The position numbers and the translations under genes were made by a program. Below the pieces are notes generated by a model, which was given only the letters and a program-made list of their open reading frames with translations, was not told the DNA's origin and ran no database searches. This document shows positions 1 to 64,000 of a DNA stretch of 64,000 nt, piece by piece. Every line of letters starts with the position of its first letter. The first letter of the stretch is position 1. The DNA comes from Pedobacter mucosus (GTDB taxonomy: Bacteria > Bacteroidota > Bacteroidia > Sphingobacteriales > Sphingobacteriaceae), in NCBI RefSeq assembly GCF_022200785.1, contig NZ_CP087585.1:1364001-1428000 (forward strand), read 5' to 3'.

Positions 1-185
1 CCGAAAAAATCCCACACCTTTTCGATCGGTATTACCGGGCAGATTATAGTGGCACCCAATATTCAGGTCTAGGTTTGGGTCTTTACATAAGTTCTGAAAT
101 TATTAAAAGACATGGTGGTTCTATCGGCGTAGATAGTGAATTAGGAAAGGGAAGCACATTTTGGTTTACCATTCCAATTAGTTAG
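1..185 (+). CDS. Histidine kinase, C-terminal fragment (5' end outside window)
   Basis: An open frame enters from the left edge (frame starts at base 3) and ends at a TAG at 183-185. The roughly 60 residues contain the end of a HATPase_c domain: FDRYYRAD (F box) and GLGLGLYIS (G2 box), then a closing GSTFWFTIP strand. This C-terminus is typical of PAS/HisKA sensor kinases, which phosphorylate a response regulator. The sensory part is not visible, so signal and partner are unknown. No partner regulator follows on this strand. Confidence 0.85.
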
Positions 186-314
186 TCTTAAAACAGCTTA
201 TTTAAATGTATCTACAAGGAAGCCTACTCCACAATTAAGAATCTAAATAAACTTTATTAGGATAATTAGTTTAAATATTTAATATAGCGATTCAATACAA
301 ACCCATTAAAACAA

Positions 315-348
315 AAAAAGCAGTCGAGGTTTAAATCGACTGCTTTTT
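315..348 (-). terminator. Intrinsic terminator (bidirectional)
   Basis: A 13-bp perfect stem (315-327 with 336-348) encloses an 8-nt loop. On the minus strand it is followed by a run of seven U, right after the stop of the DUF4142 gene at 367. On the plus strand it ends in five U, so it could also stop read-through from the upstream kinase. Confidence 0.8.
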
Positions 349-366
349 AATATAGAGTTAACGCTC

Positions 367-954
367 TTATTTCATGCTATCATGAATCTTTTTAATCATA
401 GTTAAGTGAGTTTGTACAACCGGAGCAGTATTACTTGCAAAGGTTTTTAATTCTGCATCTTTACCATCTTTCGCTTCATCTTGCATTAATTTCAAAGTTT
501 TTTCATGCCCGTCAACCATTGCACTAACATATTCTTTATCAAAATTAGCACCAGTTAATTTTGTTAAATCTGCCATTTTCTTTTTGTGCTCATCATCAAC
601 GTCAGCTGGTAAAGTAATGTTTTTGGTTTGAGCCAAAGTCATTAATTCTGCGTTAGCTTTTCCATGATCATTAACCATCATTGTTGCAAATTCTTTAACC
701 TGTGCATTAGTAGATTTTTCTAAAGCAAGTTTTCCTAAGGCTACTTCGGCCATACCACCAGTTGCTGCTTCTGTAGCAAATTTAGAATCTGATTCGTCTA
801 CAGCGATACCACCAGTTGCCATTTCATTGGAGGTAGTGTCTTTGGTTTTGTTAAGGCTATCAGCGCTTTCTTTTGCGTCTTTCGGACCGCTGCTGCATCC
901 TTGAAACGCTAAGGTAGCAAGGCCGATGCTGCATACATAAATAAATCTTTTCAT
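367..954 (-). CDS. DUF4142 domain lipoprotein
   Basis: A 195-residue exported lipoprotein. I chose the ATG at 954 rather than one 30 bases upstream because it gives a standard signal peptide (MKRFIYVCS...) with the lipobox LAFQGC and the lipidated Cys at residue 20. The mature part has a low-complexity Ser/Asp/Lys linker, then a helical DUF4142 domain with the pattern NDHGKANAEL and later DGHEKTL, two His-containing helices resembling a ferritin-like bundle. Function is unknown; the family is common in Bacteroidota and often linked to stress. It ends at a strong hairpin terminator. The VOC gene upstream on the same strand is about 100 bases away, so cotranscription is uncertain. Confidence 0.85.
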   Translation of the reverse strand: MKRFIYVCSIGLATLAFQGCSSGPKDAKESADSLNKTKDTTSNEMATGGIAVDESDSKFATEAATGGMAEVALGKLALEKSTNAQVKEFATMMVNDHGKANAELMTLAQTKNITLPADVDDEHKKKMADLTKLTGANFDKEYVSAMVDGHEKTLKLMQDEAKDGKDAELKTFASNTAPVVQTHLTMIKKIHDSMK

Positions 955-1055
955 AGTTTTTGTTTTTTTGTTTACAGACAACAACTAAAAATGATAAATG
1001 GTTTTATAAGAATTATAGCTGCAATATAGTTTTCTTAAACATCTTTTAATCCATT

Positions 1056-1439
1056 TTATTCCTCTTCAAGTTGTATAACCGATAAAATATTTCCGGCCGG
1101 ATCTCTAAACCAGGCAACACTTGGTTTACCTCTTGAAATTCCATTTTCATCTGTTTTGATATGATCTGTATCGTACATTTCAAATTTCACACCTTTGTTG
1201 GTGAGCTGCCTAACCGCTTCATCTATATCTGCAACTGGGAAATTTAATACCGTGTAAGTTGCCGGAATGTGATTGGGCTTTGGATAAATTAATAGGTTAT
1301 TAGACCCTAAAATGTGTAAATTTAAAAGTCCCATATGGTTATCAACCACTTCAAGCCCAAGAATATTACTATAAAATTCTTTAGCTTTTTGCAGATCATC
1401 TACCGAAAATCCACTGAATGCTTTTGAGTTTTTGAACAT
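1056..1439 (-). CDS. VOC (glyoxalase/bleomycin resistance) family protein
   Basis: A 127-residue single-domain protein of the vicinal oxygen chelate fold. It shows the early strand [21 protein letters not shown], a central [12 protein letters not shown] stretch starting the second beta-alpha-beta-beta-beta unit, and the closing [14 protein letters not shown] motif. Family members bind a metal and act in detoxification or dioxygenation, but the substrate cannot be predicted. The gene begins 31 bases after the stop of the DinB gene on the same strand, which suggests a two-gene transcript of small stress or detoxification proteins. Confidence 0.85.
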
Positions 1440-1470
1440 AATTAGAAATTTATTTTAAAGTTTTATTTTA

Positions 1471-1944
1471 TTATTTCCATGCGCCCAATAGCCGCCTAAT
1501 CACAATAATTTCTCCAATATGGTAAGCGTTATGGTCTGCAACTTGTAAAGCTTCTCTTAAAATACTCTGCCCGTTACCATGGAGAATAGGATCAAAAATG
1601 TTTTGATTTTGAATCATCAGAATAAACTCATTTAAATCTCTTTCTATCTCAAATAAGGTGTTATTCCAAATGGTTTCATCTGTTGGCGAAGTTTCTTTTG
1701 GCCAATAATCATCTGGCCATTTAATTGATTTGTAGTTGGCGTCTTTGCTAAATTCTAGCATATCCCACTGGGCAATTCTAATATGTTCTGTTAATTGCCA
1801 TATACTGTAAGGAAGCTGATGCGGCCTTTCTCCTAATAGATGGAATGGTACATCCTTTGTCGCATCTTGCAAACCAACATGCGCACCGCCACCTTTTAAC
1901 AGTTTAATCAATTCAGCAACAATTATTTCGGTTTCGCTTTTCAT
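1471..1944 (-). CDS. DinB family protein
   Basis: A 157-residue four-helix protein of the DinB/YfiT type. The three expected metal-binding histidines are present: H54 in LTEHIRIAQWD, and H138 and H142 in ADHNAYHIGE. DinB proteins are metal-dependent, often thiol-linked enzymes of largely unknown substrate, related to mycothiol and bacillithiol transferases. That is suggestive because the divergent operon at 2117 appears to handle ergothioneine, but there is no direct evidence of a link. The start is the only plausible ATG. It is likely cotranscribed with the VOC gene. Confidence 0.88.
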   Translation of the reverse strand: MKSETEIIVAELIKLLKGGGAHVGLQDATKDVPFHLLGERPHQLPYSIWQLTEHIRIAQWDMLEFSKDANYKSIKWPDDYWPKETSPTDETIWNNTLFEIERDLNEFILMIQNQNIFDPILHGNGQSILREALQVADHNAYHIGEIIVIRRLLGAWK

Positions 1945-2011
1945 CTTTAAAAGTTGATTTATATATTACACAAATCTAAATGTTTATGTTTTATCTTAAC
2001 GCAAAATCTTG

Positions 2012-2040
2012 ATTAGCGATATAATTATCCATTCGCTAAT
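2012..2040. promoter_or_regulatory. Inverted repeat in divergent promoter region
   Basis: Eight-base arms ATTAGCGA (2012-2019) and TCGCTAAT (2033-2040) flank a 13-base spacer, between the divergent DinB gene and the ergothioneine operon. The plus strand continues with an A run, not a U run, so it is not a terminator. It could be an operator for either direction; no binding protein is identified. Confidence 0.35.
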
Positions 2041-2116
2041 AAAAAAACCTTTAATGTTTTCAATCGTTATATAGCTGTAAAAAACCATTCAAATAAAAAA
2101 CAATACAACAAAATAT

Positions 2117-3499
2117 ATGAGACATTTCGATGCAATCATTATTGGTGCAGGCCAAGCAGGTACGCCCTTAGCAAAAAAACTTGCTGAATCAGGAAAAAAA
2201 ACAGCGATTATAGAAAAAAGAATAGTTGGCGGCACTTGTATAAATGATGGCTGTACACCAACTAAAGCAATGATCGCCTCTGCAAAAGCGGCTCATCAAG
2301 CTAGAAATGCCGGAGATTTAGGCGTAATTATTGGCGATGTAAAAGTTGATTTAAAAAAGATAAAAAAACGAAAAGACGAGATTGTAGATAGTTTTAGATC
2401 ATCAAGTGAAAAGGGAATAGCAACAACGGAAAATTTAGAACTCATTATGGGTGAAGCCGTTTTCACTTCGCCTAAAACTGTAAGTATTAATTTGAAAGAA
2501 GGTGGAACTGAAGAGGTTTCTGCAGACTGGATCTTTATAAATACAGGTGCTAAAACCATTATTCCTGATATTGAAGGAATTAAAACAATTGATTACTTAA
2601 CATCAACCTCCATTTTAGATTTAGAAGAAGTACCTGAGCATTTAGTCGTTATTGGTGGAAATTATATAGGCTTAGAATTCGGACAAATGTATAGTCGCTT
2701 TGGAAGTAAAGTTACTGTATTGGAGAAATCTACTCGTTTATTATCAAGAGAAGATGAAGATATTGCAGAAGAGTTAACAAAAATTTTAACTGAAGAAGAT
2801 ATCGAAATTTTGACTGATTCGCAGGTTAATAAAATCACAAAAACCAATGAAGAAATTGTGATTGAGCTTGATGTTAAAGGAAAAAGTAGCACTTTAAAAT
2901 GTAGTCATGTTTTAGTTGCAGTAGGTAGGAAGCCGCAAACTGAAACACTTCAGTTAGATCTCGCGGGAGTTGAAATGGATGAGAAAGGCAATATTTTAGT
3001 GAATGATAAATTAGAAACCAACGTAGCTGGCGTTTATGCTTTAGGCGATGTTAAGGGCGGTCCGGCGTTTACCCATATTGCCTACAACGATTATACGATT
3101 GTTTATCGGAACCTGATTGAGGGTACAAACTACAGTATTAAAGAGCGGCCAATTCCTTATTGCATGTTTACTGATCCACAGCTTGGAAGAGTCGGAATTT
3201 CAGAAATTGAAGCCAAAAAACAAGGTTTAAATTTCAAGGTTGCTGTTTTACCAATGGCCCAAGTTGCCCGTGGAATTGAAACTGGCCAAACCAAAGGAAT
3301 GATGAAAGCAATTGTTGATGCTGATACCAAACAAATTTTAGGTGCATCGATGCTGGCTGCAGAAGGAGGAGAGATTATGTCTATCTTAGAAATGGCAATG
3401 GAAGGTGGCATTACTTATGACCAGATTAGATATTGCGTATTTGCTCATCCAACTTATGCTGAATCTTTAAATAATCTGTTTATGAAAATAACCGATTAA
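2117..3499 (+). CDS. FAD-dependent pyridine nucleotide-disulfide oxidoreductase (mercuric reductase-like)
   Basis: A 460-residue class I flavoprotein disulfide reductase. The FAD dinucleotide-binding motif is GAGQAG (10-15), the redox-active disulfide is GGTCINDGC (C41 and C46), and a second nucleotide-binding region VVIGGNYIGLEFG lies near 180. The FAD-contacting ALGDV segment is near 310. The dimerisation domain ends with the His-Glu dyad HPTYAE (H444, E449). There is no N-terminal heavy-metal domain and no C-terminal vicinal Cys pair as in true MerA, so mercury reduction is unlikely. It is the first gene of a tight five-gene run, 6 bases before the transporter ATPase. From that context I infer a role in reducing an oxidised thiol, possibly ergothioneine disulfide; this is untested. 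Confidence 0.85.
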   Translation: MRHFDAIIIGAGQAGTPLAKKLAESGKKTAIIEKRIVGGTCINDGCTPTKAMIASAKAAHQARNAGDLGVIIGDVKVDLKKIKKRKDEIVDSFRSSSEKGIATTENLELIMGEAVFTSPKTVSINLKEGGTEEVSADWIFINTGAKTIIPDIEGIKTIDYLTSTSILDLEEVPEHLVVIGGNYIGLEFGQMYSRFGSKVTVLEKSTRLLSREDEDIAEELTKILTEEDIEILTDSQVNKITKTNEEIVIELDVKGKSSTLKCSHVLVAVGRKPQTETLQLDLAGVEMDEKGNILVNDKLETNVAGVYALGDVKGGPAFTHIAYNDYTIVYRNLIEGTNYSIKERPIPYCMFTDPQLGRVGISEIEAKKQGLNFKVAVLPMAQVARGIETGQTKGMMKAIVDADTKQILGASMLAAEGGEIMSILEMAMEGGITYDQIRYCVFAHPTYAESLNNLFMKITD

Positions 3500-3505
3500 T
3501 GAATC

Positions 3506-4468
3506 ATGATTAAAGTAGAAAGGGCAAGTAAACATTTTGGAGAAACCAAAGCGGTTAAGGAAATATCCTTTGAAGTTAAGGAGCAAGAAAATTTGGTTCT
3601 TTTAGGAACAAGTGGTTGTGGAAAAACCACCACGCTAAAAATGATTAATCGCTTAATTAATCCAGATTCTGGCATCATAACCATAAATGGCAAGAATATT
3701 CAAGACGCTAATCCTGAAATTCTTAGGCGGAGTATTGGTTATGTAATGCAATATATTGGCCTTTTTCCTCATTACACCATTTACGAAAATATTGCGATTG
3801 TACCTAAACTTTTAAAGTGGGATAAGGTTAAAACAGATAAGCGAATTGACGAATTAATTCATAAACTTCAGCTCCCAGATAATTGCTTAAAGCTTTTCCC
3901 AAATGAATTAAGTGGCGGACAACAGCAGCGGGTTGGTTTGGCCAGAGCGTTGGTTGCAGATCCGCCGGTTTTATTAATGGATGAGCCGTTTGGTGCGCTA
4001 GATAATGTGACCAGGGCTAATATTCAAGCCGAATTTAAAGCACTAGAAGAGCTAAAGAAAAAAACAATTGTAATGGTTACGCATGATGTTCAGGAAGCTT
4101 TTGAACTTGCAGATCGCATTTGTTTAATGGATAAAGGTGAAATTGTACAGATTGGAACGCCCATTGAATTATTGTATAAACCTGTAAATGATTTTTCCAG
4201 GAAGTTTTTTGATGGTCAGCGGCTTGCGCTAGAATTTAAAGTAATTAGTTTAAAGGATATCTCGTCTTTTCTGCCAAATGAAAAGGTTTCCAATAGAAAA
4301 GATATAAGTGAAAATACTTCAATTTGGACTGCAATGGAACAGATGAGAATTTATGGCGGAGATCAATTAATCATAAAATCGTCTAACGGTTCAGCTCCAA
4401 AAAGTTTAAATTTCGAGCAGCTTACTAGTGCTTTTAATCAATATCAAAATGCAATGAACCATGGTTGA
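3506..4468 (+). CDS. ABC transporter ATP-binding protein, OpuCA/EgtV type
   Basis: A 320-residue ATPase of the osmoprotectant/betaine (OpuA-OpuC) uptake family. Walker A is GTSGCGKTT (34-42), the signature is LSGGQQQR, and Walker B is LLMDEPFGALD followed by the switch His in VTHD. The stretch YIGLFPHYTIYENI is characteristic of betaine-type ATPases. Residues after about 230 form a short, degenerate CBS-like tail. It overlaps the permease/binding-protein gene by 8 bases. Betaine ATPases energise import of quaternary ammonium compounds; related EgtV energises ergothioneine import. Proximity to egtB and egtD favours an ergothioneine or hercynine-like substrate, but glycine betaine or choline cannot be excluded. 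Confidence 0.88.
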   Translation: MIKVERASKHFGETKAVKEISFEVKEQENLVLLGTSGCGKTTTLKMINRLINPDSGIITINGKNIQDANPEILRRSIGYVMQYIGLFPHYTIYENIAIVPKLLKWDKVKTDKRIDELIHKLQLPDNCLKLFPNELSGGQQQRVGLARALVADPPVLLMDEPFGALDNVTRANIQAEFKALEELKKKTIVMVTHDVQEAFELADRICLMDKGEIVQIGTPIELLYKPVNDFSRKFFDGQRLALEFKVISLKDISSFLPNEKVSNRKDISENTSIWTAMEQMRIYGGDQLIIKSSNGSAPKSLNFEQLTSAFNQYQNAMNHG

Positions 4469-6032
4469 ACAGCAACAGGGCCTATTTTCATTCATGGCTC
4501 AAGAATCAGATAAACTAATTACGCAAACGTTTCAGCACATTGGCTTAACATTTATTTCGCTTCTTTTTGCCATTTTAATTGGCTTACCACTTGGAATTTT
4601 AATAGCTCGAAAACGCAAATTGTCGCCTTCGGTTATTGGTGTTGCCGGAGTTTTACAAACCATTCCAAGCATTGCATTATTGGGTTTCATGATTCCAGTT
4701 TTAGGAATTGGCGCAAAACCTGCAATCGTTGCCTTATTAATATACGCTTTACTACCCATTATTCGAAACACGTATACGGGCATTATTGGTATAGATAAAC
4801 ACATTATTGAAGCTGCAAAAGCAATGGGAATGAGCAAATGGCAAATCCTTTTAAATGTAGAGTTTCCATTGGCAATGCCTGTTATTTTAGCGGGGATACG
4901 AACCGCAACGGTTATAAATGTTGGCGTTGCTACACTTGCATCATACATTGCTGCGGGAGGTTTGGGCGAGTTTATTTTTGGGGGAATATCATTAAATAAC
5001 ACCAACATGATATTGGCTGGTGCAATTCCGGCAGCATTATTAGCCATTCTGCTTGATCTTTTACTTTCAGGCATTCAAAAATTCAATTTTAAAAAATTAC
5101 GATATGGCTTAATCGCATTGCCTGTTTTAATTGTTGTTTTTGGGTTTTTTTACCTTATTCCAAATGTATATGGATCAAAGCTTACTGCAGGTTTTACGCC
5201 TGAGTTTATGGGCAGGCAAGATGGCGATTTAGGATTAAAATCTGCTTACGGTTTGAAAATTCATACCATTGTGATTAGTGATGCAGTAATGTATAAAGCC
5301 GCTTATGCCAAAGAATTAGATGTTATTAGCGGATATTCTACCGATGGTAGACTCAAAGCTTTCAACTTAACCATCCTTAAGGATGATAAAGGCATATTTC
5401 CGCCATATTATGCAGCGCCAATTATAAGATCTAGTTCTTTGCAAAAATTTCCAGGCTTGGAAGAAGTTCTTAATAAACTTGCCGGACAAATTACCGATTC
5501 AGTAATGACAGATCTAAATTATAGAACTGATTACCTCCATCAGGTTCCAGAAAGGGTAGCAAAAGATTTTTTAATAAAAAAAGGGTTGTGGAAAGCCTCC
5601 CGTAATGGAAAAGATGGCATTGTCCGTATCGGTTCTAAAATTTTCGGCGAACAATATATTTTGGCAGAAATGTATAGCATGCTAATTAAAGGTTATACGG
5701 ATTATGGCGTTTCAACTAAAACAGGTTTAGGCGGTACAAAAATTTGCTTTGATGCACTTGTTAATGATCAGATAGATTTTTACCCTGAATACACCGGCAC
5801 TGGCTTATTGGTTTTGCTGCAGCCTGATAAGAAGATGGCGCAAAACATTGCTCATGATAAGGATAAAACTTATGATTATGTAAAAGCAGAATTCAAGAAA
5901 AAATACAATATTGATTGGCTAAAACCAATTGGTTTTAATAATTCATATGCTTTGATGATGAGACAAAAACAATCTCAAGAACTTAATGTTAATACGATTA
6001 CCGCACTTAAAAAATATTTAGATAATAAATAA
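4461..6032 (+). CDS. ABC transporter permease fused to a circularly permuted substrate-binding domain (OpuC/EgtU-like)
   Basis: A 523-residue fusion. Residues 20-205 are a betaine-type permease with about five or six membrane helices and an EAA loop (EAAKAMGMSKW from 117). A further helix near 215-234 is followed by an extracytoplasmic binding domain, 239-523. In canonical OpuBC/OpuCC/EgtU proteins the order is IGSK, LGGT, YPEYTGT, NNSYAL, then STDGR and FPPY. Here STDGR (293-297) and FPPY (313-316) come first, then IGSK (390-393), LGGT (423-426), YPEYTGT (441-447) and NNSYAL (493-498). The protein ends on the helix that normally leads into the strand found here at 240, as in a circular permutation. 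Overlap with the ATPase gene and direct abutment to egtB argue for one transcript. Ergothioneine import is an inference from context. Confidence 0.85.
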   Translation: MVEQQQGLFSFMAQESDKLITQTFQHIGLTFISLLFAILIGLPLGILIARKRKLSPSVIGVAGVLQTIPSIALLGFMIPVLGIGAKPAIVALLIYALLPIIRNTYTGIIGIDKHIIEAAKAMGMSKWQILLNVEFPLAMPVILAGIRTATVINVGVATLASYIAAGGLGEFIFGGISLNNTNMILAGAIPAALLAILLDLLLSGIQKFNFKKLRYGLIALPVLIVVFGFFYLIPNVYGSKLTAGFTPEFMGRQDGDLGLKSAYGLKIHTIVISDAVMYKAAYAKELDVISGYSTDGRLKAFNLTILKDDKGIFPPYYAAPIIRSSSLQKFPGLEEVLNKLAGQITDSVMTDLNYRTDYLHQVPERVAKDFLIKKGLWKASRNGKDGIVRIGSKIFGEQYILAEMYSMLIKGYTDYGVSTKTGLGGTKICFDALVNDQIDFYPEYTGTGLLVLLQPDKKMAQNIAHDKDKTYDYVKAEFKKKYNIDWLKPIGFNNSYALMMRQKQSQELNVNTITALKKYLDNK

Positions 6033-7184
6033 ATGAATCTCTCTGCACAATATAAAGCGATACGAAACTACTCTGAAAAAATTTGTGAACCGTTGCAAAC
6101 AGAGGATTATGTTGTTCAGCCAATTGTTGATGTTAGTCCGCCGAAGTGGCATTTAGGGCACACAACATGGTTTTTCGAAACTTTTATTTTGACGCCTTAT
6201 TTAACCAATTATCAGGTTTTTAATAAAGATTATAATTATGTTTTTAATAGTTATTATGAAACGGTAGGGAACAGGGTTATTAGAACAGACCGCGGAAATT
6301 TATCTAGGCCAAGTGTTAACGATGTTTATCAATATCGAAAATATGTTGATGAAGCTATGGAAAGTTTGTTAACAAATGAAGTGAATGCAGAACTCGAAGA
6401 ACTTCTGATTTTGGGTTTCAACCATGAGCAACAGCATCAAGAATTATTACTTACTGATATTAAATATATTTTGGGTAATAATCCATTGTTCCCAGCTTAC
6501 TCGGCAGATTTATTTAAACCAAAAAATGAAGCTAAAAACGAAGTTTCTTTCGTACATATTTCCGAAGGCGTTTATGACATTGGTTATGAAGGGGTAGATT
6601 TTTCCTTTGATAACGAACTTAACAGACACAAAGTTTATCTTCAAAATTTTTCAATTGCAAAGGAGCTTGTTAACAATGCAGAATACTTGCAATTTATTCA
6701 AGATGGAGGTTATCAAAACTTTAGTTATTGGCATGCGGAAGGATGGGATTGGGTTAATGTAAACAAGATTTCTGCTCCTATGTATTGGCATAATATAGAT
6801 AACAGCTGGTATAACTACACATACCAGGGCTTAGAAAAATTAAATTTAATACAGCCAATAACACATATAAGTTATTACGAAGCTTATGCACTTGCAAGTT
6901 GGAAAGGCATGCGTTTGCCTACAGAATTTGAATGGGAAATTGCAGCCAAACAGTTTAATTGGGGCGAAAGATGGGAGTGGACGGAAAGTGCTTATTTGCC
7001 TTATCCAGGATTTAATAAAGCTCCAGGAGCTATTGGAGAGTATAATGGTAAATTTATGGTGAATCAAAAAGTGCTTAGAGGCGCTTCAATTGTTACACCA
7101 GAAAATCACAGTAGAATAACATATCGCAATTTTTTTCATCCACATTTAAGATGGCAATTTACTGGAATTCGCCTAGCCAAATAA
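6033..7184 (+). CDS. egtB: Ergothioneine biosynthesis protein EgtB (sulfoxide synthase)
   Basis: A 383-residue nonheme iron enzyme expected to couple hercynine to a thiol donor (cysteine or gamma-glutamylcysteine) with O2. The N-terminal DinB-like half carries the iron-binding triad: H43 in KWHLGHTTW, and H131 and H135 in HEQQHQE. The C-terminal half is an FGE/sulfatase-modifying fold with RLPTEFEWE and a closing YRNFFHPHLRWQFTGIRL. There is no fused methyltransferase as in OvoA, and egtD follows 9 bases later, so ergothioneine rather than ovothiol is the likely product. The start codon directly follows the stop of the transporter gene. No egtA, egtC or egtE is nearby, so donor and C-S lyase are unresolved. 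Confidence 0.9.
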   Translation: MNLSAQYKAIRNYSEKICEPLQTEDYVVQPIVDVSPPKWHLGHTTWFFETFILTPYLTNYQVFNKDYNYVFNSYYETVGNRVIRTDRGNLSRPSVNDVYQYRKYVDEAMESLLTNEVNAELEELLILGFNHEQQHQELLLTDIKYILGNNPLFPAYSADLFKPKNEAKNEVSFVHISEGVYDIGYEGVDFSFDNELNRHKVYLQNFSIAKELVNNAEYLQFIQDGGYQNFSYWHAEGWDWVNVNKISAPMYWHNIDNSWYNYTYQGLEKLNLIQPITHISYYEAYALASWKGMRLPTEFEWEIAAKQFNWGERWEWTESAYLPYPGFNKAPGAIGEYNGKFMVNQKVLRGASIVTPENHSRITYRNFFHPHLRWQFTGIRLAK

Positions 7185-7193
7185 TTATATCTT

Positions 7194-8171
7194 ATGATTA
7201 ACATGTCTACTAAAACTAAAAAAATCGATCAAAGCGAGCAGTTTTGTATTGATACCATAAATGGATTAAATGCTAATCCAAAATATTTGAGTTCAAAGTA
7301 TTTTTATGATCAAACTGGTGATCAAATATTTCAGCAAATTATGGATGCTGATGAATATTATTTAACCAATTCGGAGATGGAAATTTTTGCAACTCAAACC
7401 GAAGAACTTGCAAAAACAATAGCGCTTAATGGTTATCCGTTCGATTTAATTGAACTTGGTGCAGGCGATGCCACAAAATCTATCCATTTACTTAAGCAGC
7501 TTATTTCTGATGAAATGGATTTTCATTATCTGCCAATTGATATATCAGAAAATGTGATTAATCTTTTATCTGAAACTTTACCAGCTCAACTTCCCGAGCT
7601 AAAAATGAAAGGGTTAAATGGAGAGTATTTTGAAATGCTAAAAGAAGCAGCAAGTTTTTCTAACAGGAGAAAAGTAGTGCTTTTTATGGGTGCAAATATT
7701 GGCAATATGACTCCAGAGGAAGCTGCTCATTTTTGTGAAGATCTGCGAAATCAGTTGATGGATGGTGATATGCTTATAATTGGTTTCGACCTTAAAAAAA
7801 ATCCCCTGCAAATTCTTTCTGCTTACAGCGATAGTAAAGGTGTAACCAAATCGTTTAATCTTAATCTGCTTCGCAGGATAAATCGCGAAATTGGTGCAGA
7901 TTTCAATACTGATAAATTTGATCATTATGCAAGCTACGACCCAATTAGTGGCGCTTGTAAAAGCTTCCTAATTAGTTTGCAAGATCAGCAGGTTATGATC
8001 AATGGCGAGTCTATTTCGTTTAATAAAAACGAACCCATCTACATGGAAATTTCTCAAAAATATAATCTTGATGAAATTGATGCAATGATGACGGGCTGTG
8101 GGTTTAAACCCGTTAAAAACTTTTTAGATGCAAAAGAATATTTTGTAGATTCTATTTGGCAAGTTGGGTAG
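7194..8171 (+). CDS. egtD: L-histidine N-alpha-methyltransferase EgtD
   Basis: A 325-residue SAM-dependent methyltransferase that trimethylates histidine to hercynine, the first step of ergothioneine synthesis. The SAM-binding motif is ELGAGDATKS, and the family-specific FMGANIGN corresponds to the GSTIGN loop that holds the substrate amino group. The late YMEISQKY matches the Glu/Ser segment that binds the imidazole. The ATG at 7194 is used; an alternative ATG lies 9 bases downstream. It is the last gene of the operon and is followed after 6 bases by a convergent gene with no visible terminator between them. Confidence 0.92.
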   Translation: MINMSTKTKKIDQSEQFCIDTINGLNANPKYLSSKYFYDQTGDQIFQQIMDADEYYLTNSEMEIFATQTEELAKTIALNGYPFDLIELGAGDATKSIHLLKQLISDEMDFHYLPIDISENVINLLSETLPAQLPELKMKGLNGEYFEMLKEAASFSNRRKVVLFMGANIGNMTPEEAAHFCEDLRNQLMDGDMLIIGFDLKKNPLQILSAYSDSKGVTKSFNLNLLRRINREIGADFNTDKFDHYASYDPISGACKSFLISLQDQQVMINGESISFNKNEPIYMEISQKYNLDEIDAMMTGCGFKPVKNFLDAKEYFVDSIWQVG

Positions 8172-8177
8172 TTAATT

Positions 8178-8804
8178 TTATTTTTTATCCACCGCAATGT
8201 TGATCATTTTATCTTCTACCTTATTTTTCCCTGAAAAGAAAATATAAAATATTAAGGCGCTAATGATTAAAAAGAAGCTTAAATACACGCTCACAAAACT
8301 TAAAATAGCGGCAAGTAAATAACAAATTGGTCCTACTATGGCTATCCTAGCGGCAGTTTTATAAGTACTTGGAGTCAGCGCTTCATGCTTAACCCTACTT
8401 TCAGATAAAATATATCGAAGTAAAACCAAATGCATAATGGCTATAATAAAAAGTGTTGCGGCATAAATAAATATAGCCGTTGGCAAAAGAGGGTTTTCTG
8501 ATAAAATCCCTGCAGATAATGGTACGACGGCGATAAATAACAGATACAAAATATTAAGCCATAAAAGCGTCCGATTTGGAATTTCTACGAAAGTAAAAAT
8601 TCGATGGTGTGCTACCCAAAAGACACCAATTACAATAAAGCTGAAACCAAAACTTGCCAGTGGAGGTAATGCATTATAGAGTATATGATAGAGTTGCGCA
8701 TTATTTATATCCCTCATACTTGGTATTTTTACATTTAAAATTAGCAACGTTATCGCTATCGAGAATACACCATCCGAAAAGTTTTCAAGCCGATTTTTAT
8801 TCAA
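8178..8804 (-). CDS. TMEM175 family (DUF1211) membrane protein
   Basis: A 208-residue integral membrane protein with about six hydrophobic segments. The first helix carries the family signature RLENFSDGVFSIAITLLIL, which lines the pore in prokaryotic TMEM175 potassium-selective channels. Length and the single-repeat layout agree with bacterial members, which assemble as tetramers. The gene runs toward egtD with a 6-base gap and seems to be transcribed alone. Ion selectivity is known for the family, not shown here. Confidence 0.85.
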   Translation of the reverse strand: MNKNRLENFSDGVFSIAITLLILNVKIPSMRDINNAQLYHILYNALPPLASFGFSFIVIGVFWVAHHRIFTFVEIPNRTLLWLNILYLLFIAVVPLSAGILSENPLLPTAIFIYAATLFIIAIMHLVLLRYILSESRVKHEALTPSTYKTAARIAIVGPICYLLAAILSFVSVYLSFFLIISALIFYIFFSGKNKVEDKMINIAVDKK

Positions 8805-8948
8805 TGTGATTATTTTATGCGATAACTATTCTGCTATCATATTTGTTTTAAATCAGTTAGAAATAAAATATTCCTGAAATTATTATGAAAATTTGTTCGC
8901 CATAAAACTATTATAGTTTTTAAAATGTTGGCTGAAAAAACACCTTAT

Positions 8949-10142
8949 ATGAAAAACACTTTTTATTTGTTAGGCGTGCTTTTAATAGCATTTAATTTAA
9001 ATGTAAAAGCTCAAAAAGGATTGCCTGCAAAAGCACCCACATCGGTAAACGTAAGTACATTTTACCCCCAACATGAAGATTTTAAAGCAAGCTTGGTTTC
9101 AAAAATTAAAGTTCCTAATGGTTTTTCAGTAGCAGCAGTTGCAACTGGGTTAGGGAAACCAAGGATGATGGCCATTAACGAAAAAGGTGGGCTGTATATA
9201 ACACGAAGAGATGTTGGGGATGTATTGATGCTTGAAGATAAAGATGGTGATGGAAAGTTCGAAAGTTTAAAAACGGTATGGTCGCAATTTTTGGGCGTTC
9301 ATGGAATTACCATACATGATGGTTATTTATATTTATGTTCGGATAAAGTACTTAAAAGGGGAAAAATTGCATCAGATGGAAGTCTTACAGATACAACGAC
9401 ACTGATTTCAGATTTGCCAGAAGGTAGTCAGCATGACAACAGAGTAATTGCATTCGGACCAGATAATTTGCTTTACATCAGCGTTGGCAGCAGTTGTAAC
9501 GATTGCGCAGAAACGAATGCAGAACATGCAACATTATTGCAAGTTCAATCAGATTTCAAATCTAGAAAAATATTTGCTCGCGGTTTAAGAAATACAATTG
9601 GTTTTGATTGGAACCCAGAAACTAAAGAAATTTGGGGTGCTGATAATGGTACTGATTGGCGCAGTGATGAATTTCCTCCTGAAGAATTAAATAAAATTAT
9701 GGAGGACAAAGATTATGGTTGGCCAAGAGTTTTTGCTAAACAGCAAGTAGATGAAACACGTGAAGACCCAGTGGGAACTACAAAAGCCGCCTACGCAAAA
9801 ACAACTGAGCCTTCGGTTATGGAGTTCCCTGCACATTCTGCACCAATTGATTTTAAATTTATGACCGGCTTAAAATCCTTCCCAAAAGAATACCAAGACG
9901 ATGCTTTGGTGTGTTGGCATGGATCATGGAATCGCAAAAATCCTGAAGGCTATAAAGTTCAACGCATTAAATTCGAAAATGGAAAACCAACTGGTGTTGA
10001 AGATTTTTTCTCAGGATTTTTGAGTGCTGATGGGAAAACAAGATTCGGCCGACCAGCGGGTTTGGCTTTATCACCAAGAGGAGTTTTATATATTTCTGAT
10101 GATGAAAGTGGTGTAATTTATTCAGTTTCTGCAGTAAAATAA
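8949..10142 (+). CDS. Secreted sorbosone dehydrogenase-like (PQQ-type) beta-propeller protein
   Basis: About 397 residues. An ATG exists at 8925, but the one at 8949 gives a proper signal peptide (MKNTFYLLG...NVKAQ), so I prefer it. The mature protein is a six-bladed propeller of the soluble glucose/sorbosone dehydrogenase family: GKPRMMAINEKGGLYI, HDNRVIAFGPDNLLYISVG, GLRNTIGFDWNP and the late PAGLALSPRGVLYISDD. Such enzymes oxidise sugars or aldehydes with PQQ, but many family members lack known substrates. A CNDC pair sits mid-protein and may form a disulfide. Its stop overlaps the start of the next propeller gene (TAATG), indicating translational coupling. Confidence 0.8.
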   Translation: MKNTFYLLGVLLIAFNLNVKAQKGLPAKAPTSVNVSTFYPQHEDFKASLVSKIKVPNGFSVAAVATGLGKPRMMAINEKGGLYITRRDVGDVLMLEDKDGDGKFESLKTVWSQFLGVHGITIHDGYLYLCSDKVLKRGKIASDGSLTDTTTLISDLPEGSQHDNRVIAFGPDNLLYISVGSSCNDCAETNAEHATLLQVQSDFKSRKIFARGLRNTIGFDWNPETKEIWGADNGTDWRSDEFPPEELNKIMEDKDYGWPRVFAKQQVDETREDPVGTTKAAYAKTTEPSVMEFPAHSAPIDFKFMTGLKSFPKEYQDDALVCWHGSWNRKNPEGYKVQRIKFENGKPTGVEDFFSGFLSADGKTRFGRPAGLALSPRGVLYISDDESGVIYSVSAVK

Positions 10143-11113
10143 TGATGATGAAAAAAATATTATTAGGCTTATTATTTGCCGTAAGTTTTGCAACTATAAC
10201 CAAAGCTCAGACCCCAAGAATCACTTTCAAAGTGCCTTTGCTTTACCCAGAAGGCGTAGCCTTTAATGATGTTAACAAATTTTATTATGTGAGTTCTGTA
10301 AAGACTGGAACTATAGGAACTGTAGATCAACAAGGAAATTATAAAGAGTTTTACGCCAACAAAGATCTAATATCGAGTTTTGGAATGAAGGTAGATGTAA
10401 AAAGTAATCGACTTTATATCTGTTTAAGTGACCCAAATCCTAATTATAGCGTATATAGCACTCCAAAAACTTTTAAAAAAATGGCCCGAATTATAGCTGT
10501 TGATTTGAAGAGTGCAAAACGTGTTATGGATGTTGACTTAGAAAAAGAGTATCAAGGCAAACATTTTCTGAATGATTTAACTTTTGATTTAGCGGGTAAT
10601 ATATACTTGACAGATAGTTTTTCGCCAGTTATTTATAAAGTGAATAGAGAAGGAAAAGCATCTGTATTTGCAGAAAATGAACTTTTTAAATCGATTGATA
10701 TCGGTTTAAATGGAATTGCTTTTCATCCTGCTGGTTATTTGATTACAGTAAATAATAGCAATGGCTCAATATTAAAAGTTGATCTTGCTAATCCAAAAAA
10801 TGTTACCAAAGTTAAAATTGAAACGCTATTCCCAGGAGCTGATGGCTTGCTGATTGATAACGGAGAACTTATACTGGTGCAAAATAAGAGTGTAAATAAG
10901 ATTTATAGAGTAGCAAGTTCAGACAACTTTTTAACGGCAACAATAAAGTCGGCAACTACTGGCGAAGATCGCTTTCAACAACCATCAACAGTTATAAATA
11001 ACGGTGGTCAAATTTGGGTGCTAAATTCTAAACTAAATGAACTATCAAATCCAACATTGGTTCCCTCTAAAGAATTTTCTTTACAGTTGGCACAGTTTAA
11101 ACCGGTTAATTAA
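10142..11113 (+). CDS. Secreted SMP-30/gluconolactonase-like beta-propeller protein
   Basis: A 323-residue exported protein with a signal peptide ending in TKAQ. The start is one of three consecutive ATG codons. Repeated blades include LYPEGVAFND, LNDLTFDLAGNIYLTDS and LNGIAFHPAGYL, the calcium-site pattern of the SMP-30/NHL lactonase group. It shares one base with the stop of the sorbosone dehydrogenase-like gene (TAATG), so the two are expected to be made together in the periplasm. Oxidation of a sugar followed by lactone hydrolysis would make biochemical sense, but this pathway is only inferred. Confidence 0.75.
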   Translation: MMMKKILLGLLFAVSFATITKAQTPRITFKVPLLYPEGVAFNDVNKFYYVSSVKTGTIGTVDQQGNYKEFYANKDLISSFGMKVDVKSNRLYICLSDPNPNYSVYSTPKTFKKMARIIAVDLKSAKRVMDVDLEKEYQGKHFLNDLTFDLAGNIYLTDSFSPVIYKVNREGKASVFAENELFKSIDIGLNGIAFHPAGYLITVNNSNGSILKVDLANPKNVTKVKIETLFPGADGLLIDNGELILVQNKSVNKIYRVASSDNFLTATIKSATTGEDRFQQPSTVINNGGQIWVLNSKLNELSNPTLVPSKEFSLQLAQFKPVN

Positions 11114-11317
11114 ATAGCTATTCAAAATGTCAATCTGATGAATTAATAATTGTTGAACAAAAATTAAGAATTCAAATTTCAGTAGTGATTCACATCAATT
11201 CGTTCATTTGCAAAATGTTACTGTGCAAAAAGTTGTATGATATTTGAAACAAAAGCGGTTGATGTGGGTTGTATTTTTAGAGATAGCAATCAAATAAGAT
11301 ACTTGATAATAGGAAAC

Positions 11318-11680
11318 ATGGGAAAGCGCATTTGTGTATTGGAAGATAATGATGATATAAGAGAAATAATTAGCTTTATTTTGGAAGATGAAGCATATGA
11401 AGTATCAACATATGCTAGTGTAAAAGACTTTTTAAACAGGCAAAAAAACGTTCAACCTGACGTGTTTTTGCTAGATGTGATGTTGCCTGATGGTAATGGT
11501 TTGGATGTATGCAACAGATTAAAATCAGATTCATTAACTAAAAACATTCCGGTCGTTATCATGAGCGCAAATTATAAAGAAAAAGAAGTTCAAAATCAAT
11601 GTCAGGCTCAGGATTTTATACCAAAACCTTTTGATGTGCAAGACTTTATTTCCAGAGTTGGCATTCAGGCCTGGGCATAA
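11318..11680 (+). CDS. Single-domain response regulator
   Basis: A 120-residue CheY-like receiver with no output domain. I start it at the ATG at 11318 (MGKRICVLEDNDD) because the 27 upstream codons are not receiver-like. The acidic pocket is EDND (9-12), the phosphoacceptor is D53 in LLDVMLPDG, the Thr/Ser position is IMSA, and the conserved Lys is K103 in IPKPFD. No kinase is adjacent, so it is an orphan here. It lies about 200 bases after the propeller pair and is probably transcribed separately. Confidence 0.88.
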   Translation: MGKRICVLEDNDDIREIISFILEDEAYEVSTYASVKDFLNRQKNVQPDVFLLDVMLPDGNGLDVCNRLKSDSLTKNIPVVIMSANYKEKEVQNQCQAQDFIPKPFDVQDFISRVGIQAWA

Positions 11681-11830
11681 TTAGCCTCAATCTGAATCTT
11701 TAAGACACTTTTCCATTTTAATATTGTTTACTAAAATAGGTTAATGCCATTCATTTATCATTAAAAGAAAATGAATGTACCTCAACTGTCATATGTGATA
11801 TCCTTAATAAAAGATGATCTTTATTAGTAA

Positions 11831-11838
11831 TACTTTTG
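11831..11838 (+). promoter_or_regulatory. Bacteroidota-type -7 box upstream of LLM flavoprotein gene
   Basis: TACTTTTG matches the TAnnTTTG -7 consensus and lies 25 bases before the ATG at 11864. No convincing TTG element is seen at the expected -33 distance. Confidence 0.35.
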
Positions 11839-11863
11839 CCTTATATTTTATAATTCAATTCAA

Positions 11864-12868
11864 ATGAGCGAAAGTATATTAAGAAATATTAAATACTCAA
11901 TTTTAGATTTAGCTACTGTCCGTGAGGGTGAAACCCCTGTGCATACTTTTCCAAAAAGTTTGGCTTTGGCACAACAAGCAGAACGTTTAGGTTATAATCG
12001 TTATTGGTTTGCTGAACATCATAACATGGCAGCAGTTGCAAGTTCTGCAACCGCTATATTGATTGGTTATATTGCTGGCGGCACCAAAACTATTAGAGTA
12101 GGATCTGGTGGAATTATGCTACCAAATCATGCACCACTAATTGTAGCAGAACAATTTGGAACGCTAGGTTCTCTATATCCTAACAGAATAGATTTAGGTT
12201 TAGGTAGGGCTCCAGGTACAGATCAAGCGACAGCAGTTGCCATTAGAGGTGAAAATTTTAATGCAGCACATAGTTTTCCTCGTGATGTTGCCCGCCTTCA
12301 GGTTTTATTTTCTGCTGATAATAAAAATAGTAACATAAGAGCAATTCCAGGCGAAGGTGTTGATATTCCAATGTGGATTTTAGGATCGAGCACTGATAGC
12401 GCACATTTAGCGGCATCAATGGGATTACCATATGCTTTTGCGAGCCATTTTGCTCCAACTTATTTTGAGTCAGCTATCAAAATTTATAAAGAGAGTTTCA
12501 AGCCATCAAAATATTTAAGTAAGCCCTATGTTATGGCTTGTGTTAACGTTGTTGCAGCAGATACTGATCAAGAGGCGCAAAAATTAGCAACTTCCGTTAA
12601 ACAAATGTTTTTAGGTGTAATTACTGGTAAAAGACAAGCATTACAACCAGCAGTAGAAAATATGAATACGGTTTGGTCTGAATATGAACAAGAAGCTGTT
12701 GAACAAATGTTGAGTTATTCTTTTATCGGAAGTTCAGAAACGCTTCAAACGAGCTTAAGTAAGTTTGTTTCTGATTATGGTGTAGATGAAATTATGGCTA
12801 CATCGCATATTTACAATCATGATGCAATGCTTCATTCAGGTAAGCTTTTTGCAGGATTGTTTAATTAA
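11864..12868 (+). CDS. LLM class flavin-dependent oxidoreductase (MsnO8-like)
   Basis: A 334-residue luciferase-like monooxygenase. Features are the N-terminal strand YSILDLATVREG, the RYWFAEHHNM active-site loop, IRVGSGGIMLPNHAPL and the LGLGRAPGTD phosphate-binding segment, then WILGSSTDSA. These proteins use reduced FMN from a separate reductase to oxidise substrates; the true substrate is seldom known. The gene stands alone between a promoter-like box and a strong terminator, so it is likely monocistronic. Confidence 0.9.
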   Translation: MSESILRNIKYSILDLATVREGETPVHTFPKSLALAQQAERLGYNRYWFAEHHNMAAVASSATAILIGYIAGGTKTIRVGSGGIMLPNHAPLIVAEQFGTLGSLYPNRIDLGLGRAPGTDQATAVAIRGENFNAAHSFPRDVARLQVLFSADNKNSNIRAIPGEGVDIPMWILGSSTDSAHLAASMGLPYAFASHFAPTYFESAIKIYKESFKPSKYLSKPYVMACVNVVAADTDQEAQKLATSVKQMFLGVITGKRQALQPAVENMNTVWSEYEQEAVEQMLSYSFIGSSETLQTSLSKFVSDYGVDEIMATSHIYNHDAMLHSGKLFAGLFN

Positions 12869-12875
12869 ATTAAAG

Positions 12876-12914
12876 ACTATAATGCAAATTTGAGAGCTCG
12901 CATTATAGTTTTTT
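12876..12914 (+). terminator. Intrinsic terminator after the LLM gene
   Basis: Ten-base stem ACTATAATGC (12876-12885) with GCATTATAGT (12900-12909), followed by a T run, 8 bases after the stop codon. Confidence 0.8.
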
Positions 12915-12982
12915 GGATAATCTTTTGGCCTATAAAAATAAACTGCTTTTAACTATTGTCGCCTCGGTTTTAATACCAATTG

Positions 12983-13186
12983 TTACACTTCAAGTTCATA
13001 ATTTTGAGGCCTAATGCATCTAATTTCTGAAAGATAAATTAGTACATCCAATTCACCATGAAGTCCTCTGGTAATTACGTAATCACCTTTTTTATTGGTA
13101 TCTAATAAAGCGTCTCTAATTAAATTTGCCATTTTGTTGGTAATCCCCATTTCAGAGCCATCTTTGAAGATTAAAATTTTTTCCAT
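12983..13186 (-). CDS. Small hypothetical protein
   Basis: A 67-residue soluble protein, not recognised. It starts MEKILIFKDGSEMG and contains a predicted helix (ITNKMANLIRDALL) and a strand-rich tail DVLIYLSEIRCIRP. Sense codon use and the clear ATG resemble neighbouring genes. It is divergent from the hypothetical gene at 13402 and faces the LLM terminator. No function is proposed. Confidence 0.55.
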   Translation of the reverse strand: MEKILIFKDGSEMGITNKMANLIRDALLDTNKKGDYVITRGLHGELDVLIYLSEIRCIRPQNYELEV

Positions 13187-13401
13187 AAATCAAGTATTTA
13201 AAAGTTAATGTATACACTTGGGATGTTTATGAAATAAGAATATTTTTTGAAGGTAAGTAATGAAAATGATATAAAAGAAATTATCTTACATCATCAATAT
13301 ATAACAATTTATTAATGTAGCATGTTCAATTTTTCAATATAATTTTTACATTTGATTGTTTGTATTGAAAATCATATCATTCATTTTGTTGCTCCTCCCT
13401 T

Positions 13402-13899
13402 ATGAAAAACGTTGCCTTAAGCCTTACACCAGCTAAGTGCGAATTGTTAGATAATATTTTGAATGAATTTGATGAAGAAATTTATATCAAATCAGAAAGA
13501 GTATTAAAAATATTTCGAGGTAATGGTAATTTAGCGTCAGATTATCTCGACCTTTTAGTTAAGCTTAACTTAGTTATTTTGGTTGGCCAGGTTGAAGGTA
13601 TTGATTTACCTGCAATGGTTGGTAAACAGGCTGGTGTAGATATGTTTATAAGTGAGGGTGGTTTTAAAAGACGATATGCGCTCGGTAAATTAGAAGAAGA
13701 TGCCGGTAAAACGATTGAAGATATTCAGAATGAAAATTTAGATCTCCAAGAAAAATTAATTAAGAATGAACAAATCATCTCGAAACTTGAACAAGAACTT
13801 TTAACAGCTAAAAACAAAAATGTTAAATATTTTTGGTTACAAATATGTCTTGTTTTATTCGGAGTTACAATAATGATTTTACTCAGATTTTATCCATAG
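13402..13899 (+). CDS. Hypothetical protein with coiled coil and C-terminal membrane anchor
   Basis: A 165-residue protein, not assigned to a family. Residues 1-105 form a soluble, mixed-charge domain. Residues 110-140 are a heptad-rich coiled coil (IEDIQNENLDLQEKLIKNEQ). Residues 144-163 are a hydrophobic tail helix ending in LLRFYP, so the protein may be tail-anchored with the N-terminal part in the cytoplasm. It has no close partner on this strand; the next gene is more than 300 bases away. Confidence 0.6.
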   Translation: MKNVALSLTPAKCELLDNILNEFDEEIYIKSERVLKIFRGNGNLASDYLDLLVKLNLVILVGQVEGIDLPAMVGKQAGVDMFISEGGFKRRYALGKLEEDAGKTIEDIQNENLDLQEKLIKNEQIISKLEQELLTAKNKNVKYFWLQICLVLFGVTIMILLRFYP

Positions 13900-14036
13900 T
13901 TCAATTTCGTACTTTAACTATCTGTCTTATTGCGGTTTATAAAAAATTAACATCGATTTTTTCCTTAATTTAAAGGTATTTTTAACCTAAAAGGTATCTT
14001 AAATACTTACTTATTTGTATGTTTAAAAATACCAAG

Positions 14037-14068
14037 TTGCAGGTATTGTTTTTGTTTTTATACTTTTG
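14037..14068 (+). promoter_or_regulatory. Promoter: TTG (-33) and TACTTTTG (-7)
   Basis: TTG at 14037-14039 and TACTTTTG at 14061-14068 are 21 bases apart, matching the Bacteroidota TTTG/TAnnTTTG arrangement. Transcription would begin near 14075, upstream of the hairpin at 14122-14149. Confidence 0.5.
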
Positions 14069-14074
14069 CATTTT

Positions 14075-14156
14075 TGTTATAGTTAAATTAAATCACGGGG
14101 ACGATTTTAGATTAACAATTTAAAAGAGATTAATTTATTAATCTCTTTTTTTATTT
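14075..14156 (+). ncRNA. Candidate small RNA or attenuated leader
   Basis: Between the promoter-like pair at 14037-14068 and a terminator lies a stretch of about 80 bases with no reading frame. The terminator is a 12-bp stem, 14122-14133 with 14138-14149, loop TTTA, followed by a T run. It contains an unusually G-rich core, CACGGGGACG, in an otherwise AT-rich region. It could be a stand-alone small RNA, or a leader controlling the DUF2383 gene at 14224. The intergenic stretch 13900-14223 holds nothing else I can name. Confidence 0.35.
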
Positions 14157-14223
14157 AATAATGCAATTTACTTAGAACATTAAGTCGATTTATAGGTTAT
14201 TATAAAAAAATATATCATCACCT

Positions 14224-14673
14224 ATGGAAAGTAATAATGAAGTAATTAGCGATTTAAAATCCTTAGTATCCATTGTAAATGATGGAAAGGAAGGATATAA
14301 TTCTGCAGCAGATGCTACAGATAATTTAGAATTAAAAGCTGTTTTTTTAGAATATGCTTCGCAACGTAATGTTTACGAGCAAGAATTGAAAGCTCATATC
14401 GCTACACACGGAGGCGATTCGGAAAATGATAGCGGTGGAATATTAGGTGCGTTGCATCGCACTTGGATCGATATTAAAGAATCATTAAGCAGTAACGAGG
14501 ATAGCGCAATACTTTCTGCAATAGAAACAGGAGAAAATGCTGCTATAGAAAAATATGATAAATTTATTGGTGATTACGCTTCACATCAAGATCACTTAAA
14601 TTTATTGGTTAAACAACGCGGAGGAATAGCAGAAGCACTAGCAAAGATTAAAACCCTAAGTGTTAATTCATAA
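14224..14673 (+). CDS. PA2169/DUF2383 family four-helix-bundle protein
   Basis: A 149-residue helical, acidic cytoplasmic protein. It matches the DUF2383 layout: an opening helix with LKSLVSIVNDGKEGYNSAAD, a second with FLEYASQRNVYEQELKAHI, a GALHRTWIDIKE third helix, and a fourth with AIEKYDKFI. The fold resembles ferritin-like bundles without full metal ligands, and the family is often linked to stress. It follows a possible leader with a terminator hairpin and is closed by its own terminator, so it is monocistronic. Confidence 0.8.
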   Translation: MESNNEVISDLKSLVSIVNDGKEGYNSAADATDNLELKAVFLEYASQRNVYEQELKAHIATHGGDSENDSGGILGALHRTWIDIKESLSSNEDSAILSAIETGENAAIEKYDKFIGDYASHQDHLNLLVKQRGGIAEALAKIKTLSVNS

Positions 14674-14690
14674 GCATTTTTTTTTCAAAA

Positions 14691-14726
14691 AAAAGGCTAC
14701 CAATTACCAATTGGTGGCCTTTTTTA
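14691..14726 (+). terminator. Intrinsic terminator after the DUF2383 gene
   Basis: AGGCTACCA (14694-14702) pairs with TGGTGGCCT (14712-14720), with one G-T wobble, and a run of T follows. Confidence 0.75.
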
Positions 14727-14880
14727 CTTTTAAACTAAATGTAATTTTTTGCTGATTTTCACATCAAATAAGACGATTAATTTTGATTGCTAATAATTTT
14801 AGTATAGGTTTGTTCGTTATTCATATCAGATATTGCAGTTTTAGCAATGCATTAATCATAAAAAAATTTTAATACAATCT

Positions 14881-15195
14881 ATGACAATTACCGTTTTAGC
14901 CATATTAGAAACTGACTTCAAACCAGATTTATCTTTAGGTAAGATAATGAACGAAAGATTAAAAACTGCCGCCTCAGATTTACAAGATATTTATCTTTTG
15001 CCCTTAGTTAATGAAGGACAAAGAAGTGATGATTTAGTCGTTTATATAAGTTATAATTCAAAATATAAAATAAGATGGCGTATTGTTAACGATGTTTCCG
15101 AAGAAATTGAAAAGTTCGTATCGAATGTTTGTGCTAATCACGGATACATTCAATGGAAAACCAATAGTATAAATGTTTTTAGAGGAAATGAATAA
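14881..15195 (+). CDS. Hypothetical protein
   Basis: A 104-residue soluble protein of unknown family. It begins with a hydrophobic strand MTITVLAILETDF and has a YISYNSKYKIRWRIV strand pair and a helix SEEIEKFVSNVC. No signal peptide or membrane segment is visible. It lies alone between a terminator and a 459-base gene-free stretch. Confidence 0.5.
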   Translation: MTITVLAILETDFKPDLSLGKIMNERLKTAASDLQDIYLLPLVNEGQRSDDLVVYISYNSKYKIRWRIVNDVSEEIEKFVSNVCANHGYIQWKTNSINVFRGNE

Positions 15196-15654
15196 TTTTG
15201 ATAAACGCATTTATAAATGAGGGATATGCAAATTTAATTTAAGCTATTCAGAAATGATTTACAATATTTATGAACACAATTCTGCATTAGAATTATGTTC
15301 TTTACAATTGCGATTGTTGTTGATATTACAAGCTGAAATTGAATTTCCATTTTGTTATATAAAATATAAAGACAACATTGCAAGTGTTGCCATTTATTAA
15401 AGTTTTATTAACTCGTGAATGTCAAAAGCGTTACGGGTATTTCTCTTAATTAATTACTATATTGTATCAGTTTGAAAACGCTCTCATTTGTATTTAAGAT
15501 TAAATCATTTCAATTTCCGATTAGCAGGTCTTACGCTTTTGTTTTATAGCCGACAATTATTTGGTATGAGTTTTTTGATTACACACAAAGGAATTTCCTA
15601 GGTGTAATCTATTTATTTATGCTTAATTTGTAACCATTATTACCAAAATATAAG
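15196..15654. other. 459-base intergenic stretch
   Basis: I see no credible reading frame here. The only notable structure is the inverted repeat at 15577-15609, close to the start of the CheB-CheR gene. The length suggests a complex promoter region for the signalling cluster. Confidence 0.4.
15577..15609. promoter_or_regulatory. Inverted repeat upstream of CheB-CheR fusion
   Basis: Arms GATTACAC (15577-15584) and GTGTAATC (15602-15609) surround an inner near-palindrome GGAATTTCC. The site ends 45 bases before the start codon and has no U tract. It could be an operator or a 5' leader hairpin. Confidence 0.35.
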
Positions 15655-18585
15655 ATGCCGTCAACTATACCTTCTTCCGAAAATAATTCAGAGACTAAAG
15701 ATTTAATTGTAAAGCAAAAGTCCAGAAATTCTGATAGCCCTGCTTTTCCAATAATCGGAATGGGAGGCTCTGCAGGCTCATTTGCCGCATTTGAAAAATT
15801 CTTTTTACACATGCCGGTAAATAGTGGGATGGCATTTGTAATTATTATGCATTTAGCACCTATTAATAAGGTCGATGTGGCGTCAATTTTACAGAAATCT
15901 ACATCCATTCCAGTTATTGAAGCGAGTGATGGATTGGAAGTTTTACCCAATCATATTTATGTTATACCTCCTGACCGGGATATGGGTATTCATAATGGCC
16001 ATTTATTATTGTTCAATGCTTCGAGGGAAAAAGGAGCACACATGTCTATCGATTATTTTTTCCAAAGTTTAGCCGAAGATCAGTGGAATCATGCAGTTGG
16101 TATTGTTTTTTCTGGAATGGGAACAGACGGCGAAACAGGTATCAGGATGATTAAGGAGAAACTTGGCATGTGTATGGTTCAAGACCCAGAAACAGCCGAG
16201 TATGAAAGTATGCCGAGTACTGCCTTAAAAACTCATTTGGTTGATTATGTGCTAGCGCCGGAGGATATGCCCGTTAAGCTGATTCAATATTTAAGTCACC
16301 CGGCGTTAAGAGACTCAAATGAAGATGAGTATATCCTAGACAAGGACGATCAAACACAGTTAAAAAAAATATTAATGGTTTTGCGTTCCCATACCGGGCA
16401 TGATTTTACCTTATATAAAAAAAATACGATAACAAGGCGAATAGATCGGCGTATTGCCTTTCATCAATTAGAAGGATATATTCAGTACGTAAATTATTTA
16501 AGAGAAAACCCAGTTGAAGTTGAAGTACTTTTTAATGAACTTCTTATAGGTGTAACCAAGTTTTTTAGAGATTCGCTTGCGTTTGATGCACTCAAAGAGC
16601 ATTTATACCTGATGTTAAAGAAAAAATCTCCTCATGATCCAATTCGGATTTGGGTAGCAGGTTGCTCAACAGGTGAAGAGGCATATACCATTGCAATTTT
16701 AGTAACTGAATATTTAAGCAATTTAAATTTAAAGCAAACGCCTAAAGCACAAATTTTTGCCACAGATTTAGATGCTAATGCCATAGACCAGGCAAGAGCA
16801 GGTTTTTATTTTGAAAACATTGCTTCTGAAGTTTCTGCTGAACGCTTGGAACGCTTTTTCATCAAAAAAAATAATGGCTTTACCGTAAAAAAGGAGTTAA
16901 GGGAGATGGTGGTTTTTGCTCAGCATAACTTAATTAAAGATGCTCCCTTTACTCGTTTAGATTTATTGTGCTGCAGAAACGTAATGATTTACCTTACTAC
17001 TAATTTACAAAAGAAAATTTTACCAGTATTTCATTATTCCTTAAATCCGAAAGGTATATTGTTCTTAGGTCCGGCAGAATCTGTAACAGGGTTTAATGAT
17101 ATTTTTAACGTTGTAGATTCGAAATGGAAACTATTTGAGAAACGCGTAGGTGTTTCTGCTGTTGGGAAAATGCTGGATTTTCCATTTAATATTTCTAATC
17201 AAAATAGTAAATTCCAAAGACCTGATACGAGTCCGGCTCATTCCTTTAAAGAACCTTTAATGGCGTCTTTTAATAGGTTATTACTTGATCATTTTATACC
17301 GTCAGCTTTGCTGGTAAATGAACGAGGAGAAATTTTATATATAAATGGTGATACCTCAAAATTTATTCGTTTAAAAACAGGTGAGGCTATTTTGAATATC
17401 AATCTTATGGCAAGAGAGGAGCTTAAATATGCTTTAGGAAATGCCATTCATCAATCATTTACGCAGCGAACTATTGTCGAAGTTTCCGGTGTAAAAGTTA
17501 AGGAGACAAATCAAGTTAATCTGGTAGATTTTACTGTTAATTACATTACCGATATCGCTTTACAGGGTTTAATGTTGGTGGTATTTTTTGATCGCGGGAC
17601 ACAAAAAAGAGAGCGACAAAAAAATACTAAAAAATACCTCGACGCAGCCAGTGAAGGTGCCATTGAAGAGTTAGAGAAAGAGGTAATTTATACAAAACAG
17701 CAATTAAGAACAACTATAGAACAAATGGAAACTTCGTTAGAAGAATTAAAATCTACTAATGAAGAGTTGCAAAGTACCAATGAAGAATTGCAAAGTACCA
17801 ACGAAGAAGCCTTAACCACTAAAGAGGAAATGCAATCGTTGAATGAAGAGCTTATGACAATCAATCTTCAATATCAAAACAAAGCTGAAGAATTAACGCA
17901 GCTTAATAACGATATGAAGAACCTATTGGATAACACTGAAATTGGTACTATCTTTTTAGATAATGAGCTTAATATTTTACGATTTACACCACAAGTAACA
18001 GGTTTATTTAACGTAATTCCTTCGGATATTGGTAGATCGATAACTCATATTGTTACCAATTTTGATTACCTGGACATAGAAAGTGCAATACAGCAAGTAA
18101 TAGCAAAACTAGTAGGAAAGCAACTGGATGTTAAAACAAAATCTGGTGAATGGTATAATATGAGAATTATGCCGTATAGAACAATGGACAACTTTATCAG
18201 TGGAGCTGTTATAACTTTTCATAAAATTACACAAGAAAAGTTGATGGAAAGCAAAATGCTTTCCTTACTAAATTATGTACAAACTACCATCTCAAAAATA
18301 GTTTACCCAACCTTATTATTAAATAAACAACAATTAATCTTATCCGCAAATCCAGCATTTTTGAAAACTTTTAATTTAAGAGAATATGAAGTTACAGAAC
18401 ATTCTCTAAAAGAGTTTGTTATTAACCATTGGAAAACTAGACAATTGGATCAATTATTTGATGGTTCAGAATTGATTACTGATAAAGCATTTCCACTTAG
18501 TATTGAAAAACCAAATAATTTAAATTTTTTAGTAAGTGCTGAACATCATGGAGAAGATATCATCATATTAACTTTTAAAAATTAG
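15655..18585 (+). CDS. CheB-CheR-PAS fusion (methylesterase/methyltransferase sensor protein)
   Basis: A 976-residue multidomain protein. The CheB methylesterase (about 30-215) keeps its catalytic triad: S39 in GGSAGS, H66 in IMHLAP and D158 in GMGTDGETG. The CheR part (about 235-485) has the N-terminal helical domain (ITRRIDRRIAFH), the SAM motif WVAGCSTGEEAYTIA and LDLLCCRNVMIYL. A PAS-like region follows, then a long coiled coil near 680-770 with three repeats of STNEEL type, and C-terminal PAS domains. No receiver domain is present. The next gene starts 3 bases later. With no receptors, CheA or CheW in the window, it probably acts in non-chemotaxis signalling. Confidence 0.9.
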   Translation: MPSTIPSSENNSETKDLIVKQKSRNSDSPAFPIIGMGGSAGSFAAFEKFFLHMPVNSGMAFVIIMHLAPINKVDVASILQKSTSIPVIEASDGLEVLPNHIYVIPPDRDMGIHNGHLLLFNASREKGAHMSIDYFFQSLAEDQWNHAVGIVFSGMGTDGETGIRMIKEKLGMCMVQDPETAEYESMPSTALKTHLVDYVLAPEDMPVKLIQYLSHPALRDSNEDEYILDKDDQTQLKKILMVLRSHTGHDFTLYKKNTITRRIDRRIAFHQLEGYIQYVNYLRENPVEVEVLFNELLIGVTKFFRDSLAFDALKEHLYLMLKKKSPHDPIRIWVAGCSTGEEAYTIAILVTEYLSNLNLKQTPKAQIFATDLDANAIDQARAGFYFENIASEVSAERLERFFIKKNNGFTVKKELREMVVFAQHNLIKDAPFTRLDLLCCRNVMIYLTTNLQKKILPVFHYSLNPKGILFLGPAESVTGFNDIFNVVDSKWKLFEKRVGVSAVGKMLDFPFNISNQNSKFQRPDTSPAHSFKEPLMASFNRLLLDHFIPSALLVNERGEILYINGDTSKFIRLKTGEAILNINLMAREELKYALGNAIHQSFTQRTIVEVSGVKVKETNQVNLVDFTVNYITDIALQGLMLVVFFDRGTQKRERQKNTKKYLDAASEGAIEELEKEVIYTKQQLRTTIEQMETSLEELKSTNEELQSTNEELQSTNEEALTTKEEMQSLNEELMTINLQYQNKAEELTQLNNDMKNLLDNTEIGTIFLDNELNILRFTPQVTGLFNVIPSDIGRSITHIVTNFDYLDIESAIQQVIAKLVGKQLDVKTKSGEWYNMRIMPYRTMDNFISGAVITFHKITQEKLMESKMLSLLNYVQTTISKIVYPTLLLNKQQLILSANPAFLKTFNLREYEVTEHSLKEFVINHWKTRQLDQLFDGSELITDKAFPLSIEKPNNLNFLVSAEHHGEDIIILTFKN

Positions 18586-18588
18586 ACA

Positions 18589-20208
18589 TTGAATAATAAA
18601 CTTGTTCATAATAGGGAAAAAATAATGAATGGCTTAAGGGATCGTGCTATACAAAAAATTGGCAGCGTAGATTCTGAGCCATTAGATAACTTTTTTGAGC
18701 AAAAAATTAATCATTTTTTAAATGAAATACAGATATTTCAGGTTGAACTTGAAATGCAAAATGATGAGTTAAAGGAGTCTTATAATTCCATTGAAAAAGA
18801 AAGGGAAAAGTTTTCTAGTTTCTTTGATTTAGCTCCGGTTGGTTATTTTATTCTTACCCATATTGGCCAGGTAGAAGAGGTAAATCAAACTGGAATGGAT
18901 TTGCTTAACGCTAAAAAAAGCCAAATTGTTGGCGCTAGAATTCAACGGTTTATTGATGAAGAAGATTGGCCAGTATTTTACTCTTTTTTGAGTCAGATTC
19001 AGAAAAATGATATTAAGCATAATTGTGAGCTTCGCTTAAACGTTACTGATAAAGCGTTTACTTTTGTTAGGGTAGAAGGCAAAGCTGTACAAGGCATTTT
19101 TAGTAATGATATTAGGTATTACATCACAATAACAGATATATCTGAAAGCTTTTTGGCAGGGCAGGCCTTAAAAGAAACGACAGAACGTTTAACGCTAACA
19201 TTAAAAGTTTCAAAAACAGGTACTTGGAGTTTAGATTCAAAATCAAAAACAATATACTTAGATGATTTTAGTAAGGAGTTATTAGGTTTTAGCCAGTGGG
19301 CTTTTGATGGTAACTATTCTAGTTTTTTTGATATTGTTTATGACGAAGATATTGAAAGAGTTAAAGACGCATTCTTAAATAGCGAAACGAACGTTGATAT
19401 TGAATATAGAATCAAAACACAAAAAAATCAATTAAAAATTATTGATGTTAAAGGACATCGTATAGATCAGGCTGGATTAATGAGTTATTTTGTTGGTGTA
19501 ATAACAGATGTTACGGAACAGAAACTAATTGATTTCGAGAAGGAAGAATTTCGAATAGAACAACAGAAAATGTTGTTATCGGCTATTTTAAAGGCACAAG
19601 AGCGGGAAAGGGACAAGGTTAGCCAGGCGTTACATGATAGCGTTAGTCAGTTATTGTACGGAAGTAGATTACAAGTACAAAGCCTTGAGAAAAATTCGGA
19701 ATTTAAAAGTGAGCTTCATGGAATTAGCACACTTTTGGAACAAGCCATAAAAGAAACACGAAATATTTCCCACGAATTAATTCCGTCTATACTGCGGGAT
19801 TTTGGCTTTACTGCCGCAATTAATGAAATGGCGCATCGTTTAAGTCAAGTAGGTTTTTTAATAGATTATTCTTGCTCAGATGTTGCCGAAAAACTTAAAT
19901 ATGAGGTTCAGTTGTACATTTTTCGTATTATTCAGGAGCTACTGAATAATACAATAAAGCATTCAAATGCAACTAGTTCTAATATAATAATTGATAGCAA
20001 ATTAAATATCTTATCAATAAGTGTATCTGATAATGGTGATGGATTTGATATAAACGCTGAAGAAAATCTGAAACGTGGATCTGGAATACGGGGAATAAAA
20101 AATCGAATTTTCTTATTAAACGGAATTGTTGACTTTAAAAGTTCTGCTGAAGGAACAACTGTAGATATAAAATTTGACTATACTCAAACCTTCGATGCAC
20201 TAGTATAA
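18589..20208 (+). CDS. PAS domain sensor histidine kinase (HisKA_3/NarX type)
   Basis: A 539-residue cytoplasmic kinase. The frame opens with a TTG 3 bases after the previous stop; an ATG at 18625 is an alternative that loses only 12 residues. A coiled helix (IFQVELEMQNDEL) leads into two PAS domains (about 75-195 and 200-315), the second with an ITDVTEQK exit. The dimerisation box is RERDKVSQALHDSVSQ with phosphoacceptor H349. The ATPase shows ELLNNTIKHSNA (N box), DNGDGFD (G1) and GSGIRGIKNRI (G2). HisKA_3 kinases usually pair with LuxR-type regulators, but none is adjacent. It sits between the CheB-CheR fusion and a second CheB, 8 bases before the latter. Confidence 0.9.
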   Translation: MNNKLVHNREKIMNGLRDRAIQKIGSVDSEPLDNFFEQKINHFLNEIQIFQVELEMQNDELKESYNSIEKEREKFSSFFDLAPVGYFILTHIGQVEEVNQTGMDLLNAKKSQIVGARIQRFIDEEDWPVFYSFLSQIQKNDIKHNCELRLNVTDKAFTFVRVEGKAVQGIFSNDIRYYITITDISESFLAGQALKETTERLTLTLKVSKTGTWSLDSKSKTIYLDDFSKELLGFSQWAFDGNYSSFFDIVYDEDIERVKDAFLNSETNVDIEYRIKTQKNQLKIIDVKGHRIDQAGLMSYFVGVITDVTEQKLIDFEKEEFRIEQQKMLLSAILKAQERERDKVSQALHDSVSQLLYGSRLQVQSLEKNSEFKSELHGISTLLEQAIKETRNISHELIPSILRDFGFTAAINEMAHRLSQVGFLIDYSCSDVAEKLKYEVQLYIFRIIQELLNNTIKHSNATSSNIIIDSKLNILSISVSDNGDGFDINAEENLKRGSGIRGIKNRIFLLNGIVDFKSSAEGTTVDIKFDYTQTFDALV

Positions 20209-20216
20209 TAATAACA

Positions 20217-21245
20217 ATGATTGAGAATGAAATAAAAAAAATAATTACCATTGGAGCTTCTGCTGGAGGATTTGGGGCGGTATCAAAGGTTCTTACTCAT
20301 TTGCCAGAAAACTTTCCAGCAGCTATATTTATCGTTATCCATATTGGTAAAGATGCTTCTAATCAAATAATTTTAAATACTATTCAAAAATCAACAAGGT
20401 TGAAATGTGAAATCGCATTTGATGGTTGTGAGATTGAGAATAGTGTTGTTTATATTGCTCCTGCAGATCATCATTTAATGGTCGATAAGGGAACTATTCT
20501 TGTTAAAAACGGTGCGACAGAAAATAATTGGCGTCCGTCAATTGATGTTTTATTTAGATCTGCTGCTGCCAATTACGACTCTTGCGTTATTGGAATAGTT
20601 TTATCCGGACTTTTATATGATGGAACTTCTGGCATGAATGCAATTAAGAGGAGTGGAGGAGTTTGCATTGTTCAAGACCCAAACGAAGCTCAATTCGCCG
20701 ATATGCCTCAAAATGTTCTGAGCAATGTTTCAGTAGATCATCAGGTATCTGCAGAGGAAATCGGATATATTTTAATTGATTTGCTTGCTGAGAAAAAACC
20801 TTGCATCCCTAAAGAAAGTCCTAAGGATGTGAAACTCGAGGCAGAAATTACTAAACGAATGTCGAGCAATGTAGATGAGGTTGAGCAACTTGGCGTAAAA
20901 ACGAATTTTACATGTCCGGATTGTGGAGGTATGTTGACGAAAATCAATACTGATAAGGAGCCCAGATATAAATGCTTTACAGGACACGTTTATAGTGAGG
21001 CATTGTTGGGAAAACTTCAAGACAAAAACATAGAGAATTCCATTTGGGTGGCAATAAGAATGATGGAAGAGCGTAAAAATCTTTTGAATAGCCTTTCTGA
21101 AAACAATCCAAATTCAACACAAAAAATACCTTCAAATAATAATTCTGATAGAGTAAATTTTTTATCCGAACATATAGAAAGGCTTAAAACATTACTAACC
21201 GATATTGGAAGCGTTAATAGTAATAAGCAAGCGAATAAGGATTAA
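20217..21245 (+). CDS. Stand-alone CheB-type methylesterase with C-terminal zinc-ribbon-like domain
   Basis: A 342-residue protein. The CheB esterase domain (about 7-190) keeps S15 in GASAGG, H42 in VIHIGKD and D135 in GLLYDGTSG. There is no receiver domain, so the usual control by CheA is absent. A C-terminal domain carries FTCPDCGG and, about 20 residues on, YKCFTGHVY, a Cys-Cys...Cys-His pattern typical of a small zinc site. It begins 8 bases after the histidine kinase, making a three-gene operon of two methylesterases, one methyltransferase and one kinase. Confidence 0.88.
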   Translation: MIENEIKKIITIGASAGGFGAVSKVLTHLPENFPAAIFIVIHIGKDASNQIILNTIQKSTRLKCEIAFDGCEIENSVVYIAPADHHLMVDKGTILVKNGATENNWRPSIDVLFRSAAANYDSCVIGIVLSGLLYDGTSGMNAIKRSGGVCIVQDPNEAQFADMPQNVLSNVSVDHQVSAEEIGYILIDLLAEKKPCIPKESPKDVKLEAEITKRMSSNVDEVEQLGVKTNFTCPDCGGMLTKINTDKEPRYKCFTGHVYSEALLGKLQDKNIENSIWVAIRMMEERKNLLNSLSENNPNSTQKIPSNNNSDRVNFLSEHIERLKTLLTDIGSVNSNKQANKD

Positions 21246-21450
21246 ATCAAAATAATCCCAATGTAAACTGAAGCTTTTTTAAAACTAACATTGTTATTTC
21301 TAGACTTATTTATCTACATCAAAATTAACTCGCATCAGTTTATCGACTATCTGATTTTTTTAACGGGTATTAAACTTTTTAATTACCGTATTACTACAGG
21401 TAACTAAATATCGAAACACGTTGTTATGATTAAACCTTAATAGATTAATC

Positions 21451-21972
21451 ATGGATATTTTAAACTTTAATTGTGATATTTATCAGTATAAGCAACTATT
21501 ATTTGACCGTGCTTTTGCGTATACGCATGATGAAGATGATGCTGCAGATTTGGTACAAGATACCTTTGTAAAAGCATTTCGATTTTCAGAAAGTTTTCAA
21601 TCTGGAACAAATGTTAGGGCTTGGCTCTTTACGATATTAAAAAACACTTTTCTAAATCACTACTATAAAATTAAACGGAAAAAAGAATTAGTAGACAGTG
21701 ATGGTGATTTGAGTTATGCGCAATTGGCTTCAAGCGCAAGCTTAAATTCTGGTAGTTCAAAATTCATGATGGATGACATCCAAAAGGCGCTCTTGTGCTT
21801 ACCTGAAGATTGTAGGTTCTGTTTCTGTAGGTATTTTGAAGGCTATAAGTATCATGAAATTTCAGCAGAATTAAATATACCGCTTGGAACTGTGAAAACT
21901 AAAATTCATACAGCAAGGTTAATATTAAAAAAACTATTAAAAAGCTATCGAATTTCTACTTCTACTTATTAA
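21451..21972 (+). CDS. RNA polymerase ECF-type sigma factor
   Basis: A 173-residue group 4 sigma factor. Region 2 contains the DEDDAADLVQDTFVKAF core-binding and -10 recognition segment and VRAWLFTILKNTFLNH. Region 4 is the helix-turn-helix YKYHEISAELNIPLGTVKTKIH. No anti-sigma factor with a typical zinc or membrane domain follows; the next gene is convergent. It lies 205 bases after the second CheB, so it may be an output or regulator of that signalling cluster. This is inference from position. Confidence 0.9.
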   Translation: MDILNFNCDIYQYKQLLFDRAFAYTHDEDDAADLVQDTFVKAFRFSESFQSGTNVRAWLFTILKNTFLNHYYKIKRKKELVDSDGDLSYAQLASSASLNSGSSKFMMDDIQKALLCLPEDCRFCFCRYFEGYKYHEISAELNIPLGTVKTKIHTARLILKKLLKSYRISTSTY

Positions 21973-22004
21973 CAATTAAAATGAGTCAGTATTCATTATA
22001 TATT

Positions 22005-22034
22005 AAAATTGCCCGAATTCTTTCGGGCAATTTT
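22005..22034 (+). terminator. Bidirectional intrinsic terminator
   Basis: A 12-bp perfect stem (22005-22016 with 22023-22034), GC-rich at the top, with T tracts on both strands. It separates the sigma factor from the convergent secreted-protein gene. Confidence 0.85.
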
Positions 22035-22041
22035 AAATTTA

Positions 22042-22545
22042 TTAATGTTTTCCTCTACCGTGTCCTCTATTGGAATGTCCTTTTTCCGAATGCCCTCTAC
22101 CTCGACTTTGATTGAAAGAATGGTTATTGTTAGATCTATAATTTTTTGGAGAATTATACCTTACAGGTCCACGGCCTCCGTATGAAGTGCGTCTAACGTT
22201 TACATGATTAGCATACCTTACCCGGTGTGTATTGTAACTGCGATAAGGATTATTTCCATAAACAACAACCTTTCGACCATGGTTTAAATTATAGCCTCTA
22301 TAACGAGTTGGCAAATATTTAGATCTTGTCCAGCGGTTTCCATTAAGGTAAACAAATTGCCTTGTTGGCACTGAATAATAAGATTGAACCTCAGGCAGAT
22401 AATAATAATTTACTCTTTGGTAACCGCTCGGAACCCAAGTAGGTTGTGTTTCAATATTTACATTAAGACTTACTTGAGCTTTAGACTGATTTGCAGTTAG
22501 CGCTACAATGCCGATTACTGCAGAGATGATTAGTAGCTTTTTCAT
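22042..22545 (-). CDS. Basic secreted protein, paralogue A
   Basis: A 167-residue exported protein of unknown function. A signal peptide (MKKLLIISAVIGIVALTANQSKAQ) precedes a Tyr-rich globular part containing QPTWVPSGYQRVNYYYLPEV and FVYLNGNRW. The C-terminal 60 residues are low-complexity Arg/Gly/Asn/His/Ser, very basic, ending GHGRGKH. The globular part is clearly related to the neighbouring gene at 22663 (PTGYNHVDYYYFPD, YIYQNGGRW). The tail could bind polyanions such as nucleic acid or polysaccharide, but that is speculation. Confidence 0.7.
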   Translation of the reverse strand: MKKLLIISAVIGIVALTANQSKAQVSLNVNIETQPTWVPSGYQRVNYYYLPEVQSYYSVPTRQFVYLNGNRWTRSKYLPTRYRGYNLNHGRKVVVYGNNPYRSYNTHRVRYANHVNVRRTSYGGRGPVRYNSPKNYRSNNNHSFNQSRGRGHSEKGHSNRGHGRGKH

Positions 22546-22662
22546 GTGATTTCTATTTGTGTGTATTCAAGTAAATTCAAATGCTGTGCCAAGATGATCA
22601 TTGTAACAAGAGAGATAAAGAGAGAGTTCCTTTCGAAACTCTCCCAGCACAACTAAAAATAA

Positions 22663-23274
22663 TTACCCTCGTCCATTTCCACGGCCTTCACGGTTATTTC
22701 CTTTATTAGCATTATTATTTCTGCCTTTGTCTTTCTGTTCATTGCGGCCATTATTTTGCGATGGTTTAGGTTGATTTACCCTCAATACGCTTTTTTGAGT
22801 ACGTGTCGGCCGATTTATATTCTTATTTATGACTACGCTTTTGTTTCCATTATAATTAGGATGCCCTTTTACTACATAATATTTAGCATCACGACTATCC
22901 CTAATAATGGTTTGTTTACCACCATAATTTTTGTATTTACTGTATTGATTTACATATGTATTATTCTGTAAATACGGCTTTGGTTTATTAATAACAACTT
23001 TATAAGAATTGTAAACATCAAAATTTCCATATTGTGAAGGCAACGAATTTACCCAAACCCATCGTCCACCATTTTGATAAATATATTGGCCAGATGGTAC
23101 ATAATAATAGGTATCAATGTCTGGAAAATAATAATAATCAACATGATTGTAACCAGTTGGTCCCCAAACAGGTTGCGAGCCAATATTAATATTCAAACTA
23201 ACTTGAGCGTTTGCGTTTTTTATATTGAAAAACGACACCATCAGCACTGCTGCAAATAAAATTAACTTTTTCAT
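22663..23274 (-). CDS. Basic secreted protein, paralogue B
   Basis: A 203-residue exported protein with a signal peptide ending in NANAQ, immediately followed by VSLNINIGSQPVW as in the paralogue. The Tyr-rich domain (DYYYFPDIDTYYYVPSGQ) spans about 30-100, and a long basic Asn/Gly/Lys/Arg-rich tail follows (NNANKGNNREGRGNGRG). It lies 117 bases upstream of paralogue A on the same strand, so it looks like a tandem duplication with divergent tails. No enzymatic motif is visible. Confidence 0.7.
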   Translation of the reverse strand: MKKLILFAAVLMVSFFNIKNANAQVSLNINIGSQPVWGPTGYNHVDYYYFPDIDTYYYVPSGQYIYQNGGRWVWVNSLPSQYGNFDVYNSYKVVINKPKPYLQNNTYVNQYSKYKNYGGKQTIIRDSRDAKYYVVKGHPNYNGNKSVVINKNINRPTRTQKSVLRVNQPKPSQNNGRNEQKDKGRNNNANKGNNREGRGNGRG

Positions 23275-23373
23275 AGTATTAATATTTAAGGTTTATTGTG
23301 TGTTAATTGAAGGAATAGACAACCACATTTGCATCTAGTTTAACATCCACATTTCGTTTTAACATACTTTAAC

Positions 23374-23381
23374 TATCTTTG
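23374..23381 (+). promoter_or_regulatory. -7 box upstream of gatB
   Basis: TATCTTTG is an exact match to TAnnTTTG, 32 bases before the gatB start. A weak TTTC occurs around the -33 position. Confidence 0.45.
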
Positions 23382-23413
23382 CCATTACAATACATTTAAA
23401 GGCATCATTTTAT

Positions 23414-24871
23414 ATGAGTTTAGGTACTAACGAAAGCAAATACGAACTAGTTTCAGGATTAGAAATTCATGTGCAATTAAATACAAATTCAAAAATTTTT
23501 TCTGCTGATAGTGCTTCATTTGGGGGCTTGCCTAATCAAAATATTTCTACCGTTTCGTTGGCTTTACCTGGTGCCTTACCGAAATTGAATAAAGAAGTTA
23601 TTGCAAAAGCGATCCGGATCGGGCTGGCTCTAAACTGTAGCATAAATCAGATTAATCATTTCGACAGAAAAAATTATTTTTATGCCGATTTGCCTAAAGG
23701 ATATCAAATTACTCAAGATAACCAACCCATTTGCATCAATGGTTTTGTTGAAGTAGAATTGGCTGATGGAAGCACTAAAAAGATTGGCATTAATCGAATT
23801 CATCTCGAAGAAGATGCTGGGAAAAGTATTCACGACCAGAATGTTAATTATTCGTTAGTCGATTTAAATCGTGCTGGCGTACCTTTAATTGAAATTGTAA
23901 CCGAACCTGATATTCGCAGTGCTGAGGAAGCATCAGCTTTGCTTAGTGAAATTAGGAAACTTGTTCGGCATTTAAATGTAAGCGATGGAAATATGGAAGA
24001 AGGAAGTTTGCGTTGCGATGCAAACATTTCCATTAGAGAATTTGGTTCTGAAGCATATGGAACCCGCTGTGAAGTAAAAAATTTGAATTCTATGCGTAAC
24101 GTTCGCACAGCGATGAATTTTGAGTTTACACGACAGGTTGAAGTGATTTCTAATGGAGGGAAAATTATCCAGAGCACTTTAAATTTTGATGCAGAGCATG
24201 GTACAACTTCGCCAATGCGAACTAAAGAAGAAGCAAACGATTACCGATATTTTGCTGATCCAGATTTGCCACCTGTTCAAATTTCTGATGAATGGCTTGC
24301 AAAGATTAAATCGGAAATGCCAATATTGCCGAGTGAAATCTCCAAACAATTAATTTCTGAATTCAGTATTAGCAAAGCTGATGCAGCACTTTTCGCTGAA
24401 GATATTGATCTACTAAATTATTTTAATTTGGCTCTGCCAAATGTAAATAATAAAAAAAGCTTAACTAATTGGCTTATCGGACCAATTAGAGCGTTACTAA
24501 ATGAGCGGGAAATCGCCATTGTCGATTATAAAATTAAACCTTCACAAATGGCTGATGCGATAAATTTAGTTGATGATAAGAAAATTACTCAGCAAATTGC
24601 TATTCAGCAATTATTACCAGCAGTAGAAGAAAGCCAAATTGCTGACGTGGCAGATTTAGCAAAAACTTTAAATCTTTTGATAACAGAAAACGTTGATGAG
24701 TTAGATAGTTTTATTGACGAAGTATTAAATAATTATCCACAACAAGTGATGGCCTACAAAAAAGGTAAAAAAGGCGTATTGGGTCTGTTTGTAGGTGATG
24801 TAATGAAACTTGCTAAAGGTAAAGCAGACGCTAAGAAATTAAATGAGTTAATAATTGAAAAACTAAAATAA
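23414..24871 (+). CDS. gatB: Asp-tRNA(Asn)/Glu-tRNA(Gln) amidotransferase subunit B
   Basis: A 485-residue GatB. It converts misacylated Glu-tRNA(Gln) or Asp-tRNA(Asn) to the amide, with GatA supplying ammonia and GatC as scaffold. The N-terminal kinase-like domain shows EIHVQLNTNSKIFS, the family PLIEIVTEPD and SLRCDANIS. The cradle and tail domain runs from about 290, with YRYFADPDLPP before it and the C-terminal LFVGDVMKLAKGKAD that contacts the tRNA elbow. gatA and gatC are not in this window, as is common in Bacteroidota. The next gene follows after 2 bases. Confidence 0.97.
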   Translation: MSLGTNESKYELVSGLEIHVQLNTNSKIFSADSASFGGLPNQNISTVSLALPGALPKLNKEVIAKAIRIGLALNCSINQINHFDRKNYFYADLPKGYQITQDNQPICINGFVEVELADGSTKKIGINRIHLEEDAGKSIHDQNVNYSLVDLNRAGVPLIEIVTEPDIRSAEEASALLSEIRKLVRHLNVSDGNMEEGSLRCDANISIREFGSEAYGTRCEVKNLNSMRNVRTAMNFEFTRQVEVISNGGKIIQSTLNFDAEHGTTSPMRTKEEANDYRYFADPDLPPVQISDEWLAKIKSEMPILPSEISKQLISEFSISKADAALFAEDIDLLNYFNLALPNVNNKKSLTNWLIGPIRALLNEREIAIVDYKIKPSQMADAINLVDDKKITQQIAIQQLLPAVEESQIADVADLAKTLNLLITENVDELDSFIDEVLNNYPQQVMAYKKGKKGVLGLFVGDVMKLAKGKADAKKLNELIIEKLK

Positions 24872-24873
24872 TA

Positions 24874-25986
24874 ATGAAATTAAAACAATTAAGCCTTATT
24901 GCGCTTATCGCAATTGGTTTTGCAGCTTGTAAACCAAAAGATAGTTTTACAATAGACGGAACGTTTAACAATCGTGGAACGGAGAAAAAGGTATTTTTGT
25001 TCGGCATGCAAAGCAGCAAGATGGTTGCTATTGATTCTACAAATATCTCCGAAAAAGGGGAATTTAAGTTTATTAGAAAAACGCCATCTGTTGATTTTTT
25101 TAGGGTTACAGTTGGCAACCATGAATTTATGTTGATTGCAAAAAACGGTGATGAAATTAAATTAGAGGCAGATTTAGCAGATAAATCGATGGCTTATAAA
25201 ATTACTGGCGCAAACGAGGTTGAAAAATTATCAGAATTAAATGCGATTAGAAGTGATTTCGCAAAGCAAGTTGAAAAGCTTCAGGCTGATTTTGAAGCTA
25301 AAGTAGCGACGCAACCTCAAAATAGAGCACAGGTTTTAGAAGAAATGAAACCTCAATATCAATCATATATCAATCAATTAAATCAACAAATTATAAAATT
25401 TGCGAAAGATAATAAAGGCACGCTAGCTAGCTTTTATGCAATGAATACTTTAAGTCCACAAGAATTTGAAGCAGAGTTAGTAAAATTCGCTGATGAAGTA
25501 AAAAATGATATTAAAGGAAATGCAACAGTTGATGCTTTCGTAGAACAAATGTCTGCGCTTAAAGCAGTTCAAGTAGGACAAATTGCACCAGAGTTTACCA
25601 TGAATACTGCAGATGGTAAAGCAATTAGCTTAGCTAATTATAAAGGGAAATATGTATTGGTTGATTTCTGGGCATCTTGGTGCCAACCGTGTAGACAAGA
25701 AAACCCAAACGTAGTTAAGGTTTATAACAAATATAAAGATAGAAACTTCGATATATTAGGAATATCCTTAGATACTGATAAGGCTGCTTGGCTGAATGCA
25801 GTAAAAGCAGATGGATTACTTTGGAGTCATGTTTCAGAATTAAAGGATTTTAATGGAGAAACAGTAAAGAAATACCAAGTTCAAGCAATTCCTGCTTCTT
25901 TTTTAATAGATCCAAATGGAAAAATTGCAGCTAAAAACTTGCGTGGTGATGAGTTGGATGCTTTCTTAGCTAAAACGTTACGATAA
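24874..25986 (+). CDS. TlpA-like thioredoxin lipoprotein with DUF4369 domain
   Basis: A 370-residue lipoprotein with lipobox AIGFAAC (Cys19). Residues 25-130 form the DUF4369 beta domain, 130-230 are helical, and 235-370 are a TlpA/AhpC-type thioredoxin domain. The active site is WASWCQPCR (C270 and C273), with the cis-Pro in the late QAIPASFLID. These periplasmic proteins reduce or isomerise disulfides, often in cytochrome maturation. It starts 2 bases after gatB and is likely cotranscribed, though functionally unrelated. Confidence 0.93.
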   Translation: MKLKQLSLIALIAIGFAACKPKDSFTIDGTFNNRGTEKKVFLFGMQSSKMVAIDSTNISEKGEFKFIRKTPSVDFFRVTVGNHEFMLIAKNGDEIKLEADLADKSMAYKITGANEVEKLSELNAIRSDFAKQVEKLQADFEAKVATQPQNRAQVLEEMKPQYQSYINQLNQQIIKFAKDNKGTLASFYAMNTLSPQEFEAELVKFADEVKNDIKGNATVDAFVEQMSALKAVQVGQIAPEFTMNTADGKAISLANYKGKYVLVDFWASWCQPCRQENPNVVKVYNKYKDRNFDILGISLDTDKAAWLNAVKADGLLWSHVSELKDFNGETVKKYQVQAIPASFLIDPNGKIAAKNLRGDELDAFLAKTLR

Positions 25987-26089
25987 AAATACCTTAATGT
26001 TAAGCTAAAATAAGTCATTAACAATTTCTTAACTTAGGCTTAACTGAAAGTTGCATCATAGATACTACTTTCGTAACAAATATTTAACT

Positions 26090-26779
26090 ATGAATAACGC
26101 AGGTCAGAAAATTTTAATTGTTGATGATGAACCAGATATTTTGGAACTTATCGAATACAACCTTAAAAAGGAAGGTTATCAAGTTTATACTGCCTCAAAC
26201 GGACAAGAAGGAATTACTGTTGCTAAAAAAGTTCATCCTGATTTGATCATCTTAGATATTATGATGCCTAAAATGGATGGAATTGAGGCTTGCCGTTTAA
26301 TGAGGGCAATTCCTGAATTTAAAAATACATTCATGGTTTTTTTAACAGCGAGAAGTGAAGAATATTCTGAAATTGCTGGTTTCAATGTAGGAGCTGATGA
26401 TTATATTGCTAAGCCAATTAAACCAAGAGCCTTAATTAGTAGGATAAATGCAATTTTGAGAAGAAATACAGGTACTGAAGATCTTTCTGAAAATAAATTA
26501 GAAATAGGTGATTTAGTTATTGACAGGGAAGCATATTTAGTTTTTCAAGGTGGTAATAAAGTTGTTTTAGCGAAAAAAGAGTTTGAATTACTTTACCTTT
26601 TAGCTTCGAAACCTGGCAAAGTTTATACACGTGAATCTATTTTAAAAAATATTTGGGAAGATTCTGTAGTTGTAACTAATAGAACAATTGATGTTCACAT
26701 TAGAAAACTACGTGAAAAATTAGGCGAAACATATGTATCAACGGTAAAAGGTGTTGGTTATAAATTTGAGCTTTCTTAG
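26090..26779 (+). CDS. OmpR/PhoB-family response regulator
   Basis: A 229-residue regulator. The ATG at 26090 is preferred over an upstream TTG because the receiver begins directly after it. Receiver: VDDEPD, phosphoacceptor D56 in LIILDIMMPKMDG, Lys in YIAKPIKP. Output: winged helix with ELLYLLASKPGKVYTRESIL and TIDVHIRKLREKLG. It resembles the PhoB/KdpE group. No histidine kinase is adjacent, so its partner must lie elsewhere. It ends at a strong terminator. Confidence 0.93.
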   Translation: MNNAGQKILIVDDEPDILELIEYNLKKEGYQVYTASNGQEGITVAKKVHPDLIILDIMMPKMDGIEACRLMRAIPEFKNTFMVFLTARSEEYSEIAGFNVGADDYIAKPIKPRALISRINAILRRNTGTEDLSENKLEIGDLVIDREAYLVFQGGNKVVLAKKEFELLYLLASKPGKVYTRESILKNIWEDSVVVTNRTIDVHIRKLREKLGETYVSTVKGVGYKFELS

Positions 26780-26801
26780 GTAGTTATTCATAATATAGCA
26801 G

Positions 26802-26841
26802 CCGCAAATTTACTGATGAACAGTAATTTGCGGTTTTTTTT
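26802..26841 (+). terminator. Intrinsic terminator after the PhoB-like regulator
   Basis: CCGCAAATTTACTG (26802-26815) pairs with CAGTAATTTGCGG (26821-26833) with one bulged base; eight T follow. Confidence 0.85.
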
Positions 26842-26889
26842 GTGCTTTAATTTTTAGTTATTATATTGTTACTTAATAATCAGAACATT

Positions 26890-27324
26890 ATGCCAGAAAG
26901 TTCAATTAATAGGTATCATTTTGTTGCGGAGTGGGGAGGAACGAGAATTGGTTTTGCTGAAATATCAGGATTGAATATTGAAATAGAATCAGTTATCGTA
27001 AGAGACAGTTCAAGTGCTGTTGATAGTGGAAGAAAAATTCCAGGTATTCGCAAATTTTCCAATATTATACTTAAAAGGGGCATTGTTAAAGGTGATAATG
27101 ATTTCTTTAATTGGATTAATACAAAATCAAACGGAACAATAGAAAGAAGGAATATCTCAATTAATCTACTTGATGAAGCCCACAATCCAATTTTTACCTG
27201 GTCTGTAAAAAATGCATTTCCAATTAAATACAGTGGTCCGGTTTTAATTGCCAATGATAGTGAAGTTGCAATTGAAACACTTGAATTAACACATGAGGGA
27301 TTGATGATTACTACTTTAAAATAG
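26890..27324 (+). CDS. Phage tail tube (gp19/Hcp-like) protein, orphan
   Basis: A 144-residue protein of the T4 gp19 tail-tube family, as used in contractile tails and extracellular injection systems. The start is the ATG at 26890 (MPESSINRYHFVAEW). Typical features are GGTRIGFAEISGLNIE, the KIPGIRKFSNIILKRG loop and NWINTKSNGTIERRNISI, closing with IETLELTHEGL. No sheath, baseplate, spike or ATPase gene is near; the flanks are a response regulator and a pseudouridine synthase. It may be an orphan tube gene, a remnant, or part of a dispersed system. Confidence 0.8.
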   Translation: MPESSINRYHFVAEWGGTRIGFAEISGLNIEIESVIVRDSSSAVDSGRKIPGIRKFSNIILKRGIVKGDNDFFNWINTKSNGTIERRNISINLLDEAHNPIFTWSVKNAFPIKYSGPVLIANDSEVAIETLELTHEGLMITTLK

Positions 27325-27389
27325 AATTCCTTTTGTTAAAGGCTATATAAATAAATTCCAAGCCACAACCACTGTAAAAAATAAATCCG

Positions 27390-27397
27390 TATTTTTG
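27390..27397 (+). promoter_or_regulatory. -7 box upstream of pseudouridine synthase
   Basis: TATTTTTG fits TAnnTTTG and lies 22 bases before the TTG start at 27420. No clear -33 TTG is seen. Confidence 0.35.
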
Positions 27398-27419
27398 CGC
27401 TTCATTAAAACATCACAGT

Positions 27420-28142
27420 TTGAAGTACCCTAATTTTAAAGACCTTATACTTTTCGAAGACAACGATTTCATCGTAATCAATAAACCACCATTTTTGGCA
27501 TCGCTTGATGAAAGAGGCGGAAGTGGCGAAACTAACGTTTTGCGCTTGGCAAAGCAATATAGTGATGATGCGCAGGTTTGCCACAGATTAGATAAAGAAA
27601 CTTCAGGTGCCTTAATTATTGCTAAAAACCCAGAAGCATATCGGCATGCTTCCATGCAATTTGAACGGAGAAAAGTAGATAAAACCTACCATGCTGTTGT
27701 AGATGGTCATGTAATTTTTGATAAGTTAATGGTGGATTTACCCATTTTAAACGATGGAAATAAAAACGTAACCATCGATAGGATGGAGGGAAAAAGAGCG
27801 GAAACGATTTTTGATTCAATTAAATATTACAAACACTATACGTTAGTAGAATGTAAACCAATAACCGGACGAATGCACCAAATTCGTATTCACTTAGCTA
27901 CTCAGAGAGCTGCAATTGTTGGAGATGAAATGTATCGTGGAAAAGAAGTTTTTCTTTCCGCTATTAAACGAGGATATAAATTAACTAAAGGTGAAGAAGA
28001 ACAGCCAATTATGAAACGTTTTGCACTTCACGCAAGGCATTTAATTTTTAAAGGATTGGATGATCAGGATATTATAATTGATGCACCATATCCAAAAGAT
28101 TTTGCCACTTTAATTAAGCTTTTAGATAAGTTTGACGCCTAA
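27420..28142 (+). CDS. RluA family pseudouridine synthase
   Basis: A 240-residue enzyme that isomerises uridine in rRNA or tRNA. The catalytic motif CHRLDKETSGALI contains the nucleophilic Asp, and KPITGRMHQIRIHL is the family's second signature. There is no N-terminal S4 domain, so it is a short RluA-type protein (RluA/RluC/TruC-like); the target base cannot be named. The only start that keeps the first strand is a TTG at 27420, since the next ATG falls inside the catalytic domain. Confidence 0.9.
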   Translation: MKYPNFKDLILFEDNDFIVINKPPFLASLDERGGSGETNVLRLAKQYSDDAQVCHRLDKETSGALIIAKNPEAYRHASMQFERRKVDKTYHAVVDGHVIFDKLMVDLPILNDGNKNVTIDRMEGKRAETIFDSIKYYKHYTLVECKPITGRMHQIRIHLATQRAAIVGDEMYRGKEVFLSAIKRGYKLTKGEEEQPIMKRFALHARHLIFKGLDDQDIIIDAPYPKDFATLIKLLDKFDA

Positions 28143-28195
28143 ATAAGTCACATGCTTCGAATAATCTTTTAGAGAAAAATTTAATTTTTATTAAA

Positions 28196-29986
28196 ATGTA
28201 TATACGATTTGTAAATTATCTTGATAAGATTAATCATTATCGAAAATCAAAAATTTCAAACCGTAATTTCTTGGTTATACTGGCAGTAATTGTTGGTGTA
28301 TTAGCGGGTATTGCAGCTGCCGCATTAAAAAGTTTAACACACCACATCGAAGATTTTCTTCAATCTGATTGGCATTGGAAATATAAATATTATCTCTATT
28401 TCATATTTCCAATGATTGGTATATTTCTTACGGTATTATATATTAAATATTTTATTCGGAAAAGTAAGTTTGAAACTGGCTTAACACCCTTGCTTTATGC
28501 GATATCAAAAAAATCAAGTAGGGTAGAACCGCATAATATATATTCGCAAATTATCACAGCAGCAATTACAGTTGGTTTTGGTGGTTCAACTGGTTTGGAA
28601 GCGCCAATAGTGACAAGTGGTTCTGCAATTGGTTCAAATTTAGGTCGACTTTTAGGATTGTCATATCGGGAAATTACCATGTTAGTTGCGTGTGGTGCAG
28701 CGGCTGGTATTGCGGGAGCTTTTAATAGTCCGATTGCAGGAATCGTTTTTGCCATTGAAATTCTTCTGCCAGAGTTTACCATTCCTGCATTTATTCCGCT
28801 ATTGTTATCGGCTGCAACTGCGGCTGTAGTAGCCAGATTATTTTATACACAACAATTATTCTTTTTGGTTACTGAAGGCTGGCAAATTAATGCACTGTTT
28901 TATTATATACTTCTTGCAGGTTTAATCGGACTTTTTTCCATCTATTTTACCAAAGCTAATTATGCTGTAAAAGGCTTGTTTTACAAAATAAAACATCCAT
29001 ATACTAAAGTTATAATCGGCGGTTTAATGCTTGGAGCAATGGTTTTTATTTTTCCAACGTTATACGGTGAAGGCTATATTACGATGAAAAGCCTGCTAAA
29101 AGGCGACTACTTAGCGGTGATTAATAATAGTATTTTTGAAGATTATAGCACCATTCCAGCTATTGTAATTTTGTTTACAATTGTTACCATTTTTATGAAA
29201 TCGCTGGCTACTTTGATCACTTTAGGCGCCGGTGGAAACGGTGGTACTTTCGCTCCAAGTTTAATTATGGGTGGCTTAATTGGATTTATTTTCGCCTATT
29301 GCGTTAACCTTTCTGGTATTGCTCACCTAAATGTATCTAATTTTATTGTTGCCGGAATGGCTGCAGCTTTAGGCGCTATAATGCATGCTCCTTTAACAGG
29401 AATATTTTTAATTGCTGAAATTACTGGTGGTTATATTTTAATGGTTCCTTTGATGATAACTAACGCAATATCTTATGCTATTAACCGGAGCGCACAGAAG
29501 CATTCTATCTATACCAAGGTTCTAGCGGATAAAGGCGAATTATTATCTCATGAAGATCGGGATACAACAGTACTAAATCAGATGAAAATAAAGTATGTTG
29601 TAGAAAAGAATTATCCTCGCTTAAATATGACAGATTTATTGTCTGTACGGATGAATGATATTTTGCAATCGCATAAAAATATTTGTGCGGTTACAGATGA
29701 TATTGGAGATTTCAAGGGTATAATTTATGTGGAAGAGCTTTTTAGTGAAATGATTAATAACGCTGACAAAGAAAGTTTAACAGCGTCGTTTTTAGTGCAA
29801 TCAGCTCCAAATATGATCAATGAAAGCGATGATCTAAAAATCGTTCTACAAAAAATGGAGCAAGATAATGTTTGGATTTTGCCTGTTATTAATGATGAAA
29901 ATAGGTACATAGGCTTTGTTTCTAAAGCTTCGATCTTCAACAAATACAGAGCATTATTAATGAGGCAAAACAACTATTTGGGCTAA
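28196..29986 (+). CDS. ClC-type chloride channel/transporter with CBS domains
   Basis: A 596-residue membrane protein. The ClC core (about 20-435) shows the three selectivity regions: GFGGSTG, GLEAPIV (with the gating Glu kept, next residue Ala instead of the common Gly) and GGNGGTFAPSLIMG. Residues after 470 form two CBS domains, with the second near VWILPVINDENRYIGFV, which commonly bind adenine nucleotides to control gating. The gene begins 53 bases after the pseudouridine synthase. Whether it is a channel or a proton/chloride exchanger cannot be decided from sequence. Confidence 0.93.
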   Translation: MYIRFVNYLDKINHYRKSKISNRNFLVILAVIVGVLAGIAAAALKSLTHHIEDFLQSDWHWKYKYYLYFIFPMIGIFLTVLYIKYFIRKSKFETGLTPLLYAISKKSSRVEPHNIYSQIITAAITVGFGGSTGLEAPIVTSGSAIGSNLGRLLGLSYREITMLVACGAAAGIAGAFNSPIAGIVFAIEILLPEFTIPAFIPLLLSAATAAVVARLFYTQQLFFLVTEGWQINALFYYILLAGLIGLFSIYFTKANYAVKGLFYKIKHPYTKVIIGGLMLGAMVFIFPTLYGEGYITMKSLLKGDYLAVINNSIFEDYSTIPAIVILFTIVTIFMKSLATLITLGAGGNGGTFAPSLIMGGLIGFIFAYCVNLSGIAHLNVSNFIVAGMAAALGAIMHAPLTGIFLIAEITGGYILMVPLMITNAISYAINRSAQKHSIYTKVLADKGELLSHEDRDTTVLNQMKIKYVVEKNYPRLNMTDLLSVRMNDILQSHKNICAVTDDIGDFKGIIYVEELFSEMINNADKESLTASFLVQSAPNMINESDDLKIVLQKMEQDNVWILPVINDENRYIGFVSKASIFNKYRALLMRQNNYLG

Positions 29987-30002
29987 ACCCCCAATCCCCT
30001 AA
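29987..30002 (+). repeat. GC-rich dispersed repeat, short copy
   Basis: ACCCCCAATCCCCTAA directly follows the ClC stop codon. It differs by one base from the reverse complement of 46335-46350 (ACCCCCAACCCCCTAA), so it belongs to the same dispersed element as the pair near 46205-46352. Confidence 0.6.
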
Positions 30003-30040
30003 CGGCATATCAGGTATTAAACGGATTAGTTAGAATAAAA

Positions 30041-30083
30041 AAAAGTTGGAATGAAGAAAAATAAATTTTCCATTCCAACTTTT
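30041..30083 (+). terminator. Bidirectional hairpin terminator
   Basis: AAAAGTTGGAATG (30041-30053) pairs perfectly with CATTCCAACTTTT (30071-30083), with an inner GAAAA/TTTTC stem. It lies between the ClC gene and the convergent NtrC-like gene. A/T flanks give U tracts on both strands. Confidence 0.75.
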
Positions 30084-30125
30084 CCATTCCCTATTTCCTT
30101 CAGCTATTAGTTGCCAGTTGTAAAA

Positions 30126-31535
30126 TTATAATGTATCGGCTCTTTTCAAGCTAAATTTTTCTATTTTGCTATAAAGGTGACTTCTTTGAATATCAATTTC
30201 ATCAGCCGTTTTGGAAACATTCCAATTATTTTTTTCCAGTTTAAATTTGATAAATTCTTTTTCAGCATGGTCTTTATAATCTTGAAAATTGCTAAAACTA
30301 TCAAAAGCCGAAGTTAAACCTGATCCATTAGCACCAGCAATTTGTGTACTTGTTGCTGCACCAATATTAGTTCCGCCATTTGGATTTGCGAAAGCCCTAA
30401 CATCGTTTTCGGTAATCACTTTATCGCTTAAAATGATTAAACGTTCAATCATATTATGCAATTCCCTTACGTTACCAGTCCATGGAAGTGCTTTTAGCGC
30501 TGCCATTGCATTATCATTAATTTTTTTAATAGGCATGCCATAGTCATTACAAATATTTGCTAAAAAGTTTTGTGCAATAACAGGAATATCCTCAATACGT
30601 TCTGTAAGGTGTGGAACATGAATATTGATAACATTTAATCGGTGATATAAATCCATTCGGAAATTACCATCTTCAATCTCTTTTAACAGATCTTTATTTG
30701 TTGCCGCCAAAACACGAACATTAACTTCGATTTCTTTTTCGCCACCTACGCGGGAAATTTTATGCTCTTGCAATGCTCTTAAAACTTTAGCCTGCGCAGA
30801 TAAACTCATATCACCTATTTCATCAAGGAATAATGTGCCGCCATTAGCAAGTTCAAATTTGCCAATACGTTGTTTAACGGCAGAGGTAAATGAACCTTTT
30901 TCATGTCCGAATAATTCGCTTTCAATTAATTCTGAAGGGATTGCTGCACAGTTTACTTCAATTAATGGACTATCAGCACGATTGGATTTTTCGTGTAACC
31001 AACGAGCAACTAATTCTTTTCCACTGCCGTTTGCTCCTGTAATTAATACACGAGCTTCAGTAGGGGCAACACGCTCTATTGTTTCTTTTATTTTAGAAAT
31101 GCTATCTGATTCACCTAAAATTTCGCGGGTTTTACTTGCTTTACGTTTTAAAACTTTTGTTTCGGTAACTAAGTTGCCACGATCTAAACCATTTCTAACC
31201 GTAATTAATAAGCGATTTAAATCTGGTGGTTTTGAAATAAAATCAAACGCACCTTTTTTACTAGCTTCTATCGCGGTTTCAACGGTACCATGACCAGAAA
31301 TCATAATAAATGGTAGATCAGGCTTGATGATTTGCGCTTGCTCCAACACTTCCATGCCATCCATCTTATTCATCTTGATGTCGCACAAAACTAAATCAAA
31401 ATTCCCTTTTTTGATCATTTCCAAGCCGTCGATGCCGTTATCGCTATCCTCAACTTCGTAGTTTTCATATTCAAGAATTTCGCGTAAAGTGCTTCTTATC
31501 GCTCGCTCGTCATCAATTATTAATAGTTTGGCCAT
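30126..31535 (-). CDS. NtrC-type sigma-54-associated response regulator
   Basis: A 469-residue regulator. Receiver (1-120): IIDDER, phosphoacceptor D52 in LCDIKMNKMDG, Lys in ISKPPD. AAA+ domain (140-370): Walker A GANGSGKE (167-174) and GTLFLDEIGDM (Walker B), with the family-specific R fingers further on. The loop that normally reads GAFTGA and touches sigma-54 reads GSFTSA here (214-219). A C-terminal Fis-type helix-turn-helix ends the protein (IDIQRSHLYSKIEKFSL). No kinase is adjacent. The altered loop is a reason to doubt classical sigma-54 activation. Confidence 0.92.
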   Translation of the reverse strand: MAKLLIIDDERAIRSTLREILEYENYEVEDSDNGIDGLEMIKKGNFDLVLCDIKMNKMDGMEVLEQAQIIKPDLPFIMISGHGTVETAIEASKKGAFDFISKPPDLNRLLITVRNGLDRGNLVTETKVLKRKASKTREILGESDSISKIKETIERVAPTEARVLITGANGSGKELVARWLHEKSNRADSPLIEVNCAAIPSELIESELFGHEKGSFTSAVKQRIGKFELANGGTLFLDEIGDMSLSAQAKVLRALQEHKISRVGGEKEIEVNVRVLAATNKDLLKEIEDGNFRMDLYHRLNVINIHVPHLTERIEDIPVIAQNFLANICNDYGMPIKKINDNAMAALKALPWTGNVRELHNMIERLIILSDKVITENDVRAFANPNGGTNIGAATSTQIAGANGSGLTSAFDSFSNFQDYKDHAEKEFIKFKLEKNNWNVSKTADEIDIQRSHLYSKIEKFSLKRADTL

Positions 31536-31578
31536 TTATGATTGTGTTTATTCTTTAGAATGCGAATATATTATTTTA

Positions 31579-31612
31579 TTAATTAATGTATAGTTTTTTA
31601 TACATTAATTAA
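31579..31612. repeat. 14-bp perfect inverted repeat
   Basis: TTAATTAATGTATA (31579-31592) and TATACATTAATTAA (31599-31612) flank a GTTTTT loop. It lies 44 bases upstream of the NtrC-like gene start and downstream of RNase P RNA. It may be an operator or a 5' leader hairpin. No U tract follows on the minus strand. Confidence 0.4.
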
Positions 31613-31773
31613 GCTATAAACTTAAATTGTTGCAAAATGTTTTAGGTTAACTTATTTAAATAAGTATTTAAATTGACGTAAGAAATAGGAGGTTGTTGTA
31701 TCGAACGATAAACAAGCCAGTATAGAAAAATGGTATATAATTTACGCTTCAACGATTATGAAATAAAAAAAAA

Positions 31774-32145
31774 TGCAGGTCTATAAGCCGGGTTCTGTTT
31801 CCTGATTACTCAAGATTTCTATCATTTATCCACTATAAACGTTGCCGTTTATCTCTAACGACCTACCCACTAACATCGGACGGGCAGCCCTACATGCGTT
31901 AGCCTATTTGGTCTTTCAACTCTCGGGGTTTACAAACCACTGCAGTCGCCTGCAATGCTCGTGCGCTCTTACCACACGTTTTCACCCTTACTCCAATAAA
32001 TTGAAGCGGTATATTTTCTGTTGCACTAATCCATAACTCAGGTTTTCAATCCTAAATTCCTTTCCGTTAGAAAGCGAGATGCCCTGCGTTGCCCGGACTT
32101 TCCTCTCTCTCGATTTTACTCGAAACAGCGATAGAACAACCTGCA
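31774..32145 (-). ncRNA. rnpB: RNase P RNA (bacterial type A)
   Basis: The minus strand carries the catalytic RNA that matures tRNA 5' ends. Near its 5' end is the hallmark GAGGAAAGTCCGGGC (plus 32091-32105), and near its 3' end is ACAGAACCCGGCTTAT (plus 31783-31798). The terminal helix P1 is formed by GCAGGT at the 5' end (plus 32139-32144) with ACCTGC at the 3' end (plus 31775-31780). A T run on the minus strand right after 31774 acts as terminator. Its length of about 372 bases is normal. Ends are set by the P1 pairing and may be off by a few bases. Confidence 0.95.
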
Positions 32146-32152
32146 TTTTGCG

Positions 32153-32178
32153 CAAAGATCAATTTTTTTAATCACAAA
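32153..32178 (-). promoter_or_regulatory. Promoter of rnpB
   Basis: On the minus strand TTTG (plus 32175-32178) and GATCTTTG (plus 32153-32160, close to TAnnTTTG) are spaced suitably, and end 8 bases before the expected 5' end of the RNA. Confidence 0.45.
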
Positions 32179-32203
32179 GCGACAAAGAAGATTAAATATT
32201 TAA

Positions 32204-32626
32204 TTAATCGCAGTTCTGTAATTGCAGAGAAACTTTTTTGTAAGGAACAAAACCTTGCTTGTTTCCGAATGAATTGGTAACAAAAACCATAACCTGCGCA
32301 ATATCAATATCTGCTAATTCTGGAAATGCAGGCATCTTTTCATTGTATTCTTTACCATTGATAACCATTTTCCCGGCTGCACCGTTTTTAATAATACAAG
32401 CTAGACGGGCTTTATTAGTTTTTAGGAAAACCGAATCAGTTAAAGGTGGAGCAAGCTGACCTAAACCCTCGCCGTTTTCGCCATGGCAATTTTGACATTT
32501 GGCTTTATAAATATCCTTGCCATTTGACATATAGTTTTGTAAGTCGATAGTTTCTTGATTCTGGCAAGAAACAATAATAGCAATAACTGAAAATAAAAAA
32601 ATAAAATTGAGTATATATTTGCGCAT
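32204..32626 (-). CDS. Lipoprotein cytochrome c (class I)
   Basis: A 140-residue periplasmic lipoprotein. The lipobox ends at Cys21 (AIIVSC). The heme site is CQNCH near residue 43, followed by GENGEGLGQLAPPL. The likely axial Met is in NEKMPAFPEL, and the closing helix is IAQVMVFVTNSF. It is a single-heme electron carrier. It is the last gene of a minus-strand group with SCO and MbnH/MbnP, so it may supply electrons to the copper-linked diheme enzyme or an oxidase. Confidence 0.9.
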   Translation of the reverse strand: MRKYILNFIFLFSVIAIIVSCQNQETIDLQNYMSNGKDIYKAKCQNCHGENGEGLGQLAPPLTDSVFLKTNKARLACIIKNGAAGKMVINGKEYNEKMPAFPELADIDIAQVMVFVTNSFGNKQGFVPYKKVSLQLQNCD

Positions 32627-32647
32627 GAATATTTCGTTAAATAAACC

Positions 32648-32687
32648 TTGACAACTTCGATAGCAAATTTATTATTGAAGTTGTCAA
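32648..32687 (-). repeat. Inverted repeat between SCO and cytochrome genes
   Basis: TTGACAACTTC (32648-32658) pairs with GAAGTTGTCAA (32677-32687) across 18 bases. It could be a weak terminator or an RNA-processing hairpin between the SCO and cytochrome genes; only a short T stretch follows on the minus strand. Confidence 0.45.
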
Positions 32688-32709
32688 AGCTTTATATGCT
32701 GATCAAATT

Positions 32710-33360
32710 TTACTTTTTAGACTCAGCCAACAAGATTGGGATATCTTTTTTCAACTGTTCTACCTGATCAGTTTTAGTTCCATCGTAAGCACCACGGATT
32801 CGTCTGTCTTTATCAATTAAAACTAAATATCCCTGGTGTATGTAACCATCTTTCGCCGTGCTATCTTCCCCAACGGCAACCAAATAACTTTTCTCTGCTA
32901 AGGTGTAAACGCTGTCTTTGCTCCCATAAAGAAATTGCCATTTCGGGCCATAAACACCTAGTTTTTGAGCGTATTTTTTTAAAACATATGGTCTATCATA
33001 TTTGAAATCGATGGTGTGTGATACAAACATAACATCTGAATTTGTTTTAAATTCATTATAAACCGTTATTAAATTACGATGCATAATTGGGCAAATTGTG
33101 GTACAGGAGGTAAAGAAAAAGTCCGCAATATATACCTTGCCATCAGTAGCTTTATTTGTAGTGATTATACTATCCTGGTTTAGGAACGACCAGTTTGGAA
33201 TGGTTTGATAAACGGTATCTACCTTTTCGGCACCTGATGCATCCTTAACGGTTTCAGCATGGCGCTCACCGTAAATTGGAAGTTTCTTTTCTTGTTGACA
33301 GGATGGTAATATGAAAGCGGAGACTAGACAGATCGCTATCACAAAAATTGTTTTATTCAT
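32710..33360 (-). CDS. SCO1/SenC family copper chaperone lipoprotein
   Basis: A 216-residue thioredoxin-fold lipoprotein with lipidated Cys21 (ILPSC). The copper ligands are intact: FTSCTTICP gives the CxxxC pair, and the distant His lies in FVSHTIDF. SCO proteins deliver copper to the CuA site of cytochrome oxidase or act as thiol reductases. Its neighbours are a cytochrome c and, upstream on the same strand, an outer-membrane protein and the MbnH/MbnP pair, which supports a copper-related role for the whole group. Confidence 0.93.
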   Translation of the reverse strand: MNKTIFVIAICLVSAFILPSCQQEKKLPIYGERHAETVKDASGAEKVDTVYQTIPNWSFLNQDSIITTNKATDGKVYIADFFFTSCTTICPIMHRNLITVYNEFKTNSDVMFVSHTIDFKYDRPYVLKKYAQKLGVYGPKWQFLYGSKDSVYTLAEKSYLVAVGEDSTAKDGYIHQGYLVLIDKDRRIRGAYDGTKTDQVEQLKKDIPILLAESKK

Positions 33361-33423
33361 ATTATTTTGTTAAAGTGTAAATATACAACCTCTGTTTTGT
33401 TAGAGGACATTAATTGTAAAACG

Positions 33424-33453
33424 ATTCGTCATGCTGAGTTCATTTCAGCATCT
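33424..33453. repeat. REP-like palindromic repeat
   Basis: The segment contains CGTCATGCTGA and TCAGCAT, forming a 7-bp stem (33431-33437 with 33445-33451). Very similar CGTCATGCTGA...TCAGCATCT sequences are, from memory, widespread between genes in Bacteroidota. Here it lies between the SCO and lipoprotein genes. Confidence 0.5.
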
Positions 33454-33519
33454 ATAAAGAAAGAACTGTAAGAAATTTCAGATTGATTTGCAAAAGCATA
33501 AACTTTGATAAGATGAAGC

Positions 33520-33975
33520 CTAATGTTTATGTTGTTCCATCTTTAAATTTTTAGATGGCAAAACGTTATAAACTTTTAAAACTGAATCTGATTCTCTGGT
33601 AACTTTAATATAGCCATCCTCAACAGATCTGATTTTTATCATCTCTGATTTATAATAATCAAGTTCTTCCTGCTCAGTTTTACCTTTAAAATTATGTTTA
33701 AAGAAGTGCATCCAATCCATCATATTTTCATCAGCTTTGTTTAAACGGCTAATTAAATTAATTAACGTGATAGAATCTTTAGCAGATTTTAGCTTATCTG
33801 ATTTTAAAATTGTATCTAGTTTCATTCTATTTTTAACAACTTTCTCTCCATCAATCATCAATTTATCGTGAATATTCAACACTTCTTTTTTTACAGCGTT
33901 CGAATCTGGTTCTGTTTTACAAGCCATAAATATGACTCCTATTGTGCAAAATATAACTGTTATTATTTTTCTCAT
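33520..33975 (-). CDS. Hypothetical lipoprotein
   Basis: A 151-residue lipoprotein. The ATG at 33975 is preferred since it directly starts a signal peptide (MRKIITVIFCTIGVIFMAC, lipidated Cys19); the frame is open further upstream into the neighbouring gene. The mature part is helical and charged, with WMHFFKHNFKG and a His-containing end EQHKH. No family is recognised with confidence. It begins 10 bases after the outer-membrane gene and so belongs to the copper-linked group; the His-rich tail might bind metal. Confidence 0.65.
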   Translation of the reverse strand: MRKIITVIFCTIGVIFMACKTEPDSNAVKKEVLNIHDKLMIDGEKVVKNRMKLDTILKSDKLKSAKDSITLINLISRLNKADENMMDWMHFFKHNFKGKTEQEELDYYKSEMIKIRSVEDGYIKVTRESDSVLKVYNVLPSKNLKMEQHKH

Positions 33976-33985
33976 GTGTATTGAT

Positions 33986-34963
33986 TTAAAAATTGTAAGT
34001 AATTCCAACATAAACTTTTCCTGCACTTAACGGATGATCGGTTTCGCCTTCCCAGATGTTTTTTTGAACACCAGCATTCAATGCTACATTTCTATAAAAA
34101 ATGTCAGCGCCAATTCCGCCCATTAAATTGTTCATCACATGTTCACCGGTTTTTTCGCCATTGTATTTTTCTCCTGCAGAATATTCGTAGAAAAATTGTG
34201 CGGATGGCATTATTTGAATATCCTTTCCAATTCGTTGTGTATAAAAAATATTTAGGAAGCTTGTTGTACTATTTGCAATGCCTTCCTCTCTATTATTAGT
34301 TCCGTTTACTTTGTAGGATGTATTTATACTTGCCCCAAATTTGCCTAAGCCAACTAAATAATTTAGGTACACGAAACCATCGGTACTACCTGTTCCAGCT
34401 TGCATTAACGACAAATAACGAATACCCTCATTGTTTTTGAAATCATTTTTACCTGTCGGAAGTTTAATACCTGCACCAGCAATAAGTTGTTGCTTAAAAT
34501 TATCTTCTAATTTTTGAACGAGGTGATATCCTGCATAAATATTGATATCTCCAACTCCTGATATTGAAGAGGTATTGCTATTATATCTTTCACTATTTGA
34601 AACATATGGAAGAATAGCATTAATTTCAAATCGGCTATTAATAAAATATTTTCCTCTGATTTCAAGAGAGCGATATAATTCATAATCATCAGGATTGCCC
34701 GCGTGGCCGGTAATAGGCGAGTTCTGACTGCGGGCTGGAATGAAGAAATTTCCTCCTTTAGGGAATAAAGAATGTGATTGACCACCGTAACCGTTAAATG
34801 AACGATAGCGGTATAACAAGCTGACGCTATTGCGATTATAATATGGTGTAATGCCCATAAAGCAACCGCAAATATCACAAGCAAACACTTGACTGCTGGT
34901 TAAAACGAGTAATAGTAAAAGTAGTTTACGACTCGCTATATAATGTATTTTTGATAAATTCAT
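33986..34963 (-). CDS. Outer-membrane beta-barrel protein with CDICGC motif
   Basis: A 325-residue protein. After a signal peptide (LLLLLLVLTSSQVFA) the mature N-terminus is CDICGCF, a conserved Cys cluster that I recall from a Bacteroidota outer-membrane family found near MbnP/MbnH genes. The rest is beta-rich, with many alternating aromatic strands and a C-terminal aromatic residue (VGITYNF), as in barrels. The start overlaps the end of the MbnH gene by 38 bases. A metal transport or sensing role is inferred from the Cys cluster and context. Confidence 0.72.
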   Translation of the reverse strand: MNLSKIHYIASRKLLLLLLVLTSSQVFACDICGCFMGITPYYNRNSVSLLYRYRSFNGYGGQSHSLFPKGGNFFIPARSQNSPITGHAGNPDDYELYRSLEIRGKYFINSRFEINAILPYVSNSERYNSNTSSISGVGDINIYAGYHLVQKLEDNFKQQLIAGAGIKLPTGKNDFKNNEGIRYLSLMQAGTGSTDGFVYLNYLVGLGKFGASINTSYKVNGTNNREEGIANSTTSFLNIFYTQRIGKDIQIMPSAQFFYEYSAGEKYNGEKTGEHVMNNLMGGIGADIFYRNVALNAGVQKNIWEGETDHPLSAGKVYVGITYNF

Positions 34964-35963
34964 TGTCTGTTAATGTTTTTAAAAATGCTTTGATTTGTTC
35001 TTTTTCTAAAGTGTTAAGCGAAATACCATTTTTTAATTGGGCATCTAAATTGGCGGATGCTTTAACGCCTAAATTATAATGCTCCAGCACTTCGTCCAAA
35101 CTATAAAAACGCCCATCGTGCATGTATGGAGCCGTGTACTCAATATTACGAAGGGTTGGTACTCGAAAAGAGCCAAAGTCAGTTTTTAAACCTGAAATAT
35201 GTGATCGTCCTTCATCGGCACTCACTAGGTCTAAGCCGTTGCTACGGTAAGAAAAATCTGTAAAAAAGGGTTCAGCATGGCAAGAAGCACATTTTTCCTT
35301 GAATAAATTATATCCAGCTAATTCTTGTGATGTAAAAACAACTCCATTTTCTTCACGTATTACTTTATCATACTTGGAGTTTCCTGAAACCAAAACTGCC
35401 ATAAATTGTGTAATCGATTTTAAAACCAACTGGGAATTAATTTCTGTTGAGCCAAAGGCTTGGTTAAATAACTCAGGATATGGGTTTGTATGTTTTAGTA
35501 GAGAAATAACAGTTTCGATATCAGTTCCCATTTCGCAAGCATCAGTGATGGCATTTAAAGGCGATGTTTCGATATTTTTAACGCCACCATCCCAAAAGAA
35601 AGCTTTTTGCCACGCCAAATTAAAAAGGGGAGGCGCATTTCTTTTTCCCTGGCAATTATTTACACCATGGCTAACTTTGTGATCGAGGTTTGCAAATGCG
35701 GCAAATTGCTGATGACAACTTCCACAAGAAACGCTTTTATCAGCCGATAATCGAGCATCATAGAACAATGTTTTTCCTAATGCAAATCCGGCATTTGTTA
35801 ACTTATTATTTTCAAAATTGTAAGCTGAAGCAGGAAAATTTGATGGAATTGCAAACGATATTTTTGTTTCTTCAAGCTTAATCTCATCATAATTTTTACT
35901 GCAAGCGTACATTAGTGCAATGCTTAAAAAAAGCATTGCAAAAACAGTTAATTTCCTTAACAT
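34926..35963 (-). CDS. Diheme cytochrome c peroxidase-like protein (MbnH-like)
   Basis: A 345-residue lipoprotein (Cys21 in LMYAC) of the MauG/bacterial cytochrome c peroxidase family. The first heme site is CGSCH (80-84), and the second is CASCH near 226. GKTLFYDARLS and TLRNIEYTAPYMHDGRF are family signatures. MbnH enzymes oxidise tryptophans of the partner MbnP to kynurenine. The gene overlaps its MbnP partner by one base (TAATG) in the order MbnP then MbnH, which supports a matched pair. An ordinary peroxidase role remains possible. Confidence 0.85.
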   Translation of the reverse strand: MLRKLTVFAMLFLSIALMYACSKNYDEIKLEETKISFAIPSNFPASAYNFENNKLTNAGFALGKTLFYDARLSADKSVSCGSCHQQFAAFANLDHKVSHGVNNCQGKRNAPPLFNLAWQKAFFWDGGVKNIETSPLNAITDACEMGTDIETVISLLKHTNPYPELFNQAFGSTEINSQLVLKSITQFMAVLVSGNSKYDKVIREENGVVFTSQELAGYNLFKEKCASCHAEPFFTDFSYRSNGLDLVSADEGRSHISGLKTDFGSFRVPTLRNIEYTAPYMHDGRFYSLDEVLEHYNLGVKASANLDAQLKNGISLNTLEKEQIKAFLKTLTDNEFIKNTLYSES

Positions 35964-36733
35964 TAATTATGAATATGATCTAAACGGAATAAACCTTTTG
36001 CATAATTATTGGCAACAATTACAGAGTTAGCGCCGCCCATTGTAAAGTTTAATGATGCGAAACTTAAGTCAGTTTTACCAGTAAATAGCGCTGCAGCATT
36101 TACTATGAAATGCATATCTGGTTTAGCGTCAGTTCTGATTCTCAACGGATTTGCTGCATTAATTTCAGTAGAAAACGTTCTAATAGTGTTGTTTGGATCG
36201 ATAACTCCACCGATATGAAACGTTAACATATTATTCGCAGCTAGAGATTGTGGCGAAGTTCCTTCTAGCTTAACAAATATATATCCGCTATTCCAGGTCC
36301 AAAACATTCCATTAATTGGATCTAAAGCTCCGGTTTGTGCTCCAGCAAAATTACGTGCATAATCTACACCAATGGTATATTCAATTTTGGTGTAATCTCC
36401 CGTCGGAACATCATTTATAGTAATCAACTTTGAGCTACTTTTTGATTCATCTATTAAAAAGTAGCTTTCAGGAATAAGATATGTCGTTCCATCAGCCTTG
36501 CTTAATTTGATATTACTTACATAATATTTGAAGACATTTATTTTGAAATCTTCACCCTTTGCATTTTTATAATTTGTGGTGTTTAAAACTAATGCAGCAC
36601 CATTTACTTGGTGTTCAAATTCTATTGTGAAACTTGATTTCGTATTTGAGGTGATAGTATTATCACTTTTTTTGCATGATAATAAGAGTATAATAGGGCA
36701 TAGCAATGCCAATAAGTATGGTGATATTTTCAT
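35963..36733 (-). CDS. MbnP-like copper-binding lipoprotein
   Basis: A 256-residue lipoprotein (lipidated Cys20, LLLSC). It matches the MbnP family: FEHQVNGAAL near the start, the YYVSNIKL strand, DPINGMFWTWNSGYIFVKLEG, FHIGG and the C-terminal HIHN. In characterised MbnP a kynurenine made from Trp by MbnH helps bind copper; W145 and W147 here are candidate modified residues. The gene is the first of the run MbnP-MbnH-outer membrane protein-lipoprotein-SCO-cytochrome. Confidence 0.85.
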   Translation of the reverse strand: MKISPYLLALLCPIILLLSCKKSDNTITSNTKSSFTIEFEHQVNGAALVLNTTNYKNAKGEDFKINVFKYYVSNIKLSKADGTTYLIPESYFLIDESKSSSKLITINDVPTGDYTKIEYTIGVDYARNFAGAQTGALDPINGMFWTWNSGYIFVKLEGTSPQSLAANNMLTFHIGGVIDPNNTIRTFSTEINAANPLRIRTDAKPDMHFIVNAAALFTGKTDLSFASLNFTMGGANSVIVANNYAKGLFRLDHIHN

Positions 36734-37062
36734 TTGGTGAAAATTGAAATAAATAAAAATTATAGAATAGTTTTAAAGCGGTCGTCACATGCAGACATTT
36801 GCATTAATCTGAAAATGATGACCTTTAATATTGCTATCGTTCTAAGGCACGAAGAATCCCTAACTGATTATTTATGAACTAAAATACTGCTCAGGCAATG
36901 TTTTGGCAGTGGTTTAATTGACAATTCTATTCCGTTGCTTGCAAATTCTTCACTGTGTTCAGAATTGCAAACTTAGAGACATATAGTCATGGCTCATAAG
37001 AGACATACTTAGGAGTATTCCTCTTAGCATCTGAAAGAAATAGCAAGTCAATTGAAGTTTAC
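36734..37062. other. 329-base gene-free stretch upstream of MbnP
   Basis: No credible reading frame, RNA or terminator is seen. It should contain the promoter for the MbnP operon on the minus strand, but no clean TAnnTTTG box is found there. Confidence 0.3.
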
Positions 37063-37434
37063 CTAAACCGCTTTTGGTGGATGAAAAATAGATACAGAAA
37101 GATCTTTTACTGGTTTTTCGAGGTAACCACTTTCTGATTTAATAATAAAATATGGAATTTGGGGATTGATTGCAATAGTCTGAAATTTTGGATCAGCCTC
37201 TGTAACTCTTTTTAAGTTTTCCTGAATTTGTTTATTCTTACTATCTAAATCCTTTAATTTTTTAGCAAGGAAACATTGTCCATCGCAATGCAATTCAGGG
37301 TGTTCTTTATTAATACAAAATACACTTGTAATGTATTCCTTGTTCATTTTGTAACCTGCAAAAACGACCAGTTGCATTGCTCCGTTCGAAACAGAACAAA
37401 TAATTAGTAGATATATCGGGATTTTTTTGAACAT
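37063..37434 (-). CDS. Small membrane/secreted protein with CxGxC motif
   Basis: About 123 residues from the ATG at 37434 (MFKKIPIYLLIICSV), which starts a hydrophobic segment. The core is CINKEHPELHCDGQCFLAKKL, a Cys/His cluster, followed by a charged helix (KKLKDLDSKNKQIQENL) and a Pro-rich end. Similar C-N-K...C-x-G-x-C proteins recur in Bacteroidota near copper or TonB genes, as far as I recall. Its location at the head of the MbnP cluster suggests metal binding; this is inference. Confidence 0.65.
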   Translation of the reverse strand: MFKKIPIYLLIICSVSNGAMQLVVFAGYKMNKEYITSVFCINKEHPELHCDGQCFLAKKLKDLDSKNKQIQENLKRVTEADPKFQTIAINPQIPYFIIKSESGYLEKPVKDLSVSIFHPPKAV

Positions 37435-37499
37435 TATATTTGCTGCAAAAGTATTAAAGAAATTGGTAGCAGCAAAGGAAAAAATCAATAGAATAAATT

Positions 37500-37590
37500 A
37501 ACCACAGATTTTCACAGAAGAACACAAATAATTTAAAAAAAAACACAGATGAAAAATATTCATCTGTGTTTATCCTTTTTATCTGTGGTT
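37500..37590 (-). repeat. Compound palindromic repeat acting as terminator
   Basis: Outer arms AACCACAGAT (37500-37509) and ATCTGTGGTT (37581-37590) enclose an inner 13-bp hairpin (37541-37553 with 37559-37571). On the minus strand the inner hairpin is followed by a run of nine T, so it serves as terminator for the phosphosugar mutase. The CACAGA word appears four times in direct or inverted form, like a mobile intergenic palindrome. Confidence 0.65.
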
Positions 37591-37600
37591 AAATAATAAC

Positions 37601-39337
37601 CTACGCCTGCAAATCAGTCATAACTGCTTTGATTTTATCACCCAATTTTCCGTTAACTGCTTCAAAATCTTTTCGATCAGCCAATGGTGCATTTACACTG
37701 CAATAAAATTTAATTTTCGGTTCTGTTCCGCTAGGACGGGCAGAAACAATACTTCCATCTTCTGTAATAAACTGTAACACATCAGATGTTGGGTATTCGA
37801 GTTTCGTCACTTTACCAGTACTTAAATCAGTCTCTTGGCTCAACTCATAATCCTTTAAAACTGACACTTTAGAACCGCCCAAGGTTTCAGGTGGATTATT
37901 TCTGAATTTTTCCATCATTGCTTTAATTTCTTCAGCACCGGTTTTACCTTTCTTGGTGAGAGAAACTAAATCTTCTTTATATAGCCCGTACTCAACATAA
38001 GTATCTAATAATGCATCATATAAACTGTTGCCCTTATCTTTATAATAAGCAGTCATTTCAGCAATAAATGCAGCAGAAACTACCGCATCTTTGTCGCGAA
38101 CTAAATCACCAATTAAATAGCCGTAACTTTCTTCACCACCACCAATAAAATATTTCTTACCTTCTAATTCAGTCATCACCTGACCGATGTATTTAAATCC
38201 TGTTAAGGTATTATAGTAAGTAACATTTTTCTTCTTAGCAATTTCTTCGATCAAATTAGAAGTTACTATGGTTTTTACAATAAACTGATTTCCATCTAGT
38301 TTACCACTTTCTTGCCAAGCAGTTAATAAATAATTTATTAATAAACTGCCAGTTTGATTTCCATTCAATAAAACCCATTCGCCATCATTATCCTTAACTG
38401 CAATACCAACACGATCAGCATCAGGATCTGTAGCTAAAACTAAATCTGCATCGATTTCTTTAGCTTTTTTCATAGCTAAGGTGAGTGCTTCTTTTTCTTC
38501 GGGATTTGGATATACAACCGTCGGAAAGTTTCCATCTGGAGTACTTTGCTCCTCAACTAAAGTAACGTTAGTGAAACCAAATTGAGCCAAAGCTTTTGGC
38601 ACTAAAGTGATTCCAGTTCCATGAATAGGAGAATAAACAATTTTTAAATCGTGCTGTCTTTTGATTGCCTCAGGAGATATGGAAAGTGCCGTGATCCCGT
38701 CTAAATATAACTTATCAATTTCTTCACCTATCAATTCTACGTTTGCATCGATTCTATCAAACTTAACTTCATCAATACTTTTAATTTTATTTACTTCATC
38801 GATAACCAATTTATCATCGGGAGAAGTAAATTGACCGCCATCTGCACCATAGGCCTTATAACCGTTATATTCTTTTGGATTATGTGATGCTGTAAGCATA
38901 ACTCCACTTTTACATCCAAAATGGCGAACCGCAAAAGAAAGCTCAGGCGTTGGTCTTAAAGCAGAAAAAAAGTAAACATGAATACCATTTGCCGAAAATA
39001 CATCAGCCGTTACTCTAGCAAAATAATCAGAATTATTGCGACTATCGTGAGCAATTGAAACGCTTATTTTCTCGTTTGGATACTTATTATTTAGATAATT
39101 AGCTAATCCTTGAGTGGCTGTGCCGATCGTGTATTTATTTATACGATTAGAACCAGCACCCATAATGCCTCGCAAACCGCCAGTTCCAAATTCTAAGCTT
39201 CTATAAAAAGCATCAGTTAATTCTGTAGTTGCATCTTTATCTACAAGGGCTTGAATTTCTGCCTTCGTGTTTTCATCATAATTTCCGCTTAACCACTGAT
39301 TAATTGTGGCTTGAGTCGATTGGTCAATTGCTTGCAT
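37601..39337 (-). CDS. Phospho-sugar mutase (phosphoglucomutase/phosphomannomutase family)
   Basis: A 578-residue alpha-D-phosphohexomutase. The phosphoserine loop is TASHNPKEYNGYK, the metal-binding loop DPDADRVGIA, the sugar-binding loop GGGEESYGY and the phosphate-binding end SARPSGTEPKIKFY. Length fits the PgcA/Pgm2-like class, which interconverts glucose-1-phosphate and glucose-6-phosphate and often accepts other sugars. It is transcribed alone, with its terminator inside a palindromic repeat. Confidence 0.93.
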   Translation of the reverse strand: MQAIDQSTQATINQWLSGNYDENTKAEIQALVDKDATTELTDAFYRSLEFGTGGLRGIMGAGSNRINKYTIGTATQGLANYLNNKYPNEKISVSIAHDSRNNSDYFARVTADVFSANGIHVYFFSALRPTPELSFAVRHFGCKSGVMLTASHNPKEYNGYKAYGADGGQFTSPDDKLVIDEVNKIKSIDEVKFDRIDANVELIGEEIDKLYLDGITALSISPEAIKRQHDLKIVYSPIHGTGITLVPKALAQFGFTNVTLVEEQSTPDGNFPTVVYPNPEEKEALTLAMKKAKEIDADLVLATDPDADRVGIAVKDNDGEWVLLNGNQTGSLLINYLLTAWQESGKLDGNQFIVKTIVTSNLIEEIAKKKNVTYYNTLTGFKYIGQVMTELEGKKYFIGGGEESYGYLIGDLVRDKDAVVSAAFIAEMTAYYKDKGNSLYDALLDTYVEYGLYKEDLVSLTKKGKTGAEEIKAMMEKFRNNPPETLGGSKVSVLKDYELSQETDLSTGKVTKLEYPTSDVLQFITEDGSIVSARPSGTEPKIKFYCSVNAPLADRKDFEAVNGKLGDKIKAVMTDLQA

Positions 39338-39593
39338 TGAGCTTAATTTTAATTTAATATCTGGTGTTGAACAAATTTAACTGCATGATGTTTGGTTGAA
39401 ATCGATTTATTTCAGACCATCCAAATTTTATTTTGTTGAGGGCGTTGGTTTTAACTTGCTTTTGTTTAATTTCACGCCCCGATACAATTATAAAGAAAAT
39501 CCAGTATTAAAAATGGCCATTATAAATATTTTCATCTGCCAAAGGCAATTATGTAAACTTATGATGACTTCTTTACGCCAAATAATTAATTAA

Positions 39594-40907
39594 ATGAAAA
39601 TATTAAAATTTGGGGGTACTTCTGTAGGTAGTCCCGAGCGCATGACGAAATTGTTGGATATTATAAATCCAAATGAAGAGCAGATTGTAGTGTTATCAGC
39701 TGTTGCTGGAACTACAAATAGCTTAGTAGAAATTTCTAACAACTTTTTAACTGGCGATAAGAAGAAGGGAAGCGAGTGCATTGAAAACCTGTATCAAAAA
39801 TATAAAGATTTTGTAATTGAACTTTTGCCGGCTGCTGATTTTCAGGAAATGGGAAATGAGGTAATTGATTATCATTTTAGTTTTTTAGCCGTTTTAACTA
39901 ATGACATTTTTACTTCAATAGAAGAAAAAGTTGTTTTAGCACAAGGTGAATTATTGTCGACAACATTATATCATATCTATCTAAAATCAATAGGAATTGA
40001 GTCAGTATTGCTTCCTGCATTAGACTTTATGAAAACAGATGAAGATAATGAACCTGATATTCCTTTTACAACAAAACATTTAATGCCAATTTTGGCTGAA
40101 CATGAAGGTAATAAACTGTTTATAACGCAAGGATTTATTTGCCGAAATAGCTTTGGTGAAGTTGATAACTTACGCAGAGGCGGAAGTGATTATACTGCTT
40201 CTTTGCTTGGTGCTGCAATTATGGCCGAAGAGGTTCAAATATGGACTGATATTGACGGAATGCACAATAACGATCCGCGGATTGTTAAAGGAACGAAACC
40301 AATTGCTCAATTATCTTTCGATGAAGCAGCTGAGTTGGCTTATTTTGGAGCAAAAATCTTGCACCCGCAATCAGTTTTTCCAGCACAGAAATATAAAATA
40401 CCAGTTCGTTTATTAAATACAATGGAACCATCTGCGGCTGGAACCTTGATTACGCATGATAGCGAAAAAGGTAAAATAAAATCAATTGCTGCAAAAGATG
40501 GCATTACCGCAATTCGGATTCAATCTAGCAGAATGTTATTGGCTTACGGTTTTTTGCGACGAGTTTTTGAGGTGTTTGAGCGTTATAAAACGCCAATTGA
40601 TATGATTACAACTTCGGAAGTTGCTGTTTCTTTAACCATTGATGAAATAGGAAATTTGCCTAAAATAATTGAAGAACTAGAGAGTTTTGGAACTGTAGAA
40701 GTTGATACCGATCATAGTATTGTTTGTGTTGTTGGCGATTTCGGTTCGGAAAAACATGGATTTGCTAGCCGTGTTTTAGAAGGATTAAAACACATTCCAA
40801 TTCGCATGATTTCTTACGGAGGAAGTAATTATAACGTTTCTCTTTTAATTTTAAGCGAATACAAAACTGAGGCCTTAAGAAGTTTGCACAATAGATTATT
40901 CGAATAA
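39594..40907 (+). CDS. lysC: Aspartate kinase (monofunctional)
   Basis: A 437-residue aspartokinase, first step of the lysine/threonine/methionine pathway. The N-terminal MKILKFGGTSVGSPERM is the ATP-binding start, RGGSDYTASLLG binds substrate, and DIDGMHNNDPR is conserved. The region from about 300 contains tandem ACT domains, the likely site of feedback control by lysine or threonine. No homoserine dehydrogenase is fused. It is followed, after two small convergent genes, by lysA, so lysine synthesis genes cluster here. Confidence 0.93.
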   Translation: MKILKFGGTSVGSPERMTKLLDIINPNEEQIVVLSAVAGTTNSLVEISNNFLTGDKKKGSECIENLYQKYKDFVIELLPAADFQEMGNEVIDYHFSFLAVLTNDIFTSIEEKVVLAQGELLSTTLYHIYLKSIGIESVLLPALDFMKTDEDNEPDIPFTTKHLMPILAEHEGNKLFITQGFICRNSFGEVDNLRRGGSDYTASLLGAAIMAEEVQIWTDIDGMHNNDPRIVKGTKPIAQLSFDEAAELAYFGAKILHPQSVFPAQKYKIPVRLLNTMEPSAAGTLITHDSEKGKIKSIAAKDGITAIRIQSSRMLLAYGFLRRVFEVFERYKTPIDMITTSEVAVSLTIDEIGNLPKIIEELESFGTVEVDTDHSIVCVVGDFGSEKHGFASRVLEGLKHIPIRMISYGGSNYNVSLLILSEYKTEALRSLHNRLFE

Positions 40908-41060
40908 CAGATAAAAAGAGCCGGCAATAACAAGCAGGCCAAGTAGAAAATGAAAGGCTAAAAAGCTTGAGGGTAATAACTCTTTTTTATACTTTTTATA
41001 GGAATTTAACAATCCCAATGAGATGATAAGAATGATAAATATGGCTGCAACTAATTTCAT
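40896..41060 (-). CDS. Tiny membrane protein (54 aa)
   Basis: A small frame from ATG 41060 to stop at 40896-40898. It encodes 54 residues starting MKLVAAIFIILIISLGLL and ending GSFYLLFE, with two hydrophobic segments separated by NSYKKYKKE. Its ATG overlaps the TGA stop of the upstream small gene (ATGA), the classic coupling arrangement. Its 3' end overlaps the last 12 bases of the aspartate kinase gene on the opposite strand. No family is recognised. The coupling is the main evidence that it is real. Confidence 0.55.
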   Translation of the reverse strand: MKLVAAIFIILIISLGLLNSYKKYKKELLPSSFLAFHFLLGLLVIAGSFYLLFE

Positions 41061-41227
41061 TTTCTAATAAATAAAAGGAACAGCGCAATGAGCAGCAAAA
41101 CGATGAAAAATCGAATTTTGCCATTGTACTGTTTCTGGGTAATTCTTCCATGCTTTAAATCGAGGTAATTACCTAAATAAATTAGCCCAAAAAATAAAAT
41201 TAAAATTATAATAAGGAATTTGAACAT
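41057..41227 (-). CDS. Small membrane protein (56 aa)
   Basis: A 56-residue protein from ATG 41227 (MFKFLIIILILFFGLIYLG), with two membrane helices separated by a basic loop LKHGRITQKQYNGK and ending FLLFIRK. Its start codon and that of lysA lie on opposite strands within the same four bases CATG (41225-41228), so there is no space between the divergent genes. It is followed by the 54-residue gene with an ATGA overlap. Function unknown; the pair could form a membrane complex. Confidence 0.6.
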   Translation of the reverse strand: MFKFLIIILILFFGLIYLGNYLDLKHGRITQKQYNGKIRFFIVLLLIALFLLFIRK

Positions 41228-42392
41228 GTTCGTCGATAAAGATATATCAAAGTTTAACAATATAGAAACGCCATTTTACTATTACGATACAGATTTATTG
41301 CAAAAAACTTTAAGTTTATGTGCTGAAGAGGCTGCTCAATATCATTTTCATATCCATTACGCTTTAAAGGCAAACTTTAATTCTGTTTTACTTAACCAAA
41401 TAAAACAGATCGGTTTTGGTGCAGATTGCGTAAGCGCTGGTGAAGTGAGAAGGGCGGTTGAAGTTGGTTTCGATCATAAAAAAATTGTTTTTGCTGGTGT
41501 TGGGAAGTCTGATAAAGAGATAAACGAGGCTTTAGATTTGGATATTTTCTGTTTCAATGTAGAGTCGATTCAAGAACTTGAAGTTTTGAATGAACTTGCT
41601 GCAAAAAAAGGCAAAATTGCTCAAGTTGCGATTAGAATTAATCCGAATGTAGATGCACATACTCACCATAACATTACAACAGGTTTAGATGAAAATAAAT
41701 TCGGCATCAATTCTTGGGATTTGCCCGAATGCGCTGAAACTTTAAAAATATGTTCCAGTTTGAAGTTTATTGGAATTCACTTCCATATTGGCTCTCAAAT
41801 AACAAACTTAGATGTATATAAAAATCTTTGCGTTCGTGTTAACGAATTCTGTGCTTGGTTTGAAGATAAAGGTTTTGTTGTTGAAGTTTTAAACGTAGGT
41901 GGAGGTTTAGGTATAGACTATTATAATCCTGACCATCAGATTCCTGACTTTAAATCTTATTTCAAAATATTTAACGATTTTCTTGATAAAAAGCCTAACC
42001 AGGAAGTTCATTTTGAATTGGGAAGAGCACTTGTTGGTCAATCAGCTTCGCTAATTACGAGAGCTTTGTACATCAAAAAAGGTAAGAAGAAAAACTTTGT
42101 TGTTTTGGATGCAGGCATGACGGAGTTGATGCGTCCAGCTTTATACCAAGCCTATCATAAGATTGAAAATTTAAGTCGTGAACTTTCAGATCAAGATTCT
42201 GATATTATTAAATACGATATTGTTGGCCCAATTTGCGAGAGTACGGATTGTTTTGGCAAGGAAGTAGAACAGCCAGAATCATTTAGAGGTGATATTTTTG
42301 CAATCCGCAGTGCCGGTGCTTATGGAGAAGTTATGGCGTCGAATTATAACCTTCGAGATGCAATCAGATCAGTTTATAGTACTGAAGTATAA
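41226..42392 (+). CDS. lysA: Diaminopimelate decarboxylase
   Basis: About 388 residues, the last enzyme of lysine synthesis, which decarboxylates meso-diaminopimelate with PLP. The PLP Lys is in HYALKANFN. GGGLGIDY binds the phosphate, HFELGRALVG is conserved, and GPICESTDCFG carries the active-site Cys of the partner subunit. The ATG at 41226 is chosen; a TTG two codons upstream is also in frame. Its promoter must lie inside the small minus-strand gene. Confidence 0.93.
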   Translation: MFVDKDISKFNNIETPFYYYDTDLLQKTLSLCAEEAAQYHFHIHYALKANFNSVLLNQIKQIGFGADCVSAGEVRRAVEVGFDHKKIVFAGVGKSDKEINEALDLDIFCFNVESIQELEVLNELAAKKGKIAQVAIRINPNVDAHTHHNITTGLDENKFGINSWDLPECAETLKICSSLKFIGIHFHIGSQITNLDVYKNLCVRVNEFCAWFEDKGFVVEVLNVGGGLGIDYYNPDHQIPDFKSYFKIFNDFLDKKPNQEVHFELGRALVGQSASLITRALYIKKGKKKNFVVLDAGMTELMRPALYQAYHKIENLSRELSDQDSDIIKYDIVGPICESTDCFGKEVEQPESFRGDIFAIRSAGAYGEVMASNYNLRDAIRSVYSTEV

Positions 42393-42401
42393 TATAAAAT
42401 C

Positions 42402-42434
42402 AAGCTTGTCGATATAAATAATTTCGACAAGCTT
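42402..42434 (+). terminator. Bidirectional terminator after lysA
   Basis: AAGCTTGTCGA (42402-42412) pairs with TCGACAAGCTT (42424-42434), loop of 11. It separates lysA from the convergent small membrane gene. Confidence 0.65.
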
Positions 42435-42442
42435 AATTTACT

Positions 42443-42655
42443 TTATCTTCTTTTGCTGGCTACAAAGACAAAAACTCCAGCAACCAGAATTATTCCACCA
42501 ACGTATGGTGGCCATCCAACTGTTTTTTGTCGATCTGCAGATATTTGAATTGGTCCCGCATCTACTAATTTTTCTTTTTTGGTATAAGAAAACCCGGTCC
42601 ACACAAGCATTAAAATACCGACGATAATTAATATAAGTCCTACTGTTTTATTCAT
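42443..42655 (-). CDS. Small two-helix membrane protein
   Basis: A 70-residue protein with an N-terminal helix (VGLILIIVGILMLVW), a polar middle segment (SYTKKEKLVDAGPIQIS) and a C-terminal helix (YVGGIILVAGVFVFV) ending ASKRR. The layout resembles small DUF3185-type inner-membrane proteins, but I do not name it. It begins 46 bases after the SRPBCC gene on the same strand. Confidence 0.65.
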   Translation of the reverse strand: MNKTVGLILIIVGILMLVWTGFSYTKKEKLVDAGPIQISADRQKTVGWPPYVGGIILVAGVFVFVASKRR

Positions 42656-42701
42656 AATTTTAAGATTAATAAAAGTTAAACAGTTAGACCAATTTTAAGT
42701 T

Positions 42702-43082
42702 TTACTCATCAAAGAAATCAACCAAGCCGCCAATAAAGTATTCATCAATTCCTTCAGTAAATTCTTTATAGTCATCATCAGGGATATTTGTTTGTTTAAA
42801 TTCTAATGAGGTACCTTTTTTATCCTCATGGAGTGTTATAGTAACAATAGATGGCTCGTTATCTTCGCCAAAATACCATTGTTGCACTATTTTCTTGTTA
42901 GGTTCAAATTCAAGGTTTTTGCCTACAATATCTCCGTCCCAGAAAGAAAATTCTGTATCGGTTTTTTCTTCGAACTCTACTTCAGCACCCGTCCAAAGTT
43001 TTATGCTAATATCCTTTGTCAGTGCTAAATACACTTCTTCAGGTGTTGCCGAGATGTAAGTATATTTTTTATAATCTTTCAT
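42702..43082 (-). CDS. SRPBCC (AHSA1-like START) domain protein
   Basis: A 126-residue single-domain protein of the START/AHSA1 fold. It begins YTYISATPEEVYLALT, with the typical WTGAEVEFEEKTDTEFSFWDG, a central IVQQWYFGEDNEPSIVTITL strand pair and a C-terminal helix FIGGLVDFF. These folds bind hydrophobic ligands or partner proteins. No specific ligand is predicted. It lies 42 bases after the acyl-CoA dehydrogenase gene on the same strand. Confidence 0.85.
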   Translation of the reverse strand: MKDYKKYTYISATPEEVYLALTKDISIKLWTGAEVEFEEKTDTEFSFWDGDIVGKNLEFEPNKKIVQQWYFGEDNEPSIVTITLHEDKKGTSLEFKQTNIPDDDYKEFTEGIDEYFIGGLVDFFDE

Positions 43083-43124
43083 TAACGTATTATCTTTAAA
43101 GCAATTATTTTTTATGTTAAATGC

Positions 43125-44315
43125 TTATTTAAAAGCATTTAATCCGGTAACATCCATTCCTGTAATCAATAAGTGTATATCATGCGTTCCTTCGTAAGTT
43201 ACAACAGATTCTAGGTTCATCATGTGGCGCATAATAGAATATTCTCCAGTAATTCCCATGCCGCCTAGCATTTGTCTGGCATTTCGGGCAATGTCTAACG
43301 CCACTTCCACACTGTTTCTTTTGGCCATTGAAATTTGTTCAGCGCTTGCTTTTCCTTCGCTTTTTAGAACACCCAAACGCCAAACTAAAAGCTGCGCTTT
43401 GGTGATTTCAGTAACCATTTCAGCAAGTTTTTTCTGCTGTAATTGGAACCCACCAATTGGTTTTCCAAACTGAATTCTTTCTTTTGAATAGCGCAACGCT
43501 GTATCATAGCAATCCATGGCGGCACCTAAAGCGCCCCAAGCAATTCCGTATCTGGCTTGGTTTAAACATCCCAACGGACCTTTCAATCCGCTTATTTCCG
43601 AAAAAACATTTTCTTTTGGAATTTCAACATTATCAAAAACCAATTCGCCAGTTGCCGAGGCTCTTAAACTCCACTTATTATGTGTTTCTGGCGTAGAAAA
43701 ACCTTGCATTCCACGTTCTACAACCATCCCGCGAATTTTCCCCAATTCATCTTTAGCCCAAACAACCGCAATATCTGCAAAGGGAGCATTGCTAATCCAC
43801 ATTTTGGCTCCGTTTAAAATATAATGCGAACCGGCATCCTTAATGTTAGTAACCATCCCACTAGGATTGGAACCATGATCGGGTTCCGTTAAGCCAAAGC
43901 AGCCCATTAATTCGCCGCTAGCCAATTTTGGTAAATACTTTTTTCGTTGATCTTCATTTCCGTATGCATAAATTGGATACATTACCAGCGAACCTTGAAC
44001 TGATGCTGTTGAACGAATTCCCGAATCGCCGCGTTCAATCTCTTGCATAATAATTCCATAGGAAGTATAATCTAAACCAGCGCCTCCATATTCAACAGGT
44101 ATAGTCGGACCAAATGCACCAATATCTGCCAATCCTTTTATCAAATGTTTAGGAAATTCTGCTCGTTGAGCATAATCTTCTATTATTGGACTAACTTCTT
44201 TTTTTACCCACTCTCTAGCAGTTGCACGAATTAATTTATGCTCATCAGTTAATAATTCATCCAGTAAATAGTAGTCTGGAGCTTCGTATAAATCTTTTTT
44301 TGATGATATACTCAT
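43125..44315 (-). CDS. Acyl-CoA dehydrogenase, glutaryl-CoA dehydrogenase-like
   Basis: A 396-residue flavoenzyme. It shows GCFGLTEPDHGSNPSGM, KMWISNAPFADIAVVWA, RIQFGKPIGGFQLQQKK and the C-terminal TYEGTHDIH with the catalytic Glu near residue 375. The TEPDHGSNP and EGTHDIH patterns fit glutaryl-CoA dehydrogenase, which oxidises and decarboxylates glutaryl-CoA to crotonyl-CoA in lysine or tryptophan breakdown. No other degradation gene is adjacent, so the exact substrate is probable rather than certain. Confidence 0.88.
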   Translation of the reverse strand: MSISSKKDLYEAPDYYLLDELLTDEHKLIRATAREWVKKEVSPIIEDYAQRAEFPKHLIKGLADIGAFGPTIPVEYGGAGLDYTSYGIIMQEIERGDSGIRSTASVQGSLVMYPIYAYGNEDQRKKYLPKLASGELMGCFGLTEPDHGSNPSGMVTNIKDAGSHYILNGAKMWISNAPFADIAVVWAKDELGKIRGMVVERGMQGFSTPETHNKWSLRASATGELVFDNVEIPKENVFSEISGLKGPLGCLNQARYGIAWGALGAAMDCYDTALRYSKERIQFGKPIGGFQLQQKKLAEMVTEITKAQLLVWRLGVLKSEGKASAEQISMAKRNSVEVALDIARNARQMLGGMGITGEYSIMRHMMNLESVVTYEGTHDIHLLITGMDVTGLNAFK

Positions 44316-44427
44316 TTAAATTCTTCTTTACTTGGTTAAAAATACCTTCTTGATAAAGGTAACAATTTACGGCAAGGCACATGATATTCATGAATAAAAA
44401 TTTAATTTTACGGCAGATAAACTATAC

Positions 44428-44793
44428 ATGAGCCAATTTAAACAAACCGTTGCTTTAAGAGATGTTAAATGCTTTGCATTGCATGGTTATTATCCAGAAG
44501 AACAACTTATTGGAAATCATTTTATTGTTGATTTGGATACCGAATTTACACCCATTAGCTTCGAGGATGATTTGGCTCAAACCGTAAATTATGAAGATTT
44601 GAATGCTATTATCATAGAAGAAATGAAAAACACTCAAAAGCTGCTAGAAACAGTATTGAAAAATATAATATCGAAAGTAATTAAGCTTTATCCATTTGTC
44701 GATCAAATTAACGTGAGTGTGCAGAAATTAAATCCACCAATGCCCGGCCAAGTTGGTTTTTCATTTGTTAAATTATCTTATACATCAGCCTAA
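44428..44793 (+). CDS. folB: Dihydroneopterin aldolase
   Basis: A 121-residue protein of the tunnelling fold. Signature elements are CFALHGYYPEEQLIGNHFIVDLD, the DDLAQTVNYEDL helix and the late VQKLNPPMPGQVGFSFVKL with the family Lys and Pro. It cleaves dihydroneopterin in folate synthesis. The next gene begins 5 bases later and may be cotranscribed although unrelated. Confidence 0.9.
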   Translation: MSQFKQTVALRDVKCFALHGYYPEEQLIGNHFIVDLDTEFTPISFEDDLAQTVNYEDLNAIIIEEMKNTQKLLETVLKNIISKVIKLYPFVDQINVSVQKLNPPMPGQVGFSFVKLSYTSA

Positions 44794-44798
44794 TAAAC

Positions 44799-46214
44799 AT
44801 GAATTTTACTAAAATAAATTCTGAGATTTTACAGAAAATTAAAAATGCTATAGGCGAAGACAAAGTTTTTACTGATGCAGAGAGCCTTGATAATTATAGT
44901 CACGATGAAACGGAAGATTTACGTTATCAACCAGAAATAGTGGTGAAGCCAATTTCGCCTGATGAAATTTCTGCATTACTGAAGATATGTAACGAATATA
45001 ATGTTCCTGTTACGCCTCGCGGTGGCGGAACCGGTTTAAGTGGTGCAGCTTTACCAATTTATGGTGGCGTTTCTTTATCAATGGAAAAATTTAAATCCAT
45101 CATAAATATAGATATTGATAATTTGCAGGCAACTGTTGAACCTGGTGTAATTACGGAGGAATTTATAAACGCTGTTGCTGAGAAAGGCTTGCTTTACCCA
45201 GTCGATCCTAGTAGTAAAGGTTCTTGCTTTATCGGTGGAAATGTGGCACATGGTTCTGGTGGACCAAGAGTTGTTAAATACGGAACCATTCGTGAATATA
45301 TTTTGAATTTAGAAGTTGTGTTGCCTACTGGCGAAGTTATTTGGACTGGCGCAAACACACTAAAATATGCGTCTGGTTATAACCTAACGCAACTGATGAT
45401 AGGTTCAGAAGGAACCTTAGGTGTTGTTACCAAAATTGTTACCAAATTATTGCCAAAGCCTCAGCATTCTGTTTTAATGATGGGTTCTTTTAATACAAAC
45501 GAAGAAGCTTGCGCCGCTGTTTCTGCAATTTTTAGGGCTGGTATTACACCATCTGCCCTAGAATTTATGGAGCGAAAAGGAGTGGAGTGGGTTATTAAGT
45601 TTGATGATATCAAGTTCGACTTAAAAGATAATGTTGCTGCTTTATTAATGATTGAATTTGATGGCGATGATTTAGATGATATCTTCAAAAATTGTGAAAA
45701 AACAAACATTGTTTTAGAAGAACATAAGTGTACTGAAGTTTTATTTGCTGATACAGCTGCACAGAAGGAAGAGTTTTGGAGGATGCGCAGAACAATGGCC
45801 GAATCGGTAAAAGCCAATTCTATTTATAAGGAAGAAGATACTGTGGTGCCTCGTGCAGCTTTGCCAAAATTAATAAATGGAATTAAAGCAATTGGTTCAA
45901 AATACGGTTTCGAAAGCGTTTGTTATGGTCATGCTGGCGATGGAAATCTTCATGTAAATATTATTAAAGCAGGTATGAGCGATAAAGATTGGACTAATAA
46001 ACTCAAACTTGGAATTACTGAAATCTTTGAATTAACAACCGCTTTAGGTGGCACCATATCTGGAGAACATGGGATTGGCTTGGTGCAAAAAGAATTTATG
46101 CCGATTAAATATTCTGAAATCCATTTGAATTTGATGCGTGGTATTAAAAAGGTTTTTGATCCAAATGGAATTTTAAACCCTGGGAAGATTATGCCAAACC
46201 CGTCAACCCCCTAA
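44799..46214 (+). CDS. FAD-binding oxidase, glycolate/D-lactate oxidase subunit D type
   Basis: A 471-residue VAO-family flavoprotein. The FAD pyrophosphate loop is TPRGGGTGLSGAALP, followed by PSSKGSCFIGGNVAHGSGG. The substrate domain contains CYGHAGDGNLHVNI and the C-terminal SGEHGIGLVQKEF. These enzymes oxidise 2-hydroxy acids such as glycolate or D-lactate. No GlcE/GlcF partner is seen. Its last residues (STP) and stop codon fall inside a GC-rich repeat, so the C-terminus may have been set by repeat insertion. Confidence 0.9.
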   Translation: MNFTKINSEILQKIKNAIGEDKVFTDAESLDNYSHDETEDLRYQPEIVVKPISPDEISALLKICNEYNVPVTPRGGGTGLSGAALPIYGGVSLSMEKFKSIINIDIDNLQATVEPGVITEEFINAVAEKGLLYPVDPSSKGSCFIGGNVAHGSGGPRVVKYGTIREYILNLEVVLPTGEVIWTGANTLKYASGYNLTQLMIGSEGTLGVVTKIVTKLLPKPQHSVLMMGSFNTNEEACAAVSAIFRAGITPSALEFMERKGVEWVIKFDDIKFDLKDNVAALLMIEFDGDDLDDIFKNCEKTNIVLEEHKCTEVLFADTAAQKEEFWRMRRTMAESVKANSIYKEEDTVVPRAALPKLINGIKAIGSKYGFESVCYGHAGDGNLHVNIIKAGMSDKDWTNKLKLGITEIFELTTALGGTISGEHGIGLVQKEFMPIKYSEIHLNLMRGIKKVFDPNGILNPGKIMPNPSTP

Positions 46215-46352
46215 AGAGGGAGTTAAAAGCAGATTGCAAAGACAAATTTCAAGAAGCAAATGCTTTACAAATTAATAAATTTGAGTGCGGCTTTAATGGC
46301 GCATTAAAAGACCGTTAGAAAGTCACAAGCCCCCTTTAGGGGGTTGGGGGTA
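46205..46352. repeat. Pair of inverted GC-rich repeats between convergent genes
   Basis: At 46205-46221 the plus strand reads AACCCCCTAAAGAGGGA. At 46330-46350 the plus strand carries CCCCCTTTAGGGGGTTGGGGG, so the minus strand reads the same element with the same TAA. The arms are GC-rich in an AT-rich region. The left copy gives the stop of the FAD oxidase, and the right copy gives the stop of the thioesterase. Between them are about 110 bases with no gene. The right copy also forms a small CCCCC/GGGGG hairpin that could terminate transcription. Confidence 0.65.
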
Positions 46353-46830
46353 TAGCCTCAAAGTTCGTCATCTTAAGTTTTTCGGCTTCGGGGATTGCTG
46401 TAGGTTTGTTTGTTGCATAATCTATTGCGATACAAACTGTTTTTCCTTTACTGCATATTACTTCTTCTGTTCCCTTTATTTTTACAATTTGATATTCTAA
46501 ATCGAAACTGGTATTGCCAATTCTAGAGGTTTTAACATGAATCGCGATTTTATCATTCATCACAATAGGTAAAATGTAGTCTAACTCAGCGTGAGCAATT
46601 ACAATTCCGGTTTTTTTCCAATCCCATTTTATAATTTCTTCCCAATACTTTGTTCTAGCTATCTCTAAGTAAGTAAAGTATACAGAATTATTAACATGAC
46701 CCATTAAATCGAAATCTATAAAACGTAAGTGAATATTCGTTTTGTAGTTAAATTCGTCTGAGAAAGCCTTAATATCTGACAATTTGTCTTTTAATTTCGT
46801 TTTATTTTGCCAAAATGTCTTAAATATCAT
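46336..46830 (-). CDS. Acyl-CoA thioesterase (4-hydroxybenzoyl-CoA thioesterase family)
   Basis: A 164-residue hotdog-fold protein. It contains the family motif RFIDFDLMGHVNNSVYFTYLE with the catalytic Asp, then IVIAHAELDYILPI and a Cys-containing KGKTVCIAIDY. It hydrolyses acyl-CoA thioesters; the acyl group cannot be predicted. The final residues IPPTP and the stop codon are encoded by the GC-rich repeat, which again shows the element capping a gene end. Confidence 0.87.
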   Translation of the reverse strand: MIFKTFWQNKTKLKDKLSDIKAFSDEFNYKTNIHLRFIDFDLMGHVNNSVYFTYLEIARTKYWEEIIKWDWKKTGIVIAHAELDYILPIVMNDKIAIHVKTSRIGNTSFDLEYQIVKIKGTEEVICSKGKTVCIAIDYATNKPTAIPEAEKLKMTNFEAIPPTP

Positions 46831-46898
46831 TGATTCTTAGTTTGGTATATATGTTGAATATAGTTGATTATAAATAAAAAAAATTAAAAAATACAGAT

Positions 46899-47333
46899 AT
46901 GACACTAGTAAATTTTAACAACAGAACCAGAAATACGGCTCCTTATTTTAACAATGTTTTCGATTCATTGTTTACTGAAGCCGTAACAAAAAACAAAATG
47001 GTAGACAAGTCGCCACATGTAAATATCAGTGAAGATGAGAAATCTTTTGTGATTCAACTAGCGGCACCAGGTTTAAAAAAAGAAGATTTCCAAATTAATT
47101 TAAAGAAAGATACGCTTTCTGTTTGGGCAGAATTAAAGAAAGAACAAACTGAAACCATAATTAGTTTTACACGTAAAGAGTTTGATTACAGCTCTTTTGC
47201 AAGGTCTTTTAATTTACCAGAAAGTGCTGATGGAGAAAATATTTCTGCTGAATATAAGGATGGAATTTTAAATATCATCGTTAATAAAAAAGATGATGCT
47301 AAATTACAACATAAAGAAATTGTAGTCTCATAA
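46899..47333 (+). CDS. Small heat shock protein (Hsp20/alpha-crystallin)
   Basis: A 144-residue chaperone. The alpha-crystallin domain (about 40-130) shows PHVNISEDEKSFVIQLAAPGLKKED at its start, then FTRKEFDYSSFARSFNLPE and the AEYKDGILNI motif near the end. It should hold unfolded proteins in large oligomers. It is transcribed alone and ends at a hairpin terminator. Confidence 0.92.
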   Translation: MTLVNFNNRTRNTAPYFNNVFDSLFTEAVTKNKMVDKSPHVNISEDEKSFVIQLAAPGLKKEDFQINLKKDTLSVWAELKKEQTETIISFTRKEFDYSSFARSFNLPESADGENISAEYKDGILNIIVNKKDDAKLQHKEIVVS

Positions 47334-47353
47334 ATAAAAATTTAGAGTAAGTA

Positions 47354-47387
47354 AAGGCTGTGTTACATAGGTAACCAGCCTTTTTAT
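47354..47387 (+). terminator. Intrinsic terminator after hsp20
   Basis: AAGGCTG (47354-47360) pairs with CAGCCTT (47376-47382), extended by GTTAC/GTAAC, followed by a T run. Confidence 0.7.
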
Positions 47388-47505
47388 TTTTATTCAGAAT
47401 TATATATTAATGTCATAAAAAGCAATAATACTTAATAAACCCTAGCTGTTATTGCAATTTATTAAAAGCGAATTGCAAAATCTGTACATTGGCTAAAAAG
47501 TTTAA

Positions 47506-48594
47506 ATGATATTTATATACATTATTTTAGCGCTCGCAGTTTTGGTTTCAATTATTTTGAATTTACCTGTTTTTGGTAAACTGCCAACTGGCTTAAGGTT
47601 AACGAAAATTAAAAATTTGCCTAATTATAATAACGGGGCAATACAAAACAATTCTGCTACACCAATGCAGCCAGAAGGTATAAGTTTTTTTACCGTTTTA
47701 AAAGCATTTTTATTTGAAAAGTATCCTAATAAAATTCCAAATAAAGTGTTGCCAAATGTAGATCCGGATTTAGACGGAAAACCGAATAGCGACAATCCAG
47801 AAATTATTTGGTTCGGGCACTCATCGTATCTTATTAAAGTTAATGGCTTAAGAATTTTAGTTGATCCAATTTTTAGTAAAACGCCTTCTCCTTTTGCTTT
47901 TATTGGAGGTAAAGCCTTTCCTGGTGCTACATTTACTTGTGCAGATAAATTTAAAAACATCGATATATTATTGATCACTCATGATCATTATGATCATCTG
48001 GATTATCTCAGCATTTTAAAAATTGCACCACAAGCTAAGAAAATCGTAACTTCTCTTGGCGTTGGCTCACACTTAGAAAAGTGGGGCGTTCCATTCAGTA
48101 AAATCGAAGAATTATGCTGGTTAGAATCCATTACTTTATTTAATGATTTGGAAATTACTGCTGTTTCTGCCAGACATTTTGCGGGAAGGAAATTTGTTAG
48201 AAACCAAACGCTTTGGTCGGCATTTATTATTCAGACGGAAAAATTTAAACTTTTTATTGGGGGCGATTCTGGCTATGATACCCATTTTGCAGAAATAGGT
48301 GAAAATTACGGACCTTTTGATATTGCCATTCTAGAATGTGGGCAATACAATGCTTATTGGCCATATATTCACATGTATCCTGAGCAAACCGTGCAAGCTG
48401 CTAAAGATTTAAATGCGAAAGTTTTGATGCCTGTTCATTGGGGTAAATTCAGCTTGGCCATGCATGATTGGGACGATCCAGTTAAAAGGGTTGTTGCCGA
48501 GGCAAAAAAAACAAATATGCCATTGGTAACACCAAAACTTGGTGAAACGATAATTTTAAATAAGTACATGCCTACTTTTAATTGGTGGCTCTAA
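47506..48594 (+). CDS. Membrane-anchored MBL-fold metal hydrolase (UlaG/NAPE-PLD-like)
   Basis: A 362-residue protein. An N-terminal helix (FIYIILALAVLVSIIL) serves as signal anchor. The metallo-beta-lactamase site is THDHYDHLDY (HxHxDH), with further ligands in FIGGDSGYDTHF and MPVHWGKF. Earlier segments IIWFGHSSYLIKV and RILVDPIFS are typical of the NAPE-PLD/UlaG group. The family includes phospholipase D-like hydrolases and lactonases; the substrate is unknown. Confidence 0.88.
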   Translation: MIFIYIILALAVLVSIILNLPVFGKLPTGLRLTKIKNLPNYNNGAIQNNSATPMQPEGISFFTVLKAFLFEKYPNKIPNKVLPNVDPDLDGKPNSDNPEIIWFGHSSYLIKVNGLRILVDPIFSKTPSPFAFIGGKAFPGATFTCADKFKNIDILLITHDHYDHLDYLSILKIAPQAKKIVTSLGVGSHLEKWGVPFSKIEELCWLESITLFNDLEITAVSARHFAGRKFVRNQTLWSAFIIQTEKFKLFIGGDSGYDTHFAEIGENYGPFDIAILECGQYNAYWPYIHMYPEQTVQAAKDLNAKVLMPVHWGKFSLAMHDWDDPVKRVVAEAKKTNMPLVTPKLGETIILNKYMPTFNWWL

Positions 48595-48650
48595 GTATTT
48601 AGCATAAACAATAGTTAAATTTTGGTGTTTAATTTGAAATTTTAATTATA

Positions 48651-49007
48651 ATGAAAACAGACCTTGTAGAAATTTTTCAGACTATTAGAGCCGGAATGCA
48701 ACCTTTCGCTACTCGTGGTTATACTGTAAACGAAAATTCAGAAACTGCATACGATTTATCCAGTGAAAAAAATATTAAAGACGAGAATACTACTGAAAGG
48801 TTTTTCTGTGGTGTCTATATTGATAATGAAGCTGTAAAAGTTAAATTGAACGTTAAGGATTTTGATGCAGAAAGCCAACAACTAACGAATTTTGAAAATG
48901 ATCAAGCTGGCTATTCAGTAACGCAATTGGATGATGCTCAACTCAAAGAAATTTTATTGCTGGTTGAAATAATTCATACTAACTTTAAAGAAAATGAATG
49001 GATTTAG
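48651..49007 (+). CDS. Hypothetical protein
   Basis: A 118-residue acidic, soluble protein with no signal peptide or membrane helix and no recognised family. It starts MKTDLVEIFQTIRAGMQPFATRG and ends in a helix (LKEILLLVEIIHTNFKEN). It lies 56 bases after the MBL-fold gene and 48 before the next gene on the same strand, so it may share a transcript. Confidence 0.55.
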   Translation: MKTDLVEIFQTIRAGMQPFATRGYTVNENSETAYDLSSEKNIKDENTTERFFCGVYIDNEAVKVKLNVKDFDAESQQLTNFENDQAGYSVTQLDDAQLKEILLLVEIIHTNFKENEWI

Positions 49008-49055
49008 TTATTGATAATTAATTTTGTAAAATCTATTTAGATCAAACATATTTAA

Positions 49056-49841
49056 TTGAATACATTACCATCCACAACCAGTGAAGAAATTTGGCGTCAA
49101 TTCTCATTAGCCTTAACTAATGAAGGTATTGAATGCCATTTTTTATTTAGTGAAAACTTTGATCTTCTTTCTATTAAAAATAAAGCAATCATTATTCATC
49201 TCGTGAGTATTAATAATAATTTCATGGCAAGTGATTTAATGGAATTACAAACGCGATATCAAGCTAAAAATATTAAACTAATTCATTTATGGGAAGATGT
49301 ATGGCAATCTAAACCAACACAGGTTTTAGCCAGAATAAAATCATTAATGGGTTTAAATATTAGAATTCACGGTAGAAAAACCATTGTTAAAAAACTTGAT
49401 AAACAAATTGCTGATTCATTTTTAAGCGAAAATCATATACAGGGAGCAGTTAATTCAAGGCATAAATTTGGTTTATATTTAAATGAAAAGCTAATGGCTG
49501 TTGCAACGTTTTCTGCGCTAAGAAAAATGCGTCATTCTGATAACTATAAATCTGCTGAATTGATACGATTTGCAGTGAAAGCTGGATATTCTATAAATGG
49601 TGGCTTAAGTAAGTTGATTTCGAGTTTCCAAAAAACATATCAACCAAATGATTTAATGACATATGCAGATCGCGATTGGTCTGCTGGCGAAGCCTATTTA
49701 AAACTTGGTTTTGAAAATACTGATGTGTTAGAACCGAAATTTTTTGATATTGATGAAGATTATAACAGGAAGCTATCAGATTCAAATTCGGAGAAAAACG
49801 TCTTTAACACAGGAAGTTTGAAGTATATCCTTAAATTTTAA
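49056..49841 (+). CDS. Hypothetical protein with GNAT-like C-terminal region
   Basis: A 261-residue protein starting at a TTG (MNTLPSTTSEEIWRQF). Residues 1-110 are mixed. Residues 120-260 resemble phage-type acyltransferase or Mom-like proteins: VNSRHKFGLYLN, MAVATFSALRKMRHS, ELIRFAVKAGYSINGGLSKLI and MTYADRDWSAGEAYLKLGF. The LIRFA...GGLSKL and YADRDWS patterns are what I recognise, but I am not sure of function. It is 1 base from miaA, so the two likely share a transcript. Confidence 0.5.
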   Translation: MNTLPSTTSEEIWRQFSLALTNEGIECHFLFSENFDLLSIKNKAIIIHLVSINNNFMASDLMELQTRYQAKNIKLIHLWEDVWQSKPTQVLARIKSLMGLNIRIHGRKTIVKKLDKQIADSFLSENHIQGAVNSRHKFGLYLNEKLMAVATFSALRKMRHSDNYKSAELIRFAVKAGYSINGGLSKLISSFQKTYQPNDLMTYADRDWSAGEAYLKLGFENTDVLEPKFFDIDEDYNRKLSDSNSEKNVFNTGSLKYILKF

Positions 49842-49842
49842 T

Positions 49843-50772
49843 ATGACAAACCATAATCTGCTAATTATTTTAGGTGCTACAGCTTCTGGCAAAACAAATT
49901 TAGCCGTACAAGTTGCAGATACGCTCAACGGCGAAGTTATAAGTGCCGATAGTCGCCAGGTTTTTAAAAGGATGGATATTGGTACGGGGAAAGATTTGCA
50001 GTCATATAATTTCGAAGGAAAAAAAATTCCTTATCATTTAATTGACATACTGGAACCGGGAGATCAGTATAACGTAGATGCATTTAAAAATGATTTTTAC
50101 CAAGCTTTTGAAACGATAGAAAGTAGGGGGAATTTACCTATTTTATGTGGAGGAACAGGAATGTATATCCATAGCTTGCTGCAGAATTCTAAATACACAG
50201 CAATCCCATCCAATATCGCTTTGCGAGAAACGCTGAACGTTTTAGAAAAAGATGAATTGATTTTAATGTTAAATAATTATCCAAGTGAAGTTATTGAACA
50301 TGCAGATCAATCCTCAAAAAAAAGGTTAATAAGGGCTATAGAAATCGCAGAATTTTTGATGCATAACGAATTGGAAATCGTAGATCGACCAATATTAAAG
50401 CCAATAATTTTCGGCCTAAAAAATCAGATTGAACTTACCCGTTCAAGAATTATTAAAAGATTAGATGACAGATTAAAATCTGGAATGATAGCAGAAGTTG
50501 AAGATCTTATTAAAAGCGGCGTTACTGAAGATCAATTTATATTTTATGGGTTAGAATATAAATTTGTATCTCAACATTTGTTAGGATTTCTGTCGTTCGA
50601 AGCGCTAAAAGAAAAGTTAGGCATCGCAATTTGCCAATACGCTAAGCGGCAAAATACTTTCTTTAGAAAAATGGAGAAGGATGGTGTTTTAGTCAATTGG
50701 CTTGATGCATCAAATTCAACTAACCATTTAAAACATCAATTATTTCAGATTGTTTTAGAAAAAGATAATTAG
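49843..50772 (+). CDS. miaA: tRNA dimethylallyltransferase
   Basis: A 309-residue enzyme that adds a dimethylallyl group to A37 of tRNAs reading UNN codons. The P-loop is LGATASGKT, with SADSRQVFKRMDIGTGK as the conserved tRNA/Asp region, LCGGTGMYIHSL, and the KKRLIRAIEI and FYGLEYK segments. It lacks any long C-terminal extension. It begins 1 base after the preceding hypothetical gene. Confidence 0.92.
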   Translation: MTNHNLLIILGATASGKTNLAVQVADTLNGEVISADSRQVFKRMDIGTGKDLQSYNFEGKKIPYHLIDILEPGDQYNVDAFKNDFYQAFETIESRGNLPILCGGTGMYIHSLLQNSKYTAIPSNIALRETLNVLEKDELILMLNNYPSEVIEHADQSSKKRLIRAIEIAEFLMHNELEIVDRPILKPIIFGLKNQIELTRSRIIKRLDDRLKSGMIAEVEDLIKSGVTEDQFIFYGLEYKFVSQHLLGFLSFEALKEKLGIAICQYAKRQNTFFRKMEKDGVLVNWLDASNSTNHLKHQLFQIVLEKDN

Positions 50773-50889
50773 TTAGATTTAGTTTTCTTTGACATAAAAA
50801 TGACCGTCACAATGTTCGAAAGGACCTTTTGGCATAAGCTTTGTAACCGAGGAGATAATTAGTTATTACAAGAAACAATTATCCCTTTT

Positions 50890-51426
50890 ATGAAAACAAT
50901 TACAAAAATTATTGCTACTTCAGCAGCTGTTGTAGCACTATTATTTACGACTAATGCAAATGCCCAAGCGCCTCAAAGATTAGGAATAGGTTTAAATGTA
51001 GGTATTCCAACATCAGATCAATACAAATTATCTTTAGGTGCAGATATCCGTTATCAATTCGATGTTGATAAACAATTATCAATCCCCGTAACTGCTGGAT
51101 ATACAAATTTTTCTGGTAAAGATATTGAAGGAACCAATTTTAAATGGGACAATTATGGTTTCATTCCAGTAAAAGTTGGAGCAAAATATTTCTTCGATCC
51201 ATCGGGTTCTGGATTTTATGGTTTAGCTGAAGTAGGTGCTGCTTTTGGTGTTACCCCTAGTGGTGCTGGAACAGGATTTTTATATTCACCAGCTATTGGA
51301 TACTCATGGAGTAATGGTATAGATTTAGGTGTAAAATATGAAGGTAATACTGCAAACCCAACTAATTTAATTCCTAAACCACAAGGTCAGGTTGCATTAC
51401 GTTTAGCTTACGGTTTCAGCTTATAA
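50890..51426 (+). CDS. Outer-membrane beta-barrel protein, paralogue 1
   Basis: A 178-residue exported protein with a signal peptide (TKIIATSAAVVALLFTTNANAQ). The mature part is a small eight-strand barrel candidate, rich in Gly and aromatics, with GADIRYQFDVDKQLSIPVTAGYTNFSG and the closing RLAYGFSL. It has a tandem paralogue of identical length at 51550. No specific function is visible. Confidence 0.75.
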   Translation: MKTITKIIATSAAVVALLFTTNANAQAPQRLGIGLNVGIPTSDQYKLSLGADIRYQFDVDKQLSIPVTAGYTNFSGKDIEGTNFKWDNYGFIPVKVGAKYFFDPSGSGFYGLAEVGAAFGVTPSGAGTGFLYSPAIGYSWSNGIDLGVKYEGNTANPTNLIPKPQGQVALRLAYGFSL

Positions 51427-51549
51427 TCTATCAAAAATAATATAAGGGTTGGATAAGACAATCGTAAACATTATAGGAATATTAAAATCTTTTAAATCCT
51501 AAAATTCGTAAGTCTTAAAAACCCTTATTAACAATTTAAAATATTTAAC

Positions 51550-52086
51550 ATGAAAACAATTACTAAAATTTTTACTGCTGCAGCAGCGCTTGCAGTTTTT
51601 ACAACAACTAGTCTTAAAGCACAAACTACTGAGCCAATGATGGAAAGCGGAATGGCATTTAAAATCGGAGTTGGTGTTAATGGTGGAGTATTTAGAGACA
51701 AATCTCCAATGGACTATTCTTACGGAGCAGATTTAAAGTTGCAATACGATTTAACTAAAAATGTTGCTATAACTGCATCTGGTGGTTATACTAAATTAAT
51801 GGGAAAAGATAACAGCTTAGATGTTGATTTTATCCCTGCAAAAGGTGGTGTTAAAGTTTTTCCTATTAAAGGAATGTATTTAGCTACTGAAGCTGGTGCC
51901 GGAATAGCGATTAAAGACGGTGCAAAAACCAACTTTATATACACTGGTGGTTTAGGTTATGAGTGGAATAACGGACTTGATATTGGTGTAAGATATGAAG
52001 GTTATGTTAATGATAGCGGTTCAACAACTTATTTCAGACAAACTGGTCAGTATGCTTTGAGAATTGGTTACAATTTCAAACTATAA
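51550..52086 (+). CDS. Outer-membrane beta-barrel protein, paralogue 2
   Basis: A 178-residue exported protein with a signal peptide ending in SLKAQ. It matches the preceding gene along its length: MKTITKI start, GADLKLQYDLTKNVAITASGGYTKLMGKD, GLGYEWNNGLDIGVRYEG and the C-terminal RIGYNFKL. The pair arose by tandem duplication and is separated by 123 bases. It ends at a terminator. A porin or structural role is possible. Confidence 0.75.
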   Translation: MKTITKIFTAAAALAVFTTTSLKAQTTEPMMESGMAFKIGVGVNGGVFRDKSPMDYSYGADLKLQYDLTKNVAITASGGYTKLMGKDNSLDVDFIPAKGGVKVFPIKGMYLATEAGAGIAIKDGAKTNFIYTGGLGYEWNNGLDIGVRYEGYVNDSGSTTYFRQTGQYALRIGYNFKL

Positions 52087-52106
52087 TTTTAAAATTTATT
52101 TAATTG

Positions 52107-52135
52107 AGCCTCCGAAATTTTCGGGGGCTTTTTTA
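52107..52135 (+). terminator. Intrinsic terminator after outer-membrane pair
   Basis: AGCCTCCGAAA pairs with TTTCGGGGGCT around a short TT-containing loop, and a run of T follows. Confidence 0.8.
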
Positions 52136-52275
52136 TTTGGGGATGATTTTAATAGTCAAATTGATTCTAATATCCTGTTGATAAAATAAAGTTTACAAAT
52201 TTTAAACAAAACCTAAAAGTTTAGTGTTAATACAGCATAATTAAATTTTAAACACCTAATAAAAAAATTAACACT

Positions 52276-52434
52276 ATGGGAAATTTATTGTACTTGGTCG
52301 CAGTAGTATTGGTTATACTTTGGATCATAGGATTCGTATTTCACGGCTTCGGTGATGTTGGCGGAATAATCCACGTTTTATTGGTCATTGCAGTAATTGC
52401 AATCCTACTTAAAGTTATTGGCCGTGCAACATAA
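52276..52434 (+). CDS. lmo0937-family small membrane protein (52 aa)
   Basis: A 52-residue peptide from ATG 52276 to TAA 52432-52434. It starts MGNLLYLVAVVLVILWIIGF and carries the family spacer HGFGDVGGIIHVLLVIAVIAILL, ending VIGRAT. It has two membrane helices with a short glycine-rich turn. This family is abundant in Bacteroidota and is of unknown, possibly stress-related, function. It is closed by a strong terminator. Confidence 0.85.
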   Translation: MGNLLYLVAVVLVILWIIGFVFHGFGDVGGIIHVLLVIAVIAILLKVIGRAT

Positions 52435-52473
52435 CATTAATATTAAATACCTAATTGGTTTTGATAAGTAAAG

Positions 52474-52507
52474 AAAACGAGGATCTAATATAAAGATCCT
52501 CGTTTTT
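52474..52507 (+). terminator. Bidirectional intrinsic terminator
   Basis: AAAACGAGGATCT (52474-52486) pairs perfectly with AGATCCTCGTTTT (52494-52506), with T tracts on both sides. It serves the small membrane gene and the convergent ispD. Confidence 0.87.
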
Positions 52508-52515
52508 TTATGCAA

Positions 52516-53181
52516 TTAACTGCTCATCAATAACTCTGCAAGCAATAAATCAAAAGGGAAAGTAATTTTAATATTATTCCTTTCACCAGCAATTATATTT
52601 ATTTCGCGACCTAGAGATTCTACCACACTTGCATCATCTGTAAAGTGTTCATTGTATTCTTGCTTGTAAGCCTCTTTTAAGATGCTTAAATCAAAAACTT
52701 GAGGGGTTTGTACCAAATAGACTTCATCTCGCTTTAAAGCTGATGTTTTGCCTTCGCTTAATAACCTAACACTATCACTTGATTGAACTGCGGTTACAAC
52801 ACAGCCAATCTCTTCAGCTTTTTTAAAAGAAAAATCTATCAGTTTTTTAGAAATAAGTGGCCTAACAGCATCATGTATTGCAACTATCCCTTTACCGTCA
52901 ACCTTATCAATTGCATTTTTAACAGAGTAAAATCGTTGTGTTCCACCATTAATGATAATGTGCGGAATAGTAAAATTATATGTTTGGCATAATTGAGACC
53001 AGTTTTGTTGTTGATCAGTACTTAAAGCCAGTAAGATTGTTGGTTTCGTATCACACTCGGCGAAAGCCTTTATCGTGTGCATTAAGATAGGGAGATTATT
53101 AAGCAACAAGAATTGCTTTGGTGTTTCGGCTTGCATTCTGCTTCCCGAACCGCCTGCTACAATAATAGCATAGTATTTCAT
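52516..53181 (-). CDS. ispD: 2-C-methyl-D-erythritol 4-phosphate cytidylyltransferase
   Basis: A 221-residue enzyme of the MEP isoprenoid pathway, forming CDP-methylerythritol from MEP and CTP. The N-terminal loop VAGGSGSRMQAETPKQFL binds the nucleotide, VAIHDAVRPLIS is the central signature, and DDASVVESLG is the C-terminal element. Length is typical. It follows queA on the same strand after 68 bases that hold a long hairpin. Confidence 0.95.
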   Translation of the reverse strand: MKYYAIIVAGGSGSRMQAETPKQFLLLNNLPILMHTIKAFAECDTKPTILLALSTDQQQNWSQLCQTYNFTIPHIIINGGTQRFYSVKNAIDKVDGKGIVAIHDAVRPLISKKLIDFSFKKAEEIGCVVTAVQSSDSVRLLSEGKTSALKRDEVYLVQTPQVFDLSILKEAYKQEYNEHFTDDASVVESLGREINIIAGERNNIKITFPFDLLLAELLMSS

Positions 53182-53199
53182 GTTTAAATATTAAAATTT

Positions 53200-53238
53200 T
53201 AGTATAAAGTATTTAGATAATCTAAATACTTTATACTA
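53200..53238. repeat. 18-bp perfect AT-rich hairpin
   Basis: TAGTATAAAGTATTTAGA (53200-53217) pairs without mismatch with 53221-53238, with a TAA loop. No U run follows on the minus strand, so it is probably not a standard terminator. It may affect the queA-ispD transcript or be a palindromic repeat. Confidence 0.6.
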
Positions 53239-53249
53239 AGTACTAATAT

Positions 53250-54299
53250 CTATATTATTAGCATGGCATCACCATAGCTATAGAAATTATATTTTTCTTT
53301 AACCGCAACTTCATATGCATTCATTACATAATCATAACCACCAAAAGCACTAACCATCATTAAAAGGGTAGATTCTGGAGTGTGAAAATTTGTGATCATT
53401 GAATTTGCAATATTGAAATCATATGGAGGAAAAATAAATTTACTTGTCCAATCATTAGCTGGTTTCAAGGTTCTTCCAGCAGAAACTGCAGATTCTATAG
53501 CACGCATAGATGTTGTACCTACGGCACAAATTCTCTTTTTATCTTCAAGCGCTTTATTTACAAGATTTGCATCTTTTTGCTCGATAATAAATTGCTCAGA
53601 ATCCATTTTATGCTTAGTCAAATCTTCAACTTCTACAGTTCTAAATGTTCCTAAACCAACGTGTAAGGTAACTTCTGCGAAATTAACTCCTTTAAGTTCT
53701 AAACGTTTCATTAACTCGCGACTAAAATGCATACCTGCAGTTGGGGCTGCAACAGCACCTTCGTGTTTAGCGAAAATAGTTTGATAGCGTTCTTTATCTT
53801 CAGCAGTTGCTTTACGTTTAATGTATTTTGGAAGCGGTGTTTCACCAAGAATTTCAACGTTTTTTCTAAATTCTTCATTCGTACCTTCGAATAAAAAGCG
53901 AATTGTACGTCCGCGGGAAGTCGTATTATCTACTACTTCAGCAACTAATAAATCATCTTCGCCAAAATATAATTTGTTACCAACGCGAATTTTGCGGGCA
54001 GGATCTACCAAAACATCCCATAAACGCAACTCTTTATTCAATTCACGTAACAAGAAAACTTCGATTGTAGCACCAGTTTTTTCTTTATTTCCATATAAAC
54101 GGGCAGGAAAAACTTTAGTGTTATTTAATATCATAACATCTTGATCATCGAAATAACCTAAAACGTCTTTAAATATTTTATGCTCAATTTTGCCGCTATC
54201 TTTATGTAAAACCATCAAACGAGCTTCGTCGCGGTTTTCAGCTGGATTATTGGCAATTAATGATTCTGGTAAGTTAAATTTGAATTGTGATAATTTCAT
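53250..54299 (-). CDS. queA: S-adenosylmethionine:tRNA ribosyltransferase-isomerase
   Basis: About 349 residues from ATG 54299 ([17 protein letters not shown]); an in-frame ATG 33 bases upstream adds an atypical leader. The family signatures are [45 protein letters not shown] and [14 protein letters not shown]. QueA converts preQ1 in tRNA to epoxyqueuosine. No queuosine partners are nearby in the window. Confidence 0.93.
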
Positions 54300-54496
54300 T
54301 CTTGATGAATTTTTTGAGGTGCAAAAATACAAATTTAATTGTTGTTTTCAGTATATTATGCAACGCAATTTAAGTATCTATTGTTTTAAGTTACCTTTAA
54401 CAAAATATTTGCGCATTTTTTATAGTTATTTCCACTTAAATAAATGTTTAATCACAGGCGTAACTTTTTTACAAAATCTACGTCTAAAAAATAATT

Positions 54497-55741
54497 ATGA
54501 TAATCTTTAGGCTTATAGGAGAAAGTTTTCGTTTTGCATTTGATGCTTTACGTCAGAATAAAATGCGTACTGTGTTATCGCTTTTAGCCATAACAATAGG
54601 CATTTTTACAATTATTGCAGTATTTTCGGCAGTAGACAGTTTTCGAAATAAACTACAATCCAGTGTAGATAAGTTGGGCTCTAACACAATTTATGTGCAA
54701 AAATGGCCCTGGAGTTTTGGCGATAATTACCCATGGTGGAAATATATGAATCGTCCACAGCCTTCACTTAGGGATTTTGCCGCTTTAAGAGAACGCATGG
54801 AAAATGCAGAAGGCATCACATTTGAAATTTCTACAAGTGATAGAACTATAAAATATAGAAGTAGCTCCGTTGAAGGCATTACCGTTTCAGCTGCTTCGCA
54901 AGATTTTGATAAAACCTGGAATTTCGAACTTCAAGCCGGAAGATATTTTACAGAAAATGAAAGCAATAATGGAACACCACTATGTTTAATGGGCGCAGAT
55001 ATTGCCGAAGGTTTATTCGGAAATGACGATCCGATAGGAAAGCAAGTACAGGTTTTAGGCAGAAGAGTTACTGTAATTGGGATTTTCAAAAAAGAAGGTG
55101 AGGATATGTTGGGCACATCTTTGGATAAAAATGTTAACGTTCCGATAAATTTTGCCAAAGGCATTTTAGATATTCAAAGTGAAAGATATGATCCGCAGAT
55201 AACTGTTAGGGGATCTACTAAAGTTACATTAGAAGAGGTTGAGAGCGAATTAAAAGGTTTAATGAGATCTATTCGCCGCATCCGACCAAACCAAGAGGAT
55301 GATTTCGCGTTAAATAAAACAACAATTATTTCTAATCAGCTCGATTCAATGTTTAAAATGGTTAACTGGGCTGGATGGATTATTGGTGGATTTTCTATCC
55401 TTGTAGGAGGGTTCAGCATCGCGAATATTATGTTTGTTTCTGTTAAAGAACGAACTAACATCATTGGAATACAAAAATCGTTGGGAGCAAAAAACTATTT
55501 TATTCTACTTCAGTTCATCTTCGAATCAATATCATTATGTATTCTAGGAGGATTATTGGGTCTTCTGCTGGTATTCATTTTTGCAAAGATTATTACTGCA
55601 GTTTCGGGCTTTGAAGTTTTGCTAGGATTGAATAATATTATTCTTGGAATAGGAATTTCAATTGTAATCGGAACCATTTCTGGTTTTTGGCCTGCATATT
55701 CTGCCTCAAGGTTAGATCCGGTTGAAGCGATAAGAAGCTAG
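54497..55741 (+). CDS. ABC transporter permease, MacB/FtsX type
   Basis: A 414-residue permease with one N-terminal helix (TVLSLLAITIGIFTIIAVF), a large periplasmic MacB-like domain (about 45-270) and three C-terminal helices. The cytoplasmic end is GFWPAYSASRLDPVEAIRS, the usual sign of this family. The periplasmic part contains GADIAEGLFGNDDPIGKQV. No cognate ATPase or membrane fusion gene is adjacent, so its partner is encoded elsewhere. Members move lipoproteins, peptides or cell-wall signals; substrate unknown. Confidence 0.92.
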   Translation: MIIFRLIGESFRFAFDALRQNKMRTVLSLLAITIGIFTIIAVFSAVDSFRNKLQSSVDKLGSNTIYVQKWPWSFGDNYPWWKYMNRPQPSLRDFAALRERMENAEGITFEISTSDRTIKYRSSSVEGITVSAASQDFDKTWNFELQAGRYFTENESNNGTPLCLMGADIAEGLFGNDDPIGKQVQVLGRRVTVIGIFKKEGEDMLGTSLDKNVNVPINFAKGILDIQSERYDPQITVRGSTKVTLEEVESELKGLMRSIRRIRPNQEDDFALNKTTIISNQLDSMFKMVNWAGWIIGGFSILVGGFSIANIMFVSVKERTNIIGIQKSLGAKNYFILLQFIFESISLCILGGLLGLLLVFIFAKIITAVSGFEVLLGLNNIILGIGISIVIGTISGFWPAYSASRLDPVEAIRS

Positions 55742-55750
55742 TAAGTATTT

Positions 55751-56083
55751 ACCACCAGGCACAAAAAGAATTACGAAGTTAGATTTATGATTTATTTTCT
55801 TTGTTGACTTCGTGTCTCCTTGGTTAAATATTTAACCACCATGTACGCAAAGAAGCACTAAGTTCGATATATAATTTATCTACTTATTATCTCTGTGATT
55901 AAATCTTCACCACGAAGTATATAAAGACTTACGAAGTTAGGTTAATGATTTATTTTCTTTGTTGCCTTCGTGTCTCCGTGGTTAAATATTTACCACCAAG
56001 TACACAAAGAAGCACTAAGTTCGGTGTATAATTTATTTACTTATTATCTCCCTGATTAAATGTTCACCACGAAGTATATAAAG
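55751..56083. repeat. Tandem 158-bp intergenic repeat, two copies plus fragment
   Basis: Copy 1 is 55751-55908 and copy 2 is 55909-56065; a third copy begins at 56066 and breaks off near 56083. Each copy starts with ACCAC and repeats the words TTACGAAGTTAG, TTTATTTTCTTTGTTG and TTCGTGTCTCC, then GGTTAAATATTTA. Inverted arms (CTTTG...TGGTTAAA and TTTAACCACC...CAAAG) make each copy a large imperfect palindrome. No reading frame is found. It fills the 401-base gap between a permease gene and a convergent aminotransferase. Confidence 0.7.
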
Positions 56084-56087
56084 AAAA

Positions 56088-56114
56088 AAATCCTTCGTTA
56101 TTAGCGAAGGATTT
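56088..56114 (-). terminator. Bidirectional terminator after aminotransferase
   Basis: AAATCCTTCG (56088-56097) pairs with CGAAGGATTT (56105-56114). A long T run on the minus strand follows the stem. Confidence 0.85.
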
Positions 56115-56142
56115 CTATTTCAATATATGTATTAAAAGCTAA

Positions 56143-57339
56143 TTAGCTTAATTTTCCCAAAGCTTCTTTAATTCGTCTCAAAGCTTCTACCAAACTCTCA
56201 TCTGACGCTGCGTAAGACAAACGGATATAGTTGTTATTTCCGAAAGAATCTCCACCAACGGTTGCAACATGTCCAACATTTAGTAAATACAGTGCTAAAT
56301 CTGCAGAATCTTTAATTACAGTTCCATCTGCATCTTTTTTACCAAAGAAAGAACTAATTTCTGGAAAGAAATAGAATGCACCATCTGGTAAATTTGTCTT
56401 TACACCTGGAATATCATTTAATAAATTATAAACGAGTTCTCTACGACGTAGAAAAGCCTCCTTCATAATTAAAACACTTTCTAAACCTTGCTCATAAGCA
56501 ACTATGCCAGCTCTTTGGGCAATAGAACAAGTTCCAGATGTTGTTTGTCCTTGTAATTTATCATTAGCTGCTGCAATTTCTTTATTTGCTGCAATATAAC
56601 CTAATCTCCAACCCGTCATAGCAAATGCTTTAGAAAAGCCATTTACAATTATTACACGATCTTTAATATTTGCGAATTGAGCAATTGATTCATGTTGATC
56701 AACAAAATTAATGTGCTCATAAATTTCATCAGAAAGGATAAAAATGTTTGGATATTTTTCAAACACTTGTGCTAACGCTTCCAATTCGGCTTTGTTGTAT
56801 ACAGTTCCAGTTGGATTACATGGAGATGAAAACATAAATAATTTAGTTTTCGGAGTAATTGCTGCTTCAAGTTGTTCTGGAGTAATTTTAAAATTACTTT
56901 CAATTCCTGCATTTATAAATACAGATTCTCCTTCTGCCAACGTTACCATTTCTGAATATGATACCCAATATGGAGTTGGAATTATTACTTCATCTCCCGG
57001 ATCAATTAATGTTAAAATTACATTAGACAAAGATTGTTTTGCGCCTGTCGAAACAACAATTTGAGAAATATCATAATCTAAATTATTTTCAGTCTTAAGC
57101 TTATTAACAATCGCCTGGCGTAATTCTGGATATCCTGGAACAGGAGAGTATCGGGTGTAGTTTTCGTCTAATGCATCTTTAGCAGCATTTTTGACGTGAT
57201 CTGGCGTATTAAAATCGGGTTCACCAACACTTAAACTTATAATGTTAACACCCTTAGATGCTAATTCACGACCTAATTTGGTCATTTTAAGTGTTGCAGA
57301 TTCTGATAAGCTGTTAATTCTTTTTGATAAGGTGCTCAT
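56143..57339 (-). CDS. Class I aminotransferase (aspartate aminotransferase-like)
   Basis: A 398-residue PLP enzyme. The SVGEPDFNTPDHV stretch and GYPELRQAI are typical of the Ib subgroup. SSPCNPTGTVY holds the conserved Asn, DEIYEHI the Asp, and FSKAFAMTGWRLGYI the PLP Lys; NYIRLSYAAS is the C-terminal Arg site. It most likely transaminates aspartate with 2-oxoglutarate; other dicarboxylic or aromatic substrates are possible. It stands alone, ending in a strong terminator. Confidence 0.92.
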   Translation of the reverse strand: MSTLSKRINSLSESATLKMTKLGRELASKGVNIISLSVGEPDFNTPDHVKNAAKDALDENYTRYSPVPGYPELRQAIVNKLKTENNLDYDISQIVVSTGAKQSLSNVILTLIDPGDEVIIPTPYWVSYSEMVTLAEGESVFINAGIESNFKITPEQLEAAITPKTKLFMFSSPCNPTGTVYNKAELEALAQVFEKYPNIFILSDEIYEHINFVDQHESIAQFANIKDRVIIVNGFSKAFAMTGWRLGYIAANKEIAAANDKLQGQTTSGTCSIAQRAGIVAYEQGLESVLIMKEAFLRRRELVYNLLNDIPGVKTNLPDGAFYFFPEISSFFGKKDADGTVIKDSADLALYLLNVGHVATVGGDSFGNNNYIRLSYAASDESLVEALRRIKEALGKLS

Positions 57340-57451
57340 GGTTAATTACTTTGACCGCAAATATATAAACCAAATATTATTCTGCACTAAAAAAGACGTA
57401 GTTTTTCTTATTTAATTTGACTGATAACCGTATTTTTGGAAAAAAAATTAA

Positions 57452-58438
57452 TTGACAGTTAAGAAAAGAGCCATTATTATTTCATTAACAGTTAGTGTTA
57501 TATTAATGCTGGCTAAGTTTGTGGCGTATTTTATCACCGAATCTAATGCCGTTTTAACTGATGCCGCTGAAAGTATTGTTAATGTAATTGCAGGTAGTTT
57601 TGCTTTTTATAGCATTTATTTAAGCACACAGCCCCGAGATGAAAATCATCCTTATGGGCATGGTAAAGTTGAATTTTTTTCTGCTTTTGTAGAGGGAATA
57701 CTTATTCTGCTTGCTGGAGTTATTATCATTTTTAAATCTTCCTATAACTTAGTATATCCTCATCAAGTGGGTAATTTGTTAGCCGGAACATTGATTATCG
57801 GTATCACTGGGCTTGTAAATATGATTGTTGGATTATATCTCATTAATGTTGGTAAAGATGAACACTCTATAACTTTACAGGCTGATGGAAAGCATTTGTT
57901 AACAGATACTTATACCAGTGCGGCGATTGTTTTAGGACTGATTTTGCTACAAGTAACGGGTATCGTTTGGTTTGATAGTTTGCTTTCCGTTTTAGTTGGA
58001 TTTTATATTATTTATTCTGGATATACGCTTACTAGAGGTTCAGTTGGTGGTTTGATGGATGAAAGTGACTTCACTTTGGTAGAAGAAGTGGTGGAAGTTT
58101 TACAAAACAATAGACATAATCCTTGGATAGATATTCACAATTTACGAACACAGCAATATGGACCAGAATTTCATATAGATTGCCACGTAACACTGCCTTA
58201 TTATTTCGATTTAAACAAAGTTCACCAAGAGATTTCTCAAATAGACGAACTCATAAATAAGAATGGATTTAGGAAGGCAGAACTTTTTATTCATGCGGAT
58301 CCATGTTTGCCAAAGTGCTGCCACTATTGCCATATGGCCATGTGTCCTGTTAGGGCAGAAACCTTCAAAGGCGAAATTAAGTGGACCCCAGAAATTGTAA
58401 TTAAAAACCAAAAACACTTTGAAAATGAGCTACTTTAA
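57452..58438 (+). CDS. Cation diffusion facilitator transporter with Cys-rich tail
   Basis: A 328-residue antiporter of the CDF family, exporting divalent metal by exchange with protons. It begins at a TTG (MTVKKRAIIISL). Six helices hold the two metal-site motifs, in LTDAAESIVNVIAG and ADGKHLLTDTYTS, plus HPYGHGKVEFF. The C-terminal domain (about 205-300) ends with CLPKCCHYCHMAMCPVRAE, five Cys and two His in a short segment. That tail is unusual and may bind or sense metal. It overlaps the next gene by 14 bases. Confidence 0.9.
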   Translation: MTVKKRAIIISLTVSVILMLAKFVAYFITESNAVLTDAAESIVNVIAGSFAFYSIYLSTQPRDENHPYGHGKVEFFSAFVEGILILLAGVIIIFKSSYNLVYPHQVGNLLAGTLIIGITGLVNMIVGLYLINVGKDEHSITLQADGKHLLTDTYTSAAIVLGLILLQVTGIVWFDSLLSVLVGFYIIYSGYTLTRGSVGGLMDESDFTLVEEVVEVLQNNRHNPWIDIHNLRTQQYGPEFHIDCHVTLPYYFDLNKVHQEISQIDELINKNGFRKAELFIHADPCLPKCCHYCHMAMCPVRAETFKGEIKWTPEIVIKNQKHFENELL

Positions 58439-58868
58439 TGTTCGTGTTTACGGATTGCTTATTAATGAAAAACAAGAGGTTTTAATAAGTGATGAACAAG
58501 AATACGGCTTTCAATTTAGCAAATTTCCTGGTGGCGGATTGGAGTTTGGCGAAGGATTAATCGACGGATTAAAACGAGAATTTTTAGAAGAGTGCAACGC
58601 TGAGATTGAAATTATTGCACATTTTTATACCACCGACTTTTATGAAAAATCTGCTTTTAATGATAGTCAGATTATAAGTGTCTATTATCTGGTAAGAGAG
58701 CTGGCGCCATTAAAACTTATTTTTAAAACTAAAATTTACGATTTTGATGGGGATGGAGAGATCCTTCAATCTTTTCGTTGGGTTAACATTAATGATATAT
58801 CTATTGACGATATTACTTTTAAAACGGACAAAACTGTTGTTCAATTATTAAAGAATCATGTTATTTAA
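58425..58868 (+). CDS. NUDIX hydrolase
   Basis: A 147-residue hydrolase using ATG 58425 (MSYFNVRVYGLLINEK); an upstream in-frame TTG adds only two residues. The Nudix box GGGLEFGEGLIDGLKREFLEEC fits Gx5Ex7REUxEE, with Asn in place of the last Gly. It probably cleaves a nucleoside diphosphate derivative. It overlaps the metal transporter gene by 14 bases and precedes bioA by 3 bases, so these three share a transcript. Confidence 0.88.
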   Translation: MSYFNVRVYGLLINEKQEVLISDEQEYGFQFSKFPGGGLEFGEGLIDGLKREFLEECNAEIEIIAHFYTTDFYEKSAFNDSQIISVYYLVRELAPLKLIFKTKIYDFDGDGEILQSFRWVNINDISIDDITFKTDKTVVQLLKNHVI

Positions 58869-58871
58869 ACT

Positions 58872-60173
58872 ATGCCAGATCCTTCCAATAATCAAAATTT
58901 AGATGCTAAAGCCAACTTAGCTGATCGCGATCATAAAGTAATTTGGCACCCATATACACAAATGAAAAATGCGCTTCCTCATATTCCGATTATCAGAGGC
59001 GAGGGAGCTTACATTTTTGATGAAAATGGTAAAAAATATATTGATGCTGTTTCCTCTTGGTGGGTAAATATACACGGACACTCACATCCTTATATTGCTG
59101 AGAAAGTTGCCGAACAATTAACAACTTTAGAACACGTTATTTTTGCTGGGTTTACACACGAACCTGCTGTACTATTAGCTGAACGGCTTTTACCGCTTCT
59201 TCCAGGGAAACAAGATAAAGTTTTCTATACAGATAATGGTTCAACAGCTGTGGAGGTTGCGCTTAAAATGTGTTTACAGTATTGGGATAACTTAGGAAAA
59301 CCAAAAACCAAAATTTTAGCGTTTAAAAATGCGTATCACGGCGATACTTTTGGGGCTATGTCTGTAAGTGGTAGAAGTATTTTTACCGATGCTTTTAATA
59401 GTTTATTATTTGATGTTGAATTTATTGATTTACCAAATCAAGAAAATATAGATCAGCTTATTAACTTCATTTCAAATTCAACTGAAACAGCTTGCTTTAT
59501 CTTTGAACCACTAATCTTAGGCTCAGGCGGTATGTTAATGTACGAAGCTGAATATTTAGATCAGCTTCTATTAGCTTGTAAGGAAGCAAATATTTTAACA
59601 ATTGCTGATGAAGTAATGACCGGATTCGGTCGTACTGGAACCTATTTTGCCTGTGAAAAACTAATAAATAAACCGGATATTTTTTGTTTAAGCAAAGGGT
59701 TAACTGGCGGCACAATGCCTTTAGGCGTTACTACCTGTACCAATGAAATATATAATGCTTTTTTAAGTGATGATAAATTAAAAACGCTCTATCACGGACA
59801 TTCTTTCACTGCAAACCCGATTGCATGTGTAGCATCATTAGCAAGTTTAGATATTTTATTAAGAAGTGAAACGTTACAAAATATAAAAAGGGTAGAAGCT
59901 AAACATGCGGCATTTTTAGCTGAAATACAATCACATTCAAAAGTTAAAACAGTTCGTCAAACTGGTACTATTATCGCAATAGAGTGGGAAACTGGTAATG
60001 AAACTTCTTACCTAAGCAATCTACGTAATATACTTTATGCTTATTTTCTTGATAAAGGAATTATATTAAGGCCTTTAGGGAATATTATTTATATTCTTCC
60101 TCCATACATCATTAGTAATGAGGATCTTGACTATATATACGATGCTATAAAATCAGCATTAGAAGAAATATAA
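58872..60173 (+). CDS. bioA: Adenosylmethionine-8-amino-7-oxononanoate aminotransferase
   Basis: A 433-residue PLP enzyme of biotin synthesis that uses SAM to aminate KAPA to DAPA. The N-terminal DHKVIWHPYTQMKN, SSWWVNIHGHSHPYI, DNGSTAVEVALKM, ADEVMTGFGRTG and CLSKGLTGGTMPLG (PLP Lys) are all present. No other biotin gene is nearby; bioA here follows a transporter and a NUDIX gene. It ends at a strong hairpin. Confidence 0.92.
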   Translation: MPDPSNNQNLDAKANLADRDHKVIWHPYTQMKNALPHIPIIRGEGAYIFDENGKKYIDAVSSWWVNIHGHSHPYIAEKVAEQLTTLEHVIFAGFTHEPAVLLAERLLPLLPGKQDKVFYTDNGSTAVEVALKMCLQYWDNLGKPKTKILAFKNAYHGDTFGAMSVSGRSIFTDAFNSLLFDVEFIDLPNQENIDQLINFISNSTETACFIFEPLILGSGGMLMYEAEYLDQLLLACKEANILTIADEVMTGFGRTGTYFACEKLINKPDIFCLSKGLTGGTMPLGVTTCTNEIYNAFLSDDKLKTLYHGHSFTANPIACVASLASLDILLRSETLQNIKRVEAKHAAFLAEIQSHSKVKTVRQTGTIIAIEWETGNETSYLSNLRNILYAYFLDKGIILRPLGNIIYILPPYIISNEDLDYIYDAIKSALEEI

Positions 60174-60201
60174 TACATTACTTACGCTATAATCGCCATA
60201 T

Positions 60202-60240
60202 TTAATTAAGGTCGAAATGCAACGTTTCGACCTTAATTAA
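60202..60240 (+). terminator. Bidirectional terminator after bioA
   Basis: A 16-bp perfect stem (60202-60217 with 60225-60240), loop of 7, flanked by T runs on both strands. Confidence 0.87.
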
Positions 60241-60242
60241 TT

Positions 60243-60659
60243 TTATCCAAGTGGTACTTTTGTCATATCCATATAAAGCATATTCCATCGTTGACCGTCT
60301 AAATCAATAAATCCAAAACCATACATCCAACCATCTTTATAACCAGGTTTTCCATACAATGTTCCGCCGGCAGCAACTACTTTTTCTGCCATTTCATTCA
60401 CTTCCTCTACACTTTCTGCATCAAATGAAAATAACACTTCTGTACCAGATTTGTTTTCGGCAAGCTTTTTATCTACAAAACTTTCATATAATGATTCTTC
60501 AAAAAGCATAATTACAAAGTTGCTTTCACCAATAAGAATACAAGCTGAATCTTCTCTGCTTCCATATTCCAGGTTTAATTTGAAACCTAAGGCTAAAAAA
60601 AAATTCTTTGATTTTGCGATATCTTTTACAGGAAGATTAATCCAAATCGATTTAGTCAT
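60243..60659 (-). CDS. VOC family protein (glyoxalase-like)
   Basis: A 138-residue single-domain VOC protein. It starts TKSIWINLPVKDIAKSKNFFLALGF and repeats the fold in the second half with EEVNEMAEKVVAAGGTLYGKPGY and the closing GFGFIDLDGQRWNML. It resembles PhnB-like or extradiol-type proteins, without a specific substrate. It is distinct from the VOC protein at 1056. Confidence 0.85.
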   Translation of the reverse strand: MTKSIWINLPVKDIAKSKNFFLALGFKLNLEYGSREDSACILIGESNFVIMLFEESLYESFVDKKLAENKSGTEVLFSFDAESVEEVNEMAEKVVAAGGTLYGKPGYKDGWMYGFGFIDLDGQRWNMLYMDMTKVPLG

Positions 60660-60753
60660 AATGTTGTCTATATTTAATGTAAAACTTATTTAATCAAGTT
60701 ATAAAAATGATTAATTAAGTATTATTGATAAGCGTATTGAAGAATAATATTTA

Positions 60754-61098
60754 TTATGTTGACTTCTTTTGATATTTATCAGCCAGTTTTTTTGGAGCTA
60801 AGTTGCAATAAGATAAGGTTAAGGCATCTTTGATCATATCATCTTCCACAAATTTAATTTCAAAAATAGTCCAGCCTTGTTTACCCCAAGCACCTGTTGC
60901 AGGATAAATTGCAGACGGATCAAAATCTGAAAATACAGATTGATCAACTTCGTTTAGTTTAAGAACTATTTTTAGATTCTGCGTATCAATCGTAGCAAAT
61001 ATTTTATCCTCTACTTTGAATGAATTTTTGTCTAAATGAGGGTTTTCCGTAACCTCATCAAAGGCTAGAGCGTATTTTGTAAAAGTTAATGAATCCAT
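60754..61098 (-). CDS. MmcQ/YjbR family DNA-binding protein
   Basis: A 114-residue CyaY-like protein of the MmcQ/YjbR family. Its pattern includes FDEVTENPHLDKNSFKVEDKIFATI, GAWGKQGWTIFEIKF and a C-terminal helix DALTLSYCNLAPKKLADKY. Members are small, of uncertain role, and named DNA-binding from a structural resemblance. It follows the exonuclease gene on the same strand after about 80 bases. Confidence 0.85.
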   Translation of the reverse strand: MDSLTFTKYALAFDEVTENPHLDKNSFKVEDKIFATIDTQNLKIVLKLNEVDQSVFSDFDPSAIYPATGAWGKQGWTIFEIKFVEDDMIKDALTLSYCNLAPKKLADKYQKKST

Positions 61099-61177
61099 TG
61101 TGGTGTGTTCTTTATTAATAATATATATCGAAATGCACTGGTACAGGTTTTCGATGCTTCCTGTGCAAAATTAATTT

Positions 61178-62551
61178 TTATAATTTGAATATTTTCTGAG
61201 GAAATTGCTCAGCATGATTTAAAATCAAATTTAAAATGTAACTATTTGAATTATAAGCTAATAAATTTTCTTTAGCTTGAGAAAAACCATCTGACAAATA
61301 ATTTTTATCGGTAAAATAGCCCATTCCGTAAAACTTTCCATTTTCTACCACAAGGCAACTAAATTCTTCTTCTTTTCTACCTTCATCCACCAAAGCAAAA
61401 CTTGGTTGTAATTTTTGGATTTCATCGAGTGCAGTATTTAATCTTTTATTATAAATCGCTACGGTTTCAATCCCACTGCAAGCGCCAAAACACTGCCCGT
61501 TTTCATGAGCAGAACATTTTGTAGCCGTTTTTTGCAGGTAGCATAATCGGGCACAAAGTTGATATTTATCTATTAATAAACTTAAAAAATTGTATCCTTC
61601 CAACAAGCTGTTGAAACTTTGAAAAGCCTTATTATTTTTTTTATGTTTATCTATCGCTAACCGTAAATAGCCGTTTTGATCCTCGAAAACATATAAATCG
61701 TACTTATGTTCAAAGCGTTTCATTGCTCGATTATTTTCTGGCCAGAGGCGCTTAATTTCATTTGCCTCTAAAATCAAAGCCATTAATTCCGTGCCGCAGA
61801 TTACATAATCAATATGATAAATTGACCTCAAAAAATCCTGTCGCTGCCGGTTTGGTTTATTTCCGGTAAAGTGACTTTGTACACGCTTTTTTAAATCTTT
61901 TGCCTTTCCAACGTAAATTATTTTGCCTTTATTATCTTTAAAATAATAAACACCTGGTTGATTTGGAAGTCTTAAAAAGGATGCTTTATCTAGGTTTGGT
62001 GGTAAAACTTGCTCTTTTGAAGCTTTTTTAAGCATTTCCGCTATAACACCTTCAACATCACTCTCTACTAAAAGATTAAATAATATGCTAGTTGCATCAG
62101 CATCGCCGGCGGCCCTATGTCTATTTTGGATAGGAATTTGAAGCGAACTACACAATTTACCTAAACTGTAGGATGGTTTACCAGGGATTAATTTTCTGCT
62201 TAACCGAACCGTACATAATTTTTTACATTGTAAATTATAACCCGATAGAGATAAATGGTGTTTCAAAAAAGAATAATCAAAATTTACATTGTGGGCAACG
62301 AAAACCTTATCAGCTAATAACTCATAAATTTTTAAAGCAACATTTTGAAAGGAAGGTGCATCCTCAAGCATCTGATTATCAATCCCCGTTAAAGCCGTAA
62401 TATAAGTGGGAACATTTATACCAGGATTAATAAGTGTGCTATATGATTCTACAATTTGATTACCATCGTGAATATTTATGGCAACTTCGGTTATACCATT
62501 TGCTGAAGCATGGCCACCAGTAGTTTCTATATCAACAATTGCGTATAACAT
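61178..62551 (-). CDS. DEDD exonuclease fused to GIY-YIG nuclease (Cho/UvrC-like)
   Basis: A 457-residue fusion. Residues 1-170 form a DnaQ/epsilon-type 3'-5' exonuclease: VDIETTGGHA (first Asp/Glu), AHNVNFDYSF and HRAAGDADA (later Asp residues). Residues 195-280 are a GIY-YIG domain: PGVYYFKDNKGKIIYVGKAKDLKKR. The rest contains a Cys pattern with CARLCYL and CFGACSG. Such epsilon-UvrC fusions occur in Bacteroidota and resemble Cho-type endonucleases. A role in nucleotide excision or DNA end processing is likely. Confidence 0.9.
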   Translation of the reverse strand: MLYAIVDIETTGGHASANGITEVAINIHDGNQIVESYSTLINPGINVPTYITALTGIDNQMLEDAPSFQNVALKIYELLADKVFVAHNVNFDYSFLKHHLSLSGYNLQCKKLCTVRLSRKLIPGKPSYSLGKLCSSLQIPIQNRHRAAGDADATSILFNLLVESDVEGVIAEMLKKASKEQVLPPNLDKASFLRLPNQPGVYYFKDNKGKIIYVGKAKDLKKRVQSHFTGNKPNRQRQDFLRSIYHIDYVICGTELMALILEANEIKRLWPENNRAMKRFEHKYDLYVFEDQNGYLRLAIDKHKKNNKAFQSFNSLLEGYNFLSLLIDKYQLCARLCYLQKTATKCSAHENGQCFGACSGIETVAIYNKRLNTALDEIQKLQPSFALVDEGRKEEEFSCLVVENGKFYGMGYFTDKNYLSDGFSQAKENLLAYNSNSYILNLILNHAEQFPQKIFKL

Positions 62552-62652
62552 TAAGGATTTATTTTAACACAAATCTATGCTAAAATAATTAGTAATAAAA
62601 TAGATTTAATATATTTTTACATTAAATAGCTTTCATTTAAAATAGACAAAAA

Positions 62653-62681
62653 AAACGACTAACGAATTAACGTAGTCGTTT
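62653..62681 (-). terminator. Intrinsic terminator after outer-membrane gene
   Basis: AAACGACTA (62653-62661) pairs with TAGTCGTTT (62673-62681); a run of T follows on the minus strand after the stop at 62701. Confidence 0.8.
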
Positions 62682-62700
62682 AAATAATTATAAATGAAGT

Positions 62701-63339
62701 TTACAATTTTTTAAGCTTGCTTAATAACTTACTCAAGTTAGGTTTTAAGCCAACAGAAATTGGTACAGCATTAAAAACGCGATTTTGAATTTTACTGAAA
62801 CCGTACATATAACTGGCTTCTACAAATAAATTCGCTCCGCCAATATTATATTCAATACCGCCGCCGCCTTCTACCATACCCATTCCGTTACTTTTATTAT
62901 CTAACGTTACCTGCAAGTTTGACGCGTTTACTCCAGCTTGTGGCGTTAAAATAATACCACCACCGCCACCAGCGAAGCCATAAAATGCCCATTTATCTAC
63001 TATTTTTCTATAGCCTAATGCTAAATTTAGTAAATAGGTTGTAGATCGGCCTTTTTGTAAGGTGTAAGTGTAACCTGCATCAGGTGTAATTTGATTAAAG
63101 GTATAAGCATGTAAACTCACTTTTGGATAAAAGAATAATCCTCCGTTACCTAAGCCCAAATTTAATCCTATTGATGTAGAAAATTTTGGTTTAAAGAAAT
63201 CAGCAGTTTCTCCAACAGGAAAGGAATAGCCTAAGCCATTCATTGTATAAAGCTTATCTGGCCTGGTAGATTGAGCCGAAACTTTTAAAGAAAGTGTTGC
63301 TAATAAGAACACTATCGAACTAAGTAATTTTAGATTCAT
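62701..63339 (-). CDS. Outer-membrane beta-barrel protein
   Basis: A 212-residue exported protein with a signal peptide (LSSIVFLLATLSLKVSAQ). The mature part is Gly/aromatic-rich with alternating strands (SIGLNLGLGNGGLFFYPKVSLHAY, NLALGYRKIVDKWAFYGFAGGGGG) and ends in a basic segment (KPNLSKLLSKLKKL) rather than a terminal Phe. It probably forms a small barrel; its function is unknown. It begins 10 bases after the response regulator gene. Confidence 0.75.
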   Translation of the reverse strand: MNLKLLSSIVFLLATLSLKVSAQSTRPDKLYTMNGLGYSFPVGETADFFKPKFSTSIGLNLGLGNGGLFFYPKVSLHAYTFNQITPDAGYTYTLQKGRSTTYLLNLALGYRKIVDKWAFYGFAGGGGGIILTPQAGVNASNLQVTLDNKSNGMGMVEGGGGIEYNIGGANLFVEASYMYGFSKIQNRVFNAVPISVGLKPNLSKLLSKLKKL

Positions 63340-63349
63340 ATATTTTATT

Positions 63350-63712
63350 TTAATTTGAAATTAAGGTGTCTACTTTTTTAAGCAAATCAGTTTCATTAAA
63401 TGGCTTCTCTAAATAATCATCTGGATGATAAGCTTGAGATGCAATGTAACGTTCATTATATCTGGCAGATGCCAAAATAACTGGAATATGAAGTGTTTCT
63501 GGATTTAATTTAAGCTCCTTAAAAACAGTTCTTCCGTCCATACCATTTAACATAATATCCAAAATAATTAAATCAGGATTAAAATTTTTTATTGTTTTAA
63601 AGATATATCTAGGCGATAATAAAGGAAAAACTAAATAATTTTCTGATTCTAAAACAATCTGAATAACCTCCAATATATCAGGATCATCATCAACAACTAA
63701 AATTCTTTTCAA
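63350..63712 (-). CDS. Single-domain response regulator
   Basis: A 120-residue CheY-like receiver. No ATG is available; the TTG at 63712 gives the usual MKRILVVDDDPDI start, although a TTG four codons upstream is also in frame. The acidic pocket is VDDDPD, the phosphoacceptor Asp is in LIILDIMLNGMDG, and the Lys is in YLEKPF. No output domain or kinase is seen. It precedes a beta-barrel protein by 10 bases, so the two may be cotranscribed. Confidence 0.87.
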   Translation of the reverse strand: MKRILVVDDDPDILEVIQIVLESENYLVFPLLSPRYIFKTIKNFNPDLIILDIMLNGMDGRTVFKELKLNPETLHIPVILASARYNERYIASQAYHPDDYLEKPFNETDLLKKVDTLISN

Positions 63713-63862
63713 CGTAATAATCAATTAATATTTAATAGACTATGCTAATACAAAAAAAAACATGGAATGTTTTAAATTAACGCCTTGAAAAAAACGCCTA
63801 TTCAGTAAGCCTTTTGGATAATTCTTTGAAACAATTTAGATGAAGCTATTTTTTGGGTATAG

Positions 63863-64000
63863 CTAATGACTATTATTATCTATAAAATTGGTGAAAAGTG
63901 TTTTATGACTATCAGCTAAAATATAGGAAGTCTCCATTGATAGTAAAATTTTATTTCCTAAAACACTTTTAATATGTTGTTTGCTTATTATAATTTCTTC
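63863..64000 (-). CDS. Partial reading frame at right edge (C-terminal end)
   Basis: On the minus strand a frame is open from the right edge to a TAG at 63863-63865, giving 45 residues that begin EEIIISKQHIKSVLGNK and end FIDNNSH. Composition looks protein-like, with no other support. It may be the C-terminus of a gene that starts beyond the window. No family is recognised. Confidence 0.4.
   Translation of the reverse strand, partial: EEIIISKQHIKSVLGNKILLSMETSYILADSHKTLFTNFIDNNSH

Follow-up and report, generated by a model that had tools for sequence, protein, structure and literature searches.

The open reading frame at 4461–6032 of the window (the whole 64,000-nucleotide stretch of the Pedobacter mucosus genome that was analysed) is highly likely to encode a type I ABC importer subunit that combines the membrane part with the binding part. 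We consider it equally likely that its substrate-binding domain is a true circular permutant, conserved and probably functional. The two halves of this domain were swapped in every homologue of the clade examined, and the cage for quaternary ammonium groups was kept. Taken with its wider relatives, the domain is likely best described as a ring in which two pseudo-repeats are interchangeable and the point of opening has moved back and forth in evolution. On this view, the OpuA type and the ergothioneine-linked fusion of Bacteroidota each acquired the same cut separately, and free lipoproteins gained or lost it at least nine times, with tandem intermediates surviving, which would make it a natural hot spot of circular permutation.

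Gene cluster and the fused open reading frame

The fused gene lies in a cluster with the following features:

2117..3499 (+), FAD-dependent pyridine nucleotide-disulfide oxidoreductase, opening the cluster (Pfam Pyr_redox_2; NCBIfam PRK06370-type, below the NCBIfam cut-off)
3506..4468 (+), ProV-like ATPase of the importer (TIGR01186 proV, 303.1 bits, below the cut-off of 326.6)
4461..6032 (+), 523-aa fusion protein, a permease followed by the circularly permuted substrate-binding domain
4461..5102 (+), permease part (BPD_transp_1), residues 1–214
5088..5171 (+), last membrane helix, tether of the binding domain, residues 210–237 (modelled as a helix by AlphaFold2, with low confidence at 233–238)
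5175..5597 (+), H2, canonical second half, placed first here, residues 239–379 (EgtUC 138–276; PF04069 114–256)
5598..5615 (+), short joint where the original C and N termini meet, residues 380–385 (HMM gap)
5616..6029 (+), H1, canonical first half, placed last here, residues 386–523 (EgtUC 8–135; PF04069 3–114)
6033..7184 (+), EgtB, ergothioneine sulfoxide synthase (TIGR03440, 543.9 bits, cut-off 360)
7194..8171 (+), EgtD, histidine N-alpha-methyltransferase, which makes hercynine (PF10017, 318.9 bits; TIGR03438, 281.8 bits, slightly below the cut-off of 290.9)

The ATPase and permease genes overlap by 8 bases, and the fused frame on the forward strand runs through 523 residues with no internal stops. 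Its permease part was recognized as a type I ABC importer permease (PF00528) by both profile and fold, and the binding domain proper spans residues 239–523 (bases 5175–6029). An oxidoreductase of the type that opens the cluster was present at 49 of 53 related loci. This flavoprotein disulfide reductase is mercuric-reductase/RclA-like, and a role in the reduction of oxidised ergothioneine is possible. A gene for a TMEM175-type potassium channel (8178–8804, reverse strand; PF06736, 90 bits) adjoins the Egt cluster. A promoter and terminator scan returned 30 promoter-like sites where 25.6 were expected, and nothing notable.

The halves of the binding domain are in swapped order

We labelled the permease T, and the canonical first and second halves of the binding domain H1 and H2. 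An earlier note on this DNA had proposed a circular permutation within the permease fusion from the order of short motifs, all of which indeed sit at the residues it gave. Among PDB sequences searched with phmmer, residues 240–378 matched positions 138–276 of EgtUC (9egi) and residues 387–519 matched positions 8–135 (E = 1.4e-55 for the whole match). As the former stretch fits the second half of EgtUC and the latter the first, the order is swapped: canonical fusions (EgtUBC) read T-H1-H2, while the window protein reads T-H2-H1. The Pfam profile PF04069 (OpuAC), which stands for the quaternary-ammonium binding domains of cluster F-III, matched the whole domain with 178.2 bits (cut-off 21.2) in two stretches of swapped order, profile positions 114–256 coming before 3–114. 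These two results and the homologues described below all bear out the permutation.

The AlphaFold2 model predicts a two-lobed domain, which in a fold search was colinear with OpuAC of Bacillus subtilis (PDB 2b4l) over 243 residues at 16% identity. Foldseek aligned a single half of the model with EgtUC, at 42% identity, and the canonical relative 4z7e was aligned out of phase over 321 columns at 13% identity, a sign of the pseudo-symmetry. A VIA-align list for the whole model was filled by permeases, and the absence of EgtUC from it carries no evidential weight. Consistent with the earlier note, the modelled C-terminal helix (513–522) is one that canonically joins the strand now found after the last membrane helix (242–245).

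The swapped order is common to the clade

We read segment order among homologues using HMMs of our own making, one each for T, H1, and H2. Two queries were used, the window protein and a relative of 46–47% identity whose named neighbours were Fodinibius and Balneolaceae, and the best 120 of about 8000 candidates were listed for each, queries included. The order was T-H2-H1 in 237 of the 240 listed matches and T-T-H2-H1 in the other 3. Thus, the order of segments in fused homologues, a point raised by the earlier note, shows the swap to be common to the clade. Since all 240 listed matches share the order and the betaine-cage residues are nearly invariant, the permuted domain is a conserved variant and no artefact. 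A frameshift, chimera, or assembly error that fakes the swapped order, the first and last of which the earlier note had named, is virtually impossible: there is one open frame, the homologues agree in order across the 240 listed matches of two queries and 22 genomes, and residues are conserved across the clade.

Matches were found in 61 of 395 genomes of the window's phylum, and 22 of these 61 carried T-H2-H1 (L001, L082–L102). Eight loci were fetched from the other 39 genomes (L103–L110), and all read H1-H2-T, with the binding domain first. For the counts of EgtD and EgtB given below, the 61 genomes were split into 22 permuted, 31 counted as SBD-first, and 8 left out (G100, G105, G226, G237, G277, G301, G321, and G336, where a frame of 274–292 codons matched the permease weakly and nothing else matched). 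Within the SBD-first class, 8 of 31 were checked (L103–L110), and 23 were assigned from a permease hit within a frame of 490–601 codons. This second fusion architecture, in which a canonical domain precedes the permease, was seen in L103–L110, L226, and L227, with a signal-like start in L103.

Single-chain fusions among the loci fetched from a Bacillota sample (348 genomes) were T-H1-H2, like EgtUBC, and among the matches listed for a Pseudomonadota sample (349 genomes) none extended past the permease part. Long matches in Cohnella and Paenibacillus were considered as fusions and rejected, as they consist of separate permease and canonical binding-protein genes. Three proteins of 779–805 residues (P0188, P0190, and P0197) have the permease in duplicate but the permuted binding domain only once per chain, and perhaps form a transporter with a single binding domain. 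One Pedobacter-like permuted importer (P0063) is filed as Agrobacterium tumefaciens in public data, probably through contamination or mislabelling. Phylum assignments of the listed matches follow the titles of their database records.

The cut falls within lobe D2, where two weakly similar halves meet

EgtUC chain positions were converted to SpEgtUBC numbering by adding 229, as fixed by K242, F293, T296, and T274, which places the cut at about 364/367. The lobes of SpEgtUBC comprise residues 233–331 and 445–506 (D1) and 341–432 (D2) (PMC9732360); therefore, the cut lies inside D2, some 25 residues past the hinge, and not at the hinge between the lobes, where the earlier note had put the break.

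The cut splits the domain into two nearly equal halves. A profile comparison aligned H1 and H2 in the same register (E = 2.7e-4, probability 42%). Scored on match columns alone, the pair reached 25.7, against a maximum of 22.3 in 100 column shuffles (beating 100 of 100) and 13.7 for the reversed profile. These profiles place the cut at the border of two weakly similar pseudo-repeats, and the weak signal fits a view of binding proteins as products of duplication (PMC9815098). Each half would consist of one core lobe plus a strand and a helix lent to the other lobe. The new joint is short: across 333 permuted fusions (counting duplicates) it measured 5–12 residues with a median of 6, and in free permuted proteins 5–8 residues.

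The order changed repeatedly among relatives

For the trees, shared 4-mers were used to thin 429 rows to 96. A quick domain tree left out another 20 of the 40 T-H2-H1 representatives, and a maximum-likelihood tree three more rows (two long, one duplicate). The latter, of 76 domains arranged in canonical order, separated the T-H2-H1 and T-T-H2-H1 fusions from the three free lipoproteins of H2-H1 order that were found first; it required at least 2 order changes, and a single permuted clade was rejected (p-AU 0.0025). Hence, the trees show that the swap arose separately in the Bacteroidota fusions and in free Clostridia-type lipoproteins. In the quick domain tree, the permuted fusions stood beside five Bacillota free binding proteins (support 82), and in a quick permease tree they formed one clade (95) outside the Bacillota EgtU-like fusions (100), with near neighbours poorly supported.

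A search with one free permuted protein gave, among its best 120 matches, 65 H2-H1, 51 H1-H2, and 4 tandem proteins. Once near-copies and three long rows had been removed, which took the set from 116 to 83 rows, a careful tree of free lipoproteins required at least 9 order changes; starred branches alone forced 9, the bootstrap trees gave 9–9, and a single permuted clade was rejected with p-AU 2.5e-50. An initial grouping of the permuted free lipoproteins from three genomes as one clade was rejected, as later trees show mixed orders. The closeness of the two forms is illustrated by a pair of opposite order, P0266 and P0256, which share 88% identity in H1 and 84% in H2, and which both have lipoprotein-like signals as judged by eye.

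To exclude metagenome assembly, a set of whole genomes only was searched at E 1e-40, with at most 5 candidates scored per genome. Free-type proteins were found in 20 of 398 whole genomes; permuted copies occurred in 8 and canonical copies in 13, with both present in G1148. The corresponding tree, which contained three long rows, required 4 changes, of which starred branches forced 2, and rejected one clade with p-AU 1.4e-6. Two of the genomes (G701 and G1167) have two permuted free binding proteins each, and the class of G767 (22 genomes) yielded three permuted copies, all already in the set.

Alternatively, there may have been few permutations, with the flips among free lipoproteins produced by gene conversion between permuted and canonical paralogues, or by reversals. 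Parsimony does not distinguish gain from loss, and G1148, one of the 8 genomes with a permuted copy, also has a canonical one. However, the other 7 have permuted copies only (at E 1e-40, with at most 5 candidates scored per genome), and separate quick trees of H1 and H2 each need many changes (12 and 11, respectively, with starred branches forcing 3 in each), making this alternative quite unlikely.

Tandem proteins

Four proteins carry more than one copy of a half: P0251 reads H1-H2-H1-H2 with the first H1 incomplete, P0262 and P0275 read H1-H2-H1 with the last H1 incomplete, and P0271 reads H2-H1-H2 with the first H2 incomplete. Copies within these proteins are 87–100% alike, and we read their incompleteness as the result of contig ends. 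Two of the four are labelled Chloroflexi/Anaerolineales. Tandem intermediates are predicted by the model of permutation by duplication (PMC3320104). The tandem proteins group beside canonical rows; they prove that the intermediate exists, not a line of descent. By this route, a tandem duplication (H1-H2-H1-H2) followed by loss of the outer halves would give the permuted order. The swap would be tolerated because each half carries a core lobe and the strand and helix it lends, so that both orders fold alike.

Relation to OpuAC and OpuA

OpuAC of B. subtilis is a circular permutant of ProX with the same cut, at under 24% identity (PMC2395249). OpuAC-type permutants have H2 before H1, as the window domain does, and the fold of OpuAC (2b4l) aligns with the window domain end to end, but OpuAC is free-standing and distant in sequence. 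Its cage is built of tryptophans (PMC9732360), whereas the window domain has Tyr/Phe at the cage positions. A Cohnella protein (P0243) is a T-H2-H1 permease fusion colinear with 2b4l, while OpuA of Lactococcus lactis is canonical T-H1-H2; an initial assumption that L. lactis OpuAC is permuted like that of B. subtilis was rejected. Because L. lactis OpuA is canonical and P0243 permuted, the OpuA family appears to have had a separate flip of its own, as judged from sequence distance and not from a tree.

The identical cut position in the profile, the same chain path in the fold search, and the existence of a permease fusion of OpuAC kind (P0243) could mean that the window protein simply inherited the old OpuAC permutation and contains nothing new. 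We consider this very unlikely and reject it on sequence. The window domain is nearest to canonical EgtUC, OpuBC-type, and AfProX proteins, and there were no OpuAC sequences among its phmmer hits in the PDB. Our H2 HMM reached OpuAC-type proteins at only 1e-3 to 1e-4, and our H1 HMM reached none at 1e-3. The different cage (tryptophans bind in OpuAC; PMC9732360) and the flip within the OpuA family itself also argue against inheritance. Sequence distance and fold, rather than a tree, thus indicate that the swap in the Bacteroidota fusion was probably not inherited from OpuAC.

Binding pocket and predicted ligand

Taking residue roles from PMC9732360, we found the aromatic cage with its asparagine and charged partners in the window protein (Y444, Y496, Y292, Y316, N494, K393, E248, and R252). 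Across 332 T-H2-H1 rows, duplicates included, K393, T426, Y444, T447, N494, E248, R252, and Y316 were invariant. The same rows had Y496 in 331 (F in 1), F492 in 330 (Y in 2), and Y292 in 324 (F in 8), while position 395 was F in 254 and Q in 78. The pocket of the window protein follows the AfProX pattern: G244 and the F293/Y337 switch of SpEgtU, both tied to ergothioneine affinity (PMC9732360), correspond to F395, Y444, and F492, so that the EgtU specificity residues are absent. Given these replacements, the pocket by itself is no predictor of ergothioneine; the link is predicted by the gene neighbourhood.

EgtB and EgtD were both encoded next to the transporter at 50 of 53 related loci, and at least one of them at 51. 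Wider flanking regions showed EgtB and/or EgtD at 8 of 14 further permuted loci, in several gene orders. EgtD was present in 24 of 24 permuted-fusion genomes and 30 of 31 counted as SBD-first (8 checked), but in only 3 of 20 without an importer match; EgtB at E 1e-115 or better was found in 22 of 24, 25 of 31, and 3 of 20 (the last within a factor of three of that threshold), respectively. The SBD-first fusions L226 and L227 also adjoin EgtB/EgtD. Two Flavobacterium loci (L043 and L052) have the permuted importer apart from EgtB and EgtD, which pair elsewhere in the same genomes. Several genomes, two permuted (G120 and G403) and five SBD-first by inference (G383, G234, G186, G238, and G367), have EgtD and the importer with a weak or absent EgtB match. 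These genomes may have hercynine as end product, or use another sulfur step. As EgtD in G120 and G403 is not accompanied by a strong match to EgtB, hercynine stays a candidate ligand.

From this gene context, we consider it fairly likely that the ligand is ergothioneine or hercynine. The AfProX-like pocket residues, and source names that, where given, often read osmoprotectant transport, would also suit glycine betaine, choline, or another osmolyte, with the Egt neighbours being incidental. This is rather unlikely given the distribution of EgtD, the occurrence of EgtB/EgtD in several gene orders and different families, and their presence beside SBD-first fusions as well. Together with the upstream ATPase, the importer would bring ergothioneine, or hercynine as its precursor, into cells that are themselves ergothioneine producers.

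Tether and docking

In importers of this kind, the loaded binding domain docks on the permease pair. The distance from the permease HMM to the domain had a median of 25 residues in 333 permuted rows and 24 in 15 canonical fusion rows, so the permutation left the tether length about unchanged. The domain would work as an ordinary Venus flytrap, tethered via lobe D2 instead of D1 and docking on a two-fold symmetric permease pair with each permease touching one lobe. In OpuA, the V149 residues of the two OpuABC subunits each contact a different lobe of a single docked domain (PMC11065425). Seating a domain with pseudo-symmetry on a platform with two-fold symmetry would explain why tethering via D2 can be nearly neutral.

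The earlier note had suggested that the permutation could change how the domain docks on its own permease; for example, each domain might serve the neighbouring permease, as the tether now joins D2. This was not borne out and seems unlikely: the tether is about as long as in canonical fusions, and the pseudo-symmetric domain may dock unchanged. Moreover, the swap also occurs in free permuted lipoproteins, which are not tethered to a permease, so a tether effect is not the general reason for it.

Comparison with known systems

Permuted binding proteins are already known (OpuAC, and TpMglB-2, PMC4990184), and the cut described here equals that of OpuAC versus ProX. In our searches of open-licence full-text literature, we found no report of a permutation in the present fusion family, of its link with ergothioneine synthesis, or of repeated flips at one cut in close relatives. 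Between OpuAC and ProX (PMC2395249), and for TpMglB-2 (PMC4990184), the two orders are far apart, so that the route of the swap is hidden; here, permuted and canonical forms are close and tandem intermediates extant, so that origin by duplication, and whether the swap is neutral, become directly testable. The findings suggest that transport works with either lobe tethered, and they point to a group of importers in ergothioneine-making Bacteroidota. Annotation that is blind to segment order may split or misname such proteins.

The ergothioneine importer SpEgtUABC of Streptococcus pneumoniae likewise has permease and binding domain in a single chain with a ProV-like ATPase (PMC9732360), and shares most pocket residues with the window protein, with 42% identity over the Foldseek-aligned half. 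Its order is T-H1-H2, in contrast to T-H2-H1, and it is described from cells that do not make ergothioneine, while the window importer lies beside EgtB and EgtD; SpEgtU homologues are reported nearly only from Firmicutes (PMC9732360). OpuA of L. lactis (PDB 7ahc/7ahd) resembles the window protein in its fusion of permease and binding domain, short tether, and permease fold (PMC11065425). The glucose-binding protein TpMglB-2 (Tp0684) is a natural circular permutant as well, but of a type I fold and with another cut, which adds a fourth lobe crossing, and its permuted part poorly matches canonical relatives in sequence (PMC4990184). Compared with permutation by duplication as described for proteins (PMC3320104), the present family contains the predicted tandem forms, and its order changes many times.
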